Shown one piece after another: positions 1 to 64,000 of a DNA stretch of 64,000 nt. Source of the DNA: Pseudomonadota bacterium (GTDB lineage Bacteria > Pseudomonadota > Gammaproteobacteria > Burkholderiales > Ferrovaceae). Under the pieces are notes generated by a model. The model saw only the letters and a list, made by a program, of their open reading frames with translations, searched no databases and had not been told where the DNA came from. A program made the position numbers and the translations under genes. Within the stretch, counting starts at the first letter, position 1; each line of letters opens with the position of its first letter. Location of the stretch: assembly GCA_021796835.1 (NCBI GenBank), contig JAKABO010000010.1, positions 1 through 64,000 of the forward strand. Reading direction: 5' to 3'.

Positions 1-92
1 TGGTGACGGTGCTCGACAAGATATTTGACGAGATGGACAAGAATACCAACATTCCTGCCAAGAGCGATTATAGCTTCGACATCATTCGCTGA
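1..92 (+). CDS. nifK: Nitrogenase MoFe protein beta chain, C-terminal end (partial)
   Basis: An open frame enters from the left edge (first full codon at 3) and ends at TGA 90-92. The visible 29 residues end in a DYSFDIIR tail. NifK proteins characteristically end in a DYxxDLxR-type tail (Klebsiella NifK ends similarly, from memory). The next genes are a nif-type ferredoxin and nifE, so the context agrees. NifK forms the beta subunit of the MoFe nitrogenase with NifD. Only the last part of the protein is present, so no cluster ligand can be checked. Other beta-type nitrogenase subunits are possible but less likely. Confidence 0.7.
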   Translation, partial: VTVLDKIFDEMDKNTNIPAKSDYSFDIIR

Positions 93-171
93 AGCAAGGT
101 CGGGGGTGGCGGGCACAGCATCGCTCTTCACCCCTTGTTGTCGCGTTCGAACTCCGGAAATGGGGTGAACC

Positions 172-510
172 ATGGTGATGGTGACATTTTTGACTCCACC
201 GATGCAGGATAAACTGGTCGTGGAAACATCTCCCGGTTTTAGTTTGCTGGAATTGATGGAGCGATACAACCTGCGCAGGAACTGCGTGTGTGGGGAGGGA
301 AAGTGCGGGGCTTGTGCTGTGAAAATAGTTCCGATGCGGCGGACTCCCAAGTGGATAACCATAGGGTATCTCGAAAGGATCCAGTTCGTACGGGACGGGA
401 AACTGTCCAAGGCCGAGAGCGAACAGCCCATGTTCAAGGACATTCCGCCCAGATGGCGCCTGGCCTGCCAGTATATTGTTTCAGATGAGCCCATCCTGGT
501 GGTCTTTTAG
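172..510 (+). CDS. [2Fe-2S] ferredoxin, FeSII (Shethna protein II)-like, nif-associated
   Basis: A 112-residue plant-type [2Fe-2S] ferredoxin. Cluster ligands are C40, C45, C48 (C-x4-C-x2-C) and C99 in RLACQ. The segment before the last cysteine (GKLSKAESEQP, then a DIPPRWRLACQ-type stretch) closely resembles the Azotobacter FeSII protein (GKLPKSEEE, DLPPTYRLACQ), as recalled. FeSII binds nitrogenase under oxygen stress and holds it in an inactive protected state. The position 79 bp after nifK suggests co-expression with the structural genes. The start at 172 has GGGGTGA upstream; an in-frame ATG at 178 is an alternative. An ordinary electron-donor role to nitrogenase cannot be excluded. Confidence 0.75.
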   Translation: MVMVTFLTPPMQDKLVVETSPGFSLLELMERYNLRRNCVCGEGKCGACAVKIVPMRRTPKWITIGYLERIQFVRDGKLSKAESEQPMFKDIPPRWRLACQYIVSDEPILVVF

Positions 511-536
511 GTTTTTTGCGCTGAGTAAAATGTTTC

Positions 537-2267
537 ATGAAAAACAACGGGCCCGTCACGCAGCATGAAATCGATTACCCTGAATCGGTCGTATTCGTTA
601 CGCGCACCGATCCGAAAGGCATCATCACCGATGCCAACGAATCTTTTGTGCGTATCTCCGGGTTCGAGCGTACTGAACTCGCCGGGAAAAGTCATAATGT
701 GGTGCGTCATCCCGATATGCCCCAGTGGGCCTTTGCCGACTTGTGGAAAACAGTCAGGTCGGGTCGTGTCTGGCGCGGTTTTGTCAAGAACCGGGCAAAA
801 AATGGCGATCATTACTGGGTCCTGGCCACAGTTTCTCCCATCATCCAGAATGGGCGTGTCGAAGGCTACCTTTCGTATCGAAAGAAGCCTACACGTCAGG
901 AGGTTCTGGATGCTGAAGCGCTCTATCGACGATATCCCACGCAGGCTCCGTCCCGACCCTTTTCCCTGAAACACTGGTTTTCCGGTCTGTCTGTCCAGTA
1001 CAAGATGCAGGTCATGGTTCAGCCACTCCTGTTCGTGCTGTTGACGGGTTCTACCTTCCTCACCTATCAGCAGATTCGCTCGAACATTCTCGATGATGCC
1101 GCAGACTGTTTGCTTTGTCATCAAGGGCATGTAGGATCAGGCAGCGGGGCCTCCGGTCAGACGGCGGATTTGTCAAAAGAATTTGCCCGCCTGAACGTCA
1201 TCGTCCTGACATTGCTGGCGGCACAGGTCGTCTTGCAAGTTCTGCTGTTTTTTATCTTCAGTTGGGTGTCACGCAGTTATGTTGCGCGGCCTCTTCTGAT
1301 CGTGACACAGCACCTCGAGGAGATCGTGGCAGGGGATTTCAGTCGACCGGCAGACATCAGCGGAGAAGATGAGGTAGGCACGCTGCTGGACAAGGTCCAG
1401 TCCACCAAGGTCTTGATGGGCGCCATCATCGACCGAATCATGTCCACGTCGGAAAACATCAATACCCGTACGTTGGAGACGGAGAAGGCTTCCCGGTCAG
1501 CAGCCAGGATATCGTTGGAGCAGTCCGAATTCTCTCGGGCAGCAACAGCAAGTGTTGGGGAAATTTCCTCGAGTATCGATAGAACGGCCGATAACGCGAA
1601 CATGGTGGGACAAACTTCGGCCCGTTCGTTGCTGGAAGCCAAGGAAGGAATGACCACGGTTCAAGAGGTGGTCGACAATATGATCGTGATCAGCAAGGAG
1701 GTGCTGCGAGCCTCGGATGCCGTTCGGAATCTGGGGGAGCGTGCCGGGCAGATTACGCAGATCGTGGGTTCCATCAAGGAGATTGCCGACCAGACCAACC
1801 TGCTGGCCCTGAATGCAGCCATTGAAGCAGCGCGCGCCGGGGAACAGGGACGAGGGTTCGCGGTCGTGGCCGATGAAGTGAGAAAGTTGGCCGGGCAGAG
1901 CGCCCAGAGCGCCGAAACGATCGGGAAAGTATCAAGTGGAATTCGAGAAGGCACTCTGGAGGCGATTCGCATGATCGATCTCGTGGTGGAGAAGGTTCGG
2001 CATGGGGAAGTGCAGGCCGGAAAAGCAGGGAATGCCATCGATAAAATTGCCCGGGAGTCGGAAAAGATGGTGGCGGGAATTTCCGACATCGTGGCGGCAG
2101 TGCAGGAACAGAGTGCCGCCAGCCATGAGGTGGCGATGCGTATCGAACAGATTGCCCAGGGGGCAGAGAATAATGCAGAGTCGGTGGAACAGGTGAATGA
2201 GGCCACCAAGGCGCTGGTGAGCATGGCTTGTGAACTCAATCAACTGACCGGGCGATTCAAGTTATAG
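537..2267 (+). CDS. Aer-type PAS chemoreceptor (MCP) with a periplasmic CxxCH motif
   Basis: A 576-residue methyl-accepting chemotaxis protein. Residues about 15-120 form a PAS domain like that of aerotaxis receptor Aer (TDANESFVRISGF, HPDMP). TM1 lies near 159-177 and TM2 near 219-243. A HAMP-like segment follows TM2. The signalling hairpin carries the conserved tip around NLLALNAAIEAARAGEQGRG. The roughly 42-residue loop between the membrane segments contains C191-L-L-C194-H195, a classical haem c attachment motif; Aer itself has almost no periplasmic loop. The gene starts 26 bp after the FeSII-like ferredoxin, so it is probably transcribed with nif. It likely senses oxygen or redox state and signals to CheA, which is not in the window. 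Confidence 0.85.
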   Translation: MKNNGPVTQHEIDYPESVVFVTRTDPKGIITDANESFVRISGFERTELAGKSHNVVRHPDMPQWAFADLWKTVRSGRVWRGFVKNRAKNGDHYWVLATVSPIIQNGRVEGYLSYRKKPTRQEVLDAEALYRRYPTQAPSRPFSLKHWFSGLSVQYKMQVMVQPLLFVLLTGSTFLTYQQIRSNILDDAADCLLCHQGHVGSGSGASGQTADLSKEFARLNVIVLTLLAAQVVLQVLLFFIFSWVSRSYVARPLLIVTQHLEEIVAGDFSRPADISGEDEVGTLLDKVQSTKVLMGAIIDRIMSTSENINTRTLETEKASRSAARISLEQSEFSRAATASVGEISSSIDRTADNANMVGQTSARSLLEAKEGMTTVQEVVDNMIVISKEVLRASDAVRNLGERAGQITQIVGSIKEIADQTNLLALNAAIEAARAGEQGRGFAVVADEVRKLAGQSAQSAETIGKVSSGIREGTLEAIRMIDLVVEKVRHGEVQAGKAGNAIDKIARESEKMVAGISDIVAAVQEQSAASHEVAMRIEQIAQGAENNAESVEQVNEATKALVSMACELNQLTGRFKL

Positions 2268-2411
2268 CCTCACCGACGGCCATCGTTATCGCGCGCTATC
2301 CAGTCTGGTGCGTATTCTTCTGCAGATGCCCCATTTGCGTACCTCTTTTTCTTTACCCTGATAAATCCGGCGACTTGTCCTGCTCCGTGTGATTGTTTCG
2401 TTTGTTCTAAT
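2268..2411. other. Intergenic spacer between the chemoreceptor and the nifE promoter
   Basis: AT-rich noncoding DNA with no supported reading frame and no clear intrinsic terminator. Its right edge is the NifA-type upstream site. Confidence 0.5.
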
Positions 2412-2427
2412 TGTTTGCTTTGCAACA
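2412..2427 (+). promoter_or_regulatory. NifA upstream activator sequence (TGT-N10-ACA)
   Basis: The sequence TGT at 2412-2414 is followed by exactly ten bases and then ACA at 2425-2427, a perfect match to the NifA enhancer consensus. It lies about 45 bp upstream of the -24 element below and about 70 bp upstream of the predicted transcript start, at the near end of the usual range. Confidence 0.7.
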
Positions 2428-2461
2428 GGATCATGGTTTAATAAAATCAATGGGTTGAAAA

Positions 2462-2477
2462 TGGCACGATAATTGCT
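2462..2477 (+). promoter_or_regulatory. Sigma-54 (-24/-12) promoter of the nifE-mod operon
   Basis: TGGCACG at 2462-2468, four bases, then TTGCT at 2473-2477. This matches the RpoN consensus (TGGCACG-N4-TTGCW) exactly, with the invariant GG and GC at the right spacing. It precedes nifE by about 55 bp. It implies NifA-dependent expression of nifE and the genes behind it. Confidence 0.85.
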
Positions 2478-2532
2478 TTTGTTTCCTTTGACCCATGGGC
2501 TGCAGGGTCGCCATCATTCTGGAGGACTGATC

Positions 2533-3912
2533 ATGGCCGGACTCAATATCAAGATACAGGAAGTATTCAATGAGCCTGGTTGCGAGAAAAACCAGGGGAA
2601 GGCGGAAAAGGAACGAAAGAAGGGCTGTACCAAACAACTGGTCCCTGGCGCTGCTGCGGGGGGCTGTGCTTTTGATGGGGCAAAGATTGCCTTACAGCCG
2701 ATTACCGATGCAGCCCATCTGGTTCATGGGCCCATTGCCTGCGAAGGAAATTCCTGGGACAACCGCAGTGCCATGTCCTCTGGATCACGTCTCTACCGGA
2801 CCGGGTTCACCACCGATATCGGTGAACTGGATGTGGTTTATGGGGGTGAAAAGCGTCTTTACAAAGCCATTCGCGAAATCATCGAAAAGTATGATCCTCC
2901 CGCTGTCTTTGTTTATCAGACCTGCGTGACCGCCATGATCGGCGACGATATCGAAGTCGTGTGCAAGGCGGCGACCAGAAAATTCGGGAAACCCGTCATT
3001 CCGGTCGATTCACCCGGGTTTGTGGGAAACAAGAATCTCGGCAATAAACTGGCTGGGGAATCCTTGCTGGATTATGTCATTGGAACGGAAGAACCCGAAT
3101 ATACGACTCCCTATGATATCAATATCATCGGTGAATACAACCTTTCCGGAGAACTGTGGCAAGTCCTGCCCCTGTTTGAGCGTCTGGGCATCCGTGTTTT
3201 GTCCTGTATCTCCGGTGATGCCAAATACAGGGAGGTTGCCTGGGCACATCGGGCTCGTGCCACCATGATGGTGTGTTCGAAGGCCATGATCAACATCACC
3301 AGAAAACTGGAAGAGCGCTATGGAATTCCGTATTTCGAGGGTTCTTTCTATGGGATCTCCGACATGAGCGAGTCCCTGCGGCAGACGGCGAAACTGCTCG
3401 TTCAGCAAGGTGCCCCTGATGACTTGCTGGCGCGCACTGAAGCATTGATTGCCGAGGAAGAGTTGAAAGCCTGGAAAAAACTCGAGGTCTATCGACAGCG
3501 ACTGGCAGGCCGTAAGGTTTTGTTGATCACCGGAGGAGTCAAGTCCTGGTCTGTGGTCTCTGCCCTGCAGGAAGTCGGCATGGAAATCGTTGGAACCAGT
3601 GTCAAGAAATCCACCCTGGAGGATAAGGCAAGAATCAAGGAAATAATGGGGGAGGACGCTCACATGATCGATGACATGTCTCCCAGGGAGATGTACGCGA
3701 TGCTCAAGGATGCCAAGGCGGAGATCATGTTGTCGGGCGGGCGATCGCAATTTGTCGCCCTCAAGGCCAAAATGCCCTGGCTTGACATCAATCAGGAAAG
3801 ACATCATGCCTACGCTGGTTACGATGGAATGGTGGCACTGGTTCATGAAATCGACAAGGCACTCTATAACCCGATATGGGCGCAGGTGCGGAAGCCAGCG
3901 CCTTGGGAGTAG
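2533..3912 (+). CDS. nifE: Nitrogenase FeMo-cofactor assembly protein NifE
   Basis: A 459-residue NifD/NifE-family protein. With NifN it forms the scaffold on which the FeMo-cofactor precursor matures. The start at 2533 (MAGLNIKIQEV) has a GGAGG about eight bases upstream; the frame extends further 5' without a ribosome site. Cysteines C45 (AAGGCAFDGAK), C70 (HGPIACEGNS) and C131 (VYQTCVTAMIGDD) match the three conserved NifE cluster ligands. NifE is favoured over NifD by length, the N-terminus (VFNEPGC), and the following NifX-associated genes. It has its own NifA/sigma-54 promoter. nifN, which normally follows directly, is missing here. Confidence 0.93.
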   Translation: MAGLNIKIQEVFNEPGCEKNQGKAEKERKKGCTKQLVPGAAAGGCAFDGAKIALQPITDAAHLVHGPIACEGNSWDNRSAMSSGSRLYRTGFTTDIGELDVVYGGEKRLYKAIREIIEKYDPPAVFVYQTCVTAMIGDDIEVVCKAATRKFGKPVIPVDSPGFVGNKNLGNKLAGESLLDYVIGTEEPEYTTPYDINIIGEYNLSGELWQVLPLFERLGIRVLSCISGDAKYREVAWAHRARATMMVCSKAMINITRKLEERYGIPYFEGSFYGISDMSESLRQTAKLLVQQGAPDDLLARTEALIAEEELKAWKKLEVYRQRLAGRKVLLITGGVKSWSVVSALQEVGMEIVGTSVKKSTLEDKARIKEIMGEDAHMIDDMSPREMYAMLKDAKAEIMLSGGRSQFVALKAKMPWLDINQERHHAYAGYDGMVALVHEIDKALYNPIWAQVRKPAPWE

Positions 3913-3979
3913 GAAATTTTTCCTGATTCCGGGTTGCATCGAGATTTGAACAGACTGTTTTTGAGGAGGGTGTTGGATT

Positions 3980-4054
3980 ATGGGCTCTGAGGTATGGGGG
4001 GCAATTCTGTGGTTGACTGTCGAGGGGGGGTGTAATGAGTCATGCATTGGCTGA
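3980..4054 (+). other. Possible 24-codon leader ORF between nifE and the DUF269 gene
   Basis: ATG at 3980 follows a strong GAGGAGGG (3963-3970) and encodes 24 residues ending at TGA 4052-4054, overlapping the next gene start. It resembles no protein I know. It could be a translational-coupling leader, a scar where nifN and nifX were lost, or chance. Confidence 0.25.
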
Positions 4055-4508
4055 AGCCAAAGAGGTAACTGCAATGGAATCCGTGTTTGTCAAGGAACTG
4101 GTCAAACAGTGGCGCGCCCAGGATTCCTATGGAACCTGGGAAAAGAAAAGCGATGAAGTATTGCTGGAGCCTTATCTTCTTGACAAGGAAAAGAGAAAGG
4201 CCATCCCGATCATGGGCGACCCGGACCCCGAGACCATTTGGCGTCTGGAACTATTCTATAACGCGGTTGGGATGGCTATCGAACAACAGACAAAGGTCAT
4301 GGTGAGTCCCATGATGAAGATGCATCATGAAGGTTTTGGTCGGATGGTTCTGATTGCCGGGCGTTTGATCGTTGTCAACAAGCAGTTGAGAGACGTGCAT
4401 CGCTTCGGTTTTCCCAGCATGGAAAAGTTGGCAGAAGAAGGGGGAAAACTGGTGGAGGCCGGGGTGAGCATGATTTCCCAATTTCCGGAAGTCGCCAGAT
4501 ACAGTTAA
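4035..4508 (+). CDS. NifX-associated nitrogen fixation protein (DUF269)
   Basis: A 157-residue protein. [19 protein letters not shown] and [13 protein letters not shown] are hallmarks of the NifX-associated family found next to nifENX in most diazotrophs. Its biochemical role is not established; the genomic link to cofactor assembly is strong. The start at 4035 has a GAGGGGGGG ribosome site; an internal ATG at 4074 is an alternative. It normally follows nifX, but here the nearest upstream gene is nifE. Confidence 0.9.
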
Positions 4509-4535
4509 CTGACAAAGGAACAAGGACATTGAATC

Positions 4536-4730
4536 ATGGATGAAGCCAATGATATGAAACTGGCGTTGAAGAAACTCAATGCTCAGGCGACGGCGTTGAA
4601 GATGGATTTGCACGATCTGTCGGAGGACCTACCGACTGGATGGGAGAGGATCATGGAAGTGGCTCAGAAAACCTTCGTGGCCTACCAGAATCTGAATGAA
4701 ATGAAAAACCGGATGAGCGGGTCGAGTTGA
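4536..4730 (+). CDS. Small nif-associated protein (DUF683/CCE_0567 family)
   Basis: A 64-residue, mainly helical protein (KLNAQATALKMDLHDLSEDL, ending in a YQNLNEMK segment). This is the small coiled family that regularly follows the NifX-associated gene in nif clusters. Helical-hairpin structures are known for the family, with iron or cluster-binding roles proposed but not proven. It lies 27 bp after the DUF269 gene and just before modA, in one apparent transcript. Confidence 0.85.
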   Translation: MDEANDMKLALKKLNAQATALKMDLHDLSEDLPTGWERIMEVAQKTFVAYQNLNEMKNRMSGSS

Positions 4731-4765
4731 CCATGCTTTCACCCTGCCCAAATCCGGAGAGCATC

Positions 4766-5593
4766 ATGCGTTATGTACGGACTTATATGAATAAAAGGTT
4801 CGCGGGGGTGAGGTTGGGTTGGTTCCCGGCTCTGTTTTTCCTGTGGATTGCTCAGGGGGAAGCTGCTGAGTTGATGGTCTCTGCCGCATCCAGTCTGACG
4901 GATGCCTTGAATGTTCTGAAGGAGGTTTATCAGTCCAGACATCCTGATGAAACGATTTTTTTCAATTTGGGGGCTTCTGGCCCCCTGGAGAAACAGATCG
5001 AAGAGGGGGCACCGGTGGATTTGTTCATCAGTGCTTCCGGGAAAGAAATGGATGCGCTTCAGCAAAAAAAACGGATACGGGATGATTCCCGGTGCAATTT
5101 ACTATCGAACGAGATCGTTCTGATCGTTCCCAAAGCCAGTACAGCCTCGATACGGGGGTTTTCGGATCTGGCGAGAGTCCCTCGTCTGGTCATGGGAGAT
5201 CCGGGCTTCGTGCCCGCAGGTCGGTACGCCAAAGAGATTCTGAAATTTCAGGGACTCTCCGGTTTGCCGGAAGACAGGATGGTTTACGGAGAAAATGTGC
5301 GACAAGTATTGGAGTACGTGGCCAGAGGAGACGTCGATGCGGGATTGGTTTTTTCCACCGATGCGTTGATCATGAAAGATCGGGTCCGGGTCATCGCGGT
5401 TGCGCCCAATGGGTCCCACGAACCGATCCTTTATCCGGTGGCCATTTTGAAACAGTCAACTCACCCCCAGGCGGCACGCGAGTTCATGGATTTCCTTGCC
5501 GGGCCTGAAGGGAGAGAAGCATTTTCCAGGTTCGGATTCAAGACGATGGGAAAGTGCCGAGCCGATCAATCCAACCAAAGGAATCCATCATGA
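4766..5593 (+). CDS. modA: Molybdate ABC transporter, periplasmic binding protein ModA
   Basis: Binds molybdate in the periplasm and delivers it to ModBC. It has an N-terminal signal peptide with a hydrophobic core (WFPALFFLWIAQ) cleaved near GEAAE. The mature start ELMVSAASSLTDAL and then GASGPLEKQIEEGAPVDLFISA are diagnostic of ModA. Start 4766 is preferred because GGAGAG stands six bases upstream. A longer frame from a TTG at 4727 overlaps the DUF683 gene, and ATG 4787 is also possible. The stop overlaps the next gene (ATGA). The position behind nif genes indicates molybdenum uptake tied to nitrogenase cofactor demand. Confidence 0.93.
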   Translation: MRYVRTYMNKRFAGVRLGWFPALFFLWIAQGEAAELMVSAASSLTDALNVLKEVYQSRHPDETIFFNLGASGPLEKQIEEGAPVDLFISASGKEMDALQQKKRIRDDSRCNLLSNEIVLIVPKASTASIRGFSDLARVPRLVMGDPGFVPAGRYAKEILKFQGLSGLPEDRMVYGENVRQVLEYVARGDVDAGLVFSTDALIMKDRVRVIAVAPNGSHEPILYPVAILKQSTHPQAAREFMDFLAGPEGREAFSRFGFKTMGKCRADQSNQRNPS

Positions 5594-5793
5594 AAATCAG
5601 CGGACAGAACAAACTGGCAGGCGAAGTTCTTGCGATCAAGAAAGGTGAAGTGGAGTGCCAGGTTACCATGAAATCCGGAGAAAACATGATCGTGTCGGTC
5701 ATTACCCGGGATAGTGCCGAAGAGATGGAACTCAAGGTGGGAGACCATGTGGTTGCGTTGATCAAATCAACCGAAGTGATGATCATGAAGTAA
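5590..5793 (+). CDS. mop: Stand-alone molbindin (Mop/TOBE domain) protein
   Basis: A 67-residue single Mop domain: MKISGQNKLAGEV, then a VSVITRDSAEEMELKVGD-type core and VVALIKSTEVMIMK. Such molbindins assemble into hexamers that bind molybdate or tungstate in the cytoplasm. The ATG overlaps the modA stop, with AAAGGA upstream. It sits inside the mod operon, and the ModC encoded just downstream lacks the Mop domain that usually forms its C-terminus. The small protein may therefore supply molybdate storage or sensing that is otherwise fused to ModC. Confidence 0.9.
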   Translation: MKISGQNKLAGEVLAIKKGEVECQVTMKSGENMIVSVITRDSAEEMELKVGDHVVALIKSTEVMIMK

Positions 5794-5811
5794 TGGGGAG
5801 GGTAGAACGAC

Positions 5812-6477
5812 ATGGCTTCATTTCTTTCCTCCTTGAAGATTTCGCTCTGGGTTGCGACCAGTTCCACTCTGCTGGTCGCCGTGTTCGGGATGGCGTTGGC
5901 TTTTATCCTGGCGCGCTGTGATTTCAGGGGAAAAAATATCATCGATGCGGTGGTAACCATCCCCATGGTGTTGCCCCCCACAGTGGTGGGTTACTGCCTG
6001 GGGGTGTTGCTGGGGCGGGAAGGTATCATCGGGGCGCCGCTATACCGGTTAACGGGGTGGTCCTTTATATTTACCTGGCAAGGGGCAGTGATTGCGGCCT
6101 TCATCGTCTCCTTGCCGCTCATGGTCAGGGTGGCCAGATCTGCTTTCGAGTCCGTGGATGAAGACTTGATCAGGATTAGTTACAGCCTGGGCAAGTCGAA
6201 GTGGGAAACTTTTGTGCATGTGATTCTGCCGTTGGCACGGGGCGGAATCATGGCGGGTGTGGTATTGGCTTTTGCTCGAGGATTGGGAGAGTTTGGCGCA
6301 ACGCTGATGATCGCAGGAAATATTCCGGGAAAGACCAGTACCCTTTCGCTGTCCCTCTATTCTGCTTTTCAAGCTGGCGATGATGCCAGGGCCGGGCAAC
6401 TGACCTGGGTGCTGACGGGCATTTCAGTGTTCGTCATTTATTTGTCAGGCAAACTGAGTCGCGGCAGATGGATGTGA
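5812..6477 (+). CDS. modB: Molybdate ABC transporter permease ModB
   Basis: A 221-residue inner-membrane permease with about five hydrophobic segments. The motifs VVTIPMVLPPTVVGYCLGVLL and the cytoplasmic loop SYSLGKSKWETFVHVILPLARGGI (the EAA loop that contacts the ATPase) are typical of ModB. A FARGLGEFGATLMIAGN stretch follows. ATG 5812 has GGGAGGG upstream. Its last ten bases overlap the modC start, so translation is likely coupled. Confidence 0.95.
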   Translation: MASFLSSLKISLWVATSSTLLVAVFGMALAFILARCDFRGKNIIDAVVTIPMVLPPTVVGYCLGVLLGREGIIGAPLYRLTGWSFIFTWQGAVIAAFIVSLPLMVRVARSAFESVDEDLIRISYSLGKSKWETFVHVILPLARGGIMAGVVLAFARGLGEFGATLMIAGNIPGKTSTLSLSLYSAFQAGDDARAGQLTWVLTGISVFVIYLSGKLSRGRWM

Positions 6478-7202
6478 CTGTCCGCCTGAAGAAAAATCTT
6501 GAAGGATTCACGCTCGATGTCAACTGGGCCACCCAGGAAGGAATCGCGGTGATTTTTGGCCCATCGGGGTCAGGTAAATCCATGACCTTGCAGGTGATTG
6601 CCGGGTTTGTGGCGGTCGATGAAGGCTATATTCAGGTGGGTGAGCAGGTTTTTCTGGATTCCTCCGCATCCATTGATCTCCCGCCTCAAAGGAGGGAGAT
6701 CGGGTATTTGCTTCAGAATTATGCATTGTTTCCACATATGACCGTGCGCCAGAACATTCTTTATGGTCGTCGAACGTCGGGCCAGGCAACTGGCGAGTTC
6801 CGGGAAATGATCGCCCTGTTTCAACTTGAGGGGTTGGAGAACCGTTACCCAGGGGCGCTTTCAGGGGGGCAAAAGCAGCGGGTAGCATTGGCTCGGGCCT
6901 TGATGAGAAAACCCAGGATTCTATTGCTGGATGAACCATTGGCAGCGGTGGATATCGCGGTTCGAAAAATGATCAGGACGGAACTCAAACTGCTCCAGCG
7001 AAAGTTGAAGATTCCCATGATTCTGATCACCCACGATCTGGGCGAAGCATTGTCTTTGGCAGACAAGTTGATCATCTACGAACAGGGTCGCGTGGTGCAG
7101 GAGGGTGATCCCATCGAGATCGTCAAGCATCCCCTCAATGAACGGGTCTCTGAATTACTGGGACGGATCGCTTTTCACACTGAACCTGTTTTTTCATTCT
7201 AG
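6468..7202 (+). CDS. modC: Molybdate ABC transporter ATPase ModC, lacking the C-terminal TOBE domain
   Basis: A 244-residue ABC ATPase with Walker A GPSGSGKS, a Q-loop (LLQNYALFPHMTV), signature LSGGQKQR, Walker B ILLLDEP and a switch histidine (ITHDLGEA). Context and the AGFVAVDEG region identify ModC. Typical ModC proteins are about 350 residues and end in a molybdate-binding TOBE/Mop domain; this one stops shortly after the ATPase core (FHTEPVFSF). The reading frame is intact and the stop is followed within four bases by modE, so the short form looks natural rather than frameshifted. Confidence 0.93.
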   Translation: MDVTVRLKKNLEGFTLDVNWATQEGIAVIFGPSGSGKSMTLQVIAGFVAVDEGYIQVGEQVFLDSSASIDLPPQRREIGYLLQNYALFPHMTVRQNILYGRRTSGQATGEFREMIALFQLEGLENRYPGALSGGQKQRVALARALMRKPRILLLDEPLAAVDIAVRKMIRTELKLLQRKLKIPMILITHDLGEALSLADKLIIYEQGRVVQEGDPIEIVKHPLNERVSELLGRIAFHTEPVFSF

Positions 7203-7206
7203 CTCC

Positions 7207-8004
7207 ATGGAAAATTTTTCAAAATTGAAGGCCCACCTTCTGCTCGAAAAAAATGGCTTGTCTTTTCTCGGAGATCAGCGGGTAACGTTGCTTGAAGCGA
7301 TTGCCACCCACGGGTCGATCACCTCGGCCGCAAAAGCGATTGGAATGAGTTACAAGGCCGCATGGGATACCGTGGACACCATGAATAATCTGTCCGATCA
7401 TCCGCTGGTACGACGGTCCATCGGGGGGCGCCATGGAGGAGGAACGATTTTGACCGAGCATGGCCAGCAACTGGTCAAGGTTTTTCGGGAAGGTGAAAAG
7501 AAATTTCAGGGGGTAATGGAGGATCTGGCGACGGATATGGAAAGTTTCACTCATCTCCAAGATATTTATAAAAGGTTTTCGATGAGAACCAGTGCCAGAA
7601 ACCAGTTTTTAGGGAAAATCAAGAAAATCACCAAGGGCGCGGTCAATGCCGAGATAAAAATCGGCCTTGACGACCATAACGAAATTGTTTCCGTGATTAC
7701 GGCCGAAAGCGTGGAACTCATGGATCTTGCGGTCGGGGTAGAAGTTTATGCCTTGATCAAAGCCCCTTCCATCGTTCTGACAACGGAGGTAACGACGAAA
7801 TTCAGTGCGGAAAACCGGCTTTGCGGTGTGATTGCCCGGATTCAGGCAGGAGAAGTAAATGCGTCGGTATGGTTGTCGTTACCAAATGAAAAAACGGTGA
7901 CTTCCATCGTGACGCTCGAAACCCTCGAAAAACTGGAGTTGAGGGAGGGAACCCCTGCTCAGGCAATTTTTACCGGTTCAACCGTCATTCTTGCAAGGAT
8001 ATGA
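7207..8004 (+). CDS. modE: Molybdate-responsive transcriptional regulator ModE
   Basis: A 265-residue regulator. Residues about 10-110 form the ModE winged helix (LLEAIATHGSITSAAKAIGMSYKAAWDTVD, then a GGRHGGG turn). Two tandem Mop/TOBE domains follow (about 130-195 and 200-265). Molybdate-bound ModE normally represses mod genes and tunes molybdoenzyme operons. The longer frame from 7105 lies in modC and is unlikely; ATG 7207 begins MENFSKLKAHLLLE. It is encoded inside the operon it probably controls, rather than divergently as in E. coli. Confidence 0.93.
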   Translation: MENFSKLKAHLLLEKNGLSFLGDQRVTLLEAIATHGSITSAAKAIGMSYKAAWDTVDTMNNLSDHPLVRRSIGGRHGGGTILTEHGQQLVKVFREGEKKFQGVMEDLATDMESFTHLQDIYKRFSMRTSARNQFLGKIKKITKGAVNAEIKIGLDDHNEIVSVITAESVELMDLAVGVEVYALIKAPSIVLTTEVTTKFSAENRLCGVIARIQAGEVNASVWLSLPNEKTVTSIVTLETLEKLELREGTPAQAIFTGSTVILARI

Positions 8005-8306
8005 ACATGTCACATTCAATGGAACCCGGGAGGCCTGTTAGCCTGGAATTCATGGGCGAACACGCCTTCCTCCTCTCGAAAGACGAAGCAAGCGCTGGCC
8101 TCGGTGCGGCTTTTCGGGTATTTGAAAAGCATGGCGTCCATCCTGAAGATTGCAGGCTGGCCATGCGAAAACTTGCGGGAAATGAACTTCTGACCAAAGA
8201 CGAAGCATTTCATTGCCTGATCTGGAACGAGGCGGAAGACAGTGCCTTTCGTGCGGCAACGTTGGGCTGGTTGGCACGGAATGTTGACATTCGTCTGGAA
8301 GTTTAA
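8001..8306 (+). CDS. Hypothetical 101-residue protein at the end of the nif-mod operon
   Basis: ATG at 8001 overlaps the modE stop (ATGA), so translation is probably coupled. The protein has no signal peptide or membrane segment. It has one cysteine in HPEDCRLAMRKLAGNELL, another in AFHCLIWNE, and a C-terminal FRAATLGWLARNVDIRLEV. I recognise no family. Its place as last gene of a NifA-controlled molybdenum operon suggests a role in molybdenum or nitrogenase physiology, but that is guilt by association only. Confidence 0.7.
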   Translation: MNMSHSMEPGRPVSLEFMGEHAFLLSKDEASAGLGAAFRVFEKHGVHPEDCRLAMRKLAGNELLTKDEAFHCLIWNEAEDSAFRAATLGWLARNVDIRLEV

Positions 8307-8343
8307 CCTGATGTTGCCTGGGAAGACGGGTTGGGCGGCGGCC

Positions 8344-8381
8344 ATATTTCCTGCAACTGTTCCGGAATGATGCGGAAATAT
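8344..8381. repeat. Inverted repeat after the nif-mod operon
   Basis: ATATTTCC-TGCA at 8344 pairs with TGC-GGAAATAT ending at 8381, about 11 bp with one bulge; the loop contains TTCCGGAA. No T-run follows, so a classical intrinsic terminator is doubtful. A transcript-end stabiliser or an operator for the downstream globin-sensor gene are alternatives. The rest of 8307-8535 holds nothing I can name. Confidence 0.4.
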
Positions 8382-8535
8382 CGGAAAATTTGTTTCGCGT
8401 GAACAGACAGGGCACATCTGGTAGACTTGAGTTGTGCATGCATCCAGGGGTGGGTTTTGAACCCAATGCTATTTGGCCTGTAGGGAGACATCGTGAGAAG
8501 TCATTGTGGGTGAGAAGAAGATAATTTCGGACTAC

Positions 8536-10341
8536 ATGTCTCAAGAGAAGTTGATTACGGCGGAAAATATTGCCAACCGTAAGAATTTTCTTGAATTTTC
8601 CGAAGTTGATGTCGAGATTCTGGGGCAAATTCATCGGTATCTGGAACACAATGAGGCGATTGTCGATTCATTTACCGATTCGTTCTATCGGCATGTTTTT
8701 TCTTTTCCAGAATTGAAAATGATGCTTCCTGATGAAGCATCGATCGACCGGCTCAAGAAAATACAATCCCGGTATTTCTTTCGCCTGACTGCAGGTGACT
8801 ACGGCGAGGATTATGTTTCAGATCGATTGAAAGTCGGTTATGCCCATCAGAAGGTCGGTCTCGAACCAAAGTGGTATACCGGCGCCTACCGGAAATATCT
8901 ATCCTCCTTGCTGCCAATCTTGCACGAGATTTTTGGAGACGACAGTACGAAACTGATCGCGGCTTATGATGCGATATTGAAGGTGGTCTTTTTTGACATG
9001 GATTTGGCCCTGGATACCTATTTTCATTCCGGCATGCGAAAACTGCTTCGGCTGGCCAACTACGATTCCCTCACCGGCCTGCCCAACCGCAATCTGTTCT
9101 ATGACCGGTTGGCTCAGGAGATCAAGAAAGCCCAGCGGGACGGATCGTCTCTGGTTCTGCTGCTCATCGACCTCGATCAGTTCAAGGAAGTCAACGACAC
9201 CCTAGGACACCCGTCCGGCGATCTGTTGTTGGTTGAATCCGCCCGGAGAATCCGGAAATGTGTGCGTGACGCTGATACCGTGGCTCGACTGGGCGGGGAC
9301 GAATTCATCATCATTCTGCCTGAACTCCACATGCATACGCATGTGGAGCGTATTGCCCAGAATATCATTCAGGTATTGAGCAAGCCCTATCAACTGGACA
9401 ACGATACCGTTCATATCTCTGCCAGCATCGGGATCACCGTTTATCCGGAGGATGCACAGGACATCGCAAGCCTCCTGAAACACGTGGATCAGGCGATGTA
9501 CGCGGCCAAGGCGGAAGGGCGCAACCGTTTCGGCTATTTTACCCAATCCATGCAGCAGGAAGCCATGGAAAAGCAGGAGTTGACCAACGATCTCCGACAG
9601 GCGCTGGCTCGAAACGAGTTACATGTGTACTATCAGCCCATCCTGGAGTTGAAGAGCGGGTCGATCACCAAAGCAGAGGCTTTGCTGCGCTGGAAGCATC
9701 CTACACGGGGCATGGTCAGTCCGGCGATCTTTATTCCATTGGCTGAAGAATCCGGAATCATCCACGAGATCGGTGACTGGGTGTTCCAGCAGGCAGTCGT
9801 CTGTGTGGTGGACTGGCAGAAACGGCTCGGACGTATCATTCAGGTCAGCGTGAATAATTCCCCTATCCAGTTCGAGTATCCGGAAAGGCAGGGCTGGCAA
9901 AAGCAGATGAAAGAACTGGGCGTTCCCGGAAACAGAATCAACGTTGAAATCACGGAAGGGTTGTTGTTCAAAAAATCAGCCAAAACCATGGAACGGTTGC
10001 TGGACTTCAGAAATAGCGGAATCGAAGTATCCATCGACGACTTCGGTACCGGTTTTTCCTCACTGGCGTACCTCAAGCAATTTGATATCGATTACCTCAA
10101 GATCGACCGCTCCTTCATCAAGGATTTGGAGAAGAATGCGGACGACAGGGCGCTGACCGAGGCGATCATCGTCATGGCCCACAAACTGGGCATCAGGACC
10201 ATTGCAGAGGGCGTGGAAACAGAGGTGCAGCGTGATCTGTTGAAATCATGCGATTGCGACTTCGTTCAGGGGTTTCTGTATTCCCCCGCCGTACCTGCCG
10301 TCGAGTTTGAAAGAATGATCGCAGGAAAACAGCCGATCTGA
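8536..10341 (+). CDS. Globin-coupled sensor with GGDEF and EAL domains (oxygen-responsive c-di-GMP enzyme)
   Basis: A 601-residue cytoplasmic protein. Residues about 15-165 are a sensor globin with proximal haem ligand H104 in the family motif VGYAHQKVGLEPKWYTGAY. A GGDEF domain follows, with an intact GGDEF at 253-257 and an inhibitory RxxD (R244-D247) five residues before it. An EAL domain follows, with E381-A-L-L-R and DDFGTGFSSL. Oxygen bound to the globin haem probably tunes c-di-GMP synthesis or breakdown. Both active sites look complete, so net activity cannot be predicted. ATG 8536 is chosen; a GTG at 8506 would add ten residues. Most described oxygen-sensing globin cyclases have GGDEF only. 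Confidence 0.92.
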   Translation: MSQEKLITAENIANRKNFLEFSEVDVEILGQIHRYLEHNEAIVDSFTDSFYRHVFSFPELKMMLPDEASIDRLKKIQSRYFFRLTAGDYGEDYVSDRLKVGYAHQKVGLEPKWYTGAYRKYLSSLLPILHEIFGDDSTKLIAAYDAILKVVFFDMDLALDTYFHSGMRKLLRLANYDSLTGLPNRNLFYDRLAQEIKKAQRDGSSLVLLLIDLDQFKEVNDTLGHPSGDLLLVESARRIRKCVRDADTVARLGGDEFIIILPELHMHTHVERIAQNIIQVLSKPYQLDNDTVHISASIGITVYPEDAQDIASLLKHVDQAMYAAKAEGRNRFGYFTQSMQQEAMEKQELTNDLRQALARNELHVYYQPILELKSGSITKAEALLRWKHPTRGMVSPAIFIPLAEESGIIHEIGDWVFQQAVVCVVDWQKRLGRIIQVSVNNSPIQFEYPERQGWQKQMKELGVPGNRINVEITEGLLFKKSAKTMERLLDFRNSGIEVSIDDFGTGFSSLAYLKQFDIDYLKIDRSFIKDLEKNADDRALTEAIIVMAHKLGIRTIAEGVETEVQRDLLKSCDCDFVQGFLYSPAVPAVEFERMIAGKQPI

Positions 10342-10490
10342 TCCCGGGCTTCCGAAGTCTGGTAAGCCTGAAAACCCGGTAAAGTGTCAGAAAATCTTAC
10401 ACTCTCAATCCTGGTTGCCTACTTCCCGACCACTGCCAGCGCCCTGAAACAGTCCTGGATTCGCACCATTGAGCGGGCGAAGAAGTTGGG

Positions 10491-10519
10491 TTGACTGTAT
10501 GCACATCCGTATGTACTAT
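10491..10519 (+). promoter_or_regulatory. Promoter and palindrome of the brnT-brnA pair
   Basis: TTGACT (10491-10496), a 17-base spacer and TACTAT (10514-10519) form a strong sigma-70 promoter. ATGTA-CTA-TACAT (10511-10523) is a palindrome over the -10, a likely site for BrnA autorepression. The predicted transcript start (about 10526) is next to the toxin ATG at 10527, so the mRNA may be leaderless. The rest of 10342-10490 shows no gene. Confidence 0.65.
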
Positions 10520-10526
10520 ACATGAC

Positions 10527-10775
10527 ATGAAAATCGAGTTCGACCCGAAGAAAGCCGAGATCAATCCCCTCAACCATGACGGAGTGACATTCGAGGAGGC
10601 CAAACCTGTATTGCTCGATCCATACGCACTCACGAAAGAGGATCATGATGCGGAAGGAGAGCAGCGCTTCATTTCCCTTGGAGTGGTATGGACTCAACGA
10701 GGTGACAGCATACGTCTCGTTTCAGCATGGAAGGCAAACCAACAGCAAAGGAAGCGATATGAAGAGCAGTTCTGA
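10527..10775 (+). CDS. brnT: BrnT-family toxin, apparently internally shortened
   Basis: An 82-residue protein opening MKIEFDPKKAE and GVTFEEA, with the later RGDSIRLVSAWKAN, the pattern of BrnT (RelE-fold ribonuclease toxins). Compared with the family as I know it, about ten residues are missing between RFISLG and VVWTQRGD, where a beta strand is expected, and the usual ISAR arginine is replaced (VSAW). The toxin may be weak or inactive. It overlaps brnA by 17 bases. No ribosome site precedes the ATG. Confidence 0.75.
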   Translation: MKIEFDPKKAEINPLNHDGVTFEEAKPVLLDPYALTKEDHDAEGEQRFISLGVVWTQRGDSIRLVSAWKANQQQRKRYEEQF

Positions 10776-11052
10776 TGCAATGCACGAGCAATACAAAGAC
10801 ATGGACTTTTCGGATGCAAAGCCAGTCTCGGGCATCCCGGCCCTGGCGAAGCTCCAGGCCGAGTCTGGAGGAAAAACCCGCATCACAATGCGTCTGGACA
10901 ATGACGTGCTGGCCATCTTCAAGGCCAGAGCGGAAATGACTGGGGGTAATTATCAAACCCTCATCAATGAAGCCCTGAAGCAGTTTGCTGTTGGGCAAAC
11001 TCTGGCAGACGTTGTGAGGGAAACAATACGGCAGGAACTTCACGCCGCTTGA
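10759..11052 (+). CDS. brnA: BrnA-family antitoxin (CopG/ribbon-helix-helix)
   Basis: A 97-residue antitoxin. The core KTRITMRLDNDVLAIFKARAE followed by a NYQTLINEALKQF segment is the BrnA ribbon-helix-helix region, which binds the operator as a dimer and neutralises BrnT. It looks intact, unlike its partner. ATG 10759 lies inside the toxin frame with AAAGGAAG upstream; ATG 10780 is a possible internal start. No mobility gene is visible nearby, although a tRNA lies about 200 bp downstream. Confidence 0.85.
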   Translation: MKSSSDAMHEQYKDMDFSDAKPVSGIPALAKLQAESGGKTRITMRLDNDVLAIFKARAEMTGGNYQTLINEALKQFAVGQTLADVVRETIRQELHAA

Positions 11053-11257
11053 GCATGTTGACACTTGCAAGGGGTTTGTAGAAAACCATCAGAATCTCGG
11101 TTGTTTCCCATCACCGCAAGCGGGTTCAAGGCCGCATGGGGCAGGGAAAATACGAAAGAGAGCGGTTTGCTGAAAACGACTTGAGGGCCAAGGTTGCGTC
11201 AGGCGCGATTGATTTGGGACTCAGATGCAACCTCTACGTTGGGCCATTCAAGCGATT
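11053..11257. other. Spacer between brnA and tRNA-His
   Basis: No supported gene. Short open frames cross into the tRNA and are discarded. No attachment-site duplicate of the tRNA 3' end was noticed. Confidence 0.4.
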
Positions 11258-11334
11258 TGGGGTGACGGATGGGATTCGAACCCACGACAACCGGAATCAC
11301 AATCCGGGACTCTACCAACTGAGCTACCGCCACC
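11258..11334 (-). tRNA. tRNA-His (GUG)
   Basis: Read on the minus strand, a full cloverleaf: an acceptor stem with the extra 5' G(-1) typical of tRNA-His paired to C73, D-loop GCTCAGTTGGTAGAG, anticodon loop TTGTGAT (GTG), T-loop GGTTCGAATCC, and an encoded CCA at 11258-11260. Confidence 0.97.
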
Positions 11335-11348
11335 ACCGCTTGAAGAGG

Positions 11349-11376
11349 CAAGCCGGGATTGTATCATCCCGGCTTG
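11349..11376. repeat. 11-bp perfect inverted repeat upstream of tRNA-His
   Basis: CAAGCCGGGAT (11349-11359) and ATCCCGGCTTG (11366-11376) are perfectly complementary around a six-base loop. On the minus strand the loop region contains TACAAT, positioned as a possible -10 for tRNA-His. No T-run follows on either strand. It may be an operator-like element or a hairpin ending an upstream transcript. The remaining DNA up to 11549 shows no gene. Confidence 0.5.
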
Positions 11377-11549
11377 GGATTTGCTAGTCTCAGGCTATCT
11401 CAATCCGCAGTCGATCTGTTTCCACGGGTTCGTCTGAGAAACCAGAAAGGTCTGGCTGGTCTGGAATACATACGCTCGGGGTGTTACGCGGGGGGAAAAT
11501 TTCCTGTATGTTTCAGCCATCCCATTGTACGGCAATTCCAGGAATTCCC

Positions 11550-12359
11550 ATGCTCAGTCCCCTTGCGCCAGAACCCCCGGTCACTTCCGCCATTTCTCCC
11601 GTGGCCGCTTCGAGTATCGATATTCGCGAGAGCGACGGGGTGCGAACGCTGCATTTCGGGTCCGAGTGGGTGCAAGGAGCCATGCGGGTGGCCCGCCCCT
11701 GGACTCTGGAACTGGAGTATACCCGTGCCATGATTTTCCCCTTGATCCTGTGCGAGGAAACCCCGACCAGAATTCTCCTGATCGGGTTGGGGGCTGCATC
11801 TCTGCTCAAGTATTTGTATCGTCATTGTCCGCATGCCCACCTGACGGTGGTGGAAATCGATCCACGGGTGGTACGAGCAGCACGCCAGTTTTTTCGCATG
11901 CCGGAGGATTCCGGGCGAATCACGGTGGTGGAGGGCGATGGCGCTGACTTCATGGACCATGTCGGTGAAATCTATGACCTGATTCTGGTGGATGGTTTCG
12001 ATGCGCGGGCGCGCGCAGGGCGGTTGCAAGGTGAGAGGTTTTACCGGAACTGTGGACGGGTCCTGAGTGCGCACGGTTTTCTATGCGCCAATTTCTTGAC
12101 CCGTCAGCGCGGGTATCGGGCAGCCTTGACTGCCTGGAGCGCCATTTTCTCGGGACGAAGCCTGCGGTTTCCGACGCTGGACAGTGGTAATGGGGTAGTT
12201 TTGGCCAGCGCAGGGCCGCAGGGTCCCTGGTCTCTGGCGGAGTTGCGGGCACGCATTCTGGCCTGGAAAAAAGATCATGCTCTGGATCTGGGGCATCTTT
12301 TTGCCCGCATCGAACAACTTCAGTCCGGTTCGGGCGGGATGCTGAGGCTGGGTCCGTGA
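11550..12359 (+). CDS. Spermidine synthase-like (SpeE-fold) protein
   Basis: A 269-residue Rossmann-fold protein of the polyamine aminopropyltransferase superfamily. ILLIGLGAASLLKYLYR, LTVVEIDPRVVRAAR and YDLILVDGFDA match the SpeE nucleotide-binding motifs. True spermidine synthases have a conserved GGGDG; here it is GLGAAS, and N-terminal tetramerisation strands seem reduced. Substrate is therefore uncertain and a small-molecule methyltransferase role is possible. Start 11550 has AGGAATT before it; the frame runs open further upstream without a ribosome site. It converges on the next gene, with adjacent stop codons. Confidence 0.8.
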   Translation: MLSPLAPEPPVTSAISPVAASSIDIRESDGVRTLHFGSEWVQGAMRVARPWTLELEYTRAMIFPLILCEETPTRILLIGLGAASLLKYLYRHCPHAHLTVVEIDPRVVRAARQFFRMPEDSGRITVVEGDGADFMDHVGEIYDLILVDGFDARARAGRLQGERFYRNCGRVLSAHGFLCANFLTRQRGYRAALTAWSAIFSGRSLRFPTLDSGNGVVLASAGPQGPWSLAELRARILAWKKDHALDLGHLFARIEQLQSGSGGMLRLGP

Positions 12360-12947
12360 TCAGAGGCCGCTGTGCTGTTGGGCCACCATGCAAAAGATCA
12401 CGGGGATGGAAAGCATGGTATTGAAGCGCGAAGTCAGCATGGCGATCCGGGCCGCCCTGGGTTTTTCAATGATTTCCACAGGGACGAGTCCGAGCGCTTT
12501 TTTCTGATTCGGCCAGATGATGAACCAGACATTGAAAGCCATGAGGAAACCCATCCACATGCCCAATCCGATCGGCACGACTCCGTCACGCAGCATCAGG
12601 GCCTGCATGACATATCCATTCATGGAGGCCAGTCCCAGGCCCATGAAGACGGTGGCCAACGCTGCCCAGCGGAACCAGAAAAGGGCGGCGGGTGCGATGA
12701 CCTTGGAAATGGCGGGTTTTTGTTCGTCCGGGATTCTGGGCATGGAGGGGATCTGGACGAAATTGAAATACCACAGCAGACCGATCCACATGATGGCCAC
12801 GGTGACGTGCAACCAGCGGAAGGCAAAAGTCCACCAATTGTGGGAGAGCAGGTCTACGTTACCTCCTCCAATAATGGCCAGGATCAGGGCGAGCAGGACA
12901 AAACCTGCGCTGACGGTACGACCCAACGACTGGAAAATGATACTCAT
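12360..12947 (-). CDS. Urate hydroxylase PuuD N-terminal-like membrane protein
   Basis: A 195-residue integral membrane protein with about five or six hydrophobic helices. The pattern HNWWTFAFRWLHVTVAIMWIG, then WYFNFVQIPSMPRIPDEQKP and FNVWFIIWPNQKK, is that of the membrane domain of PuuD-type urate hydroxylases. The cytochrome c domain of full PuuD is absent. Short forms without purine genes nearby are widespread and their function is not established. ATG at 12947 has GCAGGAG upstream. Confidence 0.75.
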   Translation of the reverse strand: MSIIFQSLGRTVSAGFVLLALILAIIGGGNVDLLSHNWWTFAFRWLHVTVAIMWIGLLWYFNFVQIPSMPRIPDEQKPAISKVIAPAALFWFRWAALATVFMGLGLASMNGYVMQALMLRDGVVPIGLGMWMGFLMAFNVWFIIWPNQKKALGLVPVEIIEKPRAARIAMLTSRFNTMLSIPVIFCMVAQQHSGL

Positions 12948-13027
12948 GACAGACTCCTGCAAGTGTGAGATTTTTATGACGGGTGTCTTTTCCCGTTCGT
13001 TTGGAGGGGAGGAAGATACCACATCTC

Positions 13028-13057
13028 TTGAAAATTACGTCAAGATACGGCGATATT
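13028..13057 (+). promoter_or_regulatory. Candidate promoter of the VirB8-9-10 operon
   Basis: TTGAAA at 13028-13033 is followed after 17-18 bases by CGATAT/GATATT. It is about 60 bp before the virB8-like start, which has an excellent AAGGAGGAGG ribosome site. The spacer 12948-13117 holds nothing else obvious. Confidence 0.35.
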
Positions 13058-13117
13058 CGGCACGGCAGGAGTCTCCCGGCATGGTTCAATAGCCCCTCTG
13101 CATGAAGGAGGAGGGGG

Positions 13118-13819
13118 ATGAGAGGGAAATGGATGGGGCGTCCGAAGCGCGAGGATCCGCCTGACGGTACTCCCCCCATCGTCAATCCCCGGGTGGTACA
13201 GGCATGGTTCGAGGTGCAGGGTGCGGCGCTGGTAGAGCGCAACCGCTGGTTTCTGGTCAGTCTGGTTCTGGGGGTGGGGTTGTTCCTGAGTGGTATTGCC
13301 CTGGTGCTTCTCCTTCCTTTGAAGACCGTGGTTCCCTTCGTGCTGGATCGCTCGGAAAATGGGTCCGTCGCTGTTTCCAGCACCCATGTGCAGGTATACC
13401 ACCCGGCGGAGTCTGAAAAACGCTACTTTCTGGCACGGTGGGTTCGTCAGTTGTTGACGCTCGACCCGCATCTGACCCCCACCTATCTGGCTGATGCGTA
13501 TCAATTGACTCGAGGCAAGGCAACGGTGGAGTTCACCGACTGGGTGCAACGCAACCAGCCGATGGCCGAATTACGTAAAGACCCCACCCTGACGCGTACC
13601 GTGGCTGTGTCCAGCGTATCGCTCATCGAGGATGAAGCAGCGTTGCTGCGTGTCGTGACGGAACGGCGTAATGGCGGAAATCCCATGGCACGGCGCGAGA
13701 AGTTCGTTCTGACCCTGCACTTTGCCGTGGTGGCTCCCGAGCGTGAGGAAGAGGTCCTGAAAAACCCGGCCGGGTTATTCATTACGCATTTTTTGGTGAA
13801 TACGGATTTGGAGCAATGA
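13118..13819 (+). CDS. Type IV secretion VirB8/TrbF-like protein
   Basis: A 233-residue bitopic inner-membrane protein. A short cytoplasmic N-terminus (WFEVQGAALVERNRW) is followed by a membrane segment at about 45-65 and a periplasmic NTF2-like domain starting near VPFVLDRS. This is the VirB8/TrbF layout; it joins inner and outer parts of the secretion channel. Two core genes follow directly (VirB9- and VirB10-like). VirB4, VirB6, VirB7, VirB11 and VirD4 are not nearby. Confidence 0.8.
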   Translation: MRGKWMGRPKREDPPDGTPPIVNPRVVQAWFEVQGAALVERNRWFLVSLVLGVGLFLSGIALVLLLPLKTVVPFVLDRSENGSVAVSSTHVQVYHPAESEKRYFLARWVRQLLTLDPHLTPTYLADAYQLTRGKATVEFTDWVQRNQPMAELRKDPTLTRTVAVSSVSLIEDEAALLRVVTERRNGGNPMARREKFVLTLHFAVVAPEREEEVLKNPAGLFITHFLVNTDLEQ

Positions 13820-14635
13820 ATGGACGATCTGCCCCTCGGAAATTCCGGTTTCGTCGTCGCGGTAAAAAAACGCATGTTCTCCTGGCATGGCGTGAGTGGG
13901 GTAGGGTGGGCGAGGGCAGGTTGGTGTCTTTGTGCTTCGTTCTTGACCCAAGGGGCGGTTTCCGAGCCTGTGTCGCCGACCCGTACACAGGTGCAAATCT
14001 ATGATTCGGAAGTTCCGACGGAAATTCTCACTGTTCCCGGAGTGCCCACGGATCTGCAGTTGGCTCCCCATGAAAAAATCATGGGATTGGCCCTGGGCGA
14101 TACCCTTCAATGGCGTGTGGAGGAATTGCCAGGGCATCTTTTTCTCAAGCCGCTGCGTCCCGACCTTTTCACGGCGGGAACCTTGGTAACCAACCTGCGC
14201 GTTTACTCCCTTGTTTTGCGCAGTACCACGCCTCAGGGACCTTGGGTGATGCGGGTGCGATGGATTCTGGATGAGGAAAAATCCCTGTCCTCTCCATCGG
14301 GAAAAACGATCCATTCCCTTTCCCTGACGCCCCGGCACGTGCATACCCATTACACGATCAAAGGCGAAGCGGAATTCCGTCCTCTGGAGGTGTTTGACGA
14401 TGGGCGTTTCACCTGGATCGACATGGGACATCCACAGGTACTTCCTGCCGTCTTCATGGTCAATGACGAGGGTTCCCGACTGGTCAATTACCTGCTTCAT
14501 CCCCCATATTTCGTGGTGCAACGCCTGATGCCTCATTTTCTGCTCAAGTTGGGCGGCACCGAGGTCGAAGTGATCAATCCGGACTATGGCAAGCCCTCCG
14601 AAGTGCAAGGAGATGCATCAGGGCAGAAACCATGA
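13820..14635 (+). CDS. Type IV secretion VirB9/TrbG-like outer-membrane core protein
   Basis: A 271-residue protein with an N-terminal hydrophobic export segment (about 20-48, after VKKR). The remainder is VirB9/TrbG-like: strands around VPGVPTDLQLAPHEKI, GDTLQWRV and LVTNLRVYSLVLRS, then a C-terminal domain with FDDGRFTWIDMGHPQVLPAVF and NDEGSRLVNY, both characteristic. It should pair with VirB10 and, normally, VirB7. The ATG directly follows the virB8-like stop; the stop overlaps the next ATG. Confidence 0.85.
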   Translation: MDDLPLGNSGFVVAVKKRMFSWHGVSGVGWARAGWCLCASFLTQGAVSEPVSPTRTQVQIYDSEVPTEILTVPGVPTDLQLAPHEKIMGLALGDTLQWRVEELPGHLFLKPLRPDLFTAGTLVTNLRVYSLVLRSTTPQGPWVMRVRWILDEEKSLSSPSGKTIHSLSLTPRHVHTHYTIKGEAEFRPLEVFDDGRFTWIDMGHPQVLPAVFMVNDEGSRLVNYLLHPPYFVVQRLMPHFLLKLGGTEVEVINPDYGKPSEVQGDASGQKP

Positions 14636-16011
14636 ATGAAGGGGAAGTCATGGGGATGGCCCAGGCAGGCAGGGAAAAAATCATCCGGCCGGGATCCGGT
14701 GGTTCCCCTGCACCGGGCGCGGAGGAACCTGTTCCCTGGGAGGAGGCACAGGAGTGGACAAAGGGGGTTCCGCCGGGCAAGGTCCGTCGCCATTTGCACT
14801 GGTGGGTGGCTGCAGGATTGGGGCTGGCGGTGGTGCTGGGGTTCGGGGTGCAGGCGCTGGTCGGGCGGGTACGGGCAGCCTCGCCCTCGCTCGATGCCCA
14901 GGCGGTGGTTTTGGGGCAGGCTCCGGCAGTCAGTACGCTGCAGCATGAGTTGGTGCGTGAGCAGATGGCCGACCCTGGGCCACCTCCGCCGCTGGTGGAC
15001 GATGCGGGAGATAAAACCCGTCAGGCCGAGCAGGAACGTCAGCATCAGATCGAGTTGGCCCGTGCCCAGCAGGCAGCCCAGATTGCGGCCAGTCCGATTC
15101 TGGCCATTGGGGGACCGGTGGCTCAACCAGTTCCACTTTCAACGCCTGCCCCGGGCAGTACCTCGCCCCCTGCAGAGCCCGGTTCGGGGATGGGCATGCT
15201 GCCAGGGAGTGCATCGGTTCCTCCCACCATCCCTTCCCTGGGGTTGGGCCTGAACGGGGTGGGCGCCTTGCCTGCCCTGACAGGAATGGTGGCTTCGCCC
15301 TGGAACCCGACTCCGGCCGTACCAGGAACGGCATCGCAACCGCCTCCAGCAGCAGTGCGTTCACGCCAGAATACGACCCCTCTCGAACCGGTTCAGCCGG
15401 CCAATCATGCCCTCGTACTGGAGGGTACCGTCATGCCGGCGGTCCTGATCACCCAGATCAACAGTGATCTGCCCGGATTGATCACGGCCCAGATTACGGA
15501 GGATGTCTACGATTCCATCGACGGAACCCTGCTGGCCATTCCCAAGGGCAGTCGACTGATCGGGCAGTTTGCGGCGCGCATCTTGCCGGGACAGGAGCGT
15601 TTGATGGCATCCTTTCATCGCCTCATTCTGCCCAGCGGAGTGAGTTTTCAACTGGAGGATATGGTGGCTTCCGATGCCCAGGGGCAGTCAGGTATGCAGG
15701 ATGAGGTGGATAACCGATTCTGGAAACGTCTGGGTGGGCAGTTCATGACGGCCGGACTGGCTCAGATCATTGCCCAGCCGACGGGAGGCGTGACGGTACT
15801 GGGAGGCATGGGCAACAATCTGACCACGGATGCGGCGGGTCAGATCCTGGTCAATACCGCCAGCATCGGTTTCGCCGGGCAGGCGGCCATCGGTCCGGTG
15901 ATCATCATCAAGAAAGGCTATCCCTTTTCCCTGTTGGTCAACCGCGACATGGACTTTGCTTCCCTGGCCGCTTCTCAGGCAGACCTGTCCGGTGCCCCGC
16001 CTACGCCTTGA
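14632..16011 (+). CDS. Type IV secretion VirB10/TrbI-like protein
   Basis: A 459-residue VirB10/TrbI family protein: cytoplasmic N-terminus, membrane helix near 57-75 ([17 protein letters not shown]), a long Pro/Ala-rich periplasmic linker (about 90-255), and a C-terminal beta-barrel domain with [33 protein letters not shown] and the region ending [17 protein letters not shown]. It energises and gates the channel in complete systems. The 3' end overlaps convergently with aroC by 37 bases. No secretion ATPase follows. Confidence 0.88.
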
Positions 16012-17099
16012 TGGATGAAGGGTTTCAATGGCGGTGTGACATCGCCATTCTGGGCGCGCTGACGCAACGCATGATCGATCAATACGAGCGCCATCATGGC
16101 CTCCACGATGGGCGTGGCCCGAATGCCGACACAGGGATCATGGCGTCCGGTGGTTTGAACTTCCACGGCCTGCCCCTGGCGGTCGAGGGAACGACGGGGC
16201 AGGCGAATGCTCGAAGTGGGTTTGATGGCCAGGTGTGCAATGAGGTCCTGTCCCGTGGAGATTCCGCCCAGAATCCCGCCTGCGTGATTGCTCTGGAACC
16301 CATCCGGGGTCATTTCATCCCCGTGTTCCGTGCCTCGCTGGGTCACTACGGCAAACCCGTCGCCAATTTCCACGCCTTTCACGGCATTGATGGACATGAG
16401 GGCATGGGCAATGTCTGCATCCAGACGGTCAAAGACGGGTTCGCCCCACCCCGGGGGCAAACCGCTGGCTACCACGCTCAGGCGCGCCCCTACGGAGTCG
16501 CCCGACTTGCGCAGATCGTCCATGAACGATTCCAGTCGAGGAACGAGATCCGGGTCCGGACAGAAAAACGGGTTTTGGTCAATGGCGGTCCAGTCTTTGA
16601 CCGTGACGGGAATGGGGCCCAGTTGGGACAGGTACCCGCGAATGGTGATGCCATAACGCTGCGCCAGCCACTTCCGGGCAACGGCGCCCGCAGCCACACG
16701 TGCCGCCGTTTCCCGTGCGGAGGAACGTCCTCCACCGCGATGATCACGCAACCCGTATTTCTGCAGATAGGTGTAATCGGCGTGACCCGGCCGGAACTGC
16801 TGGGCGATTTTGTCATAATCACGGCTGCGCTGGTCTTCGTTATGAATGACGAGGGCGATGGGCGTGCCCGTGGTGACCCCTTCGAAGACTCCAGACAGGA
16901 TCTGCACCTGATCCGATTCGCGACGTTGGGTGACATGCCGGGAGGTGCCAGGTTTGCGTCGGTCCAGGTCGGGTTGGATGTCGGCTTCGCAGAGTGGCAG
17001 TCCGGGTGGACAGCCATCGATCACGGCGCCCAGTGCGGGGCCATGGCTTTCCCCGAAGGTCGTGACACAAAACATTCGCCCCCATGTATTACCGGCCAT
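15975..17099 (-). CDS. aroC: Chorismate synthase
   Basis: A 374-residue AroC that converts 5-enolpyruvylshikimate-3-phosphate to chorismate using reduced FMN. Signatures: [18 protein letters not shown] near the N-terminus, [29 protein letters not shown], and the C-terminal GGISTGQDL and [11 protein letters not shown]. Start ATG 17099 (MAGNTWG) is chosen over 17114 by family length. The C-terminus extends a little past the conserved end into VirB10-like coding sequence on the other strand. Confidence 0.97.
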
Positions 17100-17174
17100 A
17101 CTCGTTCCCAGCACAAAGATCGAATCTTAGCATGGAGTGTCGTGACGTCTCTGAAATCCGCAGGATCTCCCGAT

Positions 17175-18203
17175 TCATGGGGATTCCGAACCTTGTGGTT
17201 TGGCAGTCGACTTCCCTTGATCCGGGCGTATCACGCCGTATTGGGAGAAATGCAACTGGTAGTGGGCTGGGTCCGGCAAGGTGATTCGCACCCGCCCCCC
17301 CACCGGCAGGGTGAGTTTGTCGCGCACATGACCAAATGGCAGGTTCTGCAACAAGGGGATGGGGAGCAGGTGTTGCAGATAATCCACCACTTGCTCCAGG
17401 GCATAAGGTGCTGCAGAGGCATGAGTAGGTTCGCAGCGGTTGAACTGGCCCCACAGGATGGCGCGTACCGAGTTGAACACGCCTGCATGGTACAACTGCA
17501 TCAGACAGCGCTCGATGATGTAGGGCTCTTCATTCACTTCTTCGAGGAACAGGATGCCTTCCTCCACTTTGGGCAGATAGGGCGTTCCCACCAAATGAGC
17601 CACCAGAGACAGGTTACCTCCCCAAAGGATTCCTTCCAGCCCGTTGCCGATCTGGCGACGCAGGCGCATTCCGGCCTCCCCTTCGTGAACGGTGAAAGGC
17701 AGGCGAATGAGGGGGGACGAGTGGGTTTCGTTTTGCAGCAGAGGCAAGAAATGGTCCTGGTGCAATGCACTTCGGTGTGGATGCCCGAAATCGGGAGCGG
17801 CCATGGGGCCTGCAAAGGAGACCAGTCCCGTCCGCGCCAGTATGGCCAGGTGGAGTGCTGTGACATCACTGAAGCCGATGATGGGCTTGCGGGCGGCGGC
17901 AATGGCCTCATAGTCCAGATGCGGCAGGAGGCGGGTCAAACCGTAGCCCCCCCGGGCTGCCATGATGGCATTCACCCTGGGATCGTGGATCAATTCATGA
18001 AAGTCTTCCAGTCGTTCGGTATCGGTCCCGGCAAAATATTCGTGCCGGTTGCGAATATGGGTTCCTTCGCGCACATCCCACCCGTGTTCCGAGAAATACA
18101 GAATGGCCATTTCCAGGGCTCCGGGCTCGGTCAGGAAGCCGGAAGGCGCACATAGACCCAGGCAAGGGTTGGCTGGGAGCAGATAGGGTAAACGTGTGTT
18201 CAT
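17175..18203 (-). CDS. ldcA: Murein LD-carboxypeptidase (peptidase S66)
   Basis: A 342-residue cytoplasmic S66 peptidase, which removes the terminal D-alanine from muropeptide tetrapeptides during cell wall recycling. MAARGGYGLTRLLPHLDY and IGFSDVTALHLAI contain the nucleophilic serine region; a later LWGGNLSLVAHLVGTPYLP, LFLEEVNEEPY (catalytic Glu area) and the LPFGHVRDKLTLPVG histidine region complete the Ser-Glu-His set. ATG 18203 is preferred; the 24 codons upstream lack family resemblance. It diverges from leuC. Confidence 0.92.
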   Translation of the reverse strand: MNTRLPYLLPANPCLGLCAPSGFLTEPGALEMAILYFSEHGWDVREGTHIRNRHEYFAGTDTERLEDFHELIHDPRVNAIMAARGGYGLTRLLPHLDYEAIAAARKPIIGFSDVTALHLAILARTGLVSFAGPMAAPDFGHPHRSALHQDHFLPLLQNETHSSPLIRLPFTVHEGEAGMRLRRQIGNGLEGILWGGNLSLVAHLVGTPYLPKVEEGILFLEEVNEEPYIIERCLMQLYHAGVFNSVRAILWGQFNRCEPTHASAAPYALEQVVDYLQHLLPIPLLQNLPFGHVRDKLTLPVGGRVRITLPDPAHYQLHFSQYGVIRPDQGKSTAKPQGSESP

Positions 18204-18353
18204 GGTGCAAATATAACGTGAAATTCGTTGGTCGTCATTGAGGTGCCTGGATGGGTCTTTTCTGGTTGCTCCCACGGGAGTGAAAAAATGCCTCGGGTTT
18301 TCTGACGGCCGGTCGTTGTGTCATAATGATCCGTTCAGTGGAGGATCCTGGTG

Positions 18354-19757
18354 ATGACGGCTCAAACCCTTTATGACAAGTTATGGCAGGCTCATGTGGT
18401 GCGTGAAGAAGGGGATGGCACGACCTTGTTGTACATCGACCGCCATCTGGTTCATGAGGTGACCAGTCCACAGGCCTTCGAGGGACTGACGCTGGCGAAA
18501 CGTCCCTTATGGCGGAGGCAGAGTATCGTGGCCACTGCGGATCATAATACGCCGACTGTCACTCAGACAGAAATTCACGATCCCGTTTCGCGTCTCCAGG
18601 TGGACACCCTGAGCCAGAATTGTCACTCCTTCGGGGTGACGTTGTATCCCATGGGCGATCGGCGTCAGGGCATCGTTCACGTCATGGGGCCGGAGCAGGG
18701 GGCGACCTTGCCAGGCATGACCGTGGTTTGTGGAGATTCCCATACCAGCACCCATGGGGCTTTTGCAGCCCTGGCTTTTGGTATCGGCACTTCCGAAGTG
18801 GAACATGTCATGGCCACCCAGACTCTGGTGGCACGCCGTTCCAGGACCCTGCGCGTCACCGTGGACGGGACGCTGCCGGAAGGCGTGACAGCCAAAGATG
18901 TGGCGCTTTACATCATTGGGCAGATTGGGACCGCCGGAGGCACGGGATATGCCATCGAGTTCGCGGGGGAGGTCGTCCGGGGGTTCAGCATGGAAGGGCG
19001 CATGACCCTGTGCAATATGGCCATCGAGGCGGGGGCTCGAGCGGGTTTGATCGGTGCCGATGAGGTTACCTTCTCCTATCTGAAGGGGCGTCCCCACGCG
19101 CCTTCAGATGCCCAATGGGATCAGGCCGTTTCTTACTGGCGCACCCTGCACAGTGACGAGGAGGCGGTATTCGACAAGGAAATCACTTTGTCGGCGCAAC
19201 ACATCGAGCCGCTGGTGACCTGGGGAACTTCGCCGGAAATGGTGGTGAGCGTGACAGGGCAGGTGCCCGATCCCCGTCTTGAAAAAGATCCAGTGCGTCG
19301 CCAGGGCATGGAACGAGCCCTGGGTTACATGGGGCTGACCGCCAATACGCCGATGGTTCGAATTTCTCTGGACAAGATCTTCATCGGCTCCTGTACCAAT
19401 TCCCGCATCGAGGATCTGCGCGCAGCGGCTGCTGTGGTGAAGGGGCGACATGTGGCGTCCAACATCAAACTGGCCATGGTGGTTCCCGGTTCCGGACTGG
19501 TCAAGGCTCAGGCTGAGGCCGAGGGGTTGGATCGGATATTTCTCGAGGCCGGTTTTGAATGGCGCCATCCCGGCTGTTCCATGTGTCTGGGAATGAATGA
19601 GGACCGCCTCAGTCCGGGGGAACGTTGTGCCTCTACCTCCAACCGCAACTTTGAAGGACGTCAGGGCACGGGCGGGCGTACCCATCTGGTCAGCCCGCAG
19701 ATGGCTGCTGCTGCAGCCATTGCGGGACATTTTGTCGATATCCGGGAGAACTTCTGA
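18354..19757 (+). CDS. leuC: 3-isopropylmalate dehydratase large subunit
   Basis: A 467-residue aconitase-family protein. With LeuD it isomerises 2- to 3-isopropylmalate in leucine synthesis. Start [16 protein letters not shown] with GAGGATC upstream; GTG 18351 is an alternative. Ligands of the [4Fe-4S] cluster are in [17 protein letters not shown] and in [15 protein letters not shown]. The stop overlaps the leuD start (TGATG). leuB, often next, is absent. Confidence 0.98.
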
Positions 19758-20395
19758 TGCGTGCTTTCACCTTGCTGAACGGCCTCGTGGTACCCCTCGA
19801 TCGGGCCAATGTGGATACCGATGCCCTTATTCCCAAGCAATTTCTCAAATCCATTCATCGTGCCGGCTTTGGTCCCAACCTGTTCGATGCCTGGCGTTAT
19901 CTGGACGAGGGTCAGCCCGGGCAGGACAATCGTTTGCGTCCCCTGAATCCCGACTTCGTGCTCAACCAACCGCGCTATCAGGGGGGGCAGATCCTCCTGG
20001 CACGGGAGAACTTTGGCTGTGGTTCGAGTCGCGAACATGCGCCCTGGGCATTGGATGACTATGGGTTTCGGGTGATCATCGCCCCCAGTTTTGCCGATAT
20101 TTTCTTTAATAATTGCTTTAAGAATGGGTTGCTTCCGATTGTTCAAAAAGAAGAAACAGTTGACTTGCTGTTCAAGGAAGTGGCAGCGACTGAAGGCTAT
20201 CGACTGCAGGTGGATTTGGCTGAGCAGACCTTGACGACCCCGGACGGCAAGGTTTTTGAGTTCACTGTGGACGGGTTTCGTAAAGACTGCTTGTTGCGAG
20301 GGTTGGATGAAATCGGGTTGACCTTGCAACATGCCGATGAGATTCGTGCCTACGAAAAACATCGGGTCCAGCAGGAACCCTGGATTTTTTCCTGA
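19757..20395 (+). CDS. leuD: 3-isopropylmalate dehydratase small subunit
   Basis: A 212-residue small subunit of isopropylmalate isomerase. Conserved [22 protein letters not shown] and [19 protein letters not shown] identify it. It is translationally coupled to leuC. No leuB or asd follows; the next gene, after a new promoter, is an efflux pump. Confidence 0.98.
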
Positions 20396-20452
20396 GGAAA
20401 AACGTCAGTCATTTGCGGATCGATTCGCTGCAAGAAAATCGGTCTGGGCGCC

Positions 20453-20481
20453 TTGACGATTGATTATCGATAATCCATAAT
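20453..20481 (+). promoter_or_regulatory. Promoter with a 14-bp perfect palindrome for the RND efflux operon
   Basis: TTGACG (20453-20458), a 17-base spacer and CATAAT (20476-20481). The spacer contains GATTATCGATAATC (20462-20475), a perfect palindrome ideally placed for a repressor. The GntR-type gene that ends the operon (26250-26885) is the obvious candidate binder. The initiator ATG is 30 bp downstream. Confidence 0.7.
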
Positions 20482-20510
20482 CTGACCTTTCGGTTTCAGG
20501 TCTTCCTGCC

Positions 20511-23500
20511 ATGTGGATCGTTCGTCTCGCCTTGCAGCGCCCCCATACCTTTTTGGTGATGGCGCTGCTGATCGTGCTGCTGGGAGCATTCAGCATTCGT
20601 CGCACGCCGACGGATATCCTGCCCAATATCAACATTCCCGTGGTGTCGGTGGTATGGAATTATTCGGGCATGCCTCCCCAGGATATGGCCGACCATATTA
20701 CGTCGTTTACCGAGCGGGTGGCCACCACCACGGTCAACGACATCGAGCATATCGAGTCACAGTCGCTGAACGGGATCGCGGTGGTGAAGTATTTCTTTCA
20801 ACCTCGGGTCAACGAGGACCTGGCCGTCGCGCAGATCACCGCCATTTCCCAGACTCTTTTGCGTCAGATGCCGCCGGGCATGACACCCCCCTTTATCCTG
20901 GCTTATAACGCGTCCAGTGTTCCGGTCATCCAGTTGGCCCTGGACAGTTCGCGCCTGACGGAAGGCCAGTTGTTCGATTTCGGGAATAATTTCATTCGTA
21001 CCCAGTTGGCGACCGTGGCTGGCGCTTCCCTTCCCTATCCCTATGGCGGGCAGATGCGTCAGGTGCAGGTGGATCTGGAACCGGCAGCGTTGAGGACTTA
21101 TGGTTTGTCGGCCAATGACGTGACGCGCGCTCTGGCCACCCAAAACCTGATCGTTCCGGCCGGAACGGAAAAAATTGCCCATTGGGAATATGTGGTGAAG
21201 TTGAACGCCAGTTTCCCCGATATCGATCAGTTGAACGGCATTCCCCTGCGTACACCTTCCGGGGCTCTGATCCATATTCGGGACGTGGCCCACGTTTACG
21301 ACGGGGCGCTTCCGCAGACCAATGTGGTGCGTGTGGATGGGCACCGGGCCGTGCTGATGAGCGTGCTCAAGACCGGGTCGGCATCCACCCTGACGATCAT
21401 CGACAGCATCAAGGGCCTCATGCCACAGGTGCGGGCGGACATGCCGCCGGGAATGCACATCCATACCACGGGCGATCAGTCCCTGTTTGTGACGGCGGCG
21501 ATCAATGGGGTGGTGCGAGAAGGGTTGATTGCAGCGACGTTGACGGGACTCATGATCTTGCTTTTTTTGGGGTCGTGGCGCAGTACTTTGATCATCACCG
21601 TTTCCATTCCCCTTTCCGTGCTGGTGTCCCTGATCGTGCTGTCCTGGCTGGGGGAGACCATCAATATCATGACCCTGGGCGGTTTGGCTCTGGCCGTGGG
21701 GATTTTGGTCGATGACGCCACGGTGGCCATTGAAAATATCAACTGGCACCTGGAGCAGGGCAAGGATACGGAAACGGCCATTCTGGATGGCGCACGCCAG
21801 ATCGCGATGCCCTCCCTGGTGTCCACCCTGGCTATTTGTATCGTCTTCATTCCCATGTTCCTGCTTACGGGGGTCGCTCATTACCTTTTCGTGCCTTTGG
21901 CCGAAGCGGTCGTGTTTGCCATGTTGGCCTCCTGGATACTGTCCCGGACTCTGGTCCCCACCCTGGCGAAATACTGGTTGCACCAGGAACATGGGGAGCC
22001 TGCACGCCATCTGGGCGCTGCCATCCATCAACGTTTCGAGGCAGGGTTCAACCGTTTGCGGACGGCTTATCATGTCCGTCTGGAAGGCGTATTGCGCACC
22101 CGTCCCCGTCGCTTCATTGCGATTTTCTATGGAGCGATAGGGTTGTCGTTCCTGCTGTATCCATGGATTGGGGAGAATTTTTTCCCGGAAGTGGATGCGG
22201 GACAGATCAAGTTACACCTGCGTGCGCCCAGCGGTACGCGCATCGAGGATACGACGGCCTTATGTGATCTGGTGGAACAGGACATCCGTCGCCATGTGGG
22301 AAAGCAATTGGACACCCAGGTGGACGTGGTGGGGTTGCCTTACAGCGGGATCAATCTGTCCTACAGTACATCCGCGCCCATCGGACCGGGGGATGCGGAT
22401 ATTTTCATCACGTTGGGCAAGGGGCATGCGCCCACCCCGGAAGTGGTGTATGGTCTGAGAAAGATACTGCACAAGGATTTCCCGACCATTTCCTTTGCTT
22501 TCCTGCCCGCAGACATCGTCAGCCAGATCCTGAATTTTGGCTTGCCTGCGCCTTTGGATGTGCAAATTTCGGGGATTCGTCTGGCAGAGAACCGGGCTTT
22601 TGCCAATCGGTTGCTGGCCCAGTTGAAGGGGATACCGGGGGCCGTGGACCTGCGCATCCAGCAGCCCTTCGACTATCCCCAGGTGGAAGTCGAGGTGAAT
22701 CGCGACCTGGCCCAGACCTTGGGGTACACGGAGCAGGATGTGGCCAGTAATCTCATGACTTCCCTGTCCGGAAGTTTTCAGACGGCCCCCAGTTTCTGGA
22801 CCAACCCAAAAAACGGCGTACAGTACAATGTGTCGGCACAGATGCCGCAATACCGCCTGCAGTCGGTGGGGGATTTGGGCCAGCTGCCCATTACCGTGGC
22901 CTCGCCCATGGTGCCTCCTCAGATCCTGGCCAACCTGGCCACCTTCCGTCACGGCGTGGGGCCCGCAGTGGTCAGCCACTACAATGTGAAACCGGCCATC
23001 GATATTTTTGGGGCGGTTCAGGGTACCGATTTGGGTACGGTGGCGAAACGGATTCAGGAAATCATTCATGCGAACCAGAAGTATCTGCCCAAGGGGACGC
23101 AGGTGATCGTGCGTGGACAGGTACAAACCATGCGTGACTCCTTTTCCAGTCTGGAGTGGGGGCTTTTGAGCGCGATTGTGCTGGTGTATTTGCTCATTGT
23201 GGTGAACTTCCAGTCGTGGATCGATCCCCTCATCATCATTGGCGCCTTGCCCACGGCCCTAGCCGGAATCGTCTGGATGCTGTTTCTTACCCACACGACC
23301 TTGTCGGTCCCGGCGTTGACGGGCGCCGTGATGTGCATGGGGGTCGGAGCGGCCAACAGTATCCTGGTGATCAGTTTTGCCCGCGAGCGGGTAGCGGAGG
23401 GACTGTCGGCGCTCGAGGCAGCGCTCGAAGCAGGCAGTACCCGCTTGCGTCCGGTGCTGATGACGGCTCTGGCCATGGTCATTGGCATGCTGCCCATGGC

Positions 23501-23657
23501 TCTGGGGCTGGGGGAGGGTGGAGAGCAGAATGCGCCCCTGGGTCGTGCCGTCATCGGAGGTTTGTTGTTTGCCACCGTGGCGACCCTGTTTCTCGTACCC
23601 GTATTGTTCAGTTTGATTCGTTCCCGACGCTCGGTTTCCTCAAGGACTATGTCATGA
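20511..23657 (+). CDS. RND efflux pump, inner-membrane transporter (AcrB/HAE1 family)
   Basis: A 1048-residue proton-driven RND transporter with 12 predicted membrane helices and two large periplasmic loops. It has an N-terminal helix (PHTFLVMALLIVLLGAFSI), a TM4 proton-relay pair D401-D402 (GILVDDATVAIEN), and a second-half VPALTGAVMCMGVGAANSI. The family exports hydrophobic compounds; sequence does not resolve the substrate. The sub-type (SIRRTPTDILPNINIPVVSVVWNYSGM) resembles pumps usually listed as multidrug or acriflavine-type. The stop overlaps the adaptor gene. Order is pump-adaptor-OMF, the reverse of acrAB. Confidence 0.95.
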   Translation: MWIVRLALQRPHTFLVMALLIVLLGAFSIRRTPTDILPNINIPVVSVVWNYSGMPPQDMADHITSFTERVATTTVNDIEHIESQSLNGIAVVKYFFQPRVNEDLAVAQITAISQTLLRQMPPGMTPPFILAYNASSVPVIQLALDSSRLTEGQLFDFGNNFIRTQLATVAGASLPYPYGGQMRQVQVDLEPAALRTYGLSANDVTRALATQNLIVPAGTEKIAHWEYVVKLNASFPDIDQLNGIPLRTPSGALIHIRDVAHVYDGALPQTNVVRVDGHRAVLMSVLKTGSASTLTIIDSIKGLMPQVRADMPPGMHIHTTGDQSLFVTAAINGVVREGLIAATLTGLMILLFLGSWRSTLIITVSIPLSVLVSLIVLSWLGETINIMTLGGLALAVGILVDDATVAIENINWHLEQGKDTETAILDGARQIAMPSLVSTLAICIVFIPMFLLTGVAHYLFVPLAEAVVFAMLASWILSRTLVPTLAKYWLHQEHGEPARHLGAAIHQRFEAGFNRLRTAYHVRLEGVLRTRPRRFIAIFYGAIGLSFLLYPWIGENFFPEVDAGQIKLHLRAPSGTRIEDTTALCDLVEQDIRRHVGKQLDTQVDVVGLPYSGINLSYSTSAPIGPGDADIFITLGKGHAPTPEVVYGLRKILHKDFPTISFAFLPADIVSQILNFGLPAPLDVQISGIRLAENRAFANRLLAQLKGIPGAVDLRIQQPFDYPQVEVEVNRDLAQTLGYTEQDVASNLMTSLSGSFQTAPSFWTNPKNGVQYNVSAQMPQYRLQSVGDLGQLPITVASPMVPPQILANLATFRHGVGPAVVSHYNVKPAIDIFGAVQGTDLGTVAKRIQEIIHANQKYLPKGTQVIVRGQVQTMRDSFSSLEWGLLSAIVLVYLLIVVNFQSWIDPLIIIGALPTALAGIVWMLFLTHTTLSVPALTGAVMCMGVGAANSILVISFARERVAEGLSALEAALEAGSTRLRPVLMTALAMVIGMLPMALGLGEGGEQNAPLGRAVIGGLLFATVATLFLVPVLFSLIRSRRSVSSRTMS

Positions 23658-24793
23658 TTTCCTCTCGTTTCTTCGGTGGGTTGATTTTTCTGGCGGCACT
23701 GGGGGTTGCGGCCTGGGGTATCACGAGCCGTCTGCATGCTCAGAATGCCCTGGCCCAGAATTCGGTGGCAGATGCTCAGTGGCAGGTGGAGGTGACCCAT
23801 GCCCTGCCGGAAAGCCATGTGCCCGATCTGATTCTTCCCGGGCAGTTGCAGGCCTGGACGGAAACCCCGATTTATGCCCATACCTCGGGGTATCTCAAAC
23901 ACTGGGCAGTGGACATCGGGCAGAAGGTCAGGGCCGGACAAGAAATCGCCGAGATCAGCACTCCGGACATCGATGCACAGGAGGCACAGGCCGAGGCCGA
24001 GATGCGGACGGCGGAGGCCAATGAGGAACTGGCGCGTGTGACGGCGCAACGGTACGCGGCCCTTCTGCCAACCAAAACCGTATCGCCCCAGGATGCAGAC
24101 AATAAACGTCTGGATGCGGAAGCCAGGAAGACGGCGCTGGATGCGGCACGAGCCAACCTGGAACGGCTGCATGCGCTGGACCGCTTTCGGAAGATCGTCG
24201 CTCCGGTGGACGGGATCATCACGGCACGTAATGTGGATGTGGGAACCATGATCGATAGCGGGTCGGCCAATGGAAAGGCGACAGAACTGTTTCATCTGGC
24301 GGATACCCGGCGTCTGCGAGCCTACATCCCGGTTCCCGAAGACGAGGTTTCCTCTCTTCCGGCAGGTGGAGTGGTCCGTATCGAGGCGCGTGCTTTTCCG
24401 GGGCGCACCTGGAGCGCTCAACTGGTTCGCCATGCCCAGGCCATCGATCCCGTCAATCACACGGAGTTGGTGGAACTGAACCTGGAGGGCGGAATGTTGT
24501 TGCCGGGCAGTTACATCGAAGTTCATTTTCCTCGCCACGCAGCGCAGCAATCGGTAACCTTGCCAGCCAATACTCTGGTATTTCGTGCCAGTGGGACCTC
24601 TGTTGCCGTGGTGAACGAACACCAGGTGGTCTCCCTGAAACCCGTGATTGTGGGACGGGATCTGGGTGAGCGCATCGAAATTCTGTCAGGGATCAGTCCG
24701 TCGGATCGGGTTGTGGTGAGTCCTCCCGATTCGCTGGCCGAGGGCGTGACCGTTATCGTTCATGAAACTGGTGCACTCAGGAAAGCGCCATGA
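23654..24793 (+). CDS. RND efflux periplasmic adaptor (membrane fusion protein)
   Basis: A 379-residue HlyD/AcrA-type adaptor. An N-terminal membrane anchor (GGLIFLAALGVAAWGI) precedes the lipoyl half-motif LPGQLQAWTETPIYAHTSGY, a helical hairpin (about 100-170), the second lipoyl half (IVAPVDGIITARNVDVGTMI) and a beta-barrel domain. It bridges the pump and the outer-membrane channel. Start and stop both overlap neighbours (ATGA). Confidence 0.94.
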   Translation: MISSRFFGGLIFLAALGVAAWGITSRLHAQNALAQNSVADAQWQVEVTHALPESHVPDLILPGQLQAWTETPIYAHTSGYLKHWAVDIGQKVRAGQEIAEISTPDIDAQEAQAEAEMRTAEANEELARVTAQRYAALLPTKTVSPQDADNKRLDAEARKTALDAARANLERLHALDRFRKIVAPVDGIITARNVDVGTMIDSGSANGKATELFHLADTRRLRAYIPVPEDEVSSLPAGGVVRIEARAFPGRTWSAQLVRHAQAIDPVNHTELVELNLEGGMLLPGSYIEVHFPRHAAQQSVTLPANTLVFRASGTSVAVVNEHQVVSLKPVIVGRDLGERIEILSGISPSDRVVVSPPDSLAEGVTVIVHETGALRKAP

Positions 24794-26250
24794 AAAAGGT
24801 TCTGATTGCAGGTCTGTTCCTTGGGGTGTCAGGCTGTTCCTTTGCGCCTACCTATACCCGCCCTGACTTGCCCACGGCAGCCCAGTATCGGGAGAAAACG
24901 GCGGAGGAGGGGCATTGGGTGCCTTTCAAACCCACGGCGGAGACCGCCCGAACCTGGTGGAAAGCCTTTCATGATCCGGTATTGGACGATCTGGAGCATT
25001 CGGGTCTGGCGGCCAACCAGAATTTATTGGCGGCCCTGGCACGCCTGGATCAGGGCCGTTCGTTGGCGCGGGAGCAATGGGCCAACCTCTGGCCTGTGAT
25101 CGGGGCTTCGGCGACTCACCAGAAGACCAAAATTTCCGAACATACCATGATCTTTCCCGTACAAAACTATCCTGCATTCCAGACCAATCAGGTGCAACTG
25201 GATCTGAATTACGAACTGGACATCTGGGGGGCATTGCGTAATGCTGCCCATGCTGCCGACGCCCAGGCCCGCGCCAGTGCCGACGATCTGGCCACCCTGG
25301 CTCTGTCCACGGAGGCCGAGATCGCACTGGATTATGAATCGCTGCGTGCGCTCGATGTGGAATTGTCCGAGACGGAAAAACTGGTGAACAGTTGGGCGGA
25401 TAACCGTACGCTGACGGCCGTTCTGGTGACTGGGGCCGAAGCCGCCACTCCGGATCAGGCACAGGCCGATCTGAACTGGCAGGTGGCGCGCCAGCAACTC
25501 AACGAACTGCGCCTGCAGCGTGAACGCATGGAACATGCCCTGGCGTTACTGGTGGGGAGCAATCCCGAAGAGTTCCACATCGCCCCGGTGGCAGCCGAAC
25601 TACCCACCCCCCTGCATCCCGTTCCAGGAATGCCTTCGATCCTGCTGGAACGACGTCCTGATGTGGTCAGTGCCGAGGAAAAGGTAAAAGCTGCCAATGC
25701 CAACATCGGGGTGGCCAAGGCCGCATGGTTTCCTGTTTTTAATTTGACGGCGTATTCGGGCTATGGCAACACGGGTTATGGGCCTTTGATGGTGGCTCCC
25801 AACCGTTTATGGTCTTTTGGCCCCACCCTGTCGTTGCCCCTGTTCAACGGGGGGCAGATTGCGGCGGCCAATGACCTGGCACGGGCCCAGTGGGAGGAAA
25901 GCGTGGCCAACTATCGAAATACCGTTCTGGAGGCCTGGCGTGAGGTGGAGGATCAATTGGCGGCTTTGCGTGAACTGGAAGAGGAGGCAGAGGCTGCGCG
26001 TGGAGCCAGCAAGGCAGCACAGCTGGCTCTGGAACAGGCTCGTCTGCGCTTTGAAGGAGGGTTGGCCAACCGCTTCGATGTGTTGCAGGCTGAGCGGACT
26101 GCGGCCCTGGCCTTGACCGGAGCGACCCAGTTGCGTTTGCGGGCCCTGGCGAGCAGTATCGTTCTGGTCAAGGCACTGGGCGGCGGGTGGTCGGACTCGG
26201 ATTCTTCCGATGCGGCAAAGCCCCATTCCCCTGCGGGAGCACCCTCCTGA
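24790..26250 (+). CDS. Outer-membrane efflux lipoprotein (NodT/OprM family)
   Basis: A 486-residue TolC-like channel protein. The signal peptide ends in a lipobox (LGVSGC, lipidated C16), then the NodT-type start SFAPTYTRPDL and WWKAFHDPVLDDL. Two repeats of the outer membrane factor fold follow, with ERRPDVVSAEEKVKAANANIGVAKAAWFP characteristic. A long helical C-terminal part ends in ALGGGW. It completes the tripartite efflux complex. The stop overlaps the regulator gene. Confidence 0.94.
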   Translation: MKKVLIAGLFLGVSGCSFAPTYTRPDLPTAAQYREKTAEEGHWVPFKPTAETARTWWKAFHDPVLDDLEHSGLAANQNLLAALARLDQGRSLAREQWANLWPVIGASATHQKTKISEHTMIFPVQNYPAFQTNQVQLDLNYELDIWGALRNAAHAADAQARASADDLATLALSTEAEIALDYESLRALDVELSETEKLVNSWADNRTLTAVLVTGAEAATPDQAQADLNWQVARQQLNELRLQRERMEHALALLVGSNPEEFHIAPVAAELPTPLHPVPGMPSILLERRPDVVSAEEKVKAANANIGVAKAAWFPVFNLTAYSGYGNTGYGPLMVAPNRLWSFGPTLSLPLFNGGQIAAANDLARAQWEESVANYRNTVLEAWREVEDQLAALRELEEEAEAARGASKAAQLALEQARLRFEGGLANRFDVLQAERTAALALTGATQLRLRALASSIVLVKALGGGWSDSDSSDAAKPHSPAGAPS

Positions 26251-26885
26251 TGTCTCAACCCCTGCTGCGCCGTTGCATGCGTGACCAGATTCGCGATCGC
26301 TTGCTGGAACGTATTCTGGAGGGAACCTACGCGCCAGGACATCGTTTTGTGGAACTGGATCTGGCAGCGGAATTCCAGGTCAGCCAGAGTCCCGTTCGCG
26401 AGGCTTTGCGTGAATTGGAAGTGATGGGTGCGGTGGATTCACTGCGTTACAAGGGGACCCGCGTTCGTTCCCCCAATCCGGTGGAAATGGCCGAAGCCTA
26501 TGCTCTGCGGGCTATCCTGGAACAGCGTTCGGCAGAATTGGCCGTTCCCTGCCCTCCTGCCGTATTGGATTCCCTGCGTGCCGACCTGGTGGCACTGCAT
26601 GAGGCAGCCCGAGACCGTGACGTGGCCCGCTACAGTCGCCATGCATTCAATTTCCATCGAAGCATCGTGGTTCAATCAGGCAATCACTTGTTTCTGGAAA
26701 TATGGGAAAACGTCCAGACACGAGCACGCTTGCCTTTTGTGGCGCAGCACCTGTCCGCCGAATTGGCCTCCTGTGCTGCCGACCACGATCCCATTCTGGT
26801 GGCTCTTGAAAAAGGGGAAGGGGCTTCGGCAGGAAGACTGCTGCGCACTTTCATGGAATCCCTGCTGGCCAAACTGCCGCGCTGA
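26250..26885 (+). CDS. GntR-family (FadR/FCD type) transcriptional regulator
   Basis: A 211-residue regulator. The N-terminal winged helix has ILEGTYAPGHRFVELDLAAEF and QVSQSPVREALRELE, the GntR signature. The C-terminal helical FCD domain follows (VEMAEAYALRAILEQRSAEL, later histidines in HAFNFHRSI and ADHDPIL that usually bind metal or ligand). As last gene of the efflux operon it probably autoregulates it through the palindromic promoter. GntR control of an RND pump is less common than TetR or MarR control. Confidence 0.9.
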   Translation: MSQPLLRRCMRDQIRDRLLERILEGTYAPGHRFVELDLAAEFQVSQSPVREALRELEVMGAVDSLRYKGTRVRSPNPVEMAEAYALRAILEQRSAELAVPCPPAVLDSLRADLVALHEAARDRDVARYSRHAFNFHRSIVVQSGNHLFLEIWENVQTRARLPFVAQHLSAELASCAADHDPILVALEKGEGASAGRLLRTFMESLLAKLPR

Positions 26886-26894
26886 AAGGTTCTG

Positions 26895-26914
26895 CCACCG
26901 GACGGAGGTTTTTA
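26895..26914 (+). terminator. Weak intrinsic terminator after the efflux operon
   Basis: CCACC-GGAC-GGAGG hairpin with a central A-A mismatch, followed by TTTTTA. The stem is short, so efficiency is doubtful. Confidence 0.35.
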
Positions 26915-26917
26915 TCT

Positions 26918-26923
26918 TATAAT
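26918..26923 (+). promoter_or_regulatory. -10 element of tRNA-Ser
   Basis: A perfect TATAAT eight bases before the tRNA 5' end. No convincing -35 hexamer was found. Confidence 0.5.
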
Positions 26924-26931
26924 CGCGGTCT

Positions 26932-30101
<3,170 letters not shown>

Positions 30102-30105
<4 letters not shown>

Positions 30106-31145
30106 AAGGGGTTGCCACCATATTCACCGGTCAGGGTTTTCAGAAAAGCGACGATTTCTGAAATATCTTCGGTGGGCAAATCGACTCCCAGTTGATGTTC
30201 TCCCATGATCCTGACGACCTGTTCGAGGGTTGGTACGGAACCATCGTGCAGATAGGGAGCGGTGAGCGCGATATTGCGCAGGCCGGGCACCTTGAATACA
30301 TGCATGTCCTCGAGGTTTCTGGTGATGGCATACCGACCCATGTCGGCTTCAGTGAGCGGCCTGTTTTCCTTGAAATAGGGGCGCATGATGCCAAGTTTCT
30401 CGTAAAGGTTTCCGCCGATGTTGCTTCCCTGATGACAGGAAATGCAGCCGTAACCTTTGAAGAGTTGATATCCGGCAAACTCTTTGGGGGTGATCGCCTT
30501 CGTGTCTCCCCTCAGGAATTTGTCGAAACGGGAATTTGGGGTGATGAGGGAACGTTCGAATGTGGCAATGGCGTCCCTGATATTTTCCGCTGTGATTCCG
30601 TCCGGGTAAATGTTGGCGAATTTGATCGCGTAGGACGGATCCTTCTGAAGTTTGGAGATGACTTCGGTCCAGTTGGACCCCATTTCCACCGGGTTGTTGA
30701 CCGGGCCGTCGACCTGCTGTTCCAGGGTTGCTGCGCGACCATTCCAGAACTGGCGGAAATTATACCCACTGTTGTAAACCGTCGGGGCATTGATGTTCCC
30801 GAGTTGACCATAAATTCCCCGTGAATATTTCTTTGCGTCGACCCCACCATGATCCAGTTGATGACAACTTGCACAGGCAATCGTGTTGTCATGGGACAGT
30901 TTGAGTTCATTGAACAGTTTTTTGCCAAGCGCGACCTTTCCCTGATCGAGGTCGGGTGGTTCGAGAGGCAGTGGGGTGATCGGTTCCCTCGAGTTCGTGA
31001 GAACCGAGTAGTGAGGGGAGGGCGGTACGGAAGGTAGTTTTGATGGCCAAAATTCCCATGCGTAAAGACAAGTGAGGAGCATGGCACCAAGTACTACCTT
31101 GATCCACAGGGGAGAAGTCGGGGGTGAGATATCCATGTGTTCCAT
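30102..31145 (-). CDS. Di-haem cytochrome c peroxidase (CcpA/MauG family)
   Basis: A 347-residue periplasmic or membrane-anchored protein with one N-terminal hydrophobic segment (LWIKVVLGAMLLTCLYAWEF) and two haem c motifs, CASCH and CISCH. The spacing, the segments LGKKLFNELKLS and FKVPGLRNIALTAPYLHDGSVPTLEQV are typical of bacterial di-haem peroxidases, which reduce hydrogen peroxide with electrons from small cytochromes. Related MauG enzymes modify proteins instead. It precedes and overlaps a c-di-GMP enzyme gene. ATG 31136 is an alternative start. Confidence 0.92.
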
Positions 31146-31188
31146 CGTTAGTCGGGAACTTCGGATAGCAAGGGTGGTTTCACCCCGC

Positions 31189-31425
31189 TCATCGAGGCGC
31201 GGAAGCCTGCTGGTGGTTCTGCCGGGTGTGGCGTACCAGGGCTGGGGTCAGGAATCCTGAGTGCAGAAGCCGTGCCAGACGGGTGCATAAGGCGCCCCCA
31301 GGATCGGTGTTCCGTGTCCGGCCAAAGGCAAGGGCGAGACGGGAGAGGGAGTCTGTCGTCACCCAGAACCCCGCAACCAGATAGGCGAGACCCAATCCGA
31401 TGATCAACAGGCGTTTCACCGACAC
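31189..31425 (-). CDS. Hypothetical small membrane protein upstream of the peroxidase
   Basis: A possible 78-residue protein starting at GTG 31425 (CGGGAG nine bases upstream); ATG 31446 is an alternative. One hydrophobic segment (RLLIIGLGLAYLVAGFWV) is followed by a basic, Arg/His-rich tail. No family recognised. It lies 43 bp before the peroxidase gene on the same strand. The tail composition is not convincing, so it may be spurious. Confidence 0.35.
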   Translation of the reverse strand: MSVKRLLIIGLGLAYLVAGFWVTTDSLSRLALAFGRTRNTDPGGALCTRLARLLHSGFLTPALVRHTRQNHQQASAPR

Positions 31426-31446
31426 GCGACCATTCTCCCGAAACAA

Positions 31447-31635
31447 ATTAGGCCGATTATATCAGCCCCGTCCCTGAAGCGAACTTTTTGAATTCTTTAT
31501 CCAACCATTCCAAGAAAAGGTGATAATCATCATTGATTGAGGATGCTCCGTCCTGATGTTTTTGACCAGGAGGGGGATGTTACAGTAGCCGGTAGCACGG
31601 AACGATCCAACGGCTGTCACTGAACAGGAGGAATA
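31447..31635. other. Divergent intergenic region before the slipin gene
   Basis: AT-richer noncoding DNA that must carry promoters for both strands. I see no clean -35/-10 pair. TGATAATCATCATTGA near 31520-31535 is only a weak Fur-box resemblance. Confidence 0.4.
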
Positions 31636-32502
31636 ATGAACATGAACCCGATCACGTCCTTCCTGGTTTCCGTCCTGATTCTCATGGGCCTCGTCATTGG
31701 CCAGTGGGAAAGCCCCTATCTTGCGCTGGTTTTTTTTGGCGCCGCAGTCGTCACTGCGTTGTCGCTGAAGATGGCCAATGCCTGGCAAAAGTTTGTCATC
31801 CTGAGGATGGGAAGGTTACAAAGCGTCAAGGGGCCGGGCCTGTTCGCCATTATTCCGATCCTGGACAATGTGGTTGCGGTGATCGACGAACGGATTCAGA
31901 CCACAGCCTTCAATGCCGAGCAGGCGCTCACCAGGGATACCGTTCCGGTCAATGTCGATGCGATCATTTTCTGGCATGTGCACGATGCCGAAAAAGCCGC
32001 GCTGGCCATCACCAATTATCGTGAGGCCATCGACCGGGTTGCCCAAACCTCGCTGCGCGAGATGATCGGTTCTTCGATGTTGACTGCACTGTTGTCCGAC
32101 CGCAAGGAAGCCGACGAGCAATTGAAAGAAGAGATCGGCAAAAAAACTGCCTTATGGGGTATATCGGTAAGTTCGGTGGAAATTCGCGACGTGGCCATTC
32201 CAGTAGCCCTTCAGGATGCCATGTCCCGTCAGGCACAGGCGGAGCGCGAGAAGCAGGCGCGTGTGATTCTTGGATCGGCCGAAGCTGCAATAGCGGGAAA
32301 GTTTGTCGAGGCCGCAGATATTTACGCGGGACATCCCGGCGCGCTCCAACTTCGGGCCATGAATATCATTTACGAGACCACGAAGGAACGGGGAGTCACG
32401 ATCCTGATCCCGAGTTCGATGGTCGACAGCCTGAATCCCTCCGCGACGGCACAGGCGCTTGCATCCGTGAGCAAGGGAACACCCGTGGGGGGCGATTCGT
32501 GA
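31636..32502 (+). CDS. Slipin/stomatin-like SPFH (Band 7) protein
   Basis: A 288-residue membrane scaffold protein. Hydrophobic N-terminus (about 5-50), then the SPFH domain with VILRMGRLQSVKGPGLFAIIP, VDERIQTTAFNAEQALTRDTVPVNVDAI and TSLREMIG, all typical of bacterial slipins. A helical C-terminus with AERE/KQARV follows. Such proteins oligomerise in membrane microdomains. The usual partner is an NfeD protein; here it is a DUF2905 gene 16 bp downstream. ATG 31636 has ACAGGAGGAATA upstream. Confidence 0.9.
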   Translation: MNMNPITSFLVSVLILMGLVIGQWESPYLALVFFGAAVVTALSLKMANAWQKFVILRMGRLQSVKGPGLFAIIPILDNVVAVIDERIQTTAFNAEQALTRDTVPVNVDAIIFWHVHDAEKAALAITNYREAIDRVAQTSLREMIGSSMLTALLSDRKEADEQLKEEIGKKTALWGISVSSVEIRDVAIPVALQDAMSRQAQAEREKQARVILGSAEAAIAGKFVEAADIYAGHPGALQLRAMNIIYETTKERGVTILIPSSMVDSLNPSATAQALASVSKGTPVGGDS

Positions 32503-32518
32503 ATCCGGAGGGGGAGAT

Positions 32519-32719
32519 ATGGCCAAGTGGCTTGTCATTGTCGGCATCATTTTCATCCTGGTCGGCGTAACCTGGCCTTGGTTGTCCAGACTGGGCATGG
32601 GTTCCCTTCCGGGCGACATCCATATCGAGCGTAAAGGATTCAGTTTTTACTTTCCGGTCACTACCAGCATCATCGTTTCTCTGGTCTTGTCGCTGGTTTT
32701 CTGGATCTTCAGAAAATGA
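32519..32719 (+). CDS. DUF2905 small membrane protein
   Basis: A 66-residue protein with two hydrophobic segments (IIFILVGVTWPWL and SIIVSLVLSLVFWIF) flanking the LGMGSLPGDIHIER motif that defines DUF2905. Function unknown. GGAGGGGGAGAT precedes ATG 32519. Probably co-transcribed with the slipin gene. Confidence 0.9.
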   Translation: MAKWLVIVGIIFILVGVTWPWLSRLGMGSLPGDIHIERKGFSFYFPVTTSIIVSLVLSLVFWIFRK

Positions 32720-32734
32720 ATCTGGATTATGAAG

Positions 32735-32772
32735 AAAAATGGCCAACAGTTTTATCCAAAAGCCATTTTTTT
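32735..32772. terminator. Bidirectional intrinsic terminator between DUF2905 and tRNA-Leu
   Basis: AAAAATGGC (32735-32743) pairs with GCCATTTTT (32762-32770) over nine base pairs with an 18-base loop. T-runs follow on both strands, so it can end the slipin operon and the tRNA-Leu transcript. Confidence 0.65.
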
Positions 32773-32859
32773 GGTGCCCGGAGCCGGAATCGAACCGGCA
32801 CAGCCGCAATGGCCGAGGGATTTTAAGTCCCTTGTGTCTACCAGTTTCACCATCCGGGC
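32772..32859 (-). tRNA. tRNA-Leu (UAA)
   Basis: Minus strand, 88 bases, type II: acceptor GCCCGGA/TCCGGGC, D-arm TGGTGAAACTGGTAGACAC, anticodon loop CTTAAAA (TAA), long variable arm, T-loop GGTTCGATTCC, encoded CCA at 32772-32774. A TAGAAT -10 lies just upstream (plus-strand 32868-32873). Confidence 0.97.
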
Positions 32860-33067
32860 GACAGCGTATTCTAACAGATTGCAGTAGGGAACCTGCGTGT
32901 GGCTGCAGCACTGGATGGCGTGACGGCGGTGTCAGGCGCAGGGGGTTTTTCATGGCAGGCATGGGAGGCCGAGGCAAGAGCAGGGTTCGGACCGTGAACT
33001 CGGCTACAATGCACAGGAAGGGATGATCGTGTTTCGCTGGTTCTCGCTGTCATCTATGGAGGTCATA

Positions 33068-34306
33068 ATGAGTCTGAATCCGGTTTCTGGACAATCTCCG
33101 GTTTCTCCCCATCTTTCCCGACTGGTATTGGGGATGGGCTGTTTCTGGGGGGCAGAAAAGCGTCTGGCTGCGCTTCCGGGCGTGGTCTGGACCGAGGTGG
33201 GATACGCGGGGGGAGAAACCGCAAATCCCACCTATCAAACGGTGCTGAAGGAAGCCAGAGAAGGAATGAATCAGGTCCATGCCGAGGTGGTGGAAGTGGA
33301 TTACGATCCCCGGCTCATTTCCACTCGACAGATTCTGATCGCCTTCTTTGAGAATCATGACCCGACTCAGGGAAATCGGCAGGGGAATGATGTGGGTCCC
33401 AACTACCGGAGCGTCATTTTTTATACCCATCCCGATCAGCGAAATGAAGCGTTATCCGTGATGACAACCTATCAGTCTGCCCTGACTGCTGCAGGATATC
33501 CGGCCATGACAACCGAATTGGCCCCTTTAGGGCGTTTTTACCGGGCAGAGGAATACCATCAACGCTATCTTCAGAAACACCCTGAGGGTTATTGTGGGTT
33601 GGGTGGAACCGGGGTGTTTTTCCCCGGACAGCCACCGGAGTTGTCACAGAGTCACCCGGTTTCCCCTCTTGAGGGAAAATCACTGGCGGCGATGCAATTG
33701 GTCGTCTTTGAAAGGTCGGATTGTGATCACTGTCGACAGTTCGAGGCTCAGGTACTGAAACACTGGAAATCCGCCGTTCCGGTGACGCGTACGCTGTCCG
33801 TTCAGGCCCCGGCGGGTTGGCATCTCAGAAGTGCCGTGTGGGCCAGTCCCACCAGCGTATTGTTTCGGGATGGTCAGGAAATCAGCCGGTTCACGGGGTT
33901 CGATGGGGATCAGCACGCATTCTGGAATTGGTTGGGTCATTTGACATTGACCCCGGAGCAGCAGGGTATTGCCTTTGAAGGAGGAACAGAACATGCATTC
34001 ACGGGATCCTTCCTTGATAACCCTGTCCCGGGTACCTATGTGGACCCCATCACCGGTCAACCCTTGTTCCGGAGCGATGCCAAGTTTGTCAGCCATACCG
34101 GATGGCCCAGCTTCTTTGACCCGGTGCCCGGTGCCCTGATCCTGCGCGAGGATGACAGCCACGGCATGCATCGTATCGAGGTATTGAGTGCCAGTTCCGG
34201 AATTCACCTCGGGCATGTTTTCGATGACGGTCCTCCTCCCACAGGCAAGCGCTACTGTATCAACAGTGCAGTACTACGTTTCATTCCTGATTCGTCATTC
34301 AGTTGA
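33068..34306 (+). CDS. msrAB: Methionine sulfoxide reductase fusion MsrA-thioredoxin-like-MsrB
   Basis: A 412-residue protein in three parts. MsrA (about 15-190) has catalytic C25 in MGCFWGAE and the AEEYHQRYLQKHP region. A middle thioredoxin-like segment (about 205-300) has C219-D-H-C222 in ERSDCDHCRQFE. MsrB (about 305-405) has the GTYVDPITGQPLF start, HTGWPSFF, LGHVFDDGP and catalytic C397 in RYCINSAVLRF; zinc-site CxxC pairs are absent, as in many fusions. It repairs both S- and R-methionine sulfoxides. In Neisseria PilB the thioredoxin domain is N-terminal; here it is between the reductases. No signal peptide is seen. ATG 33068 has GGAGGT upstream. Confidence 0.93.
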   Translation: MSLNPVSGQSPVSPHLSRLVLGMGCFWGAEKRLAALPGVVWTEVGYAGGETANPTYQTVLKEAREGMNQVHAEVVEVDYDPRLISTRQILIAFFENHDPTQGNRQGNDVGPNYRSVIFYTHPDQRNEALSVMTTYQSALTAAGYPAMTTELAPLGRFYRAEEYHQRYLQKHPEGYCGLGGTGVFFPGQPPELSQSHPVSPLEGKSLAAMQLVVFERSDCDHCRQFEAQVLKHWKSAVPVTRTLSVQAPAGWHLRSAVWASPTSVLFRDGQEISRFTGFDGDQHAFWNWLGHLTLTPEQQGIAFEGGTEHAFTGSFLDNPVPGTYVDPITGQPLFRSDAKFVSHTGWPSFFDPVPGALILREDDSHGMHRIEVLSASSGIHLGHVFDDGPPPTGKRYCINSAVLRFIPDSSFS

Positions 34307-35089
34307 CGAAAGAAGGACGCCGGTCATGCTGATGGCCGCCATTTCAATCTGACGGACAGGGAAAGAGACTTGATCCGTGGGCTGAAACGAGCCCAGAATG
34401 GGGAGTAGGGGTAAAAAGTGTTCCGGAGTGGGGACGGCCAGGTGGCCTTCTGCTGGCCACCGGCCCCACTCGAGTAAAGATTCATGATCATGTGTTCGAA
34501 TGCGCTCCACGACCCAGTCATCAAAACTTTCGGCCCAGGAGTGAGGGGGAGACATTTCTTCCCACAGCGCGGCCCCAAGATGATGAACGATATTGCCGCT
34601 TCCCAGCAGGAGAACGCCCTCCTGGCGCAAGGGGGCCAATCGCTTGCCCAGATCAAAATGAAAGTCGGGGGATTGACCCAGATCGAGCGCCACTTGAATG
34701 ACGGGAATATCTGCGTCTGGATACAGGTGCAGGAGAAGAGACCAGGCTCCATGGTCCAATCCCCATTCGTGATCCATGTGGACCGTCCGGGGAGATAAAA
34801 GTGTGCAGACACGGCTGGCCAGTTGCGGACTGCCCGGACAGGGATATTGGATCTGGTAGAGGGCACGCGGGAAACCGCCAAAGTCATGAATCGTGCGGGG
34901 CCGGTCCATGGCCGTGACGGCACACTGTTTGAGGCCCCAGTGGGCGGAAAATACCACGATTCCCTGCGGGCGGGGTAATTGATTGCCCAGGGCGCGCCAT
35001 TGATCGGTAATGGAGTCGTGACCCAAGGCATGCATGGGATTGCCGTGACCAAGAAAGAGAGCAGGATGTGGTAATTCAGCGATTGGCAT
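34295..35089 (-). CDS. ygiD: DODA-type extradiol aromatic ring-opening dioxygenase
   Basis: A 264-residue member of the class III extradiol dioxygenase family (LigB-like; E. coli YgiD opens DOPA at the 4,5 bond). The family starts ALFLGHGNPM, then IVVFSAHW, DFGGFP, LDHGAWSLLLHLYPDADIPVIQV and LGSGNIVHHLG, including the histidines that bind the metal. The natural substrate here is unknown. The 3' end overlaps msrAB by 12 bases; it diverges from lexA across the SOS promoter. Confidence 0.92.
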   Translation of the reverse strand: MPIAELPHPALFLGHGNPMHALGHDSITDQWRALGNQLPRPQGIVVFSAHWGLKQCAVTAMDRPRTIHDFGGFPRALYQIQYPCPGSPQLASRVCTLLSPRTVHMDHEWGLDHGAWSLLLHLYPDADIPVIQVALDLGQSPDFHFDLGKRLAPLRQEGVLLLGSGNIVHHLGAALWEEMSPPHSWAESFDDWVVERIRTHDHESLLEWGRWPAEGHLAVPTPEHFLPLLPILGSFQPTDQVSFPVRQIEMAAISMTGVLLSSTE

Positions 35090-35130
35090 GAGGTATCACC
35101 CGCGAAAATAGTCTGGAACGAAACTTCGAG

Positions 35131-35158
35131 TTGCATAACTTCCTTAACTGTATATAAT
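35131..35158 (+). promoter_or_regulatory. lexA promoter
   Basis: TTGCAT (35131-35136), 16-base spacer, TATAAT (35153-35158). The -10 lies inside the SOS box. Confidence 0.7.
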
Positions 35159-35163
35159 TACAG
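35148..35163. promoter_or_regulatory. LexA-binding SOS box
   Basis: CTGT at 35148-35151, eight AT-rich bases, ACAG at 35160-35163: a perfect match to the beta/gammaproteobacterial SOS consensus. It overlaps the lexA -10, so LexA should repress its own operon. Confidence 0.88.
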
Positions 35164-35191
35164 TTACTTGCTTCGAACAGGGTGCCGCCCC

Positions 35192-35794
35192 ATGCAGGAA
35201 CTTACATTACGTCAACAGGAAATCCTTCTCTGGATACGCCAGTATATGGTGGATCACGGCATTCCGCCAACCCGTCTTGCACTCTGTGCTGCCATGGGAT
35301 TTCGTTCACCCAATGCGGCGGAAACGCATTTGCGGGCGCTGGAGCGCAAGGGGGCGATCGAACTGGTGCAGGGGGTTTCACGGGGGATCCGGTTGGTCGA
35401 AGACCCCAAGGAAGCCAGTGGGTTGCCACTGATCGGCAAGGTGGCAGCAGGACAGCCCATACTGGCTGTGGCGCACATCGAATCCTATGAGCCAGTCGAC
35501 CCGGGGCTATTTCAGCCCGTGGCGCATTACCTGTTGCGGGTTCAAGGTGAAAGCATGCGCAATGCGGGTATTCTGGAAGGGGATCTGGTCGCGGTCCATC
35601 ACACCCTCATCGTACAGAATGGACAGATCGTGGTGGCGCGATTGGAGGATGAAGTGACGATCAAAAGATTTTATCGGCAGGGTGAACGAGTGGAATTGCG
35701 CCCGGAAAACCCCGACTTTCCGGTCATTGAAGTGAACCTGAAAAAACAAGCCCTGCATATCGAGGGCGTGATGGTTGGGTTGATTCGCACCTGA
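35192..35794 (+). CDS. lexA: SOS-response repressor LexA
   Basis: A 200-residue repressor-protease. N-terminal winged helix (LTLRQQEILLWIRQYM, then FRSPNAAETHLRAL). The autocleavage bond is A86-G87 (KVAAGQPI); the catalytic dyad is S121 (QGESMRNAG) and K158 (DEVTIKRF). RecA filaments trigger cleavage after DNA damage. ATG 35192 fits family length; the frame extends eight codons upstream. The next gene is SulA-like. Confidence 0.97.
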   Translation: MQELTLRQQEILLWIRQYMVDHGIPPTRLALCAAMGFRSPNAAETHLRALERKGAIELVQGVSRGIRLVEDPKEASGLPLIGKVAAGQPILAVAHIESYEPVDPGLFQPVAHYLLRVQGESMRNAGILEGDLVAVHHTLIVQNGQIVVARLEDEVTIKRFYRQGERVELRPENPDFPVIEVNLKKQALHIEGVMVGLIRT

Positions 35795-35825
35795 GGCGTA
35801 CCGTTGATCGAGGAGAGAAGTCATC

Positions 35826-36365
35826 ATGTGGACCGTTCTGGAAAACTTTGGATACCGGGTAAAACATGAACCCCGTGCAGAAACTCGGGCAGGGGAAGGG
35901 CATAGGAGGTTCCTTGAGAAATCGGGGGGGTTACACCTGTTGCCCACGACGGGCAGTGTAACGGAACTGGAATCCTGTGTTTCCTTGATACAACAGTGCC
36001 TGGCGCGGCATCAATGGGTTTTTTTGGTGGACTCGCCCTTCGAGGAAGAGGTTCTGTTGCGTTTCTACCCTATGTTGTCGGACCGGCGCGTGGTCAATGT
36101 TCCGGTCAAGTCTCATGAGGCCAAACACTGGGCCTTGCTACAGGCGCTGAACCATCCTTTGGCGGGTGCCCTTTTGTTCTGGCATTCCTCCCTGGATTCC
36201 TACGAAGAACAGAAGTTGGACAGATTGGCGCAGAGAACACAGTGTTTTTGTGGACAATTCGTTTCCGATGCCCTGCCTCGGGCCTTACCCGCCCTGCCTT
36301 CGATGGGGTACTTCCCCTCTCTGAGAGGGCCGATCCAGTCGCTGACGCGTCAAAAATATCTGTGA
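35826..36365 (+). CDS. SulA-like putative SOS cell-division inhibitor
   Basis: A 179-residue protein 31 bp behind lexA, so it should share the SOS promoter. The central part (LPTTGSVTELESCVSLIQQCLA, then HQWVFLVDSPFEEEVLL, and VVNVPVKSHEAKHWALLQALN) follows the SulA/RecA-like pattern, and lexA-sulA pairs are known in Pseudomonas. Overall similarity is weak and an ImuA-type protein is an alternative. If SulA, it would block FtsZ polymerisation during DNA damage. Confidence 0.55.
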   Translation: MWTVLENFGYRVKHEPRAETRAGEGHRRFLEKSGGLHLLPTTGSVTELESCVSLIQQCLARHQWVFLVDSPFEEEVLLRFYPMLSDRRVVNVPVKSHEAKHWALLQALNHPLAGALLFWHSSLDSYEEQKLDRLAQRTQCFCGQFVSDALPRALPALPSMGYFPSLRGPIQSLTRQKYL

Positions 36366-36376
36366 GTTTTTTCTGG

Positions 36377-37447
36377 ATGAAGGACCCCTTGCTCCAACTC
36401 CTGATCGTCCTCGGGGTTTTGATGGGGTTTCTTCATCCCGACGCCTGGGGAGAGGCGGTGCACCGCATTCACCTTCCGACTCTGGAGGTTCTGGGTGGAC
36501 TGATGCTTCTGACGCAAGGAATTGAGCAGAGCCGGATTTTGCCAAGGTTGGGGCGACATCTGCTGGACCGAGTTCACAGCGAACGATCCCTGGCACGATG
36601 GTTGACCTGGGCCTCCATCATCCTTTCCACTTTTTTGACCAACGATATTGCACTGTTCGTCGTGGTTCCGCTTACCTTGGCTTTGCGACAACTGGCCCCG
36701 GTCTCCTGGCGTCGGTTGATCGTCTTCGAGGCATTGGGGGTGAATGTGGGCTCCCTTCTGTCCCCCATCGGGAATCCCCAGAATATCTATCTCTGGCAAT
36801 TGAGCCACTCATCTTTCCTGGGGTTCATTGAAATGATGGCTCCCTGGGGACTGGTTCTCCTGGCGGGACTGGCACTGCTGGTGGAGTTGGGCAGTTCACG
36901 ACGCCCCATCGTACTTCATCTCGAGGACAACACCATCCCGGTGTTACGGGGGGTTTTCTGGGTTAGCCTGGGGCTTTACCTCCCTTTTCTGGGCTTGGTA
37001 GAAACCGGACATCCTGCCTGGGCGTTGGTACTGGCGCTCGGATTGGGGGTTTTTCGTCCGCTCCTGTTGCGTTTTCTCGACTGGGGTTTATTGGCGACAT
37101 TCACGTTATTTTTCGTCGATGTCGGGCTCCTGAGTTCCTTTTTCAATCCGCATCGGTTGCCGGGCTTGGGGCAGGGGTCTTCTCATATTGCCCTGTTTTT
37201 ATGGGGAATCATCTTGTCTCAAGGGATGAGTAATGTGCCAGCAACCCTCTTTATGGCCCCGGAGACAGACTCCCTCAAAACCCTGGCCTATGGGGTTAAT
37301 GCGGGAGGGTTCGGACTGTTTGTTGGTTCGATGGCCAATCTGATCGCTTTGCGAATGGCTGGGGATCGTCAAATCTGGCGCGAGTTTCATGCCCTGTCTT
37401 TCCCCTTTCTCCTGTTTGCGGCGGCGACGGGCGTTCTGTTCCTGTAA
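36377..37447 (+). CDS. ArsB/NhaD-superfamily ion permease
   Basis: A 356-residue protein with about ten membrane helices. LTWASIILSTFLTNDIALFVVVPLTLAL and NVGSLLSPIGNPQNIYLW match the repeated helix-hairpin motifs of the ion transporter superfamily (ArsB, NhaD, SLC13/DASS). The second repeat has GIILSQGMSNVPATLFMA and GSMANLIALRMAG. It could move arsenite, sodium/protons or a dicarboxylate-type anion; the sequence alone does not decide. No arsenic genes are nearby. ATG 36377 lies 11 bp after the SulA-like stop, so it may be in the lexA transcript. Confidence 0.8.
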   Translation: MKDPLLQLLIVLGVLMGFLHPDAWGEAVHRIHLPTLEVLGGLMLLTQGIEQSRILPRLGRHLLDRVHSERSLARWLTWASIILSTFLTNDIALFVVVPLTLALRQLAPVSWRRLIVFEALGVNVGSLLSPIGNPQNIYLWQLSHSSFLGFIEMMAPWGLVLLAGLALLVELGSSRRPIVLHLEDNTIPVLRGVFWVSLGLYLPFLGLVETGHPAWALVLALGLGVFRPLLLRFLDWGLLATFTLFFVDVGLLSSFFNPHRLPGLGQGSSHIALFLWGIILSQGMSNVPATLFMAPETDSLKTLAYGVNAGGFGLFVGSMANLIALRMAGDRQIWREFHALSFPFLLFAAATGVLFL

Positions 37448-37477
37448 CGAGTCATAAGGGTGAGGCGGTCGGTGTCC

Positions 37478-38143
37478 TCATTCGTGTTCGTCCACGCCCA
37501 AAAATTTTACCCAGATCTCGAAGGTCAGGATTCTTCCCGCATACTCGGCAGTGGCTGCCGGGAAATGCGCCGCATGAACCGCTGCCAGCGCTGCCTTGTC
37601 CAGGATCCGGTTCCCACTCGAGGTCAGCACGCCAGCCCCCGATACCAGACCGTCCTTGTAATCAAAGGTCACCTTGGTCTGTCCCGACAGATGGGCAGCC
37701 CGCGCCGCCATGGGGAAGACGACAGCTCCTTGTACCGCTGAACGTATCTGGTCGGCAAAAGTGAGGGAAATGTCGGCAGGGCGCAAATGCTGAGGCGGTG
37801 CCGGGGCAGCCTCGGCCACTTTCTGGGGCGGTGTCGGAGTCACCGGCGCCGGAGTTACGGATGCCGGCGCAACCGGGGGCGGCGCAGGGGCGGGGGTGGG
37901 CACAGGAACCGGCGTGGGTTCCTGGTGCGCCACCGTGCGGTGGACTTCCGGCCTGGGGGGCGGGGGCTTGGGCGTGGGGGGCGGGGGCACCGTCTTGGGC
38001 GCCTCCGGGGCCTGGGTCAGTTGAATCATGGTGACCAAGGGCTTTTCCACCTTCTCGACCTCGCGCCTGAGGCCGTAAAAAAAAGCCAGTATCATCAGTC
38101 CTTCGAGAAGGGATGCCAGGATGAATGCACGCAGAAGACTCAT
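37478..38143 (-). CDS. tonB: TonB energy-transducing protein
   Basis: A 221-residue TonB: N-terminal inner-membrane anchor (LLRAFILASLLEGLMILAFFYGL), a periplasm-spanning Pro-rich region (about 45-120, PPPPTPKPPPPRPEV and many Pro-Val/Pro-Ala), and a C-terminal domain with GQTKVTFDYKDGLVSGAGVLTSSGNRILDKAAL. It carries proton-motive energy from ExbBD to the outer-membrane receptor encoded upstream. The start overlaps the exbD stop. Confidence 0.93.
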   Translation of the reverse strand: MSLLRAFILASLLEGLMILAFFYGLRREVEKVEKPLVTMIQLTQAPEAPKTVPPPPTPKPPPPRPEVHRTVAHQEPTPVPVPTPAPAPPPVAPASVTPAPVTPTPPQKVAEAAPAPPQHLRPADISLTFADQIRSAVQGAVVFPMAARAAHLSGQTKVTFDYKDGLVSGAGVLTSSGNRILDKAALAAVHAAHFPAATAEYAGRILTFEIWVKFLGVDEHE

Positions 38144-38550
38144 TACCGGTGCTCCATCTGGCGTGCAGCCAGACCGATCTGGGTGACTCCGGCCTGCCGA
38201 CAGGCATCCATCACCTTCATCATGGACTGGAGCGAAGTGGTCTTCTCACCCGCAATGGTCACCACCACCTTGTCCGGATCTCCCTGTGCCTTGAGGCGCA
38301 TCGTCAGCGCTTCGGCCGTCAACTTCTGACCGTCCACGCTGATATCCCCCTCGTCATCCACGCTCACCAGCACCTTGGGCGGCTCCAGAGCCGTCGTCGT
38401 GGAACTCCTGGGCATTTTGGATGCTACACCGGTGGAGGGAATCATGTGCAGCGTGATCATGATGAAAAACACCAGCAAAAAAAACATGATGTCGATCATC
38501 GGAATGATCTCGATCCGGGCCCGTTTCGTTTCAAAGTAATTCAAAGCCAT
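38143..38550 (-). CDS. exbD: ExbD biopolymer transport protein
   Basis: A 135-residue protein with one membrane helix (IIPMIDIMFFLLVFFIMITL), including the conserved aspartate in PMIDIMF that channels protons. A periplasmic domain follows (VSVDDEGDISVDGQKLTAEAL). It works with ExbB to energise TonB. Placed between exbB and tonB. Confidence 0.95.
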   Translation of the reverse strand: MALNYFETKRARIEIIPMIDIMFFLLVFFIMITLHMIPSTGVASKMPRSSTTTALEPPKVLVSVDDEGDISVDGQKLTAEALTMRLKAQGDPDKVVVTIAGEKTTSLQSMMKVMDACRQAGVTQIGLAARQMEHR

Positions 38551-38564
38551 TCCTCATCCTCCCG

Positions 38565-39245
38565 TCAGGCCACCGAGCGGGCACGAACACCGGCCAGCAC
38601 CCGTTTCTGTTCTTCGTAGGACTCGTGGTAATGGGGATAGAGACGGTTGAGCAACATCATCTTGAGGGTTTCCATTTGGTGCATGATCACCCGCACCCGA
38701 TTGTTCAACCCGTTCAAGGCCACCAATCCCAGGATCGCGATGAACAACCCGCAGGCCGTGGCCAGCAGGGCTTCCGCCACCCCGCCGGTGACCTTGGTGG
38801 GCGAATTGGCCACATCTCCCAACACCTGAAAGGCATTGAACATGCCGATGATGGTCCCGAGCAGGCCCATCAGGGGGGCCAGGGTCACGATGGTATCCAG
38901 GACCCACAGGAAACGGTCCACGTGGGGCGCCTCACGCATCACGGATTCTTCCAGTTTGTCGGAAATGCGGTCGAAATCATGCTCCAGATCGTGCTGCAGC
39001 GCCGCTTCCAGAACCTTGGCATGAGGCAGATCCGGATGCTGGACCACCAGGGTCTCGAAGGCTTCCTTGGATACCTTGTGTGCTCCATTCACTTCCTTGA
39101 TCAGTTGGGTTCCCTGGTTCAGGACCCGCCACAGGTACCAACCCCTCTCGATGATGACCGTCAGGGCCACCAGCAACAACAGCGCCATCAAATACAGCAT
39201 GCCCCCCGAACTTTGTGCCGCGGCTTGAATTCCTTGCATCGTCAT
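38565..39245 (-). CDS. exbB: ExbB proton-channel protein (MotA/TolQ/ExbB family)
   Basis: A 226-residue protein with three membrane helices (YLMALLLLVALTVIIERGW; DTIVTLAPLMGLLGTIIGMFNAF; LLATACGLFIAILGLVALN). The second helix carries the family signature LAPLMGLLGTIIGM. It forms the pentameric proton channel around ExbD. Lies 14 bp after the receptor gene and 14 bp before exbD on the minus strand. Confidence 0.95.
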   Translation of the reverse strand: MTMQGIQAAAQSSGGMLYLMALLLLVALTVIIERGWYLWRVLNQGTQLIKEVNGAHKVSKEAFETLVVQHPDLPHAKVLEAALQHDLEHDFDRISDKLEESVMREAPHVDRFLWVLDTIVTLAPLMGLLGTIIGMFNAFQVLGDVANSPTKVTGGVAEALLATACGLFIAILGLVALNGLNNRVRVIMHQMETLKMMLLNRLYPHYHESYEEQKRVLAGVRARSVA

Positions 39246-39259
39246 GGTGTTGGCTCCTT

Positions 39260-41485
39260 TTATATGCTTGCACTGAAGTTGAGACTGAACATTCGCCCCG
39301 GCAGGGTCCAGAACAAGGCATTTTTTTCCACGGTGGCACCGGCATAGGCAACCGTGTCCGTCCTGTTGAAGAGATCATCCAGTTGAAATTCCACCTTGGC
39401 ATTCCTTGCCCAACCCAGGGAACCCAGGTCATACCCCGCCGCCAGATTGACGGTGGTGTAACTGCCGAAATGCGTATCGTTTCCGTTGATATCCGTTCCC
39501 CCCCAACGCGGCCCGATTTCCTTGGCGATCAGGGAGGCATTGGTTTTGTTGTGTTCGTACAGCATTCCCAGCGCCGCTGTGTTGGAGGGTGCATTGAATA
39601 TCGGGGAGGGGCTGGTATATCCGTTAAAGGAGTAGTTGCCATAAGCATTGAACCCGGAGCCTAGGTTATAGGTGGCCTCTCCTTCTACCCCCTGGTAATG
39701 CACGGCCCCGATGTTCTGGATGGTGAGCAGGTTTCCGACGCCGATTTGTTGTGATTGATTATTGTTGGTGATGTAATAGACATCCGCCGAAGCCGTCAAT
39801 TTGCTGCTCTTGAAGACCGTCCCCAACTGGTAGTTCATGGTTTTTTCCGGGGCGAGGTACGACAGACCTGCCGAGGTATTGGGCTGGATCGGCTGATTCG
39901 GGTTGTAGAAGGAACCGAACAGCAGGGGCGCCACGAACCCCTCCGCTACCTGTCCGTAGGCAGACCAGTCATTCGAGATATAGTAGTGTGCATCCAGAGA
40001 GGGCAACGCAGCAGCCCAACTATGGGAATAGGCAAAGGCGCCGCCCACCGTGGTGTCGTAGGCGGCATTGTAGGTCCGGGTGAACTCGTTGAATTTCAGC
40101 CCGGGGGTGATGGACCACTTGCTGGTGGGGCGCCAGACATATTCCACATAGGGCTGAATGGTGTTCATGGAACTGGTTTCCGCCGGATTTCCCCCGTTGG
40201 CCACTCCCGGGGTGGTGACGATGGATCCGGTTCCGCCGGTGGAGAGATCCACGTTGTTCATCCAGGATTGACGCAACTGACGCTCGATCCACAGTCCGAA
40301 ATTCAGGTCGTCGTTGCCCAGCGTCCGGGTAGCCCTCAGGATGTCTCCATAGGAGGTATACGTGGTCATACCGGTCAGTCCTGCAATGTTTTGGTTTCCC
40401 GGGGTTGCGCCGCCCAGGAGAACGCCTCCGGGGTATGCCTCTGAAATATTGTCCGTCGTCCCATTTGGGTTATATCCATTCACGGCATCATGGGCATAGG
40501 ATGTGGTGTAGACCTTGTTGTCGACCTTCCAGTCGCCAAAACGGGTTTGCAGACCGATATAGTCAAAGTTCGAATTAAAGTTGTCGTTGTTGTAGCCCAC
40601 ATAGGCGCTACTCAGAGGATTCTGGTTCAAACCATAATGGGACCCATATTGGGCAATCTGCTGCGCCGTTGCCCCCGGTGAATCATTCTGATAAGTATGG
40701 TTTTGCATGACTACCACGGTGATGGCCGTATCTTCGCTGAGGGGCTTGATGAACTTGGCAAAGACGTTGCCCCGCCGTTCGTTGTTGTTGGTCAGCGCCC
40801 CGTCGGTCTGGTAGTGGTTGTAATCAATGAACCCGCTGGCATCCCCGTAGTTCTGCATCACCCCCGTGTCATACTGGAATCCCACCAGACGGGAATTGAA
40901 ACTGCCGATCTGGCTGCGCACCGTCGCGGTCGGGTCCCCCATCGGGTCGTTGGAACGAACGGCAATGGTCCCTCCATAGGTCGCATCCCCCACCGTACTG
41001 GCCCGTCCCGGCCCCCGGTCCACGGTGACTTCGCCCGTATCCTGAGCCAGGAAATAACTGTTGACATGATGCGAGAAGTTGGCGCCGTCGACGAAGGGAA
41101 TTCCATCGAAGGTGACGTTGTATTGCCCGTCGACGAAGGAACGCATGGTTAAGGACGGGTTTTCGTTTCCCCCCGGTCCGTTGGGACTGATGGCCCAGAC
41201 TCCGGGTGCGACGGCGGCATTGTCCACGTAACTGGAGGCACCGGTCTGGGTATTGTTGATGTAGTTGCGGTTGATGACGGACTGAGGTTCGGTGGCGCTC
41301 AGGGAGCCCTGGGTGGGGGCATTGGCCGGCGCCGATTCGGCGGGCGGGATGGCTTCGTTGCTGTTGCCCGCGCCGCTCGACACTGAGCCCAGATCATAGG
41401 CCCACAGGGTTCCCGGCAAGGCCGTCAGCATGGAGGCGTGAAACAGTCCTGAGATGAGCGGCTTCAGACGAAATTTCTTGTGCAT
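39260..41485 (-). CDS. TonB-dependent outer-membrane receptor
   Basis: A 741-residue receptor. The signal peptide (MHKKFRLKPLISGLFHASML, then TALPGTLWA) is followed by a Ser/Asn/Pro-rich linker and a plug domain with MRSFVDGQYNVTFDGIPFVDGANF and VTVDRGPGRASTVGDATYGGTIAVRS. A long beta-barrel ends in MFSLNFSASI with C-terminal aromatic/hydrophobic alternation. It takes up a siderophore or other large ligand; the substrate is unknown. Start 41485 is preferred over 41530 because it opens a good signal peptide. It leads a four-gene operon with exbB-exbD-tonB under likely Fur control. Confidence 0.93.
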   Translation of the reverse strand: MHKKFRLKPLISGLFHASMLTALPGTLWAYDLGSVSSGAGNSNEAIPPAESAPANAPTQGSLSATEPQSVINRNYINNTQTGASSYVDNAAVAPGVWAISPNGPGGNENPSLTMRSFVDGQYNVTFDGIPFVDGANFSHHVNSYFLAQDTGEVTVDRGPGRASTVGDATYGGTIAVRSNDPMGDPTATVRSQIGSFNSRLVGFQYDTGVMQNYGDASGFIDYNHYQTDGALTNNNERRGNVFAKFIKPLSEDTAITVVVMQNHTYQNDSPGATAQQIAQYGSHYGLNQNPLSSAYVGYNNDNFNSNFDYIGLQTRFGDWKVDNKVYTTSYAHDAVNGYNPNGTTDNISEAYPGGVLLGGATPGNQNIAGLTGMTTYTSYGDILRATRTLGNDDLNFGLWIERQLRQSWMNNVDLSTGGTGSIVTTPGVANGGNPAETSSMNTIQPYVEYVWRPTSKWSITPGLKFNEFTRTYNAAYDTTVGGAFAYSHSWAAALPSLDAHYYISNDWSAYGQVAEGFVAPLLFGSFYNPNQPIQPNTSAGLSYLAPEKTMNYQLGTVFKSSKLTASADVYYITNNNQSQQIGVGNLLTIQNIGAVHYQGVEGEATYNLGSGFNAYGNYSFNGYTSPSPIFNAPSNTAALGMLYEHNKTNASLIAKEIGPRWGGTDINGNDTHFGSYTTVNLAAGYDLGSLGWARNAKVEFQLDDLFNRTDTVAYAGATVEKNALFWTLPGRMFSLNFSASI

Positions 41486-41542
41486 GGCGCGTATTCCTGT
41501 CACTAACGTGAACGGCTCTGGACATGCCATTCATGATTTGCA

Positions 41543-41586
41543 AATGATATTCGTTATCATATAGCAAATAAGAATCATTATCAATA
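41543..41586. promoter_or_regulatory. Tandem Fur-box-like sites upstream of the TonB receptor
   Basis: On the minus strand, TTGATAATGATTCTTATT (41567-41584) and ATGATAACGAATATCATT (about 41543-41560) resemble the GATAATGATAATCATTATC Fur consensus. They lie 60-100 bp before the receptor start. The whole spacer 41486-41625 is strikingly AT-rich. Confidence 0.7.
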
Positions 41587-41625
41587 GATAACTGAAAGAT
41601 TCTGAACGCGGGGGGAGATCTGGCG

Positions 41626-43443
41626 TTACCAGGTGAGGTGGAGGGTGGTTCCCGAGGAAGAGGAGGTGATGGTCAGGGTAATGCCCAATTGTTGGGCGCG
41701 GCGGTAGAGGTGCGGTAATCCCCGTCCTGAACGCGTGGTTGCCATATCAAAGCCCTGTCCATCGTCGCGGACTTCCAGATGGTGGGCGCCGACACTGAAA
41801 AATACATGACGGGCGTGACTGTGTTTGGCAATATTCGTGAAGATTTCCTGGACCATGCGCATCAATTGCAACGTGTTGGAGGTGCTGGGAAAAGGCAACC
41901 TGGGTGAATCCTCTACCTGCCAGTGCAAAATGGCTCGGCTGGATTCCATGAGGGACTCCAGGCGCTCGCGCAGACTTCCCATCTGGGTTGCAAGATCCGT
42001 GGGATCTCCATCCAGAGAATCAATCATGAGGCGCAAATCTTCCAGGGCAGAGCGCAACGTCTGCTGAAGGGGCAGTAATTGGGGCGGCTGCCGTTCGGCC
42101 TGGACCAGGGCACTCACCAGATAACCCCCCAGTCCGTCGTGCAGGTCGCGCATGATGCGCTCCCTTTCTCCAAATACGGCCTGGCGCATTTCCAGGGTCT
42201 GGCGTTCCTGGTAACTTTGCGCCAGGGTTCGGCTCTTTTCTGCCACCATGGAATTCAAGTCTCGATTCAGGGTTTCGAATAAAACCAGGGAACGGTCAAA
42301 ACGCAGGAGCAGGAGGAATGCGATGGCAATTCCCAGAACGGTGGAGCCCCAATAAAAGATGAAAACCGGAATCTCGCGCTGGGCGTGGAGAATATAGGCC
42401 AGGTCATGGTACCCCGTCAGGGCGGAAAACAGGATGGAAAAGAACAGGAGCCAGGTTTCGCTGGGCAGACACTGGTGGCGAAACTGGTAAATGGTGAACA
42501 GAATATACAGGGAAATCGCGCTGTACCCCAGGCCCAGCAGGCCGAACCCGCGAAACAGATAGGGCGAGGGGAGCAGAAAGATCAGAAATGGGCCCACGGT
42601 CGTATAGATCAGAAAAATTTTTTCGAGGGTAGGGCGCTGAACCTTGACGAAGCGGTGGATCAGAAGCAGGAGGCAATAGATGTAACACATGACGGCGGTC
42701 AGTTCCAGCCATAACCATTGATGGTGAGTGAGCCAGGGGACTTCCTGAATGAAGAAAACGGCGGTGTAGAGGGCGCTGAATCCGCCGCACAGTGAGAACA
42801 TGAGGTAGAGGGTTTCCTGGCGCCGTCTCAACCAGATGATGAACAAGATGAAGGAGAGCAGCAGGAGCAGGGTGAAGGAGATGGTGGGGACGATGACCTC
42901 GCGGAAATACCGGGCGTTGTAGGCGGGTCTCAATGTGGCGTCGGGACCTATCTGGAAGGGGCTCAGACCGGATTCTTCCTGGGCATAGCCGAGGAGATTC
43001 AATACGATCTGGTTCTCCCCGGCGTGGAGGAGCGGGCCTGGAAAACTGAAGAATGAAGGGCGGTAACTGTTATGGCTGACGGGCTCGGTGAAACGTCCTC
43101 CGGAGCCGACCAGCTGGCCGTTGATGAATATTTGGGCATTGACGCTCAGGCGCGGGAGATAGACGGCCCAAAGGTCATTGGGAGAGCGGTCGAGCGTGAA
43201 GGAAAAACGATACCAGCCGAAGCCCCCTTTGAAGGGATGACTCAGATCCCAGTTATCCGGCAGTTGGACGGGAGTCCAGCGGGACTGTGGCCAGGTGGGG
43301 GGAGTCTGGCTCTGATCGAAGACAAACTCCCCATGATCCAGCCGTTTCACCTCTGCGTTGGCATCAGACAGCAGCAGACCCATGAAGAGGAGGCCCAGAA
43401 AGGGCATCCAGGAAAAGAGTTTTGCGAATGGATTTCTGGCCAT
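41626..43443 (-). CDS. 7TM-DISM sensor histidine kinase (NarL-type partner)
   Basis: A 605-residue kinase. A signal sequence (about 10-30, WMPFLGLLFMGLLLSDANA) precedes a periplasmic beta-sandwich (about 35-195, galactose-binding-like: WYRFSFTLDRSPNDLWAVYLPRLS, QIFINGQLVGSGGRF). Seven membrane helices follow (about 200-400), then a coiled coil, a HisKA_3 domain with the phospho-accepting histidine in ERERIMRDLHDGLGG, and an ATPase domain (EIFTNIAKHSHARH, VRDDGQGFD, GRGLPHL). The sugar-binding-like sensor suggests an extracellular carbohydrate or envelope signal. It follows its response regulator by 16 bp. Confidence 0.88.
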   Translation of the reverse strand: MARNPFAKLFSWMPFLGLLFMGLLLSDANAEVKRLDHGEFVFDQSQTPPTWPQSRWTPVQLPDNWDLSHPFKGGFGWYRFSFTLDRSPNDLWAVYLPRLSVNAQIFINGQLVGSGGRFTEPVSHNSYRPSFFSFPGPLLHAGENQIVLNLLGYAQEESGLSPFQIGPDATLRPAYNARYFREVIVPTISFTLLLLLSFILFIIWLRRRQETLYLMFSLCGGFSALYTAVFFIQEVPWLTHHQWLWLELTAVMCYIYCLLLLIHRFVKVQRPTLEKIFLIYTTVGPFLIFLLPSPYLFRGFGLLGLGYSAISLYILFTIYQFRHQCLPSETWLLFFSILFSALTGYHDLAYILHAQREIPVFIFYWGSTVLGIAIAFLLLLRFDRSLVLFETLNRDLNSMVAEKSRTLAQSYQERQTLEMRQAVFGERERIMRDLHDGLGGYLVSALVQAERQPPQLLPLQQTLRSALEDLRLMIDSLDGDPTDLATQMGSLRERLESLMESSRAILHWQVEDSPRLPFPSTSNTLQLMRMVQEIFTNIAKHSHARHVFFSVGAHHLEVRDDGQGFDMATTRSGRGLPHLYRRAQQLGITLTITSSSSGTTLHLTW

Positions 43444-43459
43444 CTTGGTCGGGACCGGG

Positions 43460-44128
43460 TTACCTCCTGTTTTTGATGAGTCCCAGTTGAACCGCTTCCT
43501 GGGTGGCTTCAATATTCGAATGTACGGAAAGTTTTTCATAAATCCGGCGGATGTGCGTGCCAACGGTATTGTTGCTGATGTTGAGCAAGGAAGCGATCTC
43601 GTTGCGTTTGTACCCCTTGGTGATCAGATTGAGGATATCCTTTTCCCGTTCTGTCAGGGCCACCTGAGGAGTCGTGGGGGTGGATTTTTCCCATTCCCCG
43701 AATTGACTGAGAAGGAAACGGGCGACCTTGGGGTTGATGGGACTTCCCCCGTCGATCAGCATCAGCAGATTGTCGGCAATGGTCGTGAAGGAACTGTCCT
43801 TGAGAAGATAGCCACGCGCACCCGCCTTGAGGGCATTCACCACGTGCTGTTCATCACCGAAAACAGTCAGGACCAGAGACTCCGTCGGACTCTGGCTGTT
43901 GTGGATCTGACGAATCAGGTCGAGTCCCGAACCATCGGGAAGTCCCAGGTCGATCAGTGCGACACGCGGAGGATGTGCAAGAAAGGCTTCCTGTCCTGCG
44001 CGCAGTGATCCTGTGGCTGCAATGACCTGAAGGAGCGGATGCGCGCTGATGGCCTCAACCAAGCGCTCTCGAGTGATGGGCTCGTCCTCGACGATCAGGA
44101 CGGAGTTGCGTTGGGTGGGCGGGATCAT
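43460..44128 (-). CDS. NarL/FixJ-type response regulator
   Basis: A 222-residue regulator. Receiver domain with SVLIVEDEP acidic pocket, phospho-acceptor aspartate in VALIDLGLPDGSGLDLI, and lysine in ARGYLLKDSS. A LuxR-type helix-turn-helix follows (LTEREKDILNLITKGYKRNEI, NISNNTVGTHIRRIYEKLSV). Probably phosphorylated by the kinase encoded immediately downstream. Its targets are unknown; the neighbouring TonB operon is one candidate. Confidence 0.94.
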   Translation of the reverse strand: MIPPTQRNSVLIVEDEPITRERLVEAISAHPLLQVIAATGSLRAGQEAFLAHPPRVALIDLGLPDGSGLDLIRQIHNSQSPTESLVLTVFGDEQHVVNALKAGARGYLLKDSSFTTIADNLLMLIDGGSPINPKVARFLLSQFGEWEKSTPTTPQVALTEREKDILNLITKGYKRNEIASLLNISNNTVGTHIRRIYEKLSVHSNIEATQEAVQLGLIKNRR

Positions 44129-44229
44129 GGCGGAGGTCCAGAGAGGGAAAATTCGGTCGAGTGCGGGAGAGCATACTGGCTCGATGACTTTCTGACCATC
44201 ACCGGAACAGGTGATTCACGAGGTTTGGA

Positions 44230-45243
44230 TCAGACGGCCATGGGTGCTGTCAGGGAAGGGTGATGCTGGTAGGCTTCCAGGATGAAATCTTCGGGTTGAA
44301 TCTGCTCCAGCCATTCGGGCGCGTACTGTCCCGTTTCGGCATAGGCAGGAATGCGGGGGGAAAGAGACAGACGGGGAGCGGGGTAGGGCGCTCGTTTCAG
44401 TTGGGTTTCCAGCATGGGCAGGTGATTTTCATAAATGTGTGCGTCCCCGATGAAATAGGTGAACCAGCGTGGGCGATATCCGCTCAGATGACCCATCAGG
44501 GTCAGCAGGGCTGCGCCCTCGGCCAGGTTGAAGGGAGCCCCCAGCCCCAGATCGTTGCTGCGGATATACAGACAAAGGGAGAGTTCCCGGGTTTCGGGGT
44601 TGGCCAGAAACTGATAAAGCAGGTGGCAGGGTGGGAGCGCCATTTCGTCCAGTTGCGCCCAGTTCCAGCCATGGAACAGGATGCGACGGCTGGTTGGATC
44701 GGACATGAGCGTATCGAGACAGGCGCGCAGTTGATCGATGGCCTTGTAAAGCAGGAGGCGGGGATGACCTGCAGGGTCGGGTAGGGTACAGAGGGGCTGG
44801 AAGCCCTGGTCCAGGGCACGTTGAGTTTGAGCCGCATGTTGTGGATGGGTCAGGTCGATTTCCTTGTATGCCGGCCAGGCGCGCCATTGAACGCCGTAAA
44901 GCGGACCCAGGTCATCGATCCCCTGGCGGAAGGGGTTATTGAGCCAGGCGGCATTGTCATTGGCATTCTGGTCCCATACCCGACATCCCAGAGCACGAAA
45001 GTTTGCTGCATTGCGGTAACCACGCAAAAAACCTACCAATTCTCCCATGGCCGAACGGAAGGCCAGTTTGCGGGTGGTCAGGGCAGGGAATTCCCGAGCC
45101 AGGTCAAAACGCAGCATGGCCCCCGGCAAACTCAAGGTGCGGATGCCCGTACGGTTGGACTGCCAGGTTCCCTGGGTCAGGACGGTACGAATGAGGTCGA
45201 GATAGGACTGCACGATGAAACCCCTTGTCATGGAGGTGCCCAT
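44230..45243 (-). CDS. thyA: Thymidylate synthase (long form)
   Basis: Methylates dUMP to dTMP with methylene-tetrahydrofolate. A 337-residue protein with catalytic cysteine in [12 protein letters not shown], substrate motifs [19 protein letters not shown] and [19 protein letters not shown], the Y-GVQWRAWP turn, and the ends [20 protein letters not shown]. The E. coli enzyme is 264 residues; the extra length is mainly a roughly 40-residue insertion after the QWRAWP motif, seen also in other long ThyA proteins. An ATG at 45231 may be the true start; neither has a clear ribosome site. Confidence 0.96.
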
Positions 45244-45284
45244 GATACCATTGGCAATCGTTCGAATCCTTGTGGTTGCCTTCC

Positions 45285-46829
45285 ATGTCCGTGTCTCACG
45301 TCCCCTCGCCCGCTGGTCTTCCCGTATTTCCTGAATTGAACGGATTGACCGAAATCCCTCATTTCATGGTGGCGGAATGGACCCCGGCGGAGTGGGTGAG
45401 ACAGGGCGTGTTTCACGTTCTGGTCGTGTTACCTGAGGCGCCTGAGGACGGGGGTACGGGCCCGGGCCAGGAGACTCTGAATGCGCTGCGCCAACGACGG
45501 GCCCAGTCGGAAGTTTGCGCGTCTCAAAAAAAGAAGAAGGGATTCGACCCCCATGTGGCCATGCTGTCGGACGGCGTCCTCGTCTCCTGGGTCTGGCTGG
45601 CGGGTGCGTCCCGGAACTTTGAACGACATACCCGGCTGCGGCAAGCCCTCCAGCCTTTGCTCGAAGAGAAACCCACGCATCTGGCGGTCTGGTTCAGCGG
45701 GCAGGAATCCTCTTCCGAGCGGGAAGAGATTCTCTACACCCTGACGCTCAATGGGCGATCCTTGCCGAGTGCCCAACGTGCCGCCTGGGGTGGGGTAAAG
45801 GCATGGTTTCTGCTGGGTTCACCCCCCCCTCCCGACCTTTCTGCGCGTCCGGTTTCCCTGGCGCTCGCCAATACCTTGACGCGGGCCTTGACGGTGCTCC
45901 CCCCGAATCGGCTGACTCCGGCAAACTATCGCGAATTCCTTCGACAGTGGGCACGGGAAGAGCGTTGGGATTGGGAAGAATATGGGGTGGAACGTTTGCA
46001 GACCCTGGGGGCAGGGGCATTTCTGGCGGTGGCACAAGGCAGTGCAGAAGCTGATGCGGCGATTGTCCATTTGACCTGGTCTCATCCCCAGGCCGCCCAT
46101 CGAGTGGCTCTGGTGGGAAAGGGGATCTGTTTCGATACCGGCGGCCTCAATCTCAAACCGGCACGCTACATGCAGGGCATGCATGGAGATATGAATGGTT
46201 CCGCCGTGGTTCTGGGGCTCATGCAGGCCATCGCCCGCCTCCAGTTGCCGCTGGTCGTGGATGCCTGGTTGGCGATTGCCCAGAACTCAGTGGGTCCTCG
46301 GGCTTATCGTCAGAATGAAATCGTGACGACGCTGGAGGGAACTACCCTGGAAGTCGTTCATACCGATGCAGAAGGGCGGATGGTTTTGGCTGACACACTG
46401 ACGCTGGCGGCACGACAGAAACCCGACCTGATCGTGGACTTTGCCACTTTGACCGGGAGTATGCATACCGCATTGGGAAGCCGGTACAGCGGGTTGTTCA
46501 CTACGTCGGCGGTGCTTGCCCGCCTGGCGGAAGAGGCCGGAAAGAGCAGCGGTGAGCGTGTGTGGGTGTTTCCTCAGGATGAAGACTACGATGAGGCATT
46601 GGAAAGTTCAGTGGCGGACATCAAGCAGTGTACCTTGGAGGGTGAAGCCGACCACATTCTGGCTGCCCGTTTCCTGTCCCGTTTCACGGCACAGTTGCCC
46701 TGGGTTCATATGGATCTCTCCGCTTCGCTTCACCCCGAGGGGTTGGGTGCCGTGGCGACGGAAGTGACGGGCTTCGGGGTGCGCTGGGGGGTCGAATTTC
46801 TGGACAAGTGGATAAAAAATCCTTTATAA
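45285..46829 (+). CDS. M17 leucyl aminopeptidase family protein
   Basis: A 514-residue cytosolic metallo-aminopeptidase. The C-terminal catalytic half carries the two-metal site: [16 protein letters not shown] (Lys, Asp), MHGDMNGSA (Asp), and [15 protein letters not shown] (Asp, Glu, Arg), equivalent to the family NTDAEGR motif. The N-terminal half is less conserved. The enzyme removes N-terminal residues, often leucine, from peptides. Homologues with this MHGDMxG form are generally a PepA-related branch rather than PepA itself. Its 3' end contains the -35 of the rimP operon. Confidence 0.88.
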
Positions 46830-46830
46830 T
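46801..46830 (+). promoter_or_regulatory. Promoter of the rimP-nusA-infB operon
   Basis: TGGACA (46801-46806), an 18-base spacer, then a perfect TATAAT (46825-46830). It overlaps the last codons of the aminopeptidase gene. The transcript would start near 46837, about 85 bases before rimP. Confidence 0.7.
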
Positions 46831-46864
46831 CTCCAGGATTGAGTAGTGTGGTGTCTCTAGCAGT

Positions 46865-46884
46865 GGGCCTCGGGCCCTTTTTTT
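46865..46884 (+). terminator. Leader terminator/attenuator hairpin before rimP
   Basis: GGGCC-TCG-GGCCC (46865-46877) is followed by seven Ts. It lies about 30 bases downstream of the predicted operon start, so it can end aminopeptidase transcripts and may also attenuate the nusA operon. Confidence 0.7.
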
Positions 46885-46921
46885 ATTTGTGTGATTTCAG
46901 GGAATAGGTTACCAGGCGAAT

Positions 46922-47347
46922 ATGGATCTCGTGGGATTGGTGGATAAAACAGTGACAGGACTGGGCTATGAGTTCGTGGAACTCGAACGCGCAGGCCGGG
47001 GGTTGTTACGTGTTTTCATCGATCATCCCAATGGGATCGGTGTGGAGGATTGCGCTACGGTCAGTCATCAGTTGACCCGCCTGTTCGGTGTGGAAGAAGT
47101 GCCCTATGAACGGCTCGAAGTATCCTCACCCGGTTTGGATCGACCGTTGAATAAGACCGCCGATTTCGAACGGTTTTTAGGGCGCGAGGTCAAAGTCAAA
47201 CTGCGCATTCCTCATGCAGGTCAGAGAAATTTTTTGGGGCGTCTTGAAGCAGTGACTGAACAGACCCTTACTTTGGCAACCTCGGCGGGATTATTGGATA
47301 TGGCGCGCGAAGATATCGAACGTGCCCGTCTCGTGCCGGAATTGTGA
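46922..47347 (+). CDS. rimP: Ribosome maturation factor RimP
   Basis: A 141-residue protein that assists 30S subunit maturation. Conserved [27 protein letters not shown] and [14 protein letters not shown] identify it; the C-terminal SH3-like domain follows. First gene of the classical rimP-nusA-infB-rbfA-truB operon, 14 bp before nusA. Confidence 0.96.
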
Positions 47348-47361
47348 GTGGAGAGAACAGA

Positions 47362-48837
47362 ATGAGCAAGGAAGTACTGTTGTTGGTCGATGCGCTGGCG
47401 CGGGAGAAAAACGTTTCGCCCGAGATCGTGTTTGTGGCACTGGAACAGGCTCTGGCATCGGCCACCCGTAAGAAGCATGGGGAGGAAGACATCGATGTGC
47501 GGGTCAGCATCGATCGTCATACCGGCGATTTCCAGTCCTATCGGCGCTGGCGTGTCGTGGAGGATCAGGAATGGCTGTCCGAATTCCAGGAATTGCCCCT
47601 GTCCCAGGTACGCGTAACCAATCCGGACGCTCAAGCCGGGGAGATCATCGAGACTCCCCTGGAGCCCGTCGAGTTTGGACGTATTGGGGCACAGGCAGCC
47701 AAGCAGGTGATTTTTCAGAAAATCCGGGATGCGGAACGGGAACAGATTCTGGCGGATTTCCTGCAACGACAGGACAATCTGGTCAGCGGCCTGGTCAAGC
47801 GCCAGGAACGCGGGAATTACATCGTGGAATCTGGTCGGGTCGAAGCCCTGCTGCCACGCGATCAGTTGATTCAGCGCGAAAATTTGCGTATTGGCGATCG
47901 GGTTCGCGCCTACTTGCTCCGGGTCGAGCGTGGTGGACGAGGGCCTCAGGTGATTTTATCGCGTGTGGTCCCGGAATTCCTGATCAAATTGTTTGAACTG
48001 GAAGTGCCGGAAATCGAGGAAGGCTTGTTGGAGATCAAGGCAGCGGCCCGTGACCCCGGTGTTCGCGCCAAGATTGCCGTTCATTCCAAAGATCGGCGTA
48101 TCGACCCCATCGGAACCTGTGTCGGAATGCGGGGATCACGGGTACAAGCCGTGATTTCGGAATTGGGTGGGGAACGAGTCGACATTATTCTATGGTCGGA
48201 AGACCCCGCTCAGTTTGTGATCAATGCGCTGGCACCTGCAGAGGTCAATTCCATTCGCGTGGATGAAGAATCCCACAGCATGGACGTGGTGGTGGACGAA
48301 GATCATCTGGCGCAGGCGATTGGCCGGAATGGACAAAATGTTCGCCTGGCCTCGGAGTTGACCGGTTGGTCGCTCAATATCATGACCGAAGATCAGGCCC
48401 AGGAAAAGGATGAGGTGGAAACACTGCGCTTGCGCAATTTGTTTGTGACGCGCCTGGATGTGGACGAAGAGGTGGCGGACATCCTGATTCAAGAGGGGTT
48501 TTCCAGTCTGGAAGAGGTTGCTTACGTGCCCAAACTGGAGATGCTGTCGATTGCGGCCTTCGACGAAGATACGGTGAATGAGTTGCGGAGTCGGGCGCGC
48601 AATGCTTTGCTGACGGAAGCGATCGCCACGGAAGAAAAGGTTGAACATGCAGTGGAAGATTTGAGACATATGGCGGGAATGGATCCAGAAACTGCGGTTC
48701 TATTGGCTTCAAAGGGAATTCATACGGTGCAGGATCTGGCAGATCTGGCGGTGGATGAACTGGAAGAATTGACGGGACTGACGCAAGAACGCGCCAGTGC
48801 CCTGATCATGGCGGCGCGCGCTCCGCTGTTTGAGTAA
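47362..48837 (+). CDS. nusA: Transcription termination/antitermination protein NusA
   Basis: A 491-residue NusA: N-terminal RNA polymerase-binding domain (1-125), S1 domain (about 135-200), KH1 and KH2 (about 205-345, with [17 protein letters not shown] and [17 protein letters not shown]), and two C-terminal acidic repeats, typical of proteobacteria. It modulates pausing, hairpin termination and antitermination. The start ATG 47362 has GAGAGAAC upstream. Confidence 0.98.
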
Positions 48838-48853
48838 TCAGGAGACATCAACC

Positions 48854-51679
48854 ATGACGCACTCCACCGTGACGGATTTGGCTACAGAATTAAAAATGAC
48901 GTCCTCGGCGTTGCTCGATCAATTACAAGCGGCGGGTATTCAAAAGACGGCTCAGGATACGCTGACCGAACGGGACAAGGCTGTTTTGCTGGAACATCTG
49001 CGCGAGCAGCATGGCCGCTCAGAGCCAAAAACACGGATTACCCTGACCCGGCGTCAGACCAGTGAAATTCGCAAGGCAGACAATACGACCGGTAAGGCAC
49101 GCACCATACAGGTGGAAGTTCGAAAAAAACGCGTCTTGATCAAACGGGATGTGACAGAAAATCAGCCAGAAGAGGTTCTGGAAGTCTCTGAAAGTGTTCC
49201 TTCTGTCATGGGAAACGAGGTAGAGGCATCTGAGGTCGGGATGGAAGTGCCTTTGCATGAAGAAGCAGAGGTTGTTACCGAATCGCCTGAAGTTCAGGGC
49301 GTGGATGCGCCATTGCCTCCAGTTCCCGAGGTTGAGGAAGAAGCGATTCAAGGCGCGGATACGGTGATGACCGTTCCTGATTCGGAAGTCCCTCCAGAAG
49401 AAGAAACCGTTTCTGCCCCGCCTCCCGCTGAGCCTCCACTGTCGCAACGGACGCTCCGTGTTTCGCCCATCGATGAGGAACAGCGTGCCATTCGGGAAAT
49501 GGAGGCGCGCCGTCAGGCCGAATTGCGTTCCAGGCAAGCGGCTGATGCACTGGATAAAATGGAACGGGCGCGGATCCGCCGAGAAGCCGAAGAAAAGGCC
49601 GAGGCTGCCCGAGTGGCGGCTTTGGCGGCCAGCGCCAAGCCAGCGGTGGCGGAGCCTCGTTCTGAAAAAACGGGAACCCTTCACCGTCCAGCGGTGGCAG
49701 TGGCTGCCACCACGGATGCGGCCGGTGTGCGTAAACCTGCAAAGAAAACCGAAAAACAGCCAGCCACGGCCTGGACTGATGATGGCGCCAAACGTCGAGC
49801 ACTCAAGACGCGCGGAGAAACCGGAGGGACGGGCTGGCGTGAACCTCATGGCCGCCATGGCAAGGGACATAAGGCGGATTCCTCCCAGTCCCATGCTTTT
49901 TCGGCGCCTACCGAGCCCATCATTCATGAGGTTCTGGTACCCGAAACCATCACAGTCGCGGTACTGGCCCAGAAAATGGCTGTCAAGGCCGCCGAGGTGA
50001 TCAAGACGCTGATGAAAATGGGCATGATGGTAACCATCAATCAGGTGCTGGATCAGGAAACGGCCATGATCGTGGTACAGGAATTGGGTCATGTGGCCAA
50101 ACCTGCCAAACTGGATGATCCGGAGGCCTTGCTTGCGGAAACCGGTACCGTTCATGAGGATGCGATCCCTGAACCGCGTGCCCCGGTCGTTACCGTCATG
50201 GGCCATGTGGACCATGGCAAGACCTCGCTCCTCGACTACATCCGTCGGACCCGAGTGGCCAGCGGTGAGGCAGGGGGGATCACCCAGCACATCGGTGCAT
50301 ACCACGTGGAAACGCCGCGCGGCATGGTGACCTTTCTGGATACGCCGGGTCATGAAGCATTTACGGCGATGAGGGCTCGGGGGGCCAAGGTTACGGACAT
50401 CGTGATTTTGGTGGTGGCAGCAGACGATGGAGTCATGCCCCAGACCATCGAGGCCATCCACCATACCAAGGCGGCGCAGGTGCCAGTGGTCGTGGCGGTC
50501 AACAAGATGGACAAACCCGAGGCAAATTTCGACCGAATCAAGAATGAGTTGGTCACCCAGGGGGTGCTTCCTGAAGAGTATGGCGGTGACGCGCAGTTTG
50601 TCGCCGTTTCCGCCAAATCCGGTATGGGAATCGATGAATTGCTCGAATCCGTACTGCTTCAGGCTGAAGTTCTGGAACTGAAGGCTCCTCGCAATACCCC
50701 TGCCAAAGGGATCGTCATCGAAGCTCGTCTCGATAAGGGGCGCGGTCCCGTAGCGACGATTCTGGTGCAATCCGGTCAGTTACGGCGTGGGGACATGGTT
50801 CTGGCCGGGGCGGCTTATGGGCGGGTACGGGCCATGTTGAACGAGGCGGGACAGCCGGTGGAGAGTGCCGGACCTTCGATTCCCGTAGAAATTCAGGGAT
50901 TGACCGAAGTTCCTGTGGCCGGTGAAGATGTCATGGTCCTGAATGACGAACGTAAGGCGCGGGAAATCGCCCTGTTTCGTCAGGGCAAGTTCCGCGATGT
51001 GAAACTGGCCCGGCAGCAGGCCGCGAAACTGGAAAACATGTTCGATCAGATGGGGGAAGGAGAAGTCAAAACCTTATCCCTCATCATCAAATCTGACGTT
51101 CAGGGCTCCTACGAAGCACTTTCCCAGTCCCTGCTCAAGTTGTCCAACGAGGAAGTCCGGGTCAACATCGTTCATGCGGCGGTAGGCGGAATCACCGAGT
51201 CGGACGTCAATCTGGCTCTGGCTTCCAAGGCTGTGATCATTGGCTTCAATACCCGCGCGGATGTAACGGCGCGCAAGTTGATCGCTTCAGCGGGGGTGGA
51301 TGTGCGGTATTACGACATCATCTACACCGTGGTGGACGAAGTCAAGGCAGCGCTCTCTGGCATGTTGGCACCCGACCGCAAGGAAAATATCCTGGGACTG
51401 GTGGACGTTCGAGAAGTGTTCCGTATCTCGCGGGTGGGGGCTGTGGCTGGTTGCTACGTTCTGGAGGGTGTGGTCAAGCGGGGCGCCCAGGTTCGACTGC
51501 TGCGGGATCAGGTGGTGGTTCATACGGGCGAACTGGACTCTCTCAAACGCTTCAAGGACGATGTTCGTGAGGTCAAAACAGGCTTTGAATGCGGCTTGTC
51601 CCTGCGTAACTATAATGATCTGAGGGTGGGGGACAAGTTGGAAGTCTTTGAAATCGTAGAAGTCGTTCGGAGTCTGTGA
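48854..51679 (+). CDS. infB: Translation initiation factor IF-2
   Basis: A 941-residue GTPase that positions initiator tRNA on the 30S subunit. An N-terminal IF2_N motif ([21 protein letters not shown]) precedes a long acidic/Pro/Ala-rich linker, a second IF2_N ([20 protein letters not shown]), and the G domain with [17 protein letters not shown] and NKMD. ATG 48854 has GGAGACATC upstream; the frame from TTG 48830 is inside nusA. Internal starts giving shorter IF-2 forms are possible. Confidence 0.98.
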
Positions 51680-51686
51680 GTCCGGT

Positions 51687-52055
51687 ATGAAACATTTTCC
51701 GCGCCAGATACGGGTGGCTGATCAGATCCAGAAGGAATTGGCTGATTTGCTCCGGCGTGAATTCAAGGACCCGCGCGTGGGCATGATCACCATCACAGCG
51801 GTGGAGGTGGCGGGAGATTATGCCCACGCCAAGGTCTATGTCAGTTCGCTTCAGGGGGAGGAGGTGTTGGCCCGCTCCCTGGAGGCATTGCGCGATGGGG
51901 CGGGATTTCTACGCCATCATCTGGGGCGGCGTCTGACCTTGCACACCCTGCCGCAGTTGCATTTCGTGGCAGATACTTCGGCGGATCGGGCCTTTGTTCT
52001 CACCAACCTGATCGATGCCGCGCGGGCGGCCGATGAAGCCCTCCCAAAATCCTGA
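51687..52055 (+). CDS. rbfA: Ribosome-binding factor A
   Basis: A 122-residue KH-like protein for 16S 5'-end processing and cold adaptation. IRVADQIQKELADLLRREFKDPRVGMITITAVEV is diagnostic, as is the LHFVADTSADRA end. Seven bases after infB; its 3' end overlaps truB by 23 bases. Confidence 0.97.
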   Translation: MKHFPRQIRVADQIQKELADLLRREFKDPRVGMITITAVEVAGDYAHAKVYVSSLQGEEVLARSLEALRDGAGFLRHHLGRRLTLHTLPQLHFVADTSADRAFVLTNLIDAARAADEALPKS

Positions 52056-52983
52056 ACGTCCGGAGCGGCGTGCGCTTACCGGAGTCATCCTGCTCGACAA
52101 ACCGTTTGGATTGTCGAGCAATCATGCCTTGCAGCGTGTGCGTCGTCTTTTTCGGGCGCTCAAGGCGGGGCACACCGGCACTCTGGATCCCCATGCCACA
52201 GGATTGCTCCCCCTCTGTCTTGGAGAAGCCACCAAGTATTCGGGATGGATTCTCGATGCACCAAAGACTTATCACGCTACCCTGACCCTGGGACAGACCA
52301 GCAGCACCGGGGACGGAGAAGGCATATTGAGTCCGGGGCTCCCCTATTCGGGGAACGAAACGACCCTGAATGCCGCACTCGCCGGATTTCTGGGCCCCCA
52401 ACTCCAGTTACCTCCCATGCATTCGGCGCTCAAGATCCAGGGACAGACTCTGTACCAACTGGCGCGTGCCGGTCAGGAAGTGGAACGTGTTCCTCGTGCC
52501 ATCCATGTTCATGAGATACGTCTTCTCTCCTGGCGGGAAGATCAGGTGGTCATCGAGACCAGGGTCAGCAAGGGCACCTACATCCGGGTTCTGGCTCAGG
52601 ATATTGGTGTTGCCCTGGGGTGTGGTGCCTATCTGAGTGGTTTGCGGCGGACGGCCACCGGTCCTTTTGACCTGAACGGAGCGGTGACCCTGGAAGGTCT
52701 GGAAGGGATGACGCAAACTGAGCGCGATGCCTGTCTTCAGCCAGTGGACTGTCTGCTGGCCGGACTGCCGCGCCTCGATCTCTCTCCCGTTCAGGGGCAG
52801 GCCCTGAGTCAGGGGCAGATCGTCGCCGGGAATCCTATCTGGCAGGAATCGCTTTACCGGGTTTATGCCCAGGATCGATTTTTGGGATTGGCCCAACCGG
52901 ATGCCACGCACAGGAATCTGGTACCCCGGCGCATGATGGGCGACTTGCCCTCTTCCTGGGTTCAGGAACCTTGTGCGCCATGA
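52033..52983 (+). CDS. truB: tRNA pseudouridine-55 synthase TruB
   Basis: A 316-residue enzyme that isomerises U55 in the T-loop of tRNAs. ILLDKPFGLSSNHALQRVRR and catalytic aspartate in GHTGTLDPHATGLLP are the family signatures, followed by KTYHATLTLGQTSSTGDGEG and RVSKGTYIRVLAQDIG. ATG 52033 overlaps rbfA; the stop overlaps the ABC gene. Confidence 0.97.
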   Translation: MKPSQNPERPERRALTGVILLDKPFGLSSNHALQRVRRLFRALKAGHTGTLDPHATGLLPLCLGEATKYSGWILDAPKTYHATLTLGQTSSTGDGEGILSPGLPYSGNETTLNAALAGFLGPQLQLPPMHSALKIQGQTLYQLARAGQEVERVPRAIHVHEIRLLSWREDQVVIETRVSKGTYIRVLAQDIGVALGCGAYLSGLRRTATGPFDLNGAVTLEGLEGMTQTERDACLQPVDCLLAGLPRLDLSPVQGQALSQGQIVAGNPIWQESLYRVYAQDRFLGLAQPDATHRNLVPRRMMGDLPSSWVQEPCAP

Positions 52984-54788
52984 GACCTCATTCACCATCC
53001 TCGCCCTCTTCTGCTTCTGCGCCCCATGCGTTTGCAGCAGGAGACTGGCGTGCCATTCGTGGGTTGATGCCCTACCTGCTGGCATTCAAGGGAAGGGTTG
53101 TCCTGGCTTTGTCCTGTCTGGTGCTGGCCAAGGTGGCCAATGTGGGCGTTCCCTTGCTGCTCAAGGAGATCATCGATCGTCTTGCCCCGGGAAAAGGCGT
53201 GCTGATGGTGCCGGTGGCTTTGGTCCTGGCTTATGGGGCATTGCGCTTTTCGACAACCCTGTTCAACGAGTTGCGGGATGGGGTCTTTGCCAAGGTGACC
53301 CAGCGTGCCATCCGGCGCATTGCCCTGTCCGTGTTTCAGCACCTGCATGCCCTGAATCTGCGCTTTCACCTGGAACGCCATACCGGCGGACTATCGCGCG
53401 ATATTGAACGGGGCACGCGCGGCATCGAGAGTTTGTTGCGGTTCACCCTTTTCAGCATTTTTCCCACCCTGGTGGAAATGGCCCTGGTGGCGGGCATTCT
53501 GGCCTGGAAATACGATATTTGGTTTGCCCTGATTACCTTGGCGACATTGGGGATTTATATTGCGCTGACGGTGATGATCACCGAATGGCGCACCCATTTC
53601 CGGCGGCGCATGAACGAACTGGATTCCAGGGCCAATGCCTGCGCCATCGACAGCCTGATCAACTATGAAACGGTCAAATATTTTGGAAATGAAGCCTGGG
53701 AAGCGCAACGCTACGATCAGAATCTGGCTCGCTGGGAAGAGGCAGCGGTCAAAAGCCAGACTTCTCTGGCCTTGCTCAATGGAATCCAGAGTCTGATCAT
53801 CGGGGTGGGCGCAGTGGCACTGATGTTGCGGGCAACCGCAGGGGTGTCTGCTGGGCGCCTGACCGTGGGGGATCTGGTCCTGATCAATGCACTTCTGCTG
53901 CAACTGTACATGCCCTTGAACTTCCTGGGCGTGGTGTATCGCGAAATCAAGCAGTCCCTGGCGGACATGGATCGCCTGTTTCGATTATTGACGGTGGAAA
54001 CGGAGATTCGTGATGACCCCGATGCCCGACCCTTGAGGGTTGAGGGTGGGGTCGTTCGTTTCGAAGCGGTGGATTTCTTCTATGACGAACGGCGTGCCAT
54101 TCTGCATCAGGTGGATTTCGAGATCCCGGCCGGACATAAAGTGGCGGTCGTTGGGTCGAGCGGGGCCGGAAAGTCTACGCTGTCTCGCCTTCTGTTCCGT
54201 TTCTATGACGTGCAACAGGGGCGCATACTGATCGATGGTCAGGACATCCGCCAGGTCACCCAACAGTCCTTGCGTGCCGCGATCGGTATCGTGCCTCAGG
54301 ATACGGTGTTGTTCAACGACACGATCTATGCCAATATCGCCTATGGGCGGCCTGGCGCCACCCGCGAGGAGGTCCTGCGTTGTGCCCAGGCCGCCCATAT
54401 CCATGCATTTATCGAAAGTTTGCCCGAAGGTTATGAAACCCAGGTGGGGGAACGGGGACTCAAGTTGTCCGGCGGGGAGAAGCAGCGCGTCGCCATAGCC
54501 CGTACCCTGCTCAAGGCTCCACGCATTCTGGTATTCGATGAGGCCACTTCGGCCCTCGACTCTCACTTCGAGCGGGAAATCCAGGAAGAGTTATCTTCCA
54601 TGGCGCGCCACCATACCACCCTGGTCATTGCACACCGGTTGTCCACCATCGTCGATGCCGATCAGATCCTGGTCATGGAAGCGGGGCGCATCCTGGAACG
54701 GGGCACGCATTCCGAGTTACTGGCCAGAAATGGGCGATACGCGGAACTATGGGCCTTGCAGCAAGCAGAAGAGGCCCAATCCGGGTAA
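52980..54788 (+). CDS. ATM1/HMT1-type ABC exporter
   Basis: A 602-residue half transporter: six membrane helices (about 30-330) and a C-terminal ATPase with Walker A GSSGAGKST, signature LSGGEKQR, Walker B ILVFDEATSALD and switch His in IAHRLSTI. The segments LRFHLERHTGGLSRDIERGTRGI and NYETVKYFGNE are hallmarks of the ATM1/HMT1 branch, which exports glutathione-based sulfur or metal compounds in other organisms. It is the last gene of the rimP operon by overlap with truB. Confidence 0.93.
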   Translation: MRPHSPSSPSSASAPHAFAAGDWRAIRGLMPYLLAFKGRVVLALSCLVLAKVANVGVPLLLKEIIDRLAPGKGVLMVPVALVLAYGALRFSTTLFNELRDGVFAKVTQRAIRRIALSVFQHLHALNLRFHLERHTGGLSRDIERGTRGIESLLRFTLFSIFPTLVEMALVAGILAWKYDIWFALITLATLGIYIALTVMITEWRTHFRRRMNELDSRANACAIDSLINYETVKYFGNEAWEAQRYDQNLARWEEAAVKSQTSLALLNGIQSLIIGVGAVALMLRATAGVSAGRLTVGDLVLINALLLQLYMPLNFLGVVYREIKQSLADMDRLFRLLTVETEIRDDPDARPLRVEGGVVRFEAVDFFYDERRAILHQVDFEIPAGHKVAVVGSSGAGKSTLSRLLFRFYDVQQGRILIDGQDIRQVTQQSLRAAIGIVPQDTVLFNDTIYANIAYGRPGATREEVLRCAQAAHIHAFIESLPEGYETQVGERGLKLSGGEKQRVAIARTLLKAPRILVFDEATSALDSHFEREIQEELSSMARHHTTLVIAHRLSTIVDADQILVMEAGRILERGTHSELLARNGRYAELWALQQAEEAQSG

Positions 54789-54839
54789 AAGGGTTTGTCA
54801 ACCAGACTGGGGCGATTCCTCGCCCCGCAGGCACGAGAG

Positions 54840-55787
54840 TTAGAGGGCAACGCCCGGTTTTGGAGCGGGTTTGGCCGATAACAATCCCAAAGTGGTCTGG
54901 TCCTGCACTTCCAGCCAACGGCGTACCCGATTGGCATCGGAAAATCGGGCATGATGACCTCGGGAATCGAGCAGGACGATGATGGTGGGACGCTGGTGGA
55001 TGGTCGCTTGCATGACCAGACATTGTCCCGCTTCATTGATGAAACCGGTTTTGGACAGACCGATCTGCCAGCCTTCCTGGGCAACCAGGGGATTGGTATT
55101 GTGCAAGGTGACCAAGCGTCCTCCCCGTCCGATGGGGACCTGAATCTCGGAGCGGGTGGTGATCTCGTGAATCAGGGGGACTTTGACGGCGGTACTCACC
55201 AGCACGGCCAGATCCTGGGCCGTGGCGACATTGGCGCCATTGAGTCCGCTGGCATCTTCAAAATGAGTATCCTTCATGCCCAATTTCTGGGCTTGCAGGT
55301 TCATCTGCTGAACAAAGGCGGTTGTGCCCCCGGGAAAGTTTCGGGCAAGCGCCGCAGCGGCGCGGTTCTCAGAGGCGACCAGGGCCATGCGCAGGAAATC
55401 GAGGCGGGTCGCCCGGCTACCCACGCGCAGGTGGGAATGACTGTAACGCAACGTGTCCACATCTTCCTGCGTCACGGTCAAGGTTTCTTCCAGATCCTGA
55501 TGATTCTGAATGACCACCAGCGCCGTCATCAATTTGGTGATGGAGGCGATGGGATGGGTGGGTTCGGGATTTTTGGCGTAAACGACTTTCTGGGTCTGTT
55601 CATCCACGACCAAGGCAGTGACCGAGAGGAGTGCCATATGTCTGGGGTCTGGATCGACGGGAGCCCCATGACGATGGTGGTGCAGGTGGTGGTGAACCTG
55701 TGCTTCTGCCAACGGAACATGGGCGACGAGGAGGGCCGTGAACCCCGTGAGGACCCAAGAGCGCAAAGCAGAAGAGGATAAAAACAT
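54840..55787 (-). CDS. pbpG: D-alanyl-D-alanine endopeptidase, PBP7-like (peptidase S11), with a His-rich segment
   Basis: A 315-residue periplasmic penicillin-binding protein that trims peptidoglycan cross-links. The signal peptide (about 1-29) is followed by H32-H40, a cluster of eight histidines in nine residues, absent from E. coli PbpG as far as I recall. The S11 triad is S82-I-T-K, SEN in VASENRAAA, and KTG in LSKTGFINEAG. Start 55787 gives a proper signal peptide; the ATG at 55820 adds eleven residues. Confidence 0.9.
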   Translation of the reverse strand: MFLSSSALRSWVLTGFTALLVAHVPLAEAQVHHHLHHHRHGAPVDPDPRHMALLSVTALVVDEQTQKVVYAKNPEPTHPIASITKLMTALVVIQNHQDLEETLTVTQEDVDTLRYSHSHLRVGSRATRLDFLRMALVASENRAAAALARNFPGGTTAFVQQMNLQAQKLGMKDTHFEDASGLNGANVATAQDLAVLVSTAVKVPLIHEITTRSEIQVPIGRGGRLVTLHNTNPLVAQEGWQIGLSKTGFINEAGQCLVMQATIHQRPTIIVLLDSRGHHARFSDANRVRRWLEVQDQTTLGLLSAKPAPKPGVAL

Positions 55788-55825
55788 GGGTGAATTCCGA
55801 GGATGGATGAGACAGTTCAACGATA

Positions 55826-55852
55826 CAAAAAAACCCCCTGAAAGGCAAGGGG
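55826..55852 (-). terminator. Intrinsic terminator of hrpA
   Basis: On the minus strand, CCCCTTGCCTTTCAGGGG followed by a run of seven Ts. Directly downstream of the hrpA stop at 55854. Confidence 0.7.
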
Positions 55853-55853
55853 A

Positions 55854-58800
55854 TTATCCCGGTTTTACGTGATTTTCCCAGAATTTTTCAAGGCGGGGTA
55901 CGGAGACGGGGTACGGCGTTTTGAGCGACTGGGCAAAGAGTGAACAATGCAACTCTTCCAGCAGCCAGCGAAACTCTTCCAATGCCGGACTGGGACCCCG
56001 CCGCTGAAGGGTGTCTGCCCAGCGTCGTTCCAGGCGCATCAGGTCGGTATTCTTGCGGCTGTCTCCGGCGGGGTCGCGGGGCAGTTTTTCCAGACGAATT
56101 TCCATGGCGTGCAGGTAGCGGGGAAAATGCGCCAGTCTGGCGGGGGGCGTGGTGCGCAACGTGGTGAGATTCACCAGACGTTGACGACGATGCTCCAGTT
56201 CCTTCAGGGGACCTGCCAGGACGGGTTGGCGTGACAGTTGGGTCAGACGTTGGACCACATTGCGGTGCCGCATGAAAATGTCCTGGAACAAGGTCACCTG
56301 GGCTTTCAGGGACTGACTCAGGTTTCCCTTGAGGGATTGGAGACGATGCTGGAAATCGATGCGTGTGTGCGGCGGAGCCCCTTCGTCCGGCAACCATTGG
56401 CGCAACACCTGCTGAAGCAGCAGGTCGAAGAGGGTATCTGCGGTGACGGGGTCTCCATTTTGGGCCAGACGAGAGAATTCAGGCAGGAGGGGAAGGAGGT
56501 CGGGCAAGGCATTTGTTCCTTTGGGCCGTAACGGGGCCAGACTCAATTGGGCCAATCGGCGGATTCCGGCTCGGGTGCTGACGAGCGCTTCTTCCTGATC
56601 ATCGAAGGCCACCAGGTCGACGGTCTGTCCCCGATCCACCAAACCCGGATAGACCGTGAGGACGATACCCGCGCGCGCCAATGTCCGGGAGCCGGCAAGT
56701 TCCTCGAAATCCCAACGCGTCAGTCCCTTTCGTACCCAGTCCGGATCCTCCAGGGAACTCAGGGCGTGATGGAGCGGATTGTTCCATTGAGCGCGCAGCA
56801 GGTCTGGGTCGCGGCCACTGGCGATTTCCTGGCCGGTTTCATCGGTCAGGACCAGGCGCATTTTCAGGTGTTCGGGCGGGGTGGCCCAATCCTCGGCGGA
56901 TACCGTCTGCCCACTGCGCAGGCGGACAAAATCCGTCAATTGGAGAAGAAGCGTGCCTCGAGTGGGACCATGACGTTCCAGAAAGGCTGTGACGGTGGGT
57001 GGCAGGGGTACCAGGGTACGACGCAGGGTCCCGGGCAGTTTTTTGAGCAGGAATGCGATCTTTTCCCGGATCAGTCCCGGGACCAGCCAATCCAGCGGGG
57101 CATCTTCCAACAGGGACAGCGCGAGCAGGGGCAGGGTCAAGGTGACTCCATCGAGGGGATGCCCGGGCTCGAAACGGTAGGTCAGAGGCCAGTCCCGGCC
57201 TTTCCAGGAAAAGTGGTCGGGAAACTGGATTTCGGTGATGTCCCCGGCGGCGTGGCGCATCAGGAATTCACGGGTCATGAGCAGGGGGTCCGGGTGCTCC
57301 GGGGTTCGTTCGCGTAACCAATGGTGCAGGCGCTGGGCACTCCACACTTCGAGGGGCAGGCGATCCTCATAAAAGGCGCAGAGATCCTCTTCGGGAATCA
57401 GAACACCCTGGCGCCGTCCCTTATGTTCCAACGCCAGGACTTCGGCCATGGTGGCCAGGTTATGGACCAGGAAAGGAGGATGTCGCTTCAATTCTCCTGC
57501 GACGAGGCCATGCTGGATGAAGACTCGCCGCGCCTCATGGGGAGCGATGGGACCATACCGTACGGGACGGCGGGCCACCAGGGTCAGGCCATAGAGGGTC
57601 ACCTTTTCGTAAGCGTTGGTTTGTTCGCCCTGAGGATCCCAGTAAGGATCGCCATAACTGCGTTGAACCAGTGTTCCGGCAGCGGCTTCGACCCATTCCG
57701 GCTGGATGGAGGCCAGCAGGCGGGCCTGGATGCCTTCGGTTTCTGCCAGTTCGGCCGCCATGACCCAGCGCGGACGTTCCTTGCCCCGCACGCCAGAAGG
57801 GATCCGGAAACGAATGCCGCGTGGGCCGAGATAATTCTGTGCTTCCCGATCCCATTGGCCGATCTGGCCCAGTAACCCGCAGAGTAGGGCGCGGTGGATG
57901 GATTCCGGTGGGGCGGGACTGTCGTTCGGCAGCCATTGTCGTTCGGCCATCAACCCCACCAGTTGACCGTGCAATTCGCGCCATTCACGCACCCGTACGG
58001 GGGAGAGGTAATTGCGCTGGCAGAAGTGCGCCAGTTGGCGTCCCGATTTGCGGTGTCGGAAGGCTTCCTGAATCTTGTCCCAGATCTGGAGCAGGGCCAG
58101 GAATTCCGAACCGGCCTGGAGGAACTGGGCATGGTGGGCATCGGCTCGGGTACGATCATCGGGGGGGCGCGTGCGTGGATCTTGCGCGCTCATGGCTGCC
58201 ACCAGGATCAGGATTTCCCTCAGGCAATCCTGATCACGAGCGGCGAGGACCATGCGACCCAACCGTGGATCAAGAGGGAGGGGCGCCAGTTCACGGCCTA
58301 ACCGGGTGAGCGCGCGGGTCTCGTCCATGGCACCCAGTTCATGCAGGAGCCGATAGCCTTCTTCGATGGCGCGTGGGGTAGGACTGTCCAGCAGGGGGAG
58401 CGTATCCAGGCTGCCCAGACCCAGATGCGCCAGACGCAGGATGACGCTGGCAAGGGAGGTACGGAGGATTTCAGGCGTGGTGAAGGGCGGACGGGCGGAA
58501 AAGTCCACTTCGTCATACAGTCGGATACAGATTCCAGCCGCCACTCGCCCACAACGTCCGGCACGCTGGCGGGCCGCTGCCTGTGAGATCTTTTCCACGC
58601 GCAACTGGGTGACCTTGGTGCGCAGACTGTAGCGATTGACGCGAGCCAACCCCGTGTCGATGACGAAGTGGATGCCTGGCACGGTCAGGGAGGTTTCGGC
58701 AACATTGGTGGCCAATACGATGCGCCGTCCCGTGCCCGTTTGAAACACCCGATCCTGCTCGGCCTGCGATTGACGGGCGTAGAGCGGTAAAATCTCGGTG

Positions 58801-59615
58801 TGAGGCGGATGGTGTTTACGCAGGGCTTCGGCGGCTTGCCGGATATCCCGTTCTCCCGGCAGGAAGATCAGAATGTCCCCGCGAGCATGCAGGTCCCCCA
58901 ACTCGTCCACAGCATCCAGCAGTGCCTGGAGGTCCCGGTCTTCGTCATCATCTGTCTCTCCTTCGCTGGGCGCCTCGATGGGGCGCCAGCGGATCTCCAC
59001 CGGCCAGGTCCGTCCCGAAACTTCGATGACCGGGGCCTGGTCGAAGTGGGCTGATAATCGTTCCGCCTCGAGGGTGGCGGAGGTCAGAACCACCTTGAGG
59101 TCGGGGCGACGAGGGAGCAGACCTTTCAGATAGCCCATCAGGAAGTCCATGTTGAGACTACGTTCATGCACTTCATCGAGGATCAGGGTGTCATAGCGGC
59201 GCAAGTCGGGGTCGTGGGCGATTTCGGCCAGCAGGATTCCCTCGGTCATGACTTTGATGAAGGAGCGATCCGATACCTGATCGTGGAAACGGACCTGGTA
59301 ACCCACGGCTTCGCCCAGCCGGGTTCCCAGTTCCTGGGCAAGTCGTTGCGCCACGCTGCGCGCCGCCACACGGCGCGGCTGAGTACATCCGATCAGTCCC
59401 TCCACTCCCCGTTCGAGAAGCAGGCAGAGTTGGGGGATTTGAGTGGTTTTCCCCGATCCGGTTTCTCCACAGATGATCGTGACGGGATGACGGGATAGGG
59501 TGGACAGTATTTCTTCCCGTGCCGCCAGCACCGGCAGATCGCCAGTCAATGCCGGACGCGGCAAGGTCTCCCGACGCCGGGCTCGAACGGCGGGAGAAAA
59601 GGGCCTGTACCTCAT
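55854..59615 (-). CDS. hrpA: ATP-dependent RNA helicase HrpA (DEAH-box)
   Basis: A 1253-residue DEAH helicase. Motif I GETGSGKTTQIPQ, Ia TQPRRVAARSVAQR, II DEVH, III TSATLEAERLS, V TNVAETSLTVPGI, VI QRAGRCGRVAAG. The helicase-associated and OB domains and the long C-terminal HrpA-specific half (DUF3418 type) are all present. It resolves stalled ribosomes and processes mRNA in E. coli. The start overlaps the upstream GT39 gene stop; a terminator follows. Confidence 0.97.
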   Translation of the reverse strand: MRYRPFSPAVRARRRETLPRPALTGDLPVLAAREEILSTLSRHPVTIICGETGSGKTTQIPQLCLLLERGVEGLIGCTQPRRVAARSVAQRLAQELGTRLGEAVGYQVRFHDQVSDRSFIKVMTEGILLAEIAHDPDLRRYDTLILDEVHERSLNMDFLMGYLKGLLPRRPDLKVVLTSATLEAERLSAHFDQAPVIEVSGRTWPVEIRWRPIEAPSEGETDDDEDRDLQALLDAVDELGDLHARGDILIFLPGERDIRQAAEALRKHHPPHTEILPLYARQSQAEQDRVFQTGTGRRIVLATNVAETSLTVPGIHFVIDTGLARVNRYSLRTKVTQLRVEKISQAAARQRAGRCGRVAAGICIRLYDEVDFSARPPFTTPEILRTSLASVILRLAHLGLGSLDTLPLLDSPTPRAIEEGYRLLHELGAMDETRALTRLGRELAPLPLDPRLGRMVLAARDQDCLREILILVAAMSAQDPRTRPPDDRTRADAHHAQFLQAGSEFLALLQIWDKIQEAFRHRKSGRQLAHFCQRNYLSPVRVREWRELHGQLVGLMAERQWLPNDSPAPPESIHRALLCGLLGQIGQWDREAQNYLGPRGIRFRIPSGVRGKERPRWVMAAELAETEGIQARLLASIQPEWVEAAAGTLVQRSYGDPYWDPQGEQTNAYEKVTLYGLTLVARRPVRYGPIAPHEARRVFIQHGLVAGELKRHPPFLVHNLATMAEVLALEHKGRRQGVLIPEEDLCAFYEDRLPLEVWSAQRLHHWLRERTPEHPDPLLMTREFLMRHAAGDITEIQFPDHFSWKGRDWPLTYRFEPGHPLDGVTLTLPLLALSLLEDAPLDWLVPGLIREKIAFLLKKLPGTLRRTLVPLPPTVTAFLERHGPTRGTLLLQLTDFVRLRSGQTVSAEDWATPPEHLKMRLVLTDETGQEIASGRDPDLLRAQWNNPLHHALSSLEDPDWVRKGLTRWDFEELAGSRTLARAGIVLTVYPGLVDRGQTVDLVAFDDQEEALVSTRAGIRRLAQLSLAPLRPKGTNALPDLLPLLPEFSRLAQNGDPVTADTLFDLLLQQVLRQWLPDEGAPPHTRIDFQHRLQSLKGNLSQSLKAQVTLFQDIFMRHRNVVQRLTQLSRQPVLAGPLKELEHRRQRLVNLTTLRTTPPARLAHFPRYLHAMEIRLEKLPRDPAGDSRKNTDLMRLERRWADTLQRRGPSPALEEFRWLLEELHCSLFAQSLKTPYPVSVPRLEKFWENHVKPG

Positions 59616-61276
59616 CGGGTCGGGTGGGTCAGGAGGAGGAATCGCTCATTTCGGTCCCCAGGGCGTTCTGCACTCCAGCGCAAGTGCCAACCCTTGGGCA
59701 CCAGAAAGGCATTCTGTCCATTGGACTGAACCAGCCAGAGGGAGCACTGGACACCGGGATTCAGTTCGCGTCGTTCGGTGCGAAGATCGAGGGCATCATC
59801 CAGCAAACCGCGCTGAGGTTCGCCCAGTCCAGTGCTCATGATGCAGCCATGGGAACGGGGCAATGCCTTTCCCAGCGAAAGCATGACGCCTTCATAACTG
59901 CGTGAGGCTTCCACATAGGGTAACCAGAGGGACATGACCAGCATCCAGGAAACCGTCATGCCCACCGACCAGTTGATCAGGGCACGTCGGGGAGAAGGAT
60001 GGGAATGAAAAATGGTGAAGGCCCAGAGCAGTGTCAAAAACAGGGAGAAAGCGAAGGGCAGTGCCTGAAAGTGGGTATGGAAGTCAGGCAATTGGGCGTC
60101 GAGGTAATGTACGATTCCCACGGGCCAACCCGTCATCTGGGCAATCCAGCCCAGCCACAGCAAGGTGGTCAGCAACCCGAAAGTCAGCATGCCGAACCAG
60201 TCCAGTGCACTGGTGGCCCCTCGCCGTAATCCGTCCAGTCCGCCTGTTGCCAGCAAGGTAAAGGGAATGAGGAGGGGGAGAGCATTGCCTTCACGGGGAG
60301 AAGTACAGAAGCCCAGAACGATGAGCCAGAGGCCCAGCATCAACAACAGGAAACGGGTCTGAGGTTTTTCCCAGATCCGTCTCCCTCCGGTCCAGAGCAC
60401 CCCCAGGGCCAAAGGGGCGGCTGGCCAGGCAAACCAACTGGAAACGGCCAGATAGTAAAGGGGAGAAGCATCGGCGACCAACCATGTCCCAGGATGCAGG
60501 AAGGGGCCGAACAACAGGGGCTTCCAGAGAAGATAGGCGGCGGGATGGTCGAGCGCCAGCAGGGTGGGCCAGATGACCAGAAAGGGGATGGCTCCCATGG
60601 CCCAGAAAAGCGCGAAACGTCCCGCCTGAGGCAGACGAAATTCCCGGACCAGAAGGGGTGCCAGAATCAAGAGGGGAAAGAGTAGAGGGAATGCCAATGT
60701 GCCTTGGGACAGGAACGCCATGCCGAATCCGATCCCCCCCATCAACCCCCCCCGGACGGCTTGGGTTCGTCCCATGGGAAGAGCGGCCACGACCCATGAA
60801 ACGCCTGTCAACCAGGATAAATCCGTACTCATTTCATGGGCACGGATGACCAATCCCACACTTCCGATGAAGATCAGGATGGCCAGGCGAAGGGTTCTGG
60901 GGCCGTAGAGATGACGGGCGGCCAGGGCAATCCCCGCAAAGGTCCCCACCATGAACACCCCACTGGCCAGACGTGCGGCATCGTGGGGAGGGACGAGCTG
61001 GAAGGAGAAGCGGACCAGAATCGCCCCCAGCCAATAGTACAGGGGGGGGTGGGCGAGGTAGGGTTCACCGGCCAGGGTGGGAGATAACCAGGATCCCCCG
61101 CGCAGCATGCCGTGGATGATCCCCTGACTGACCGCCTCGTCGTACTTCCAGGGGGTATGCCCCGTCAGGCCCGGAAGAAGCCAGGCGAGACAGATGAGAA
61201 GAAAAAGTACGATCTTGAGGGGTGTGGCGGTCCCGTCGAAATTGAGGGTTTTATCGATCAACGATCCGGAAGCCAC
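59612..61276 (-). CDS. ArnT/GT39-like integral membrane glycosyltransferase
   Basis: A 554-residue protein with about twelve membrane helices. Soon after TM1 comes PWKYDEAVSQGIIHGMLRGGSWLSPTLAGEPYLAHPPLYYW, matching the ArnT/PMT-type first periplasmic loop with its acidic catalytic residue and PPL motif. Such enzymes move a sugar from a polyprenyl carrier to lipid A or another acceptor. A GTG at 61276 with AAAGGGATC upstream is chosen. The longer frame to 61387 would run into rpmE. Acceptor and sugar are unknown. Confidence 0.82.
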   Translation of the reverse strand: MASGSLIDKTLNFDGTATPLKIVLFLLICLAWLLPGLTGHTPWKYDEAVSQGIIHGMLRGGSWLSPTLAGEPYLAHPPLYYWLGAILVRFSFQLVPPHDAARLASGVFMVGTFAGIALAARHLYGPRTLRLAILIFIGSVGLVIRAHEMSTDLSWLTGVSWVVAALPMGRTQAVRGGLMGGIGFGMAFLSQGTLAFPLLFPLLILAPLLVREFRLPQAGRFALFWAMGAIPFLVIWPTLLALDHPAAYLLWKPLLFGPFLHPGTWLVADASPLYYLAVSSWFAWPAAPLALGVLWTGGRRIWEKPQTRFLLLMLGLWLIVLGFCTSPREGNALPLLIPFTLLATGGLDGLRRGATSALDWFGMLTFGLLTTLLWLGWIAQMTGWPVGIVHYLDAQLPDFHTHFQALPFAFSLFLTLLWAFTIFHSHPSPRRALINWSVGMTVSWMLVMSLWLPYVEASRSYEGVMLSLGKALPRSHGCIMSTGLGEPQRGLLDDALDLRTERRELNPGVQCSLWLVQSNGQNAFLVPKGWHLRWSAERPGDRNERFLLLTHPTR

Positions 61277-61334
61277 AGCGATCCCTTTGCAGTTCCACCC
61301 CCAAGTCTCAGTGACGAGGTTTGGGGGGGATGGA

Positions 61335-61541
61335 TTACTTGCGGGCGTACTTTTGACGGAACTTCTCGACCCGTCCGGCGGTGTCAACGATTTTCTGCTT
61401 CCCGGTATAGAAAGGATGACAGGCCGAGCAGACTTCCACGGAAAGGGCTGGCTTGCCCATCGTGGAACGGGTGACGAAAGAGTTACCGCAACTGCAGGTT
61501 ACGGTGAGGTCATTGTAGGCGGGGTGAATATCAGCTTTCAT
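61335..61541 (-). CDS. rpmE: 50S ribosomal protein L31 (zinc-binding type)
   Basis: A 68-residue L31. [19 protein letters not shown], then [17 protein letters not shown], with the zinc-ligand cysteines C16/C18 and CSAC intact. This is the primary form used when zinc is plentiful. Start ATG 61541. It lies between rho and the GT39 gene on the same strand. Confidence 0.97.
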
Positions 61542-61629
61542 GAACGTTCCTGTACGTGAGCCGGGGTATACGGCACCAAACCCGAGATTATGCGCCAAAG
61601 TGCGATTCTATGCAAGTCACTGATGCGTG

Positions 61630-62889
61630 TTAACCACGCCGCATGGAGTCGAAGAAGTCCGCATTGTTCTTGGTTGCCTTGATCTTGTCGAGCAGGAATT
61701 CGATGGCTTCCATTTCGTCCATGGGGTAAAGCAATTTGCGCAGTACCCAGATCTTTTGCAAGACGTCTTGCTTGATGAGCAGTTCTTCGCGTCGGGTTCC
61801 TGAACGGTTTACGTTGAGTGCCGGGTAGATGCGTTTTTCTGCCATGCGTCGGTCAAGATGGATTTCCATGTTTCCCGTGCCCTTGAATTCTTCATAGATC
61901 ACGTCGTCCATGCGGGACCCGGTATCGACCAGGGCGGTGGCGATGATGGTCAGCGATCCGCCTTCTTCGATATTGCGTGCCGCGCCGAAGAAACGCTTGG
62001 GGCGTTGCAGGGCGTTGGCATCCACCCCGCCCGTCAGCACCTTGCCCGAGGAGGGAACGACTGTATTGTAGGCACGGGCTAGGCGGGTGATGGAATCAAG
62101 CAGGATGACGACATCGCGCTTATGTTCCACCAGGCGCTTGGCTTTTTCGATCACCATTTCGGCGACCTGGACATGGCGGGTGGCGGGTTCGTCGAAAGTG
62201 GATGAAACCACTTCACCCCGCACCGAGCGCTGCATTTCCGTGACTTCCTCGGGACGCTCGTCGATCAGCAATACGATCAGGGTGGCATCGGGATTGTTGG
62301 CCGAGATGGAATGGGCAATATGCTGGAGCATCACCGTTTTCCCACTCTTGGGACTGGCCACCAGCAAGCCACGCTGCCCCTTGCCGATCGGGGCGACGAT
62401 GTCGATGACACGCCCCGTAATGTTTTCTTCGGCACGGATATCCCGTTCCAGAATCATGGGCTGGGTGGGGAAGAGGGGGGTCAGGTTCTCGAAGAGAATT
62501 TTGTTCTTGGCGTTTTCCGGAAGTTCGCCATTGACCGAATCGACCTTGACCAAGGCAAAGTAACGTTCCCCCTCCTTGGGAATCCGGATTTCGCCCTGAA
62601 TGCTGTCCCCTGTATGCAGGTTGAAGCGGCGGATCTGGGAGGGGCTGATATAGATATCATCCGGACTGGACAGGTAGGAGGTTTCTGGCGAACGAAGAAA
62701 GCCGAAGCCATCTTGCAGGACTTCCAGGGTGCCTTCCCCGTAAATGCTTTCGCCTCGTTTGGCTTGGTTCTTGAGCAGGGCAAAAATCAACTCCTGCTTG
62801 CGCATACGATTGGCGCCTTCAATTTCGAATTTGGTGGCCATGTCCACCAACTCGGTGACATGGTGAGTTTTAAGATCGGAAAGGTGCAT
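61630..62889 (-). CDS. rho: Transcription termination factor Rho
   Basis: A 419-residue hexameric RNA helicase. N-terminal RNA-binding domain ([32 protein letters not shown]) and a RecA-type ATPase with Walker [27 protein letters not shown] and the R-loop [19 protein letters not shown]. Length matches E. coli Rho (419). The typical trxA-rho-rpmE order is conserved here. Confidence 0.99.
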
Positions 62890-63030
62890 GGATCAGGTAT
62901 CAGAAAGGGAAATGATTCGGTGGATGTGCCCTGAGGGCCGCGCAGGAGCGAGGTACAGAGCGAATTTGGTGAGGATGGCGGTACACTTCGTGCGCCACCT
63001 GAGTGGTCTCAGGGGCGCAGAATAACGTGT

Positions 63031-63354
63031 TCAGAGGTGGCTGTCAATGAATGCATTCAGTTGTGACTTGGAGAGAGCGCCGACCTTGGTGCCCTCCACA
63101 CTTCCATTTTTGAACAGCAACAGGGTCGGAATGCCTCGCACGCTGTATTTGCGCGCCGTTTCCGGATTGTCGTCCACATTCAGTTTGGCAACCTTGACCC
63201 GTTCGCCATAGTCCTTCGCGGCTTCTTCCAGTATGGGGCCAATCAATTTGCAGGGGCCACACCATTCGGCCCAGAAGTCCAGTAAGACAGGAATGGGGGA
63301 CTGTAGAACGTCCTGTTCGAAGGAACGGTCGGTGACATGGTGCACATTACTCAT
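63031..63354 (-). CDS. trxA: Thioredoxin 1
   Basis: A 107-residue cytoplasmic disulfide reductase with active site WCGPCK in [19 protein letters not shown] and the cis-proline region [12 protein letters not shown] 63354 (MSNVHHVTD) is preferred over 63366 by family length. It precedes rho by about 140 bp. Confidence 0.98.
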
Positions 63355-63483
63355 GGAAAACCTCAACCAGATTGGGATGAAAATTTTTACAACGTTCAGG
63401 AACGACCAGAGATCATTGGGAGAGTCGTGAGGATATCCTAAACCAAAATTCGGCGAAACGCAAAACCAACCTTACCGGTTCTT

Positions 63484-63514
63484 GAACAGATCAGTTAAAA
63501 TCATGTTCTTTCAT
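63484..63514 (+). promoter_or_regulatory. Candidate fdxA promoter region
   Basis: TAAAAT just before 63500 could act as a -10, with TTACCG about 18 bases upstream as a weak -35. The 63355-63543 spacer separates divergent trxA and fdxA and holds no gene. Confidence 0.3.
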
Positions 63515-63543
63515 CGGTGGATCATTGTAACCAAGGAGACTCT

Positions 63544-63870
63544 ATGACTTATGTGGTGACCGAATCCTGCATACGCTGCAAGTATACAGACTGCGTGGAT
63601 GTCTGCCCGGTGGATTGCTTTCGGGAGGGGCCGAATTTTCTCGTGATCGACCCGGACGAGTGTATCGATTGCACCCTGTGCGTGGCTGAATGCCCTGCGG
63701 AAGCCATCTTTGCCGAGGATGACGTTCCTGAAAACCAGCGGGCTTTCATCGCCATCAATGCGGAACTGGCCAAGTGCTGGAAACCCATCATCGAACGCAA
63801 GGAAACTCCTGCCGATGCGGACGAGTGGAAAGGGGTGATGCCCAAGGCACATCTGCTCGACCGGGGGTAG
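63544..63870 (+). CDS. fdxA: 7Fe-8S ferredoxin FdxA
   Basis: A 108-residue low-potential ferredoxin. The first half has [18 protein letters not shown] and the second [16 protein letters not shown], giving one [3Fe-4S] and one [4Fe-4S] cluster as in Azotobacter FdI. A C-terminal tail of about 50 residues completes the FdxA form. ATG 63544 has AAGGAGA upstream. Widespread electron carrier; a link to nitrogen fixation is possible but not shown by context. Confidence 0.96.
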
Positions 63871-63897
63871 CCCTTTCTCCCAACCGGCTCATCCTGA

Positions 63898-64000
63898 TCA
63901 GGGGCCGGGTTTGCGTGCGATCATCCCGACCAGAGCCGAGCGGCCATGATGTCCCGAGCCTTCACTGAGGGTGTCTTCGTACGTTTCAAGATATTCGATG
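63898..64000 (-). CDS. C-terminal end of an unidentified protein (partial)
   Basis: On the minus strand an open frame enters from the right edge and stops at TGA (63898-63900). The visible part ends HHGRSALVGMIARKPGP. It is too short to identify and could be a chance frame. Confidence 0.4.
   Translation of the reverse strand, partial: IEYLETYEDTLSEGSGHHGRSALVGMIARKPGP

Follow-up and report, generated by a model that had tools for sequence, protein, structure and literature searches.

The receptor P0001, a 576-residue protein of the order PAS-TM-TM-HAMP-MCP encoded by an open reading frame at positions 537-2267 (plus strand) of the window (the whole stretch of 64,000 nucleotides that was analysed), is very probably an FAD receptor of the Aer type, derived by deletion from a receptor with dual FAD and c-haem input, its CLLCH motif being a remnant of the periplasmic domain that was removed. 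The ancestor would have carried a FAD-PAS and, in the periplasm between its two membrane helices, a GSU0935-type Cache domain with c-haem. An in-frame deletion of about 115 residues would have taken out the helices and strands 1-3 of this domain, and with them probably the distal ligand of the haem, joining ...ILDDAA to DCLLCHQ... and leaving the CxxCH segment and the last strand as a loop. The cytoplasmic PAS of the product would bind FAD and its redox state would pass via HAMP to the MCP tip and CheA/CheW, whereas the loop would be a vestige, the motif being gone in the closest orthologue. The features of the gene in the window are:

537-2267, plus strand: chemoreceptor gene P0001 (PAS-TM-loop-TM-HAMP-MCP, 576 aa), from the open reading frame and domain search
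591-872, plus strand: Aer-type PAS domain, residues 19-112 (Pfam; gapless alignment to Aer 8dik, E 1.1e-38)
1005-1064, plus strand: first transmembrane helix, about residues 157-176 (hydropathy; AlphaFold helix 153-196)
1065-1193, plus strand: 43-residue loop, residues 177-219, placed in the periplasm (hydropathy; residues 196-209 with pLDDT < 50)
1103/1104, plus strand: putative deletion junction between codons 189 and 190, where relatives have about 115 extra residues, the Cache core of the c-haem domain (L023 and L036 as references)
1104-1202, plus strand: probable remnant of the C-terminal end of the c-haem domain, residues 190-222, 23/33 identical to the sister receptor L036 (alignment)
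1107-1121, plus strand: CxxCH motif C191-L-L-C194-H195 (read in the translation)
1194-1265, plus strand: second transmembrane helix, about residues 220-243 (hydropathy)
1278-1385, plus strand: HAMP domain, residues 248-283 (Pfam)
1623-2159, plus strand: MCP signalling domain, residues 363-541 (domain search)

The preliminary description had called this an Aer-like receptor, and the later data agree with it. The domain order, the match of the PAS to that of E. coli Aer and the FAD contacts all lead to the same assignment, and HAMP and MCP were both above the family cut-off. The residues of Aer that contact FAD are H53, R57, W70, N85 and R115 (PMC9668731, available text), and all five are present in P0001 at the same numbers, with R115 just past the PAS and with M69 replaced by L. 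When P0001 was compared to its orthologue in F. myxofaciens P3G, the overall dN/dS was 0.093, with 0.05 for the PAS and 0.19 for TM2 plus HAMP; the overall value is an average that may include time before the deletion. A pseudogene was rejected on this value and the open frame. The gene is under purifying selection. Because the FAD contacts are kept and dN/dS is low, P0001 is likely a working Aer-type sensor without a periplasmic domain, one that presumably binds FAD and functions in taxis. The genome of P0001 has six MCP signalling domains and six CheW-family matches, and it is assigned to a Ferrovum species on the ground that, of its named relatives among the matches listed, F. myxofaciens P3G is the nearest. 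In the available parts of the literature, motility and diazotrophy are given as traits of F. myxofaciens strains (PMC4886054), and strain P3G is said to have an aer homologue (PMC7236192).

The motif itself lies where it had been placed, in the stretch of residues 177-219 between two hydrophobic helices at about residues 157-176 and 220-243. The PAS, HAMP and MCP parts of such receptors are cytoplasmic, and because of this, and because the loop lies between two helices, the loop is assigned to the periplasm as had been claimed, a placement that comes from hydropathy and the cytoplasmic PAS, HAMP and MCP. The AlphaFold model of residues 1-300 was poor (mean pLDDT 65), with the loop disordered and with the membrane helix reaching residue 196, through CLLCH, at a mean pLDDT of only 49-66. 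At 43 residues, the loop is the longest among the short forms collected, the 42 others having 2-30. Given how often Cys and His occur in the receptors collected, a CxxCH is expected by chance in such a loop about 2e-5 times; this expectation and the homology of the segment to the end of a longer domain rule out a chance origin. Judged from the alignment, CLLCH is a result of descent from that longer domain.

The longer domain is found in P0001's own genome, G000. The paralogue L023 (contig C21, 687 aa) matches P0001 before and after a gap of some 115 residues, at only 62-65% identity, and in L023 the extra residues and the CxxCH segment make up one domain, which is also present in the sister receptors L036 and L025 of another Ferrovum species. 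The full domain ends in CLNCH/CLLCHQ in L023 and L036/L025, and P0001 joins ILDDAA, at the start of the first helix of the domain, to DCLLCHQ. With a query of the domain core that did not hold the motif, no match was detected in P0001, which lacks about 115 residues compared to L023 and L036. In 13 aligned copies of the domain the CxxCH, the FHxT before it, the SD after it and the NMLM in the first helix were all invariant. By analogy with GSU0935, in which Met60 is a distal haem ligand (PMC8396549, available text), NMLM would provide the distal ligand of the parental domain. The c-haem site of P0001 is incomplete, the scaffold, NMLM and FHxT all being missing.

The domain of L023 was modelled with a mean pLDDT of 85.8 and with the order H H E H H E E h E H, and in this model the CxxCH helix (122-125) lies between the third and fourth strands (102-112 and 133-142). 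Its first match in Foldseek was the c-haem sensor GSU0935 (3b42) with an E of 3.7e-6, the TM values being only 0.37/0.47 and the rmsd, taken over all of the alignment, 14.8; the structure 3b42 is that of a swapped dimer (PMC8396549, available text). In VIA-align, WalK was matched with a Z of 11.0 and Tll0287 (5b82) with a Z of 9.5, and 3b42 was not among the 50 entries listed, which has no bearing on the relationship. L023 was not matched by PF21563 (Mcp40H-20_sensor), which we take to be the family of the GSU0935/GSU0582 c-haem chemoreceptors and to be built on GSU0935-type sensors. The cut-off of this family was passed by two of ten distant relatives of the domain, L099 (2e-6) and L112 (1.1e-6), and these two match the domain of L023 at 9e-9 and 6e-12, respectively. 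With PF11845 there was no match to L023 at E<=10 and none in 32 Ferrovaceae genomes; three of the ten distant relatives reached E 0.1-0.2, which is below the cut-off, and HHalign against its members gave a probability of 35% over 38 columns around the motif and 0.3% when the motif was removed. A sequence search of the PDB with the domain profile gave nothing significant, a search with one distant relative gave none, and there was no match in a plasmid collection. From the model and its structural matches, the domain of L023 is predicted to be a haem-binding periplasmic Cache domain like that of the c-haem sensor GSU0935, and the full-length parents would be haem-binding receptors. Such parents, with FAD-PAS and the domain, were found in genomes titled Ferrovum, Gallionella, Sideroxydans, Candidatus Ferrigenium and others. 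P0001's genome also has two further proteins with the domain and CxxCH. One, an apparent histidine kinase encoded at 2404-4287 of L127 (G000:C54), has CLSCH in its periplasmic c-haem-type domain, which shares 65% identity with the domain of L023; the other is an MCP without Aer-type PAS.

The relatives that were compared are the best 80 of at least 561 from one scan plus overlapping sets of 150 and 32 genomes, an incomplete sample, drawn from genome collections in which each species has a single genome. From 81 PAS-bearing frames, 65 were left without identical or contained copies, and with eight added from fetched regions and one unrelated PAS protein taken out there were 72 rows for the tree. 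Presence of the domain was scored by the core query without the motif, so that the motif count is independent of the labels. The core was present in 27 of the 72 PAS-bearing rows and in 15 of the 36 PAS-less receptors collected, and CxxCH was found in all 42 (for the PAS-less receptors the motif-free query gave 15/15 with CxxCH and a query holding the motif gave 17/17). The core is missing from the other 45 PAS-bearing rows, 43 of which are short and two long with another insert, and of these 45 only P0001 has CxxCH. The P3G orthologue, which at 88% identity is the closest among the relatives collected, is without CxxCH and has instead the loop AKGLMMDLS, sequence NILDDAVAKGLMMDLSKEF. The preliminary description had looked to close homologues for conservation of the motif and had seen in the loop a minimal periplasmic haem; with the motif missing in this orthologue and in all 42 other short forms collected, neither conservation nor a working haem device is borne out, and the segment corresponds to the end of a domain that P0001 has lost by deletion but that paralogues in its genome keep whole.

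In the tree of 72 receptors, made with the inter-TM columns removed, P0001 and the P3G orthologue formed a clade (support 100) inside the full-length Ferrovum receptors. A careful tree of 25 rows, also without the inter-TM columns, again joined these two (100/100) and nested them in a Ferrovum clade of 12 rows (100/100) in which the other 10 are full-length; a group of four rows with L025 and L036 had a support of 88/90. Presence of the domain changed at least four times in the 25-row tree and at least six times in the 72-receptor tree, where five changes are forced by well supported branches, and these may be gains or losses. Change counts give no direction, and it is because leftover segments remain, in P0001 and as IDLSENF in L026, that the data point to loss of the domain in Ferrovum. 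The triplet AKG of P3G can be aligned as the N-side of the domain (24/30 bases to L025) or as its C-side (18/27 to P0001), and the history can be read either as two separate deletions or as a single deletion common to both, after which P3G lost CLLCH. That the domain is really present in the P0001 gene and is missing through an error of assembly or sequencing is extremely improbable. The contig does start just 536 bases upstream of the gene, window position 1 being contig position 1, but the frame is open across the junction with both flanks matching the sister receptor, P3G, which is a separate assembly, also has a short loop, and the identity of the full-length paralogue is too low for a collapsed repeat. 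A frame-broken full-length paralogue was seen in P3G (L136, G003:C123) and a truncated piece of an Aer-type PAS in another species (L146, G001:C4). The receptor family seems to be decaying in the genus Ferrovum.

One comparison may count against a pure vestige. DCLLCHQ is unchanged in P0001 compared to L036 while eight of the first 24 residues of the loop differ (P 0.033 by a simple draw with boundaries picked post hoc), and because the motif is unchanged while the loop around it has changed, selection on the motif may be possible; for C, C and H alone P was 0.28. Outside the motif there is drift, the family-invariant D after GAS being G in P0001. C191, C194 and H195 are kept and H198 is gained where L036 and L023 have E, as would suit cysteines repurposed to stabilise or tune the dimer, either through a disulfide or by binding a metal along with H195 and the newly gained H198. 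We doubt that this is so, however, as these features are seen in none of the 42 other short forms collected and the P3G orthologue, under the same purifying selection, is without these residues. If P0001 is a dual receptor cut down by deletion, as we prefer to read it, then its loop would be without function.

Attachment of haem to CLLCH would be chemically possible because the Ccm genes are present and System I takes short CXXCH peptides. The Ccm System I cluster in P0001's genome looks complete and includes ccmF, ccmH, ccmI, ccmB, ccmC and ccmE by Pfam and ccmA and ccmG by position and by their ABC and redoxin domains. ResB was not found in this genome, and maturation of haem by System II was rejected for this reason. 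According to the available text of PMC3601427, System I (Ccm) accepts CXXCH peptides of 12 residues as haem substrates and needs little beyond CXXCH. With Ccm present and such peptides as substrates, haem might be attached to the loop without a signalling role, as a passive, microperoxidase-like ornament on a receptor that works through FAD; we consider this unlikely, and the helix that AlphaFold predicts through CLLCH, at its low pLDDT there, could hinder attachment. There is only a very slight chance that the Ccm-loaded remnant loop is kept in P0001's species as a microperoxidase-like periplasmic redox or gas antenna coupled to the FAD-PAS. Such an antenna would be a cytochrome-derived fragment kept after loss of the Cache scaffold, the reverse of the origin proposed for the domain in the available text of PMC12889525.

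The surroundings of the gene were the other ground on which a role in oxygen sensing had been proposed. Two further features of the window bear on this:

172-510, plus strand: ferredoxin-like open reading frame, by eye of the 2Fe-2S type, lying between nifE and nifK (the latter placed by synteny with P3G, since window base 1 is where the contig starts)
2533-3912, plus strand: nifE (TIGR01283, E 1.5e-201, above cut-off)

The spacing of 26 bp between a nitrogenase-associated ferredoxin and the receptor, given in the preliminary description, is correct, the ferredoxin-like frame ending at 510 and the gene starting at 537, and so is the placement in the nif region, P0001 lying between the ferredoxin and nifE just as in F. 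myxofaciens P3G. Downstream of P0001 are nifE, a NifX-associated gene and molybdate transport genes. The ferredoxin-like frame had no NCBIfam match at E<=1e-5 and has copies of 87-91% identity in the nif loci of G003, G005 and G006. nifE was found in five of eight Ferrovum genomes and the receptor is beside it in two of these five, G000 (P0001) and G003 (P3G). In the nif locus of G005 there is a fossil, MKNN|VAGDFSRPADISG, between the ferredoxin and nifE (L159, 1377-1426), in which the first four codons of the receptor are fused to 39 bases of the HAMP region, a piece with 87% identity to window 1325-1363. In G006, of which the genome is 74% complete with this interval covered, no trace of the receptor was recognised between the ferredoxin and nifE, and the G001 contig breaks off 183 bp short of nifE, so that linkage is not judgeable there. 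The linkage to nif that had been suggested is present in G000 and G003 and absent in G005, with its fossil, and G006, and it is weak across the five nifE-bearing Ferrovum genomes. Because of the fossil in G005 and the absence in G006, the gene order indicates that a nif-linked receptor existed in an ancestor and was lost at least once.

nifN was above the cut-off only in G000 (C34:690-2123, L180), beside frames that by eye resemble a ferredoxin and a NifX-like protein, and G001, G003, G005 and G006 had nifN matches below the cut-off only, at the places of nifK and nifE. This pattern reflects either missing contigs or nif systems without nifN. The frame at window 8506-10341, near the nif/mod genes, is by eye what we take to be a globin-coupled sensor with GGDEF and EAL, and it is a candidate for more direct sensing of oxygen near these genes. 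At window 10491-11052 there are two small overlapping frames that resemble a toxin-antitoxin pair of the BrnT/BrnA type.

That a covalent haem on the short loop senses periplasmic oxygen or redox potential and works with the FAD-PAS to guide cells towards oxygen concentrations tolerable to nitrogenase is, in our judgment, very improbable. It would be in keeping with the intact and periplasmic motif, with the Ccm System I genes and the little that System I needs beyond CXXCH, and with the location of the gene between ferredoxin and nifE in two species. The motif, however, is missing in the 88% identical orthologue of the same locus as well as in the 42 other short forms collected, the scaffold is gone, the loop is partly disordered in a poor model, and, of the four nif-bearing species that can be judged, two have lost the gene by deletion or lack it.

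Reading P0001 as the product of a deletion offers an origin route for an Aer-type receptor, in which a periplasmic haem domain is cut from a dual FAD and c-haem receptor, and in Ferrovum this loss would still be readable. The full-length parents would unite redox sensors on both sides of the membrane, and they are more interesting and a better target than the remnant. In a literature search that covered few subscription papers, no publication was recognised on P0001 or on an Aer-type FAD-PAS combined with a c-haem Cache domain. P0001 is like E. coli Aer (8dik) in its order of FAD-PAS, membrane hairpin, HAMP and MCP and in its FAD contacts, and unlike Aer it appears to be derived from a c-haem-type receptor, has a 43-residue loop with CLLCH and lies in a nif operon. 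The parental domain is like those of GSU0935 and GSU0582 (3b42/3b47) in its predicted fold, in the CxxCH between strands 3 and 4 and in the MCP output, whereas P0001 has lost the domain and its parents add an N-terminal FAD-PAS, which the available text on GSU0935 and GSU0582 does not mention. In the sCache_heme/DUF3365/Tll0287-like proteins a CXXCH is inserted into the Cache between strands 3 and 4, and fusions of this domain to signalling modules have the properties of NO sensors (PMC12889525, a preprint, available text). The modelled parental domain shares with this group (PF11845) the Cache fold and the position of CXXCH, but differs in that none of the 32 Ferrovaceae genomes matched and that the profile comparison (35%) was confined to the motif region. 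Finally, the combination of a periplasmic c-haem and a cytoplasmic PAS, which had been put forward as new, is also that of Desulfovibrio DcrA; P0001's parents would resemble DcrA in having both in one MCP, whereas in the available text of PMC8396549 the PAS of DcrA is described as haem-free, with FAD unmentioned, and its periplasmic domain is present.
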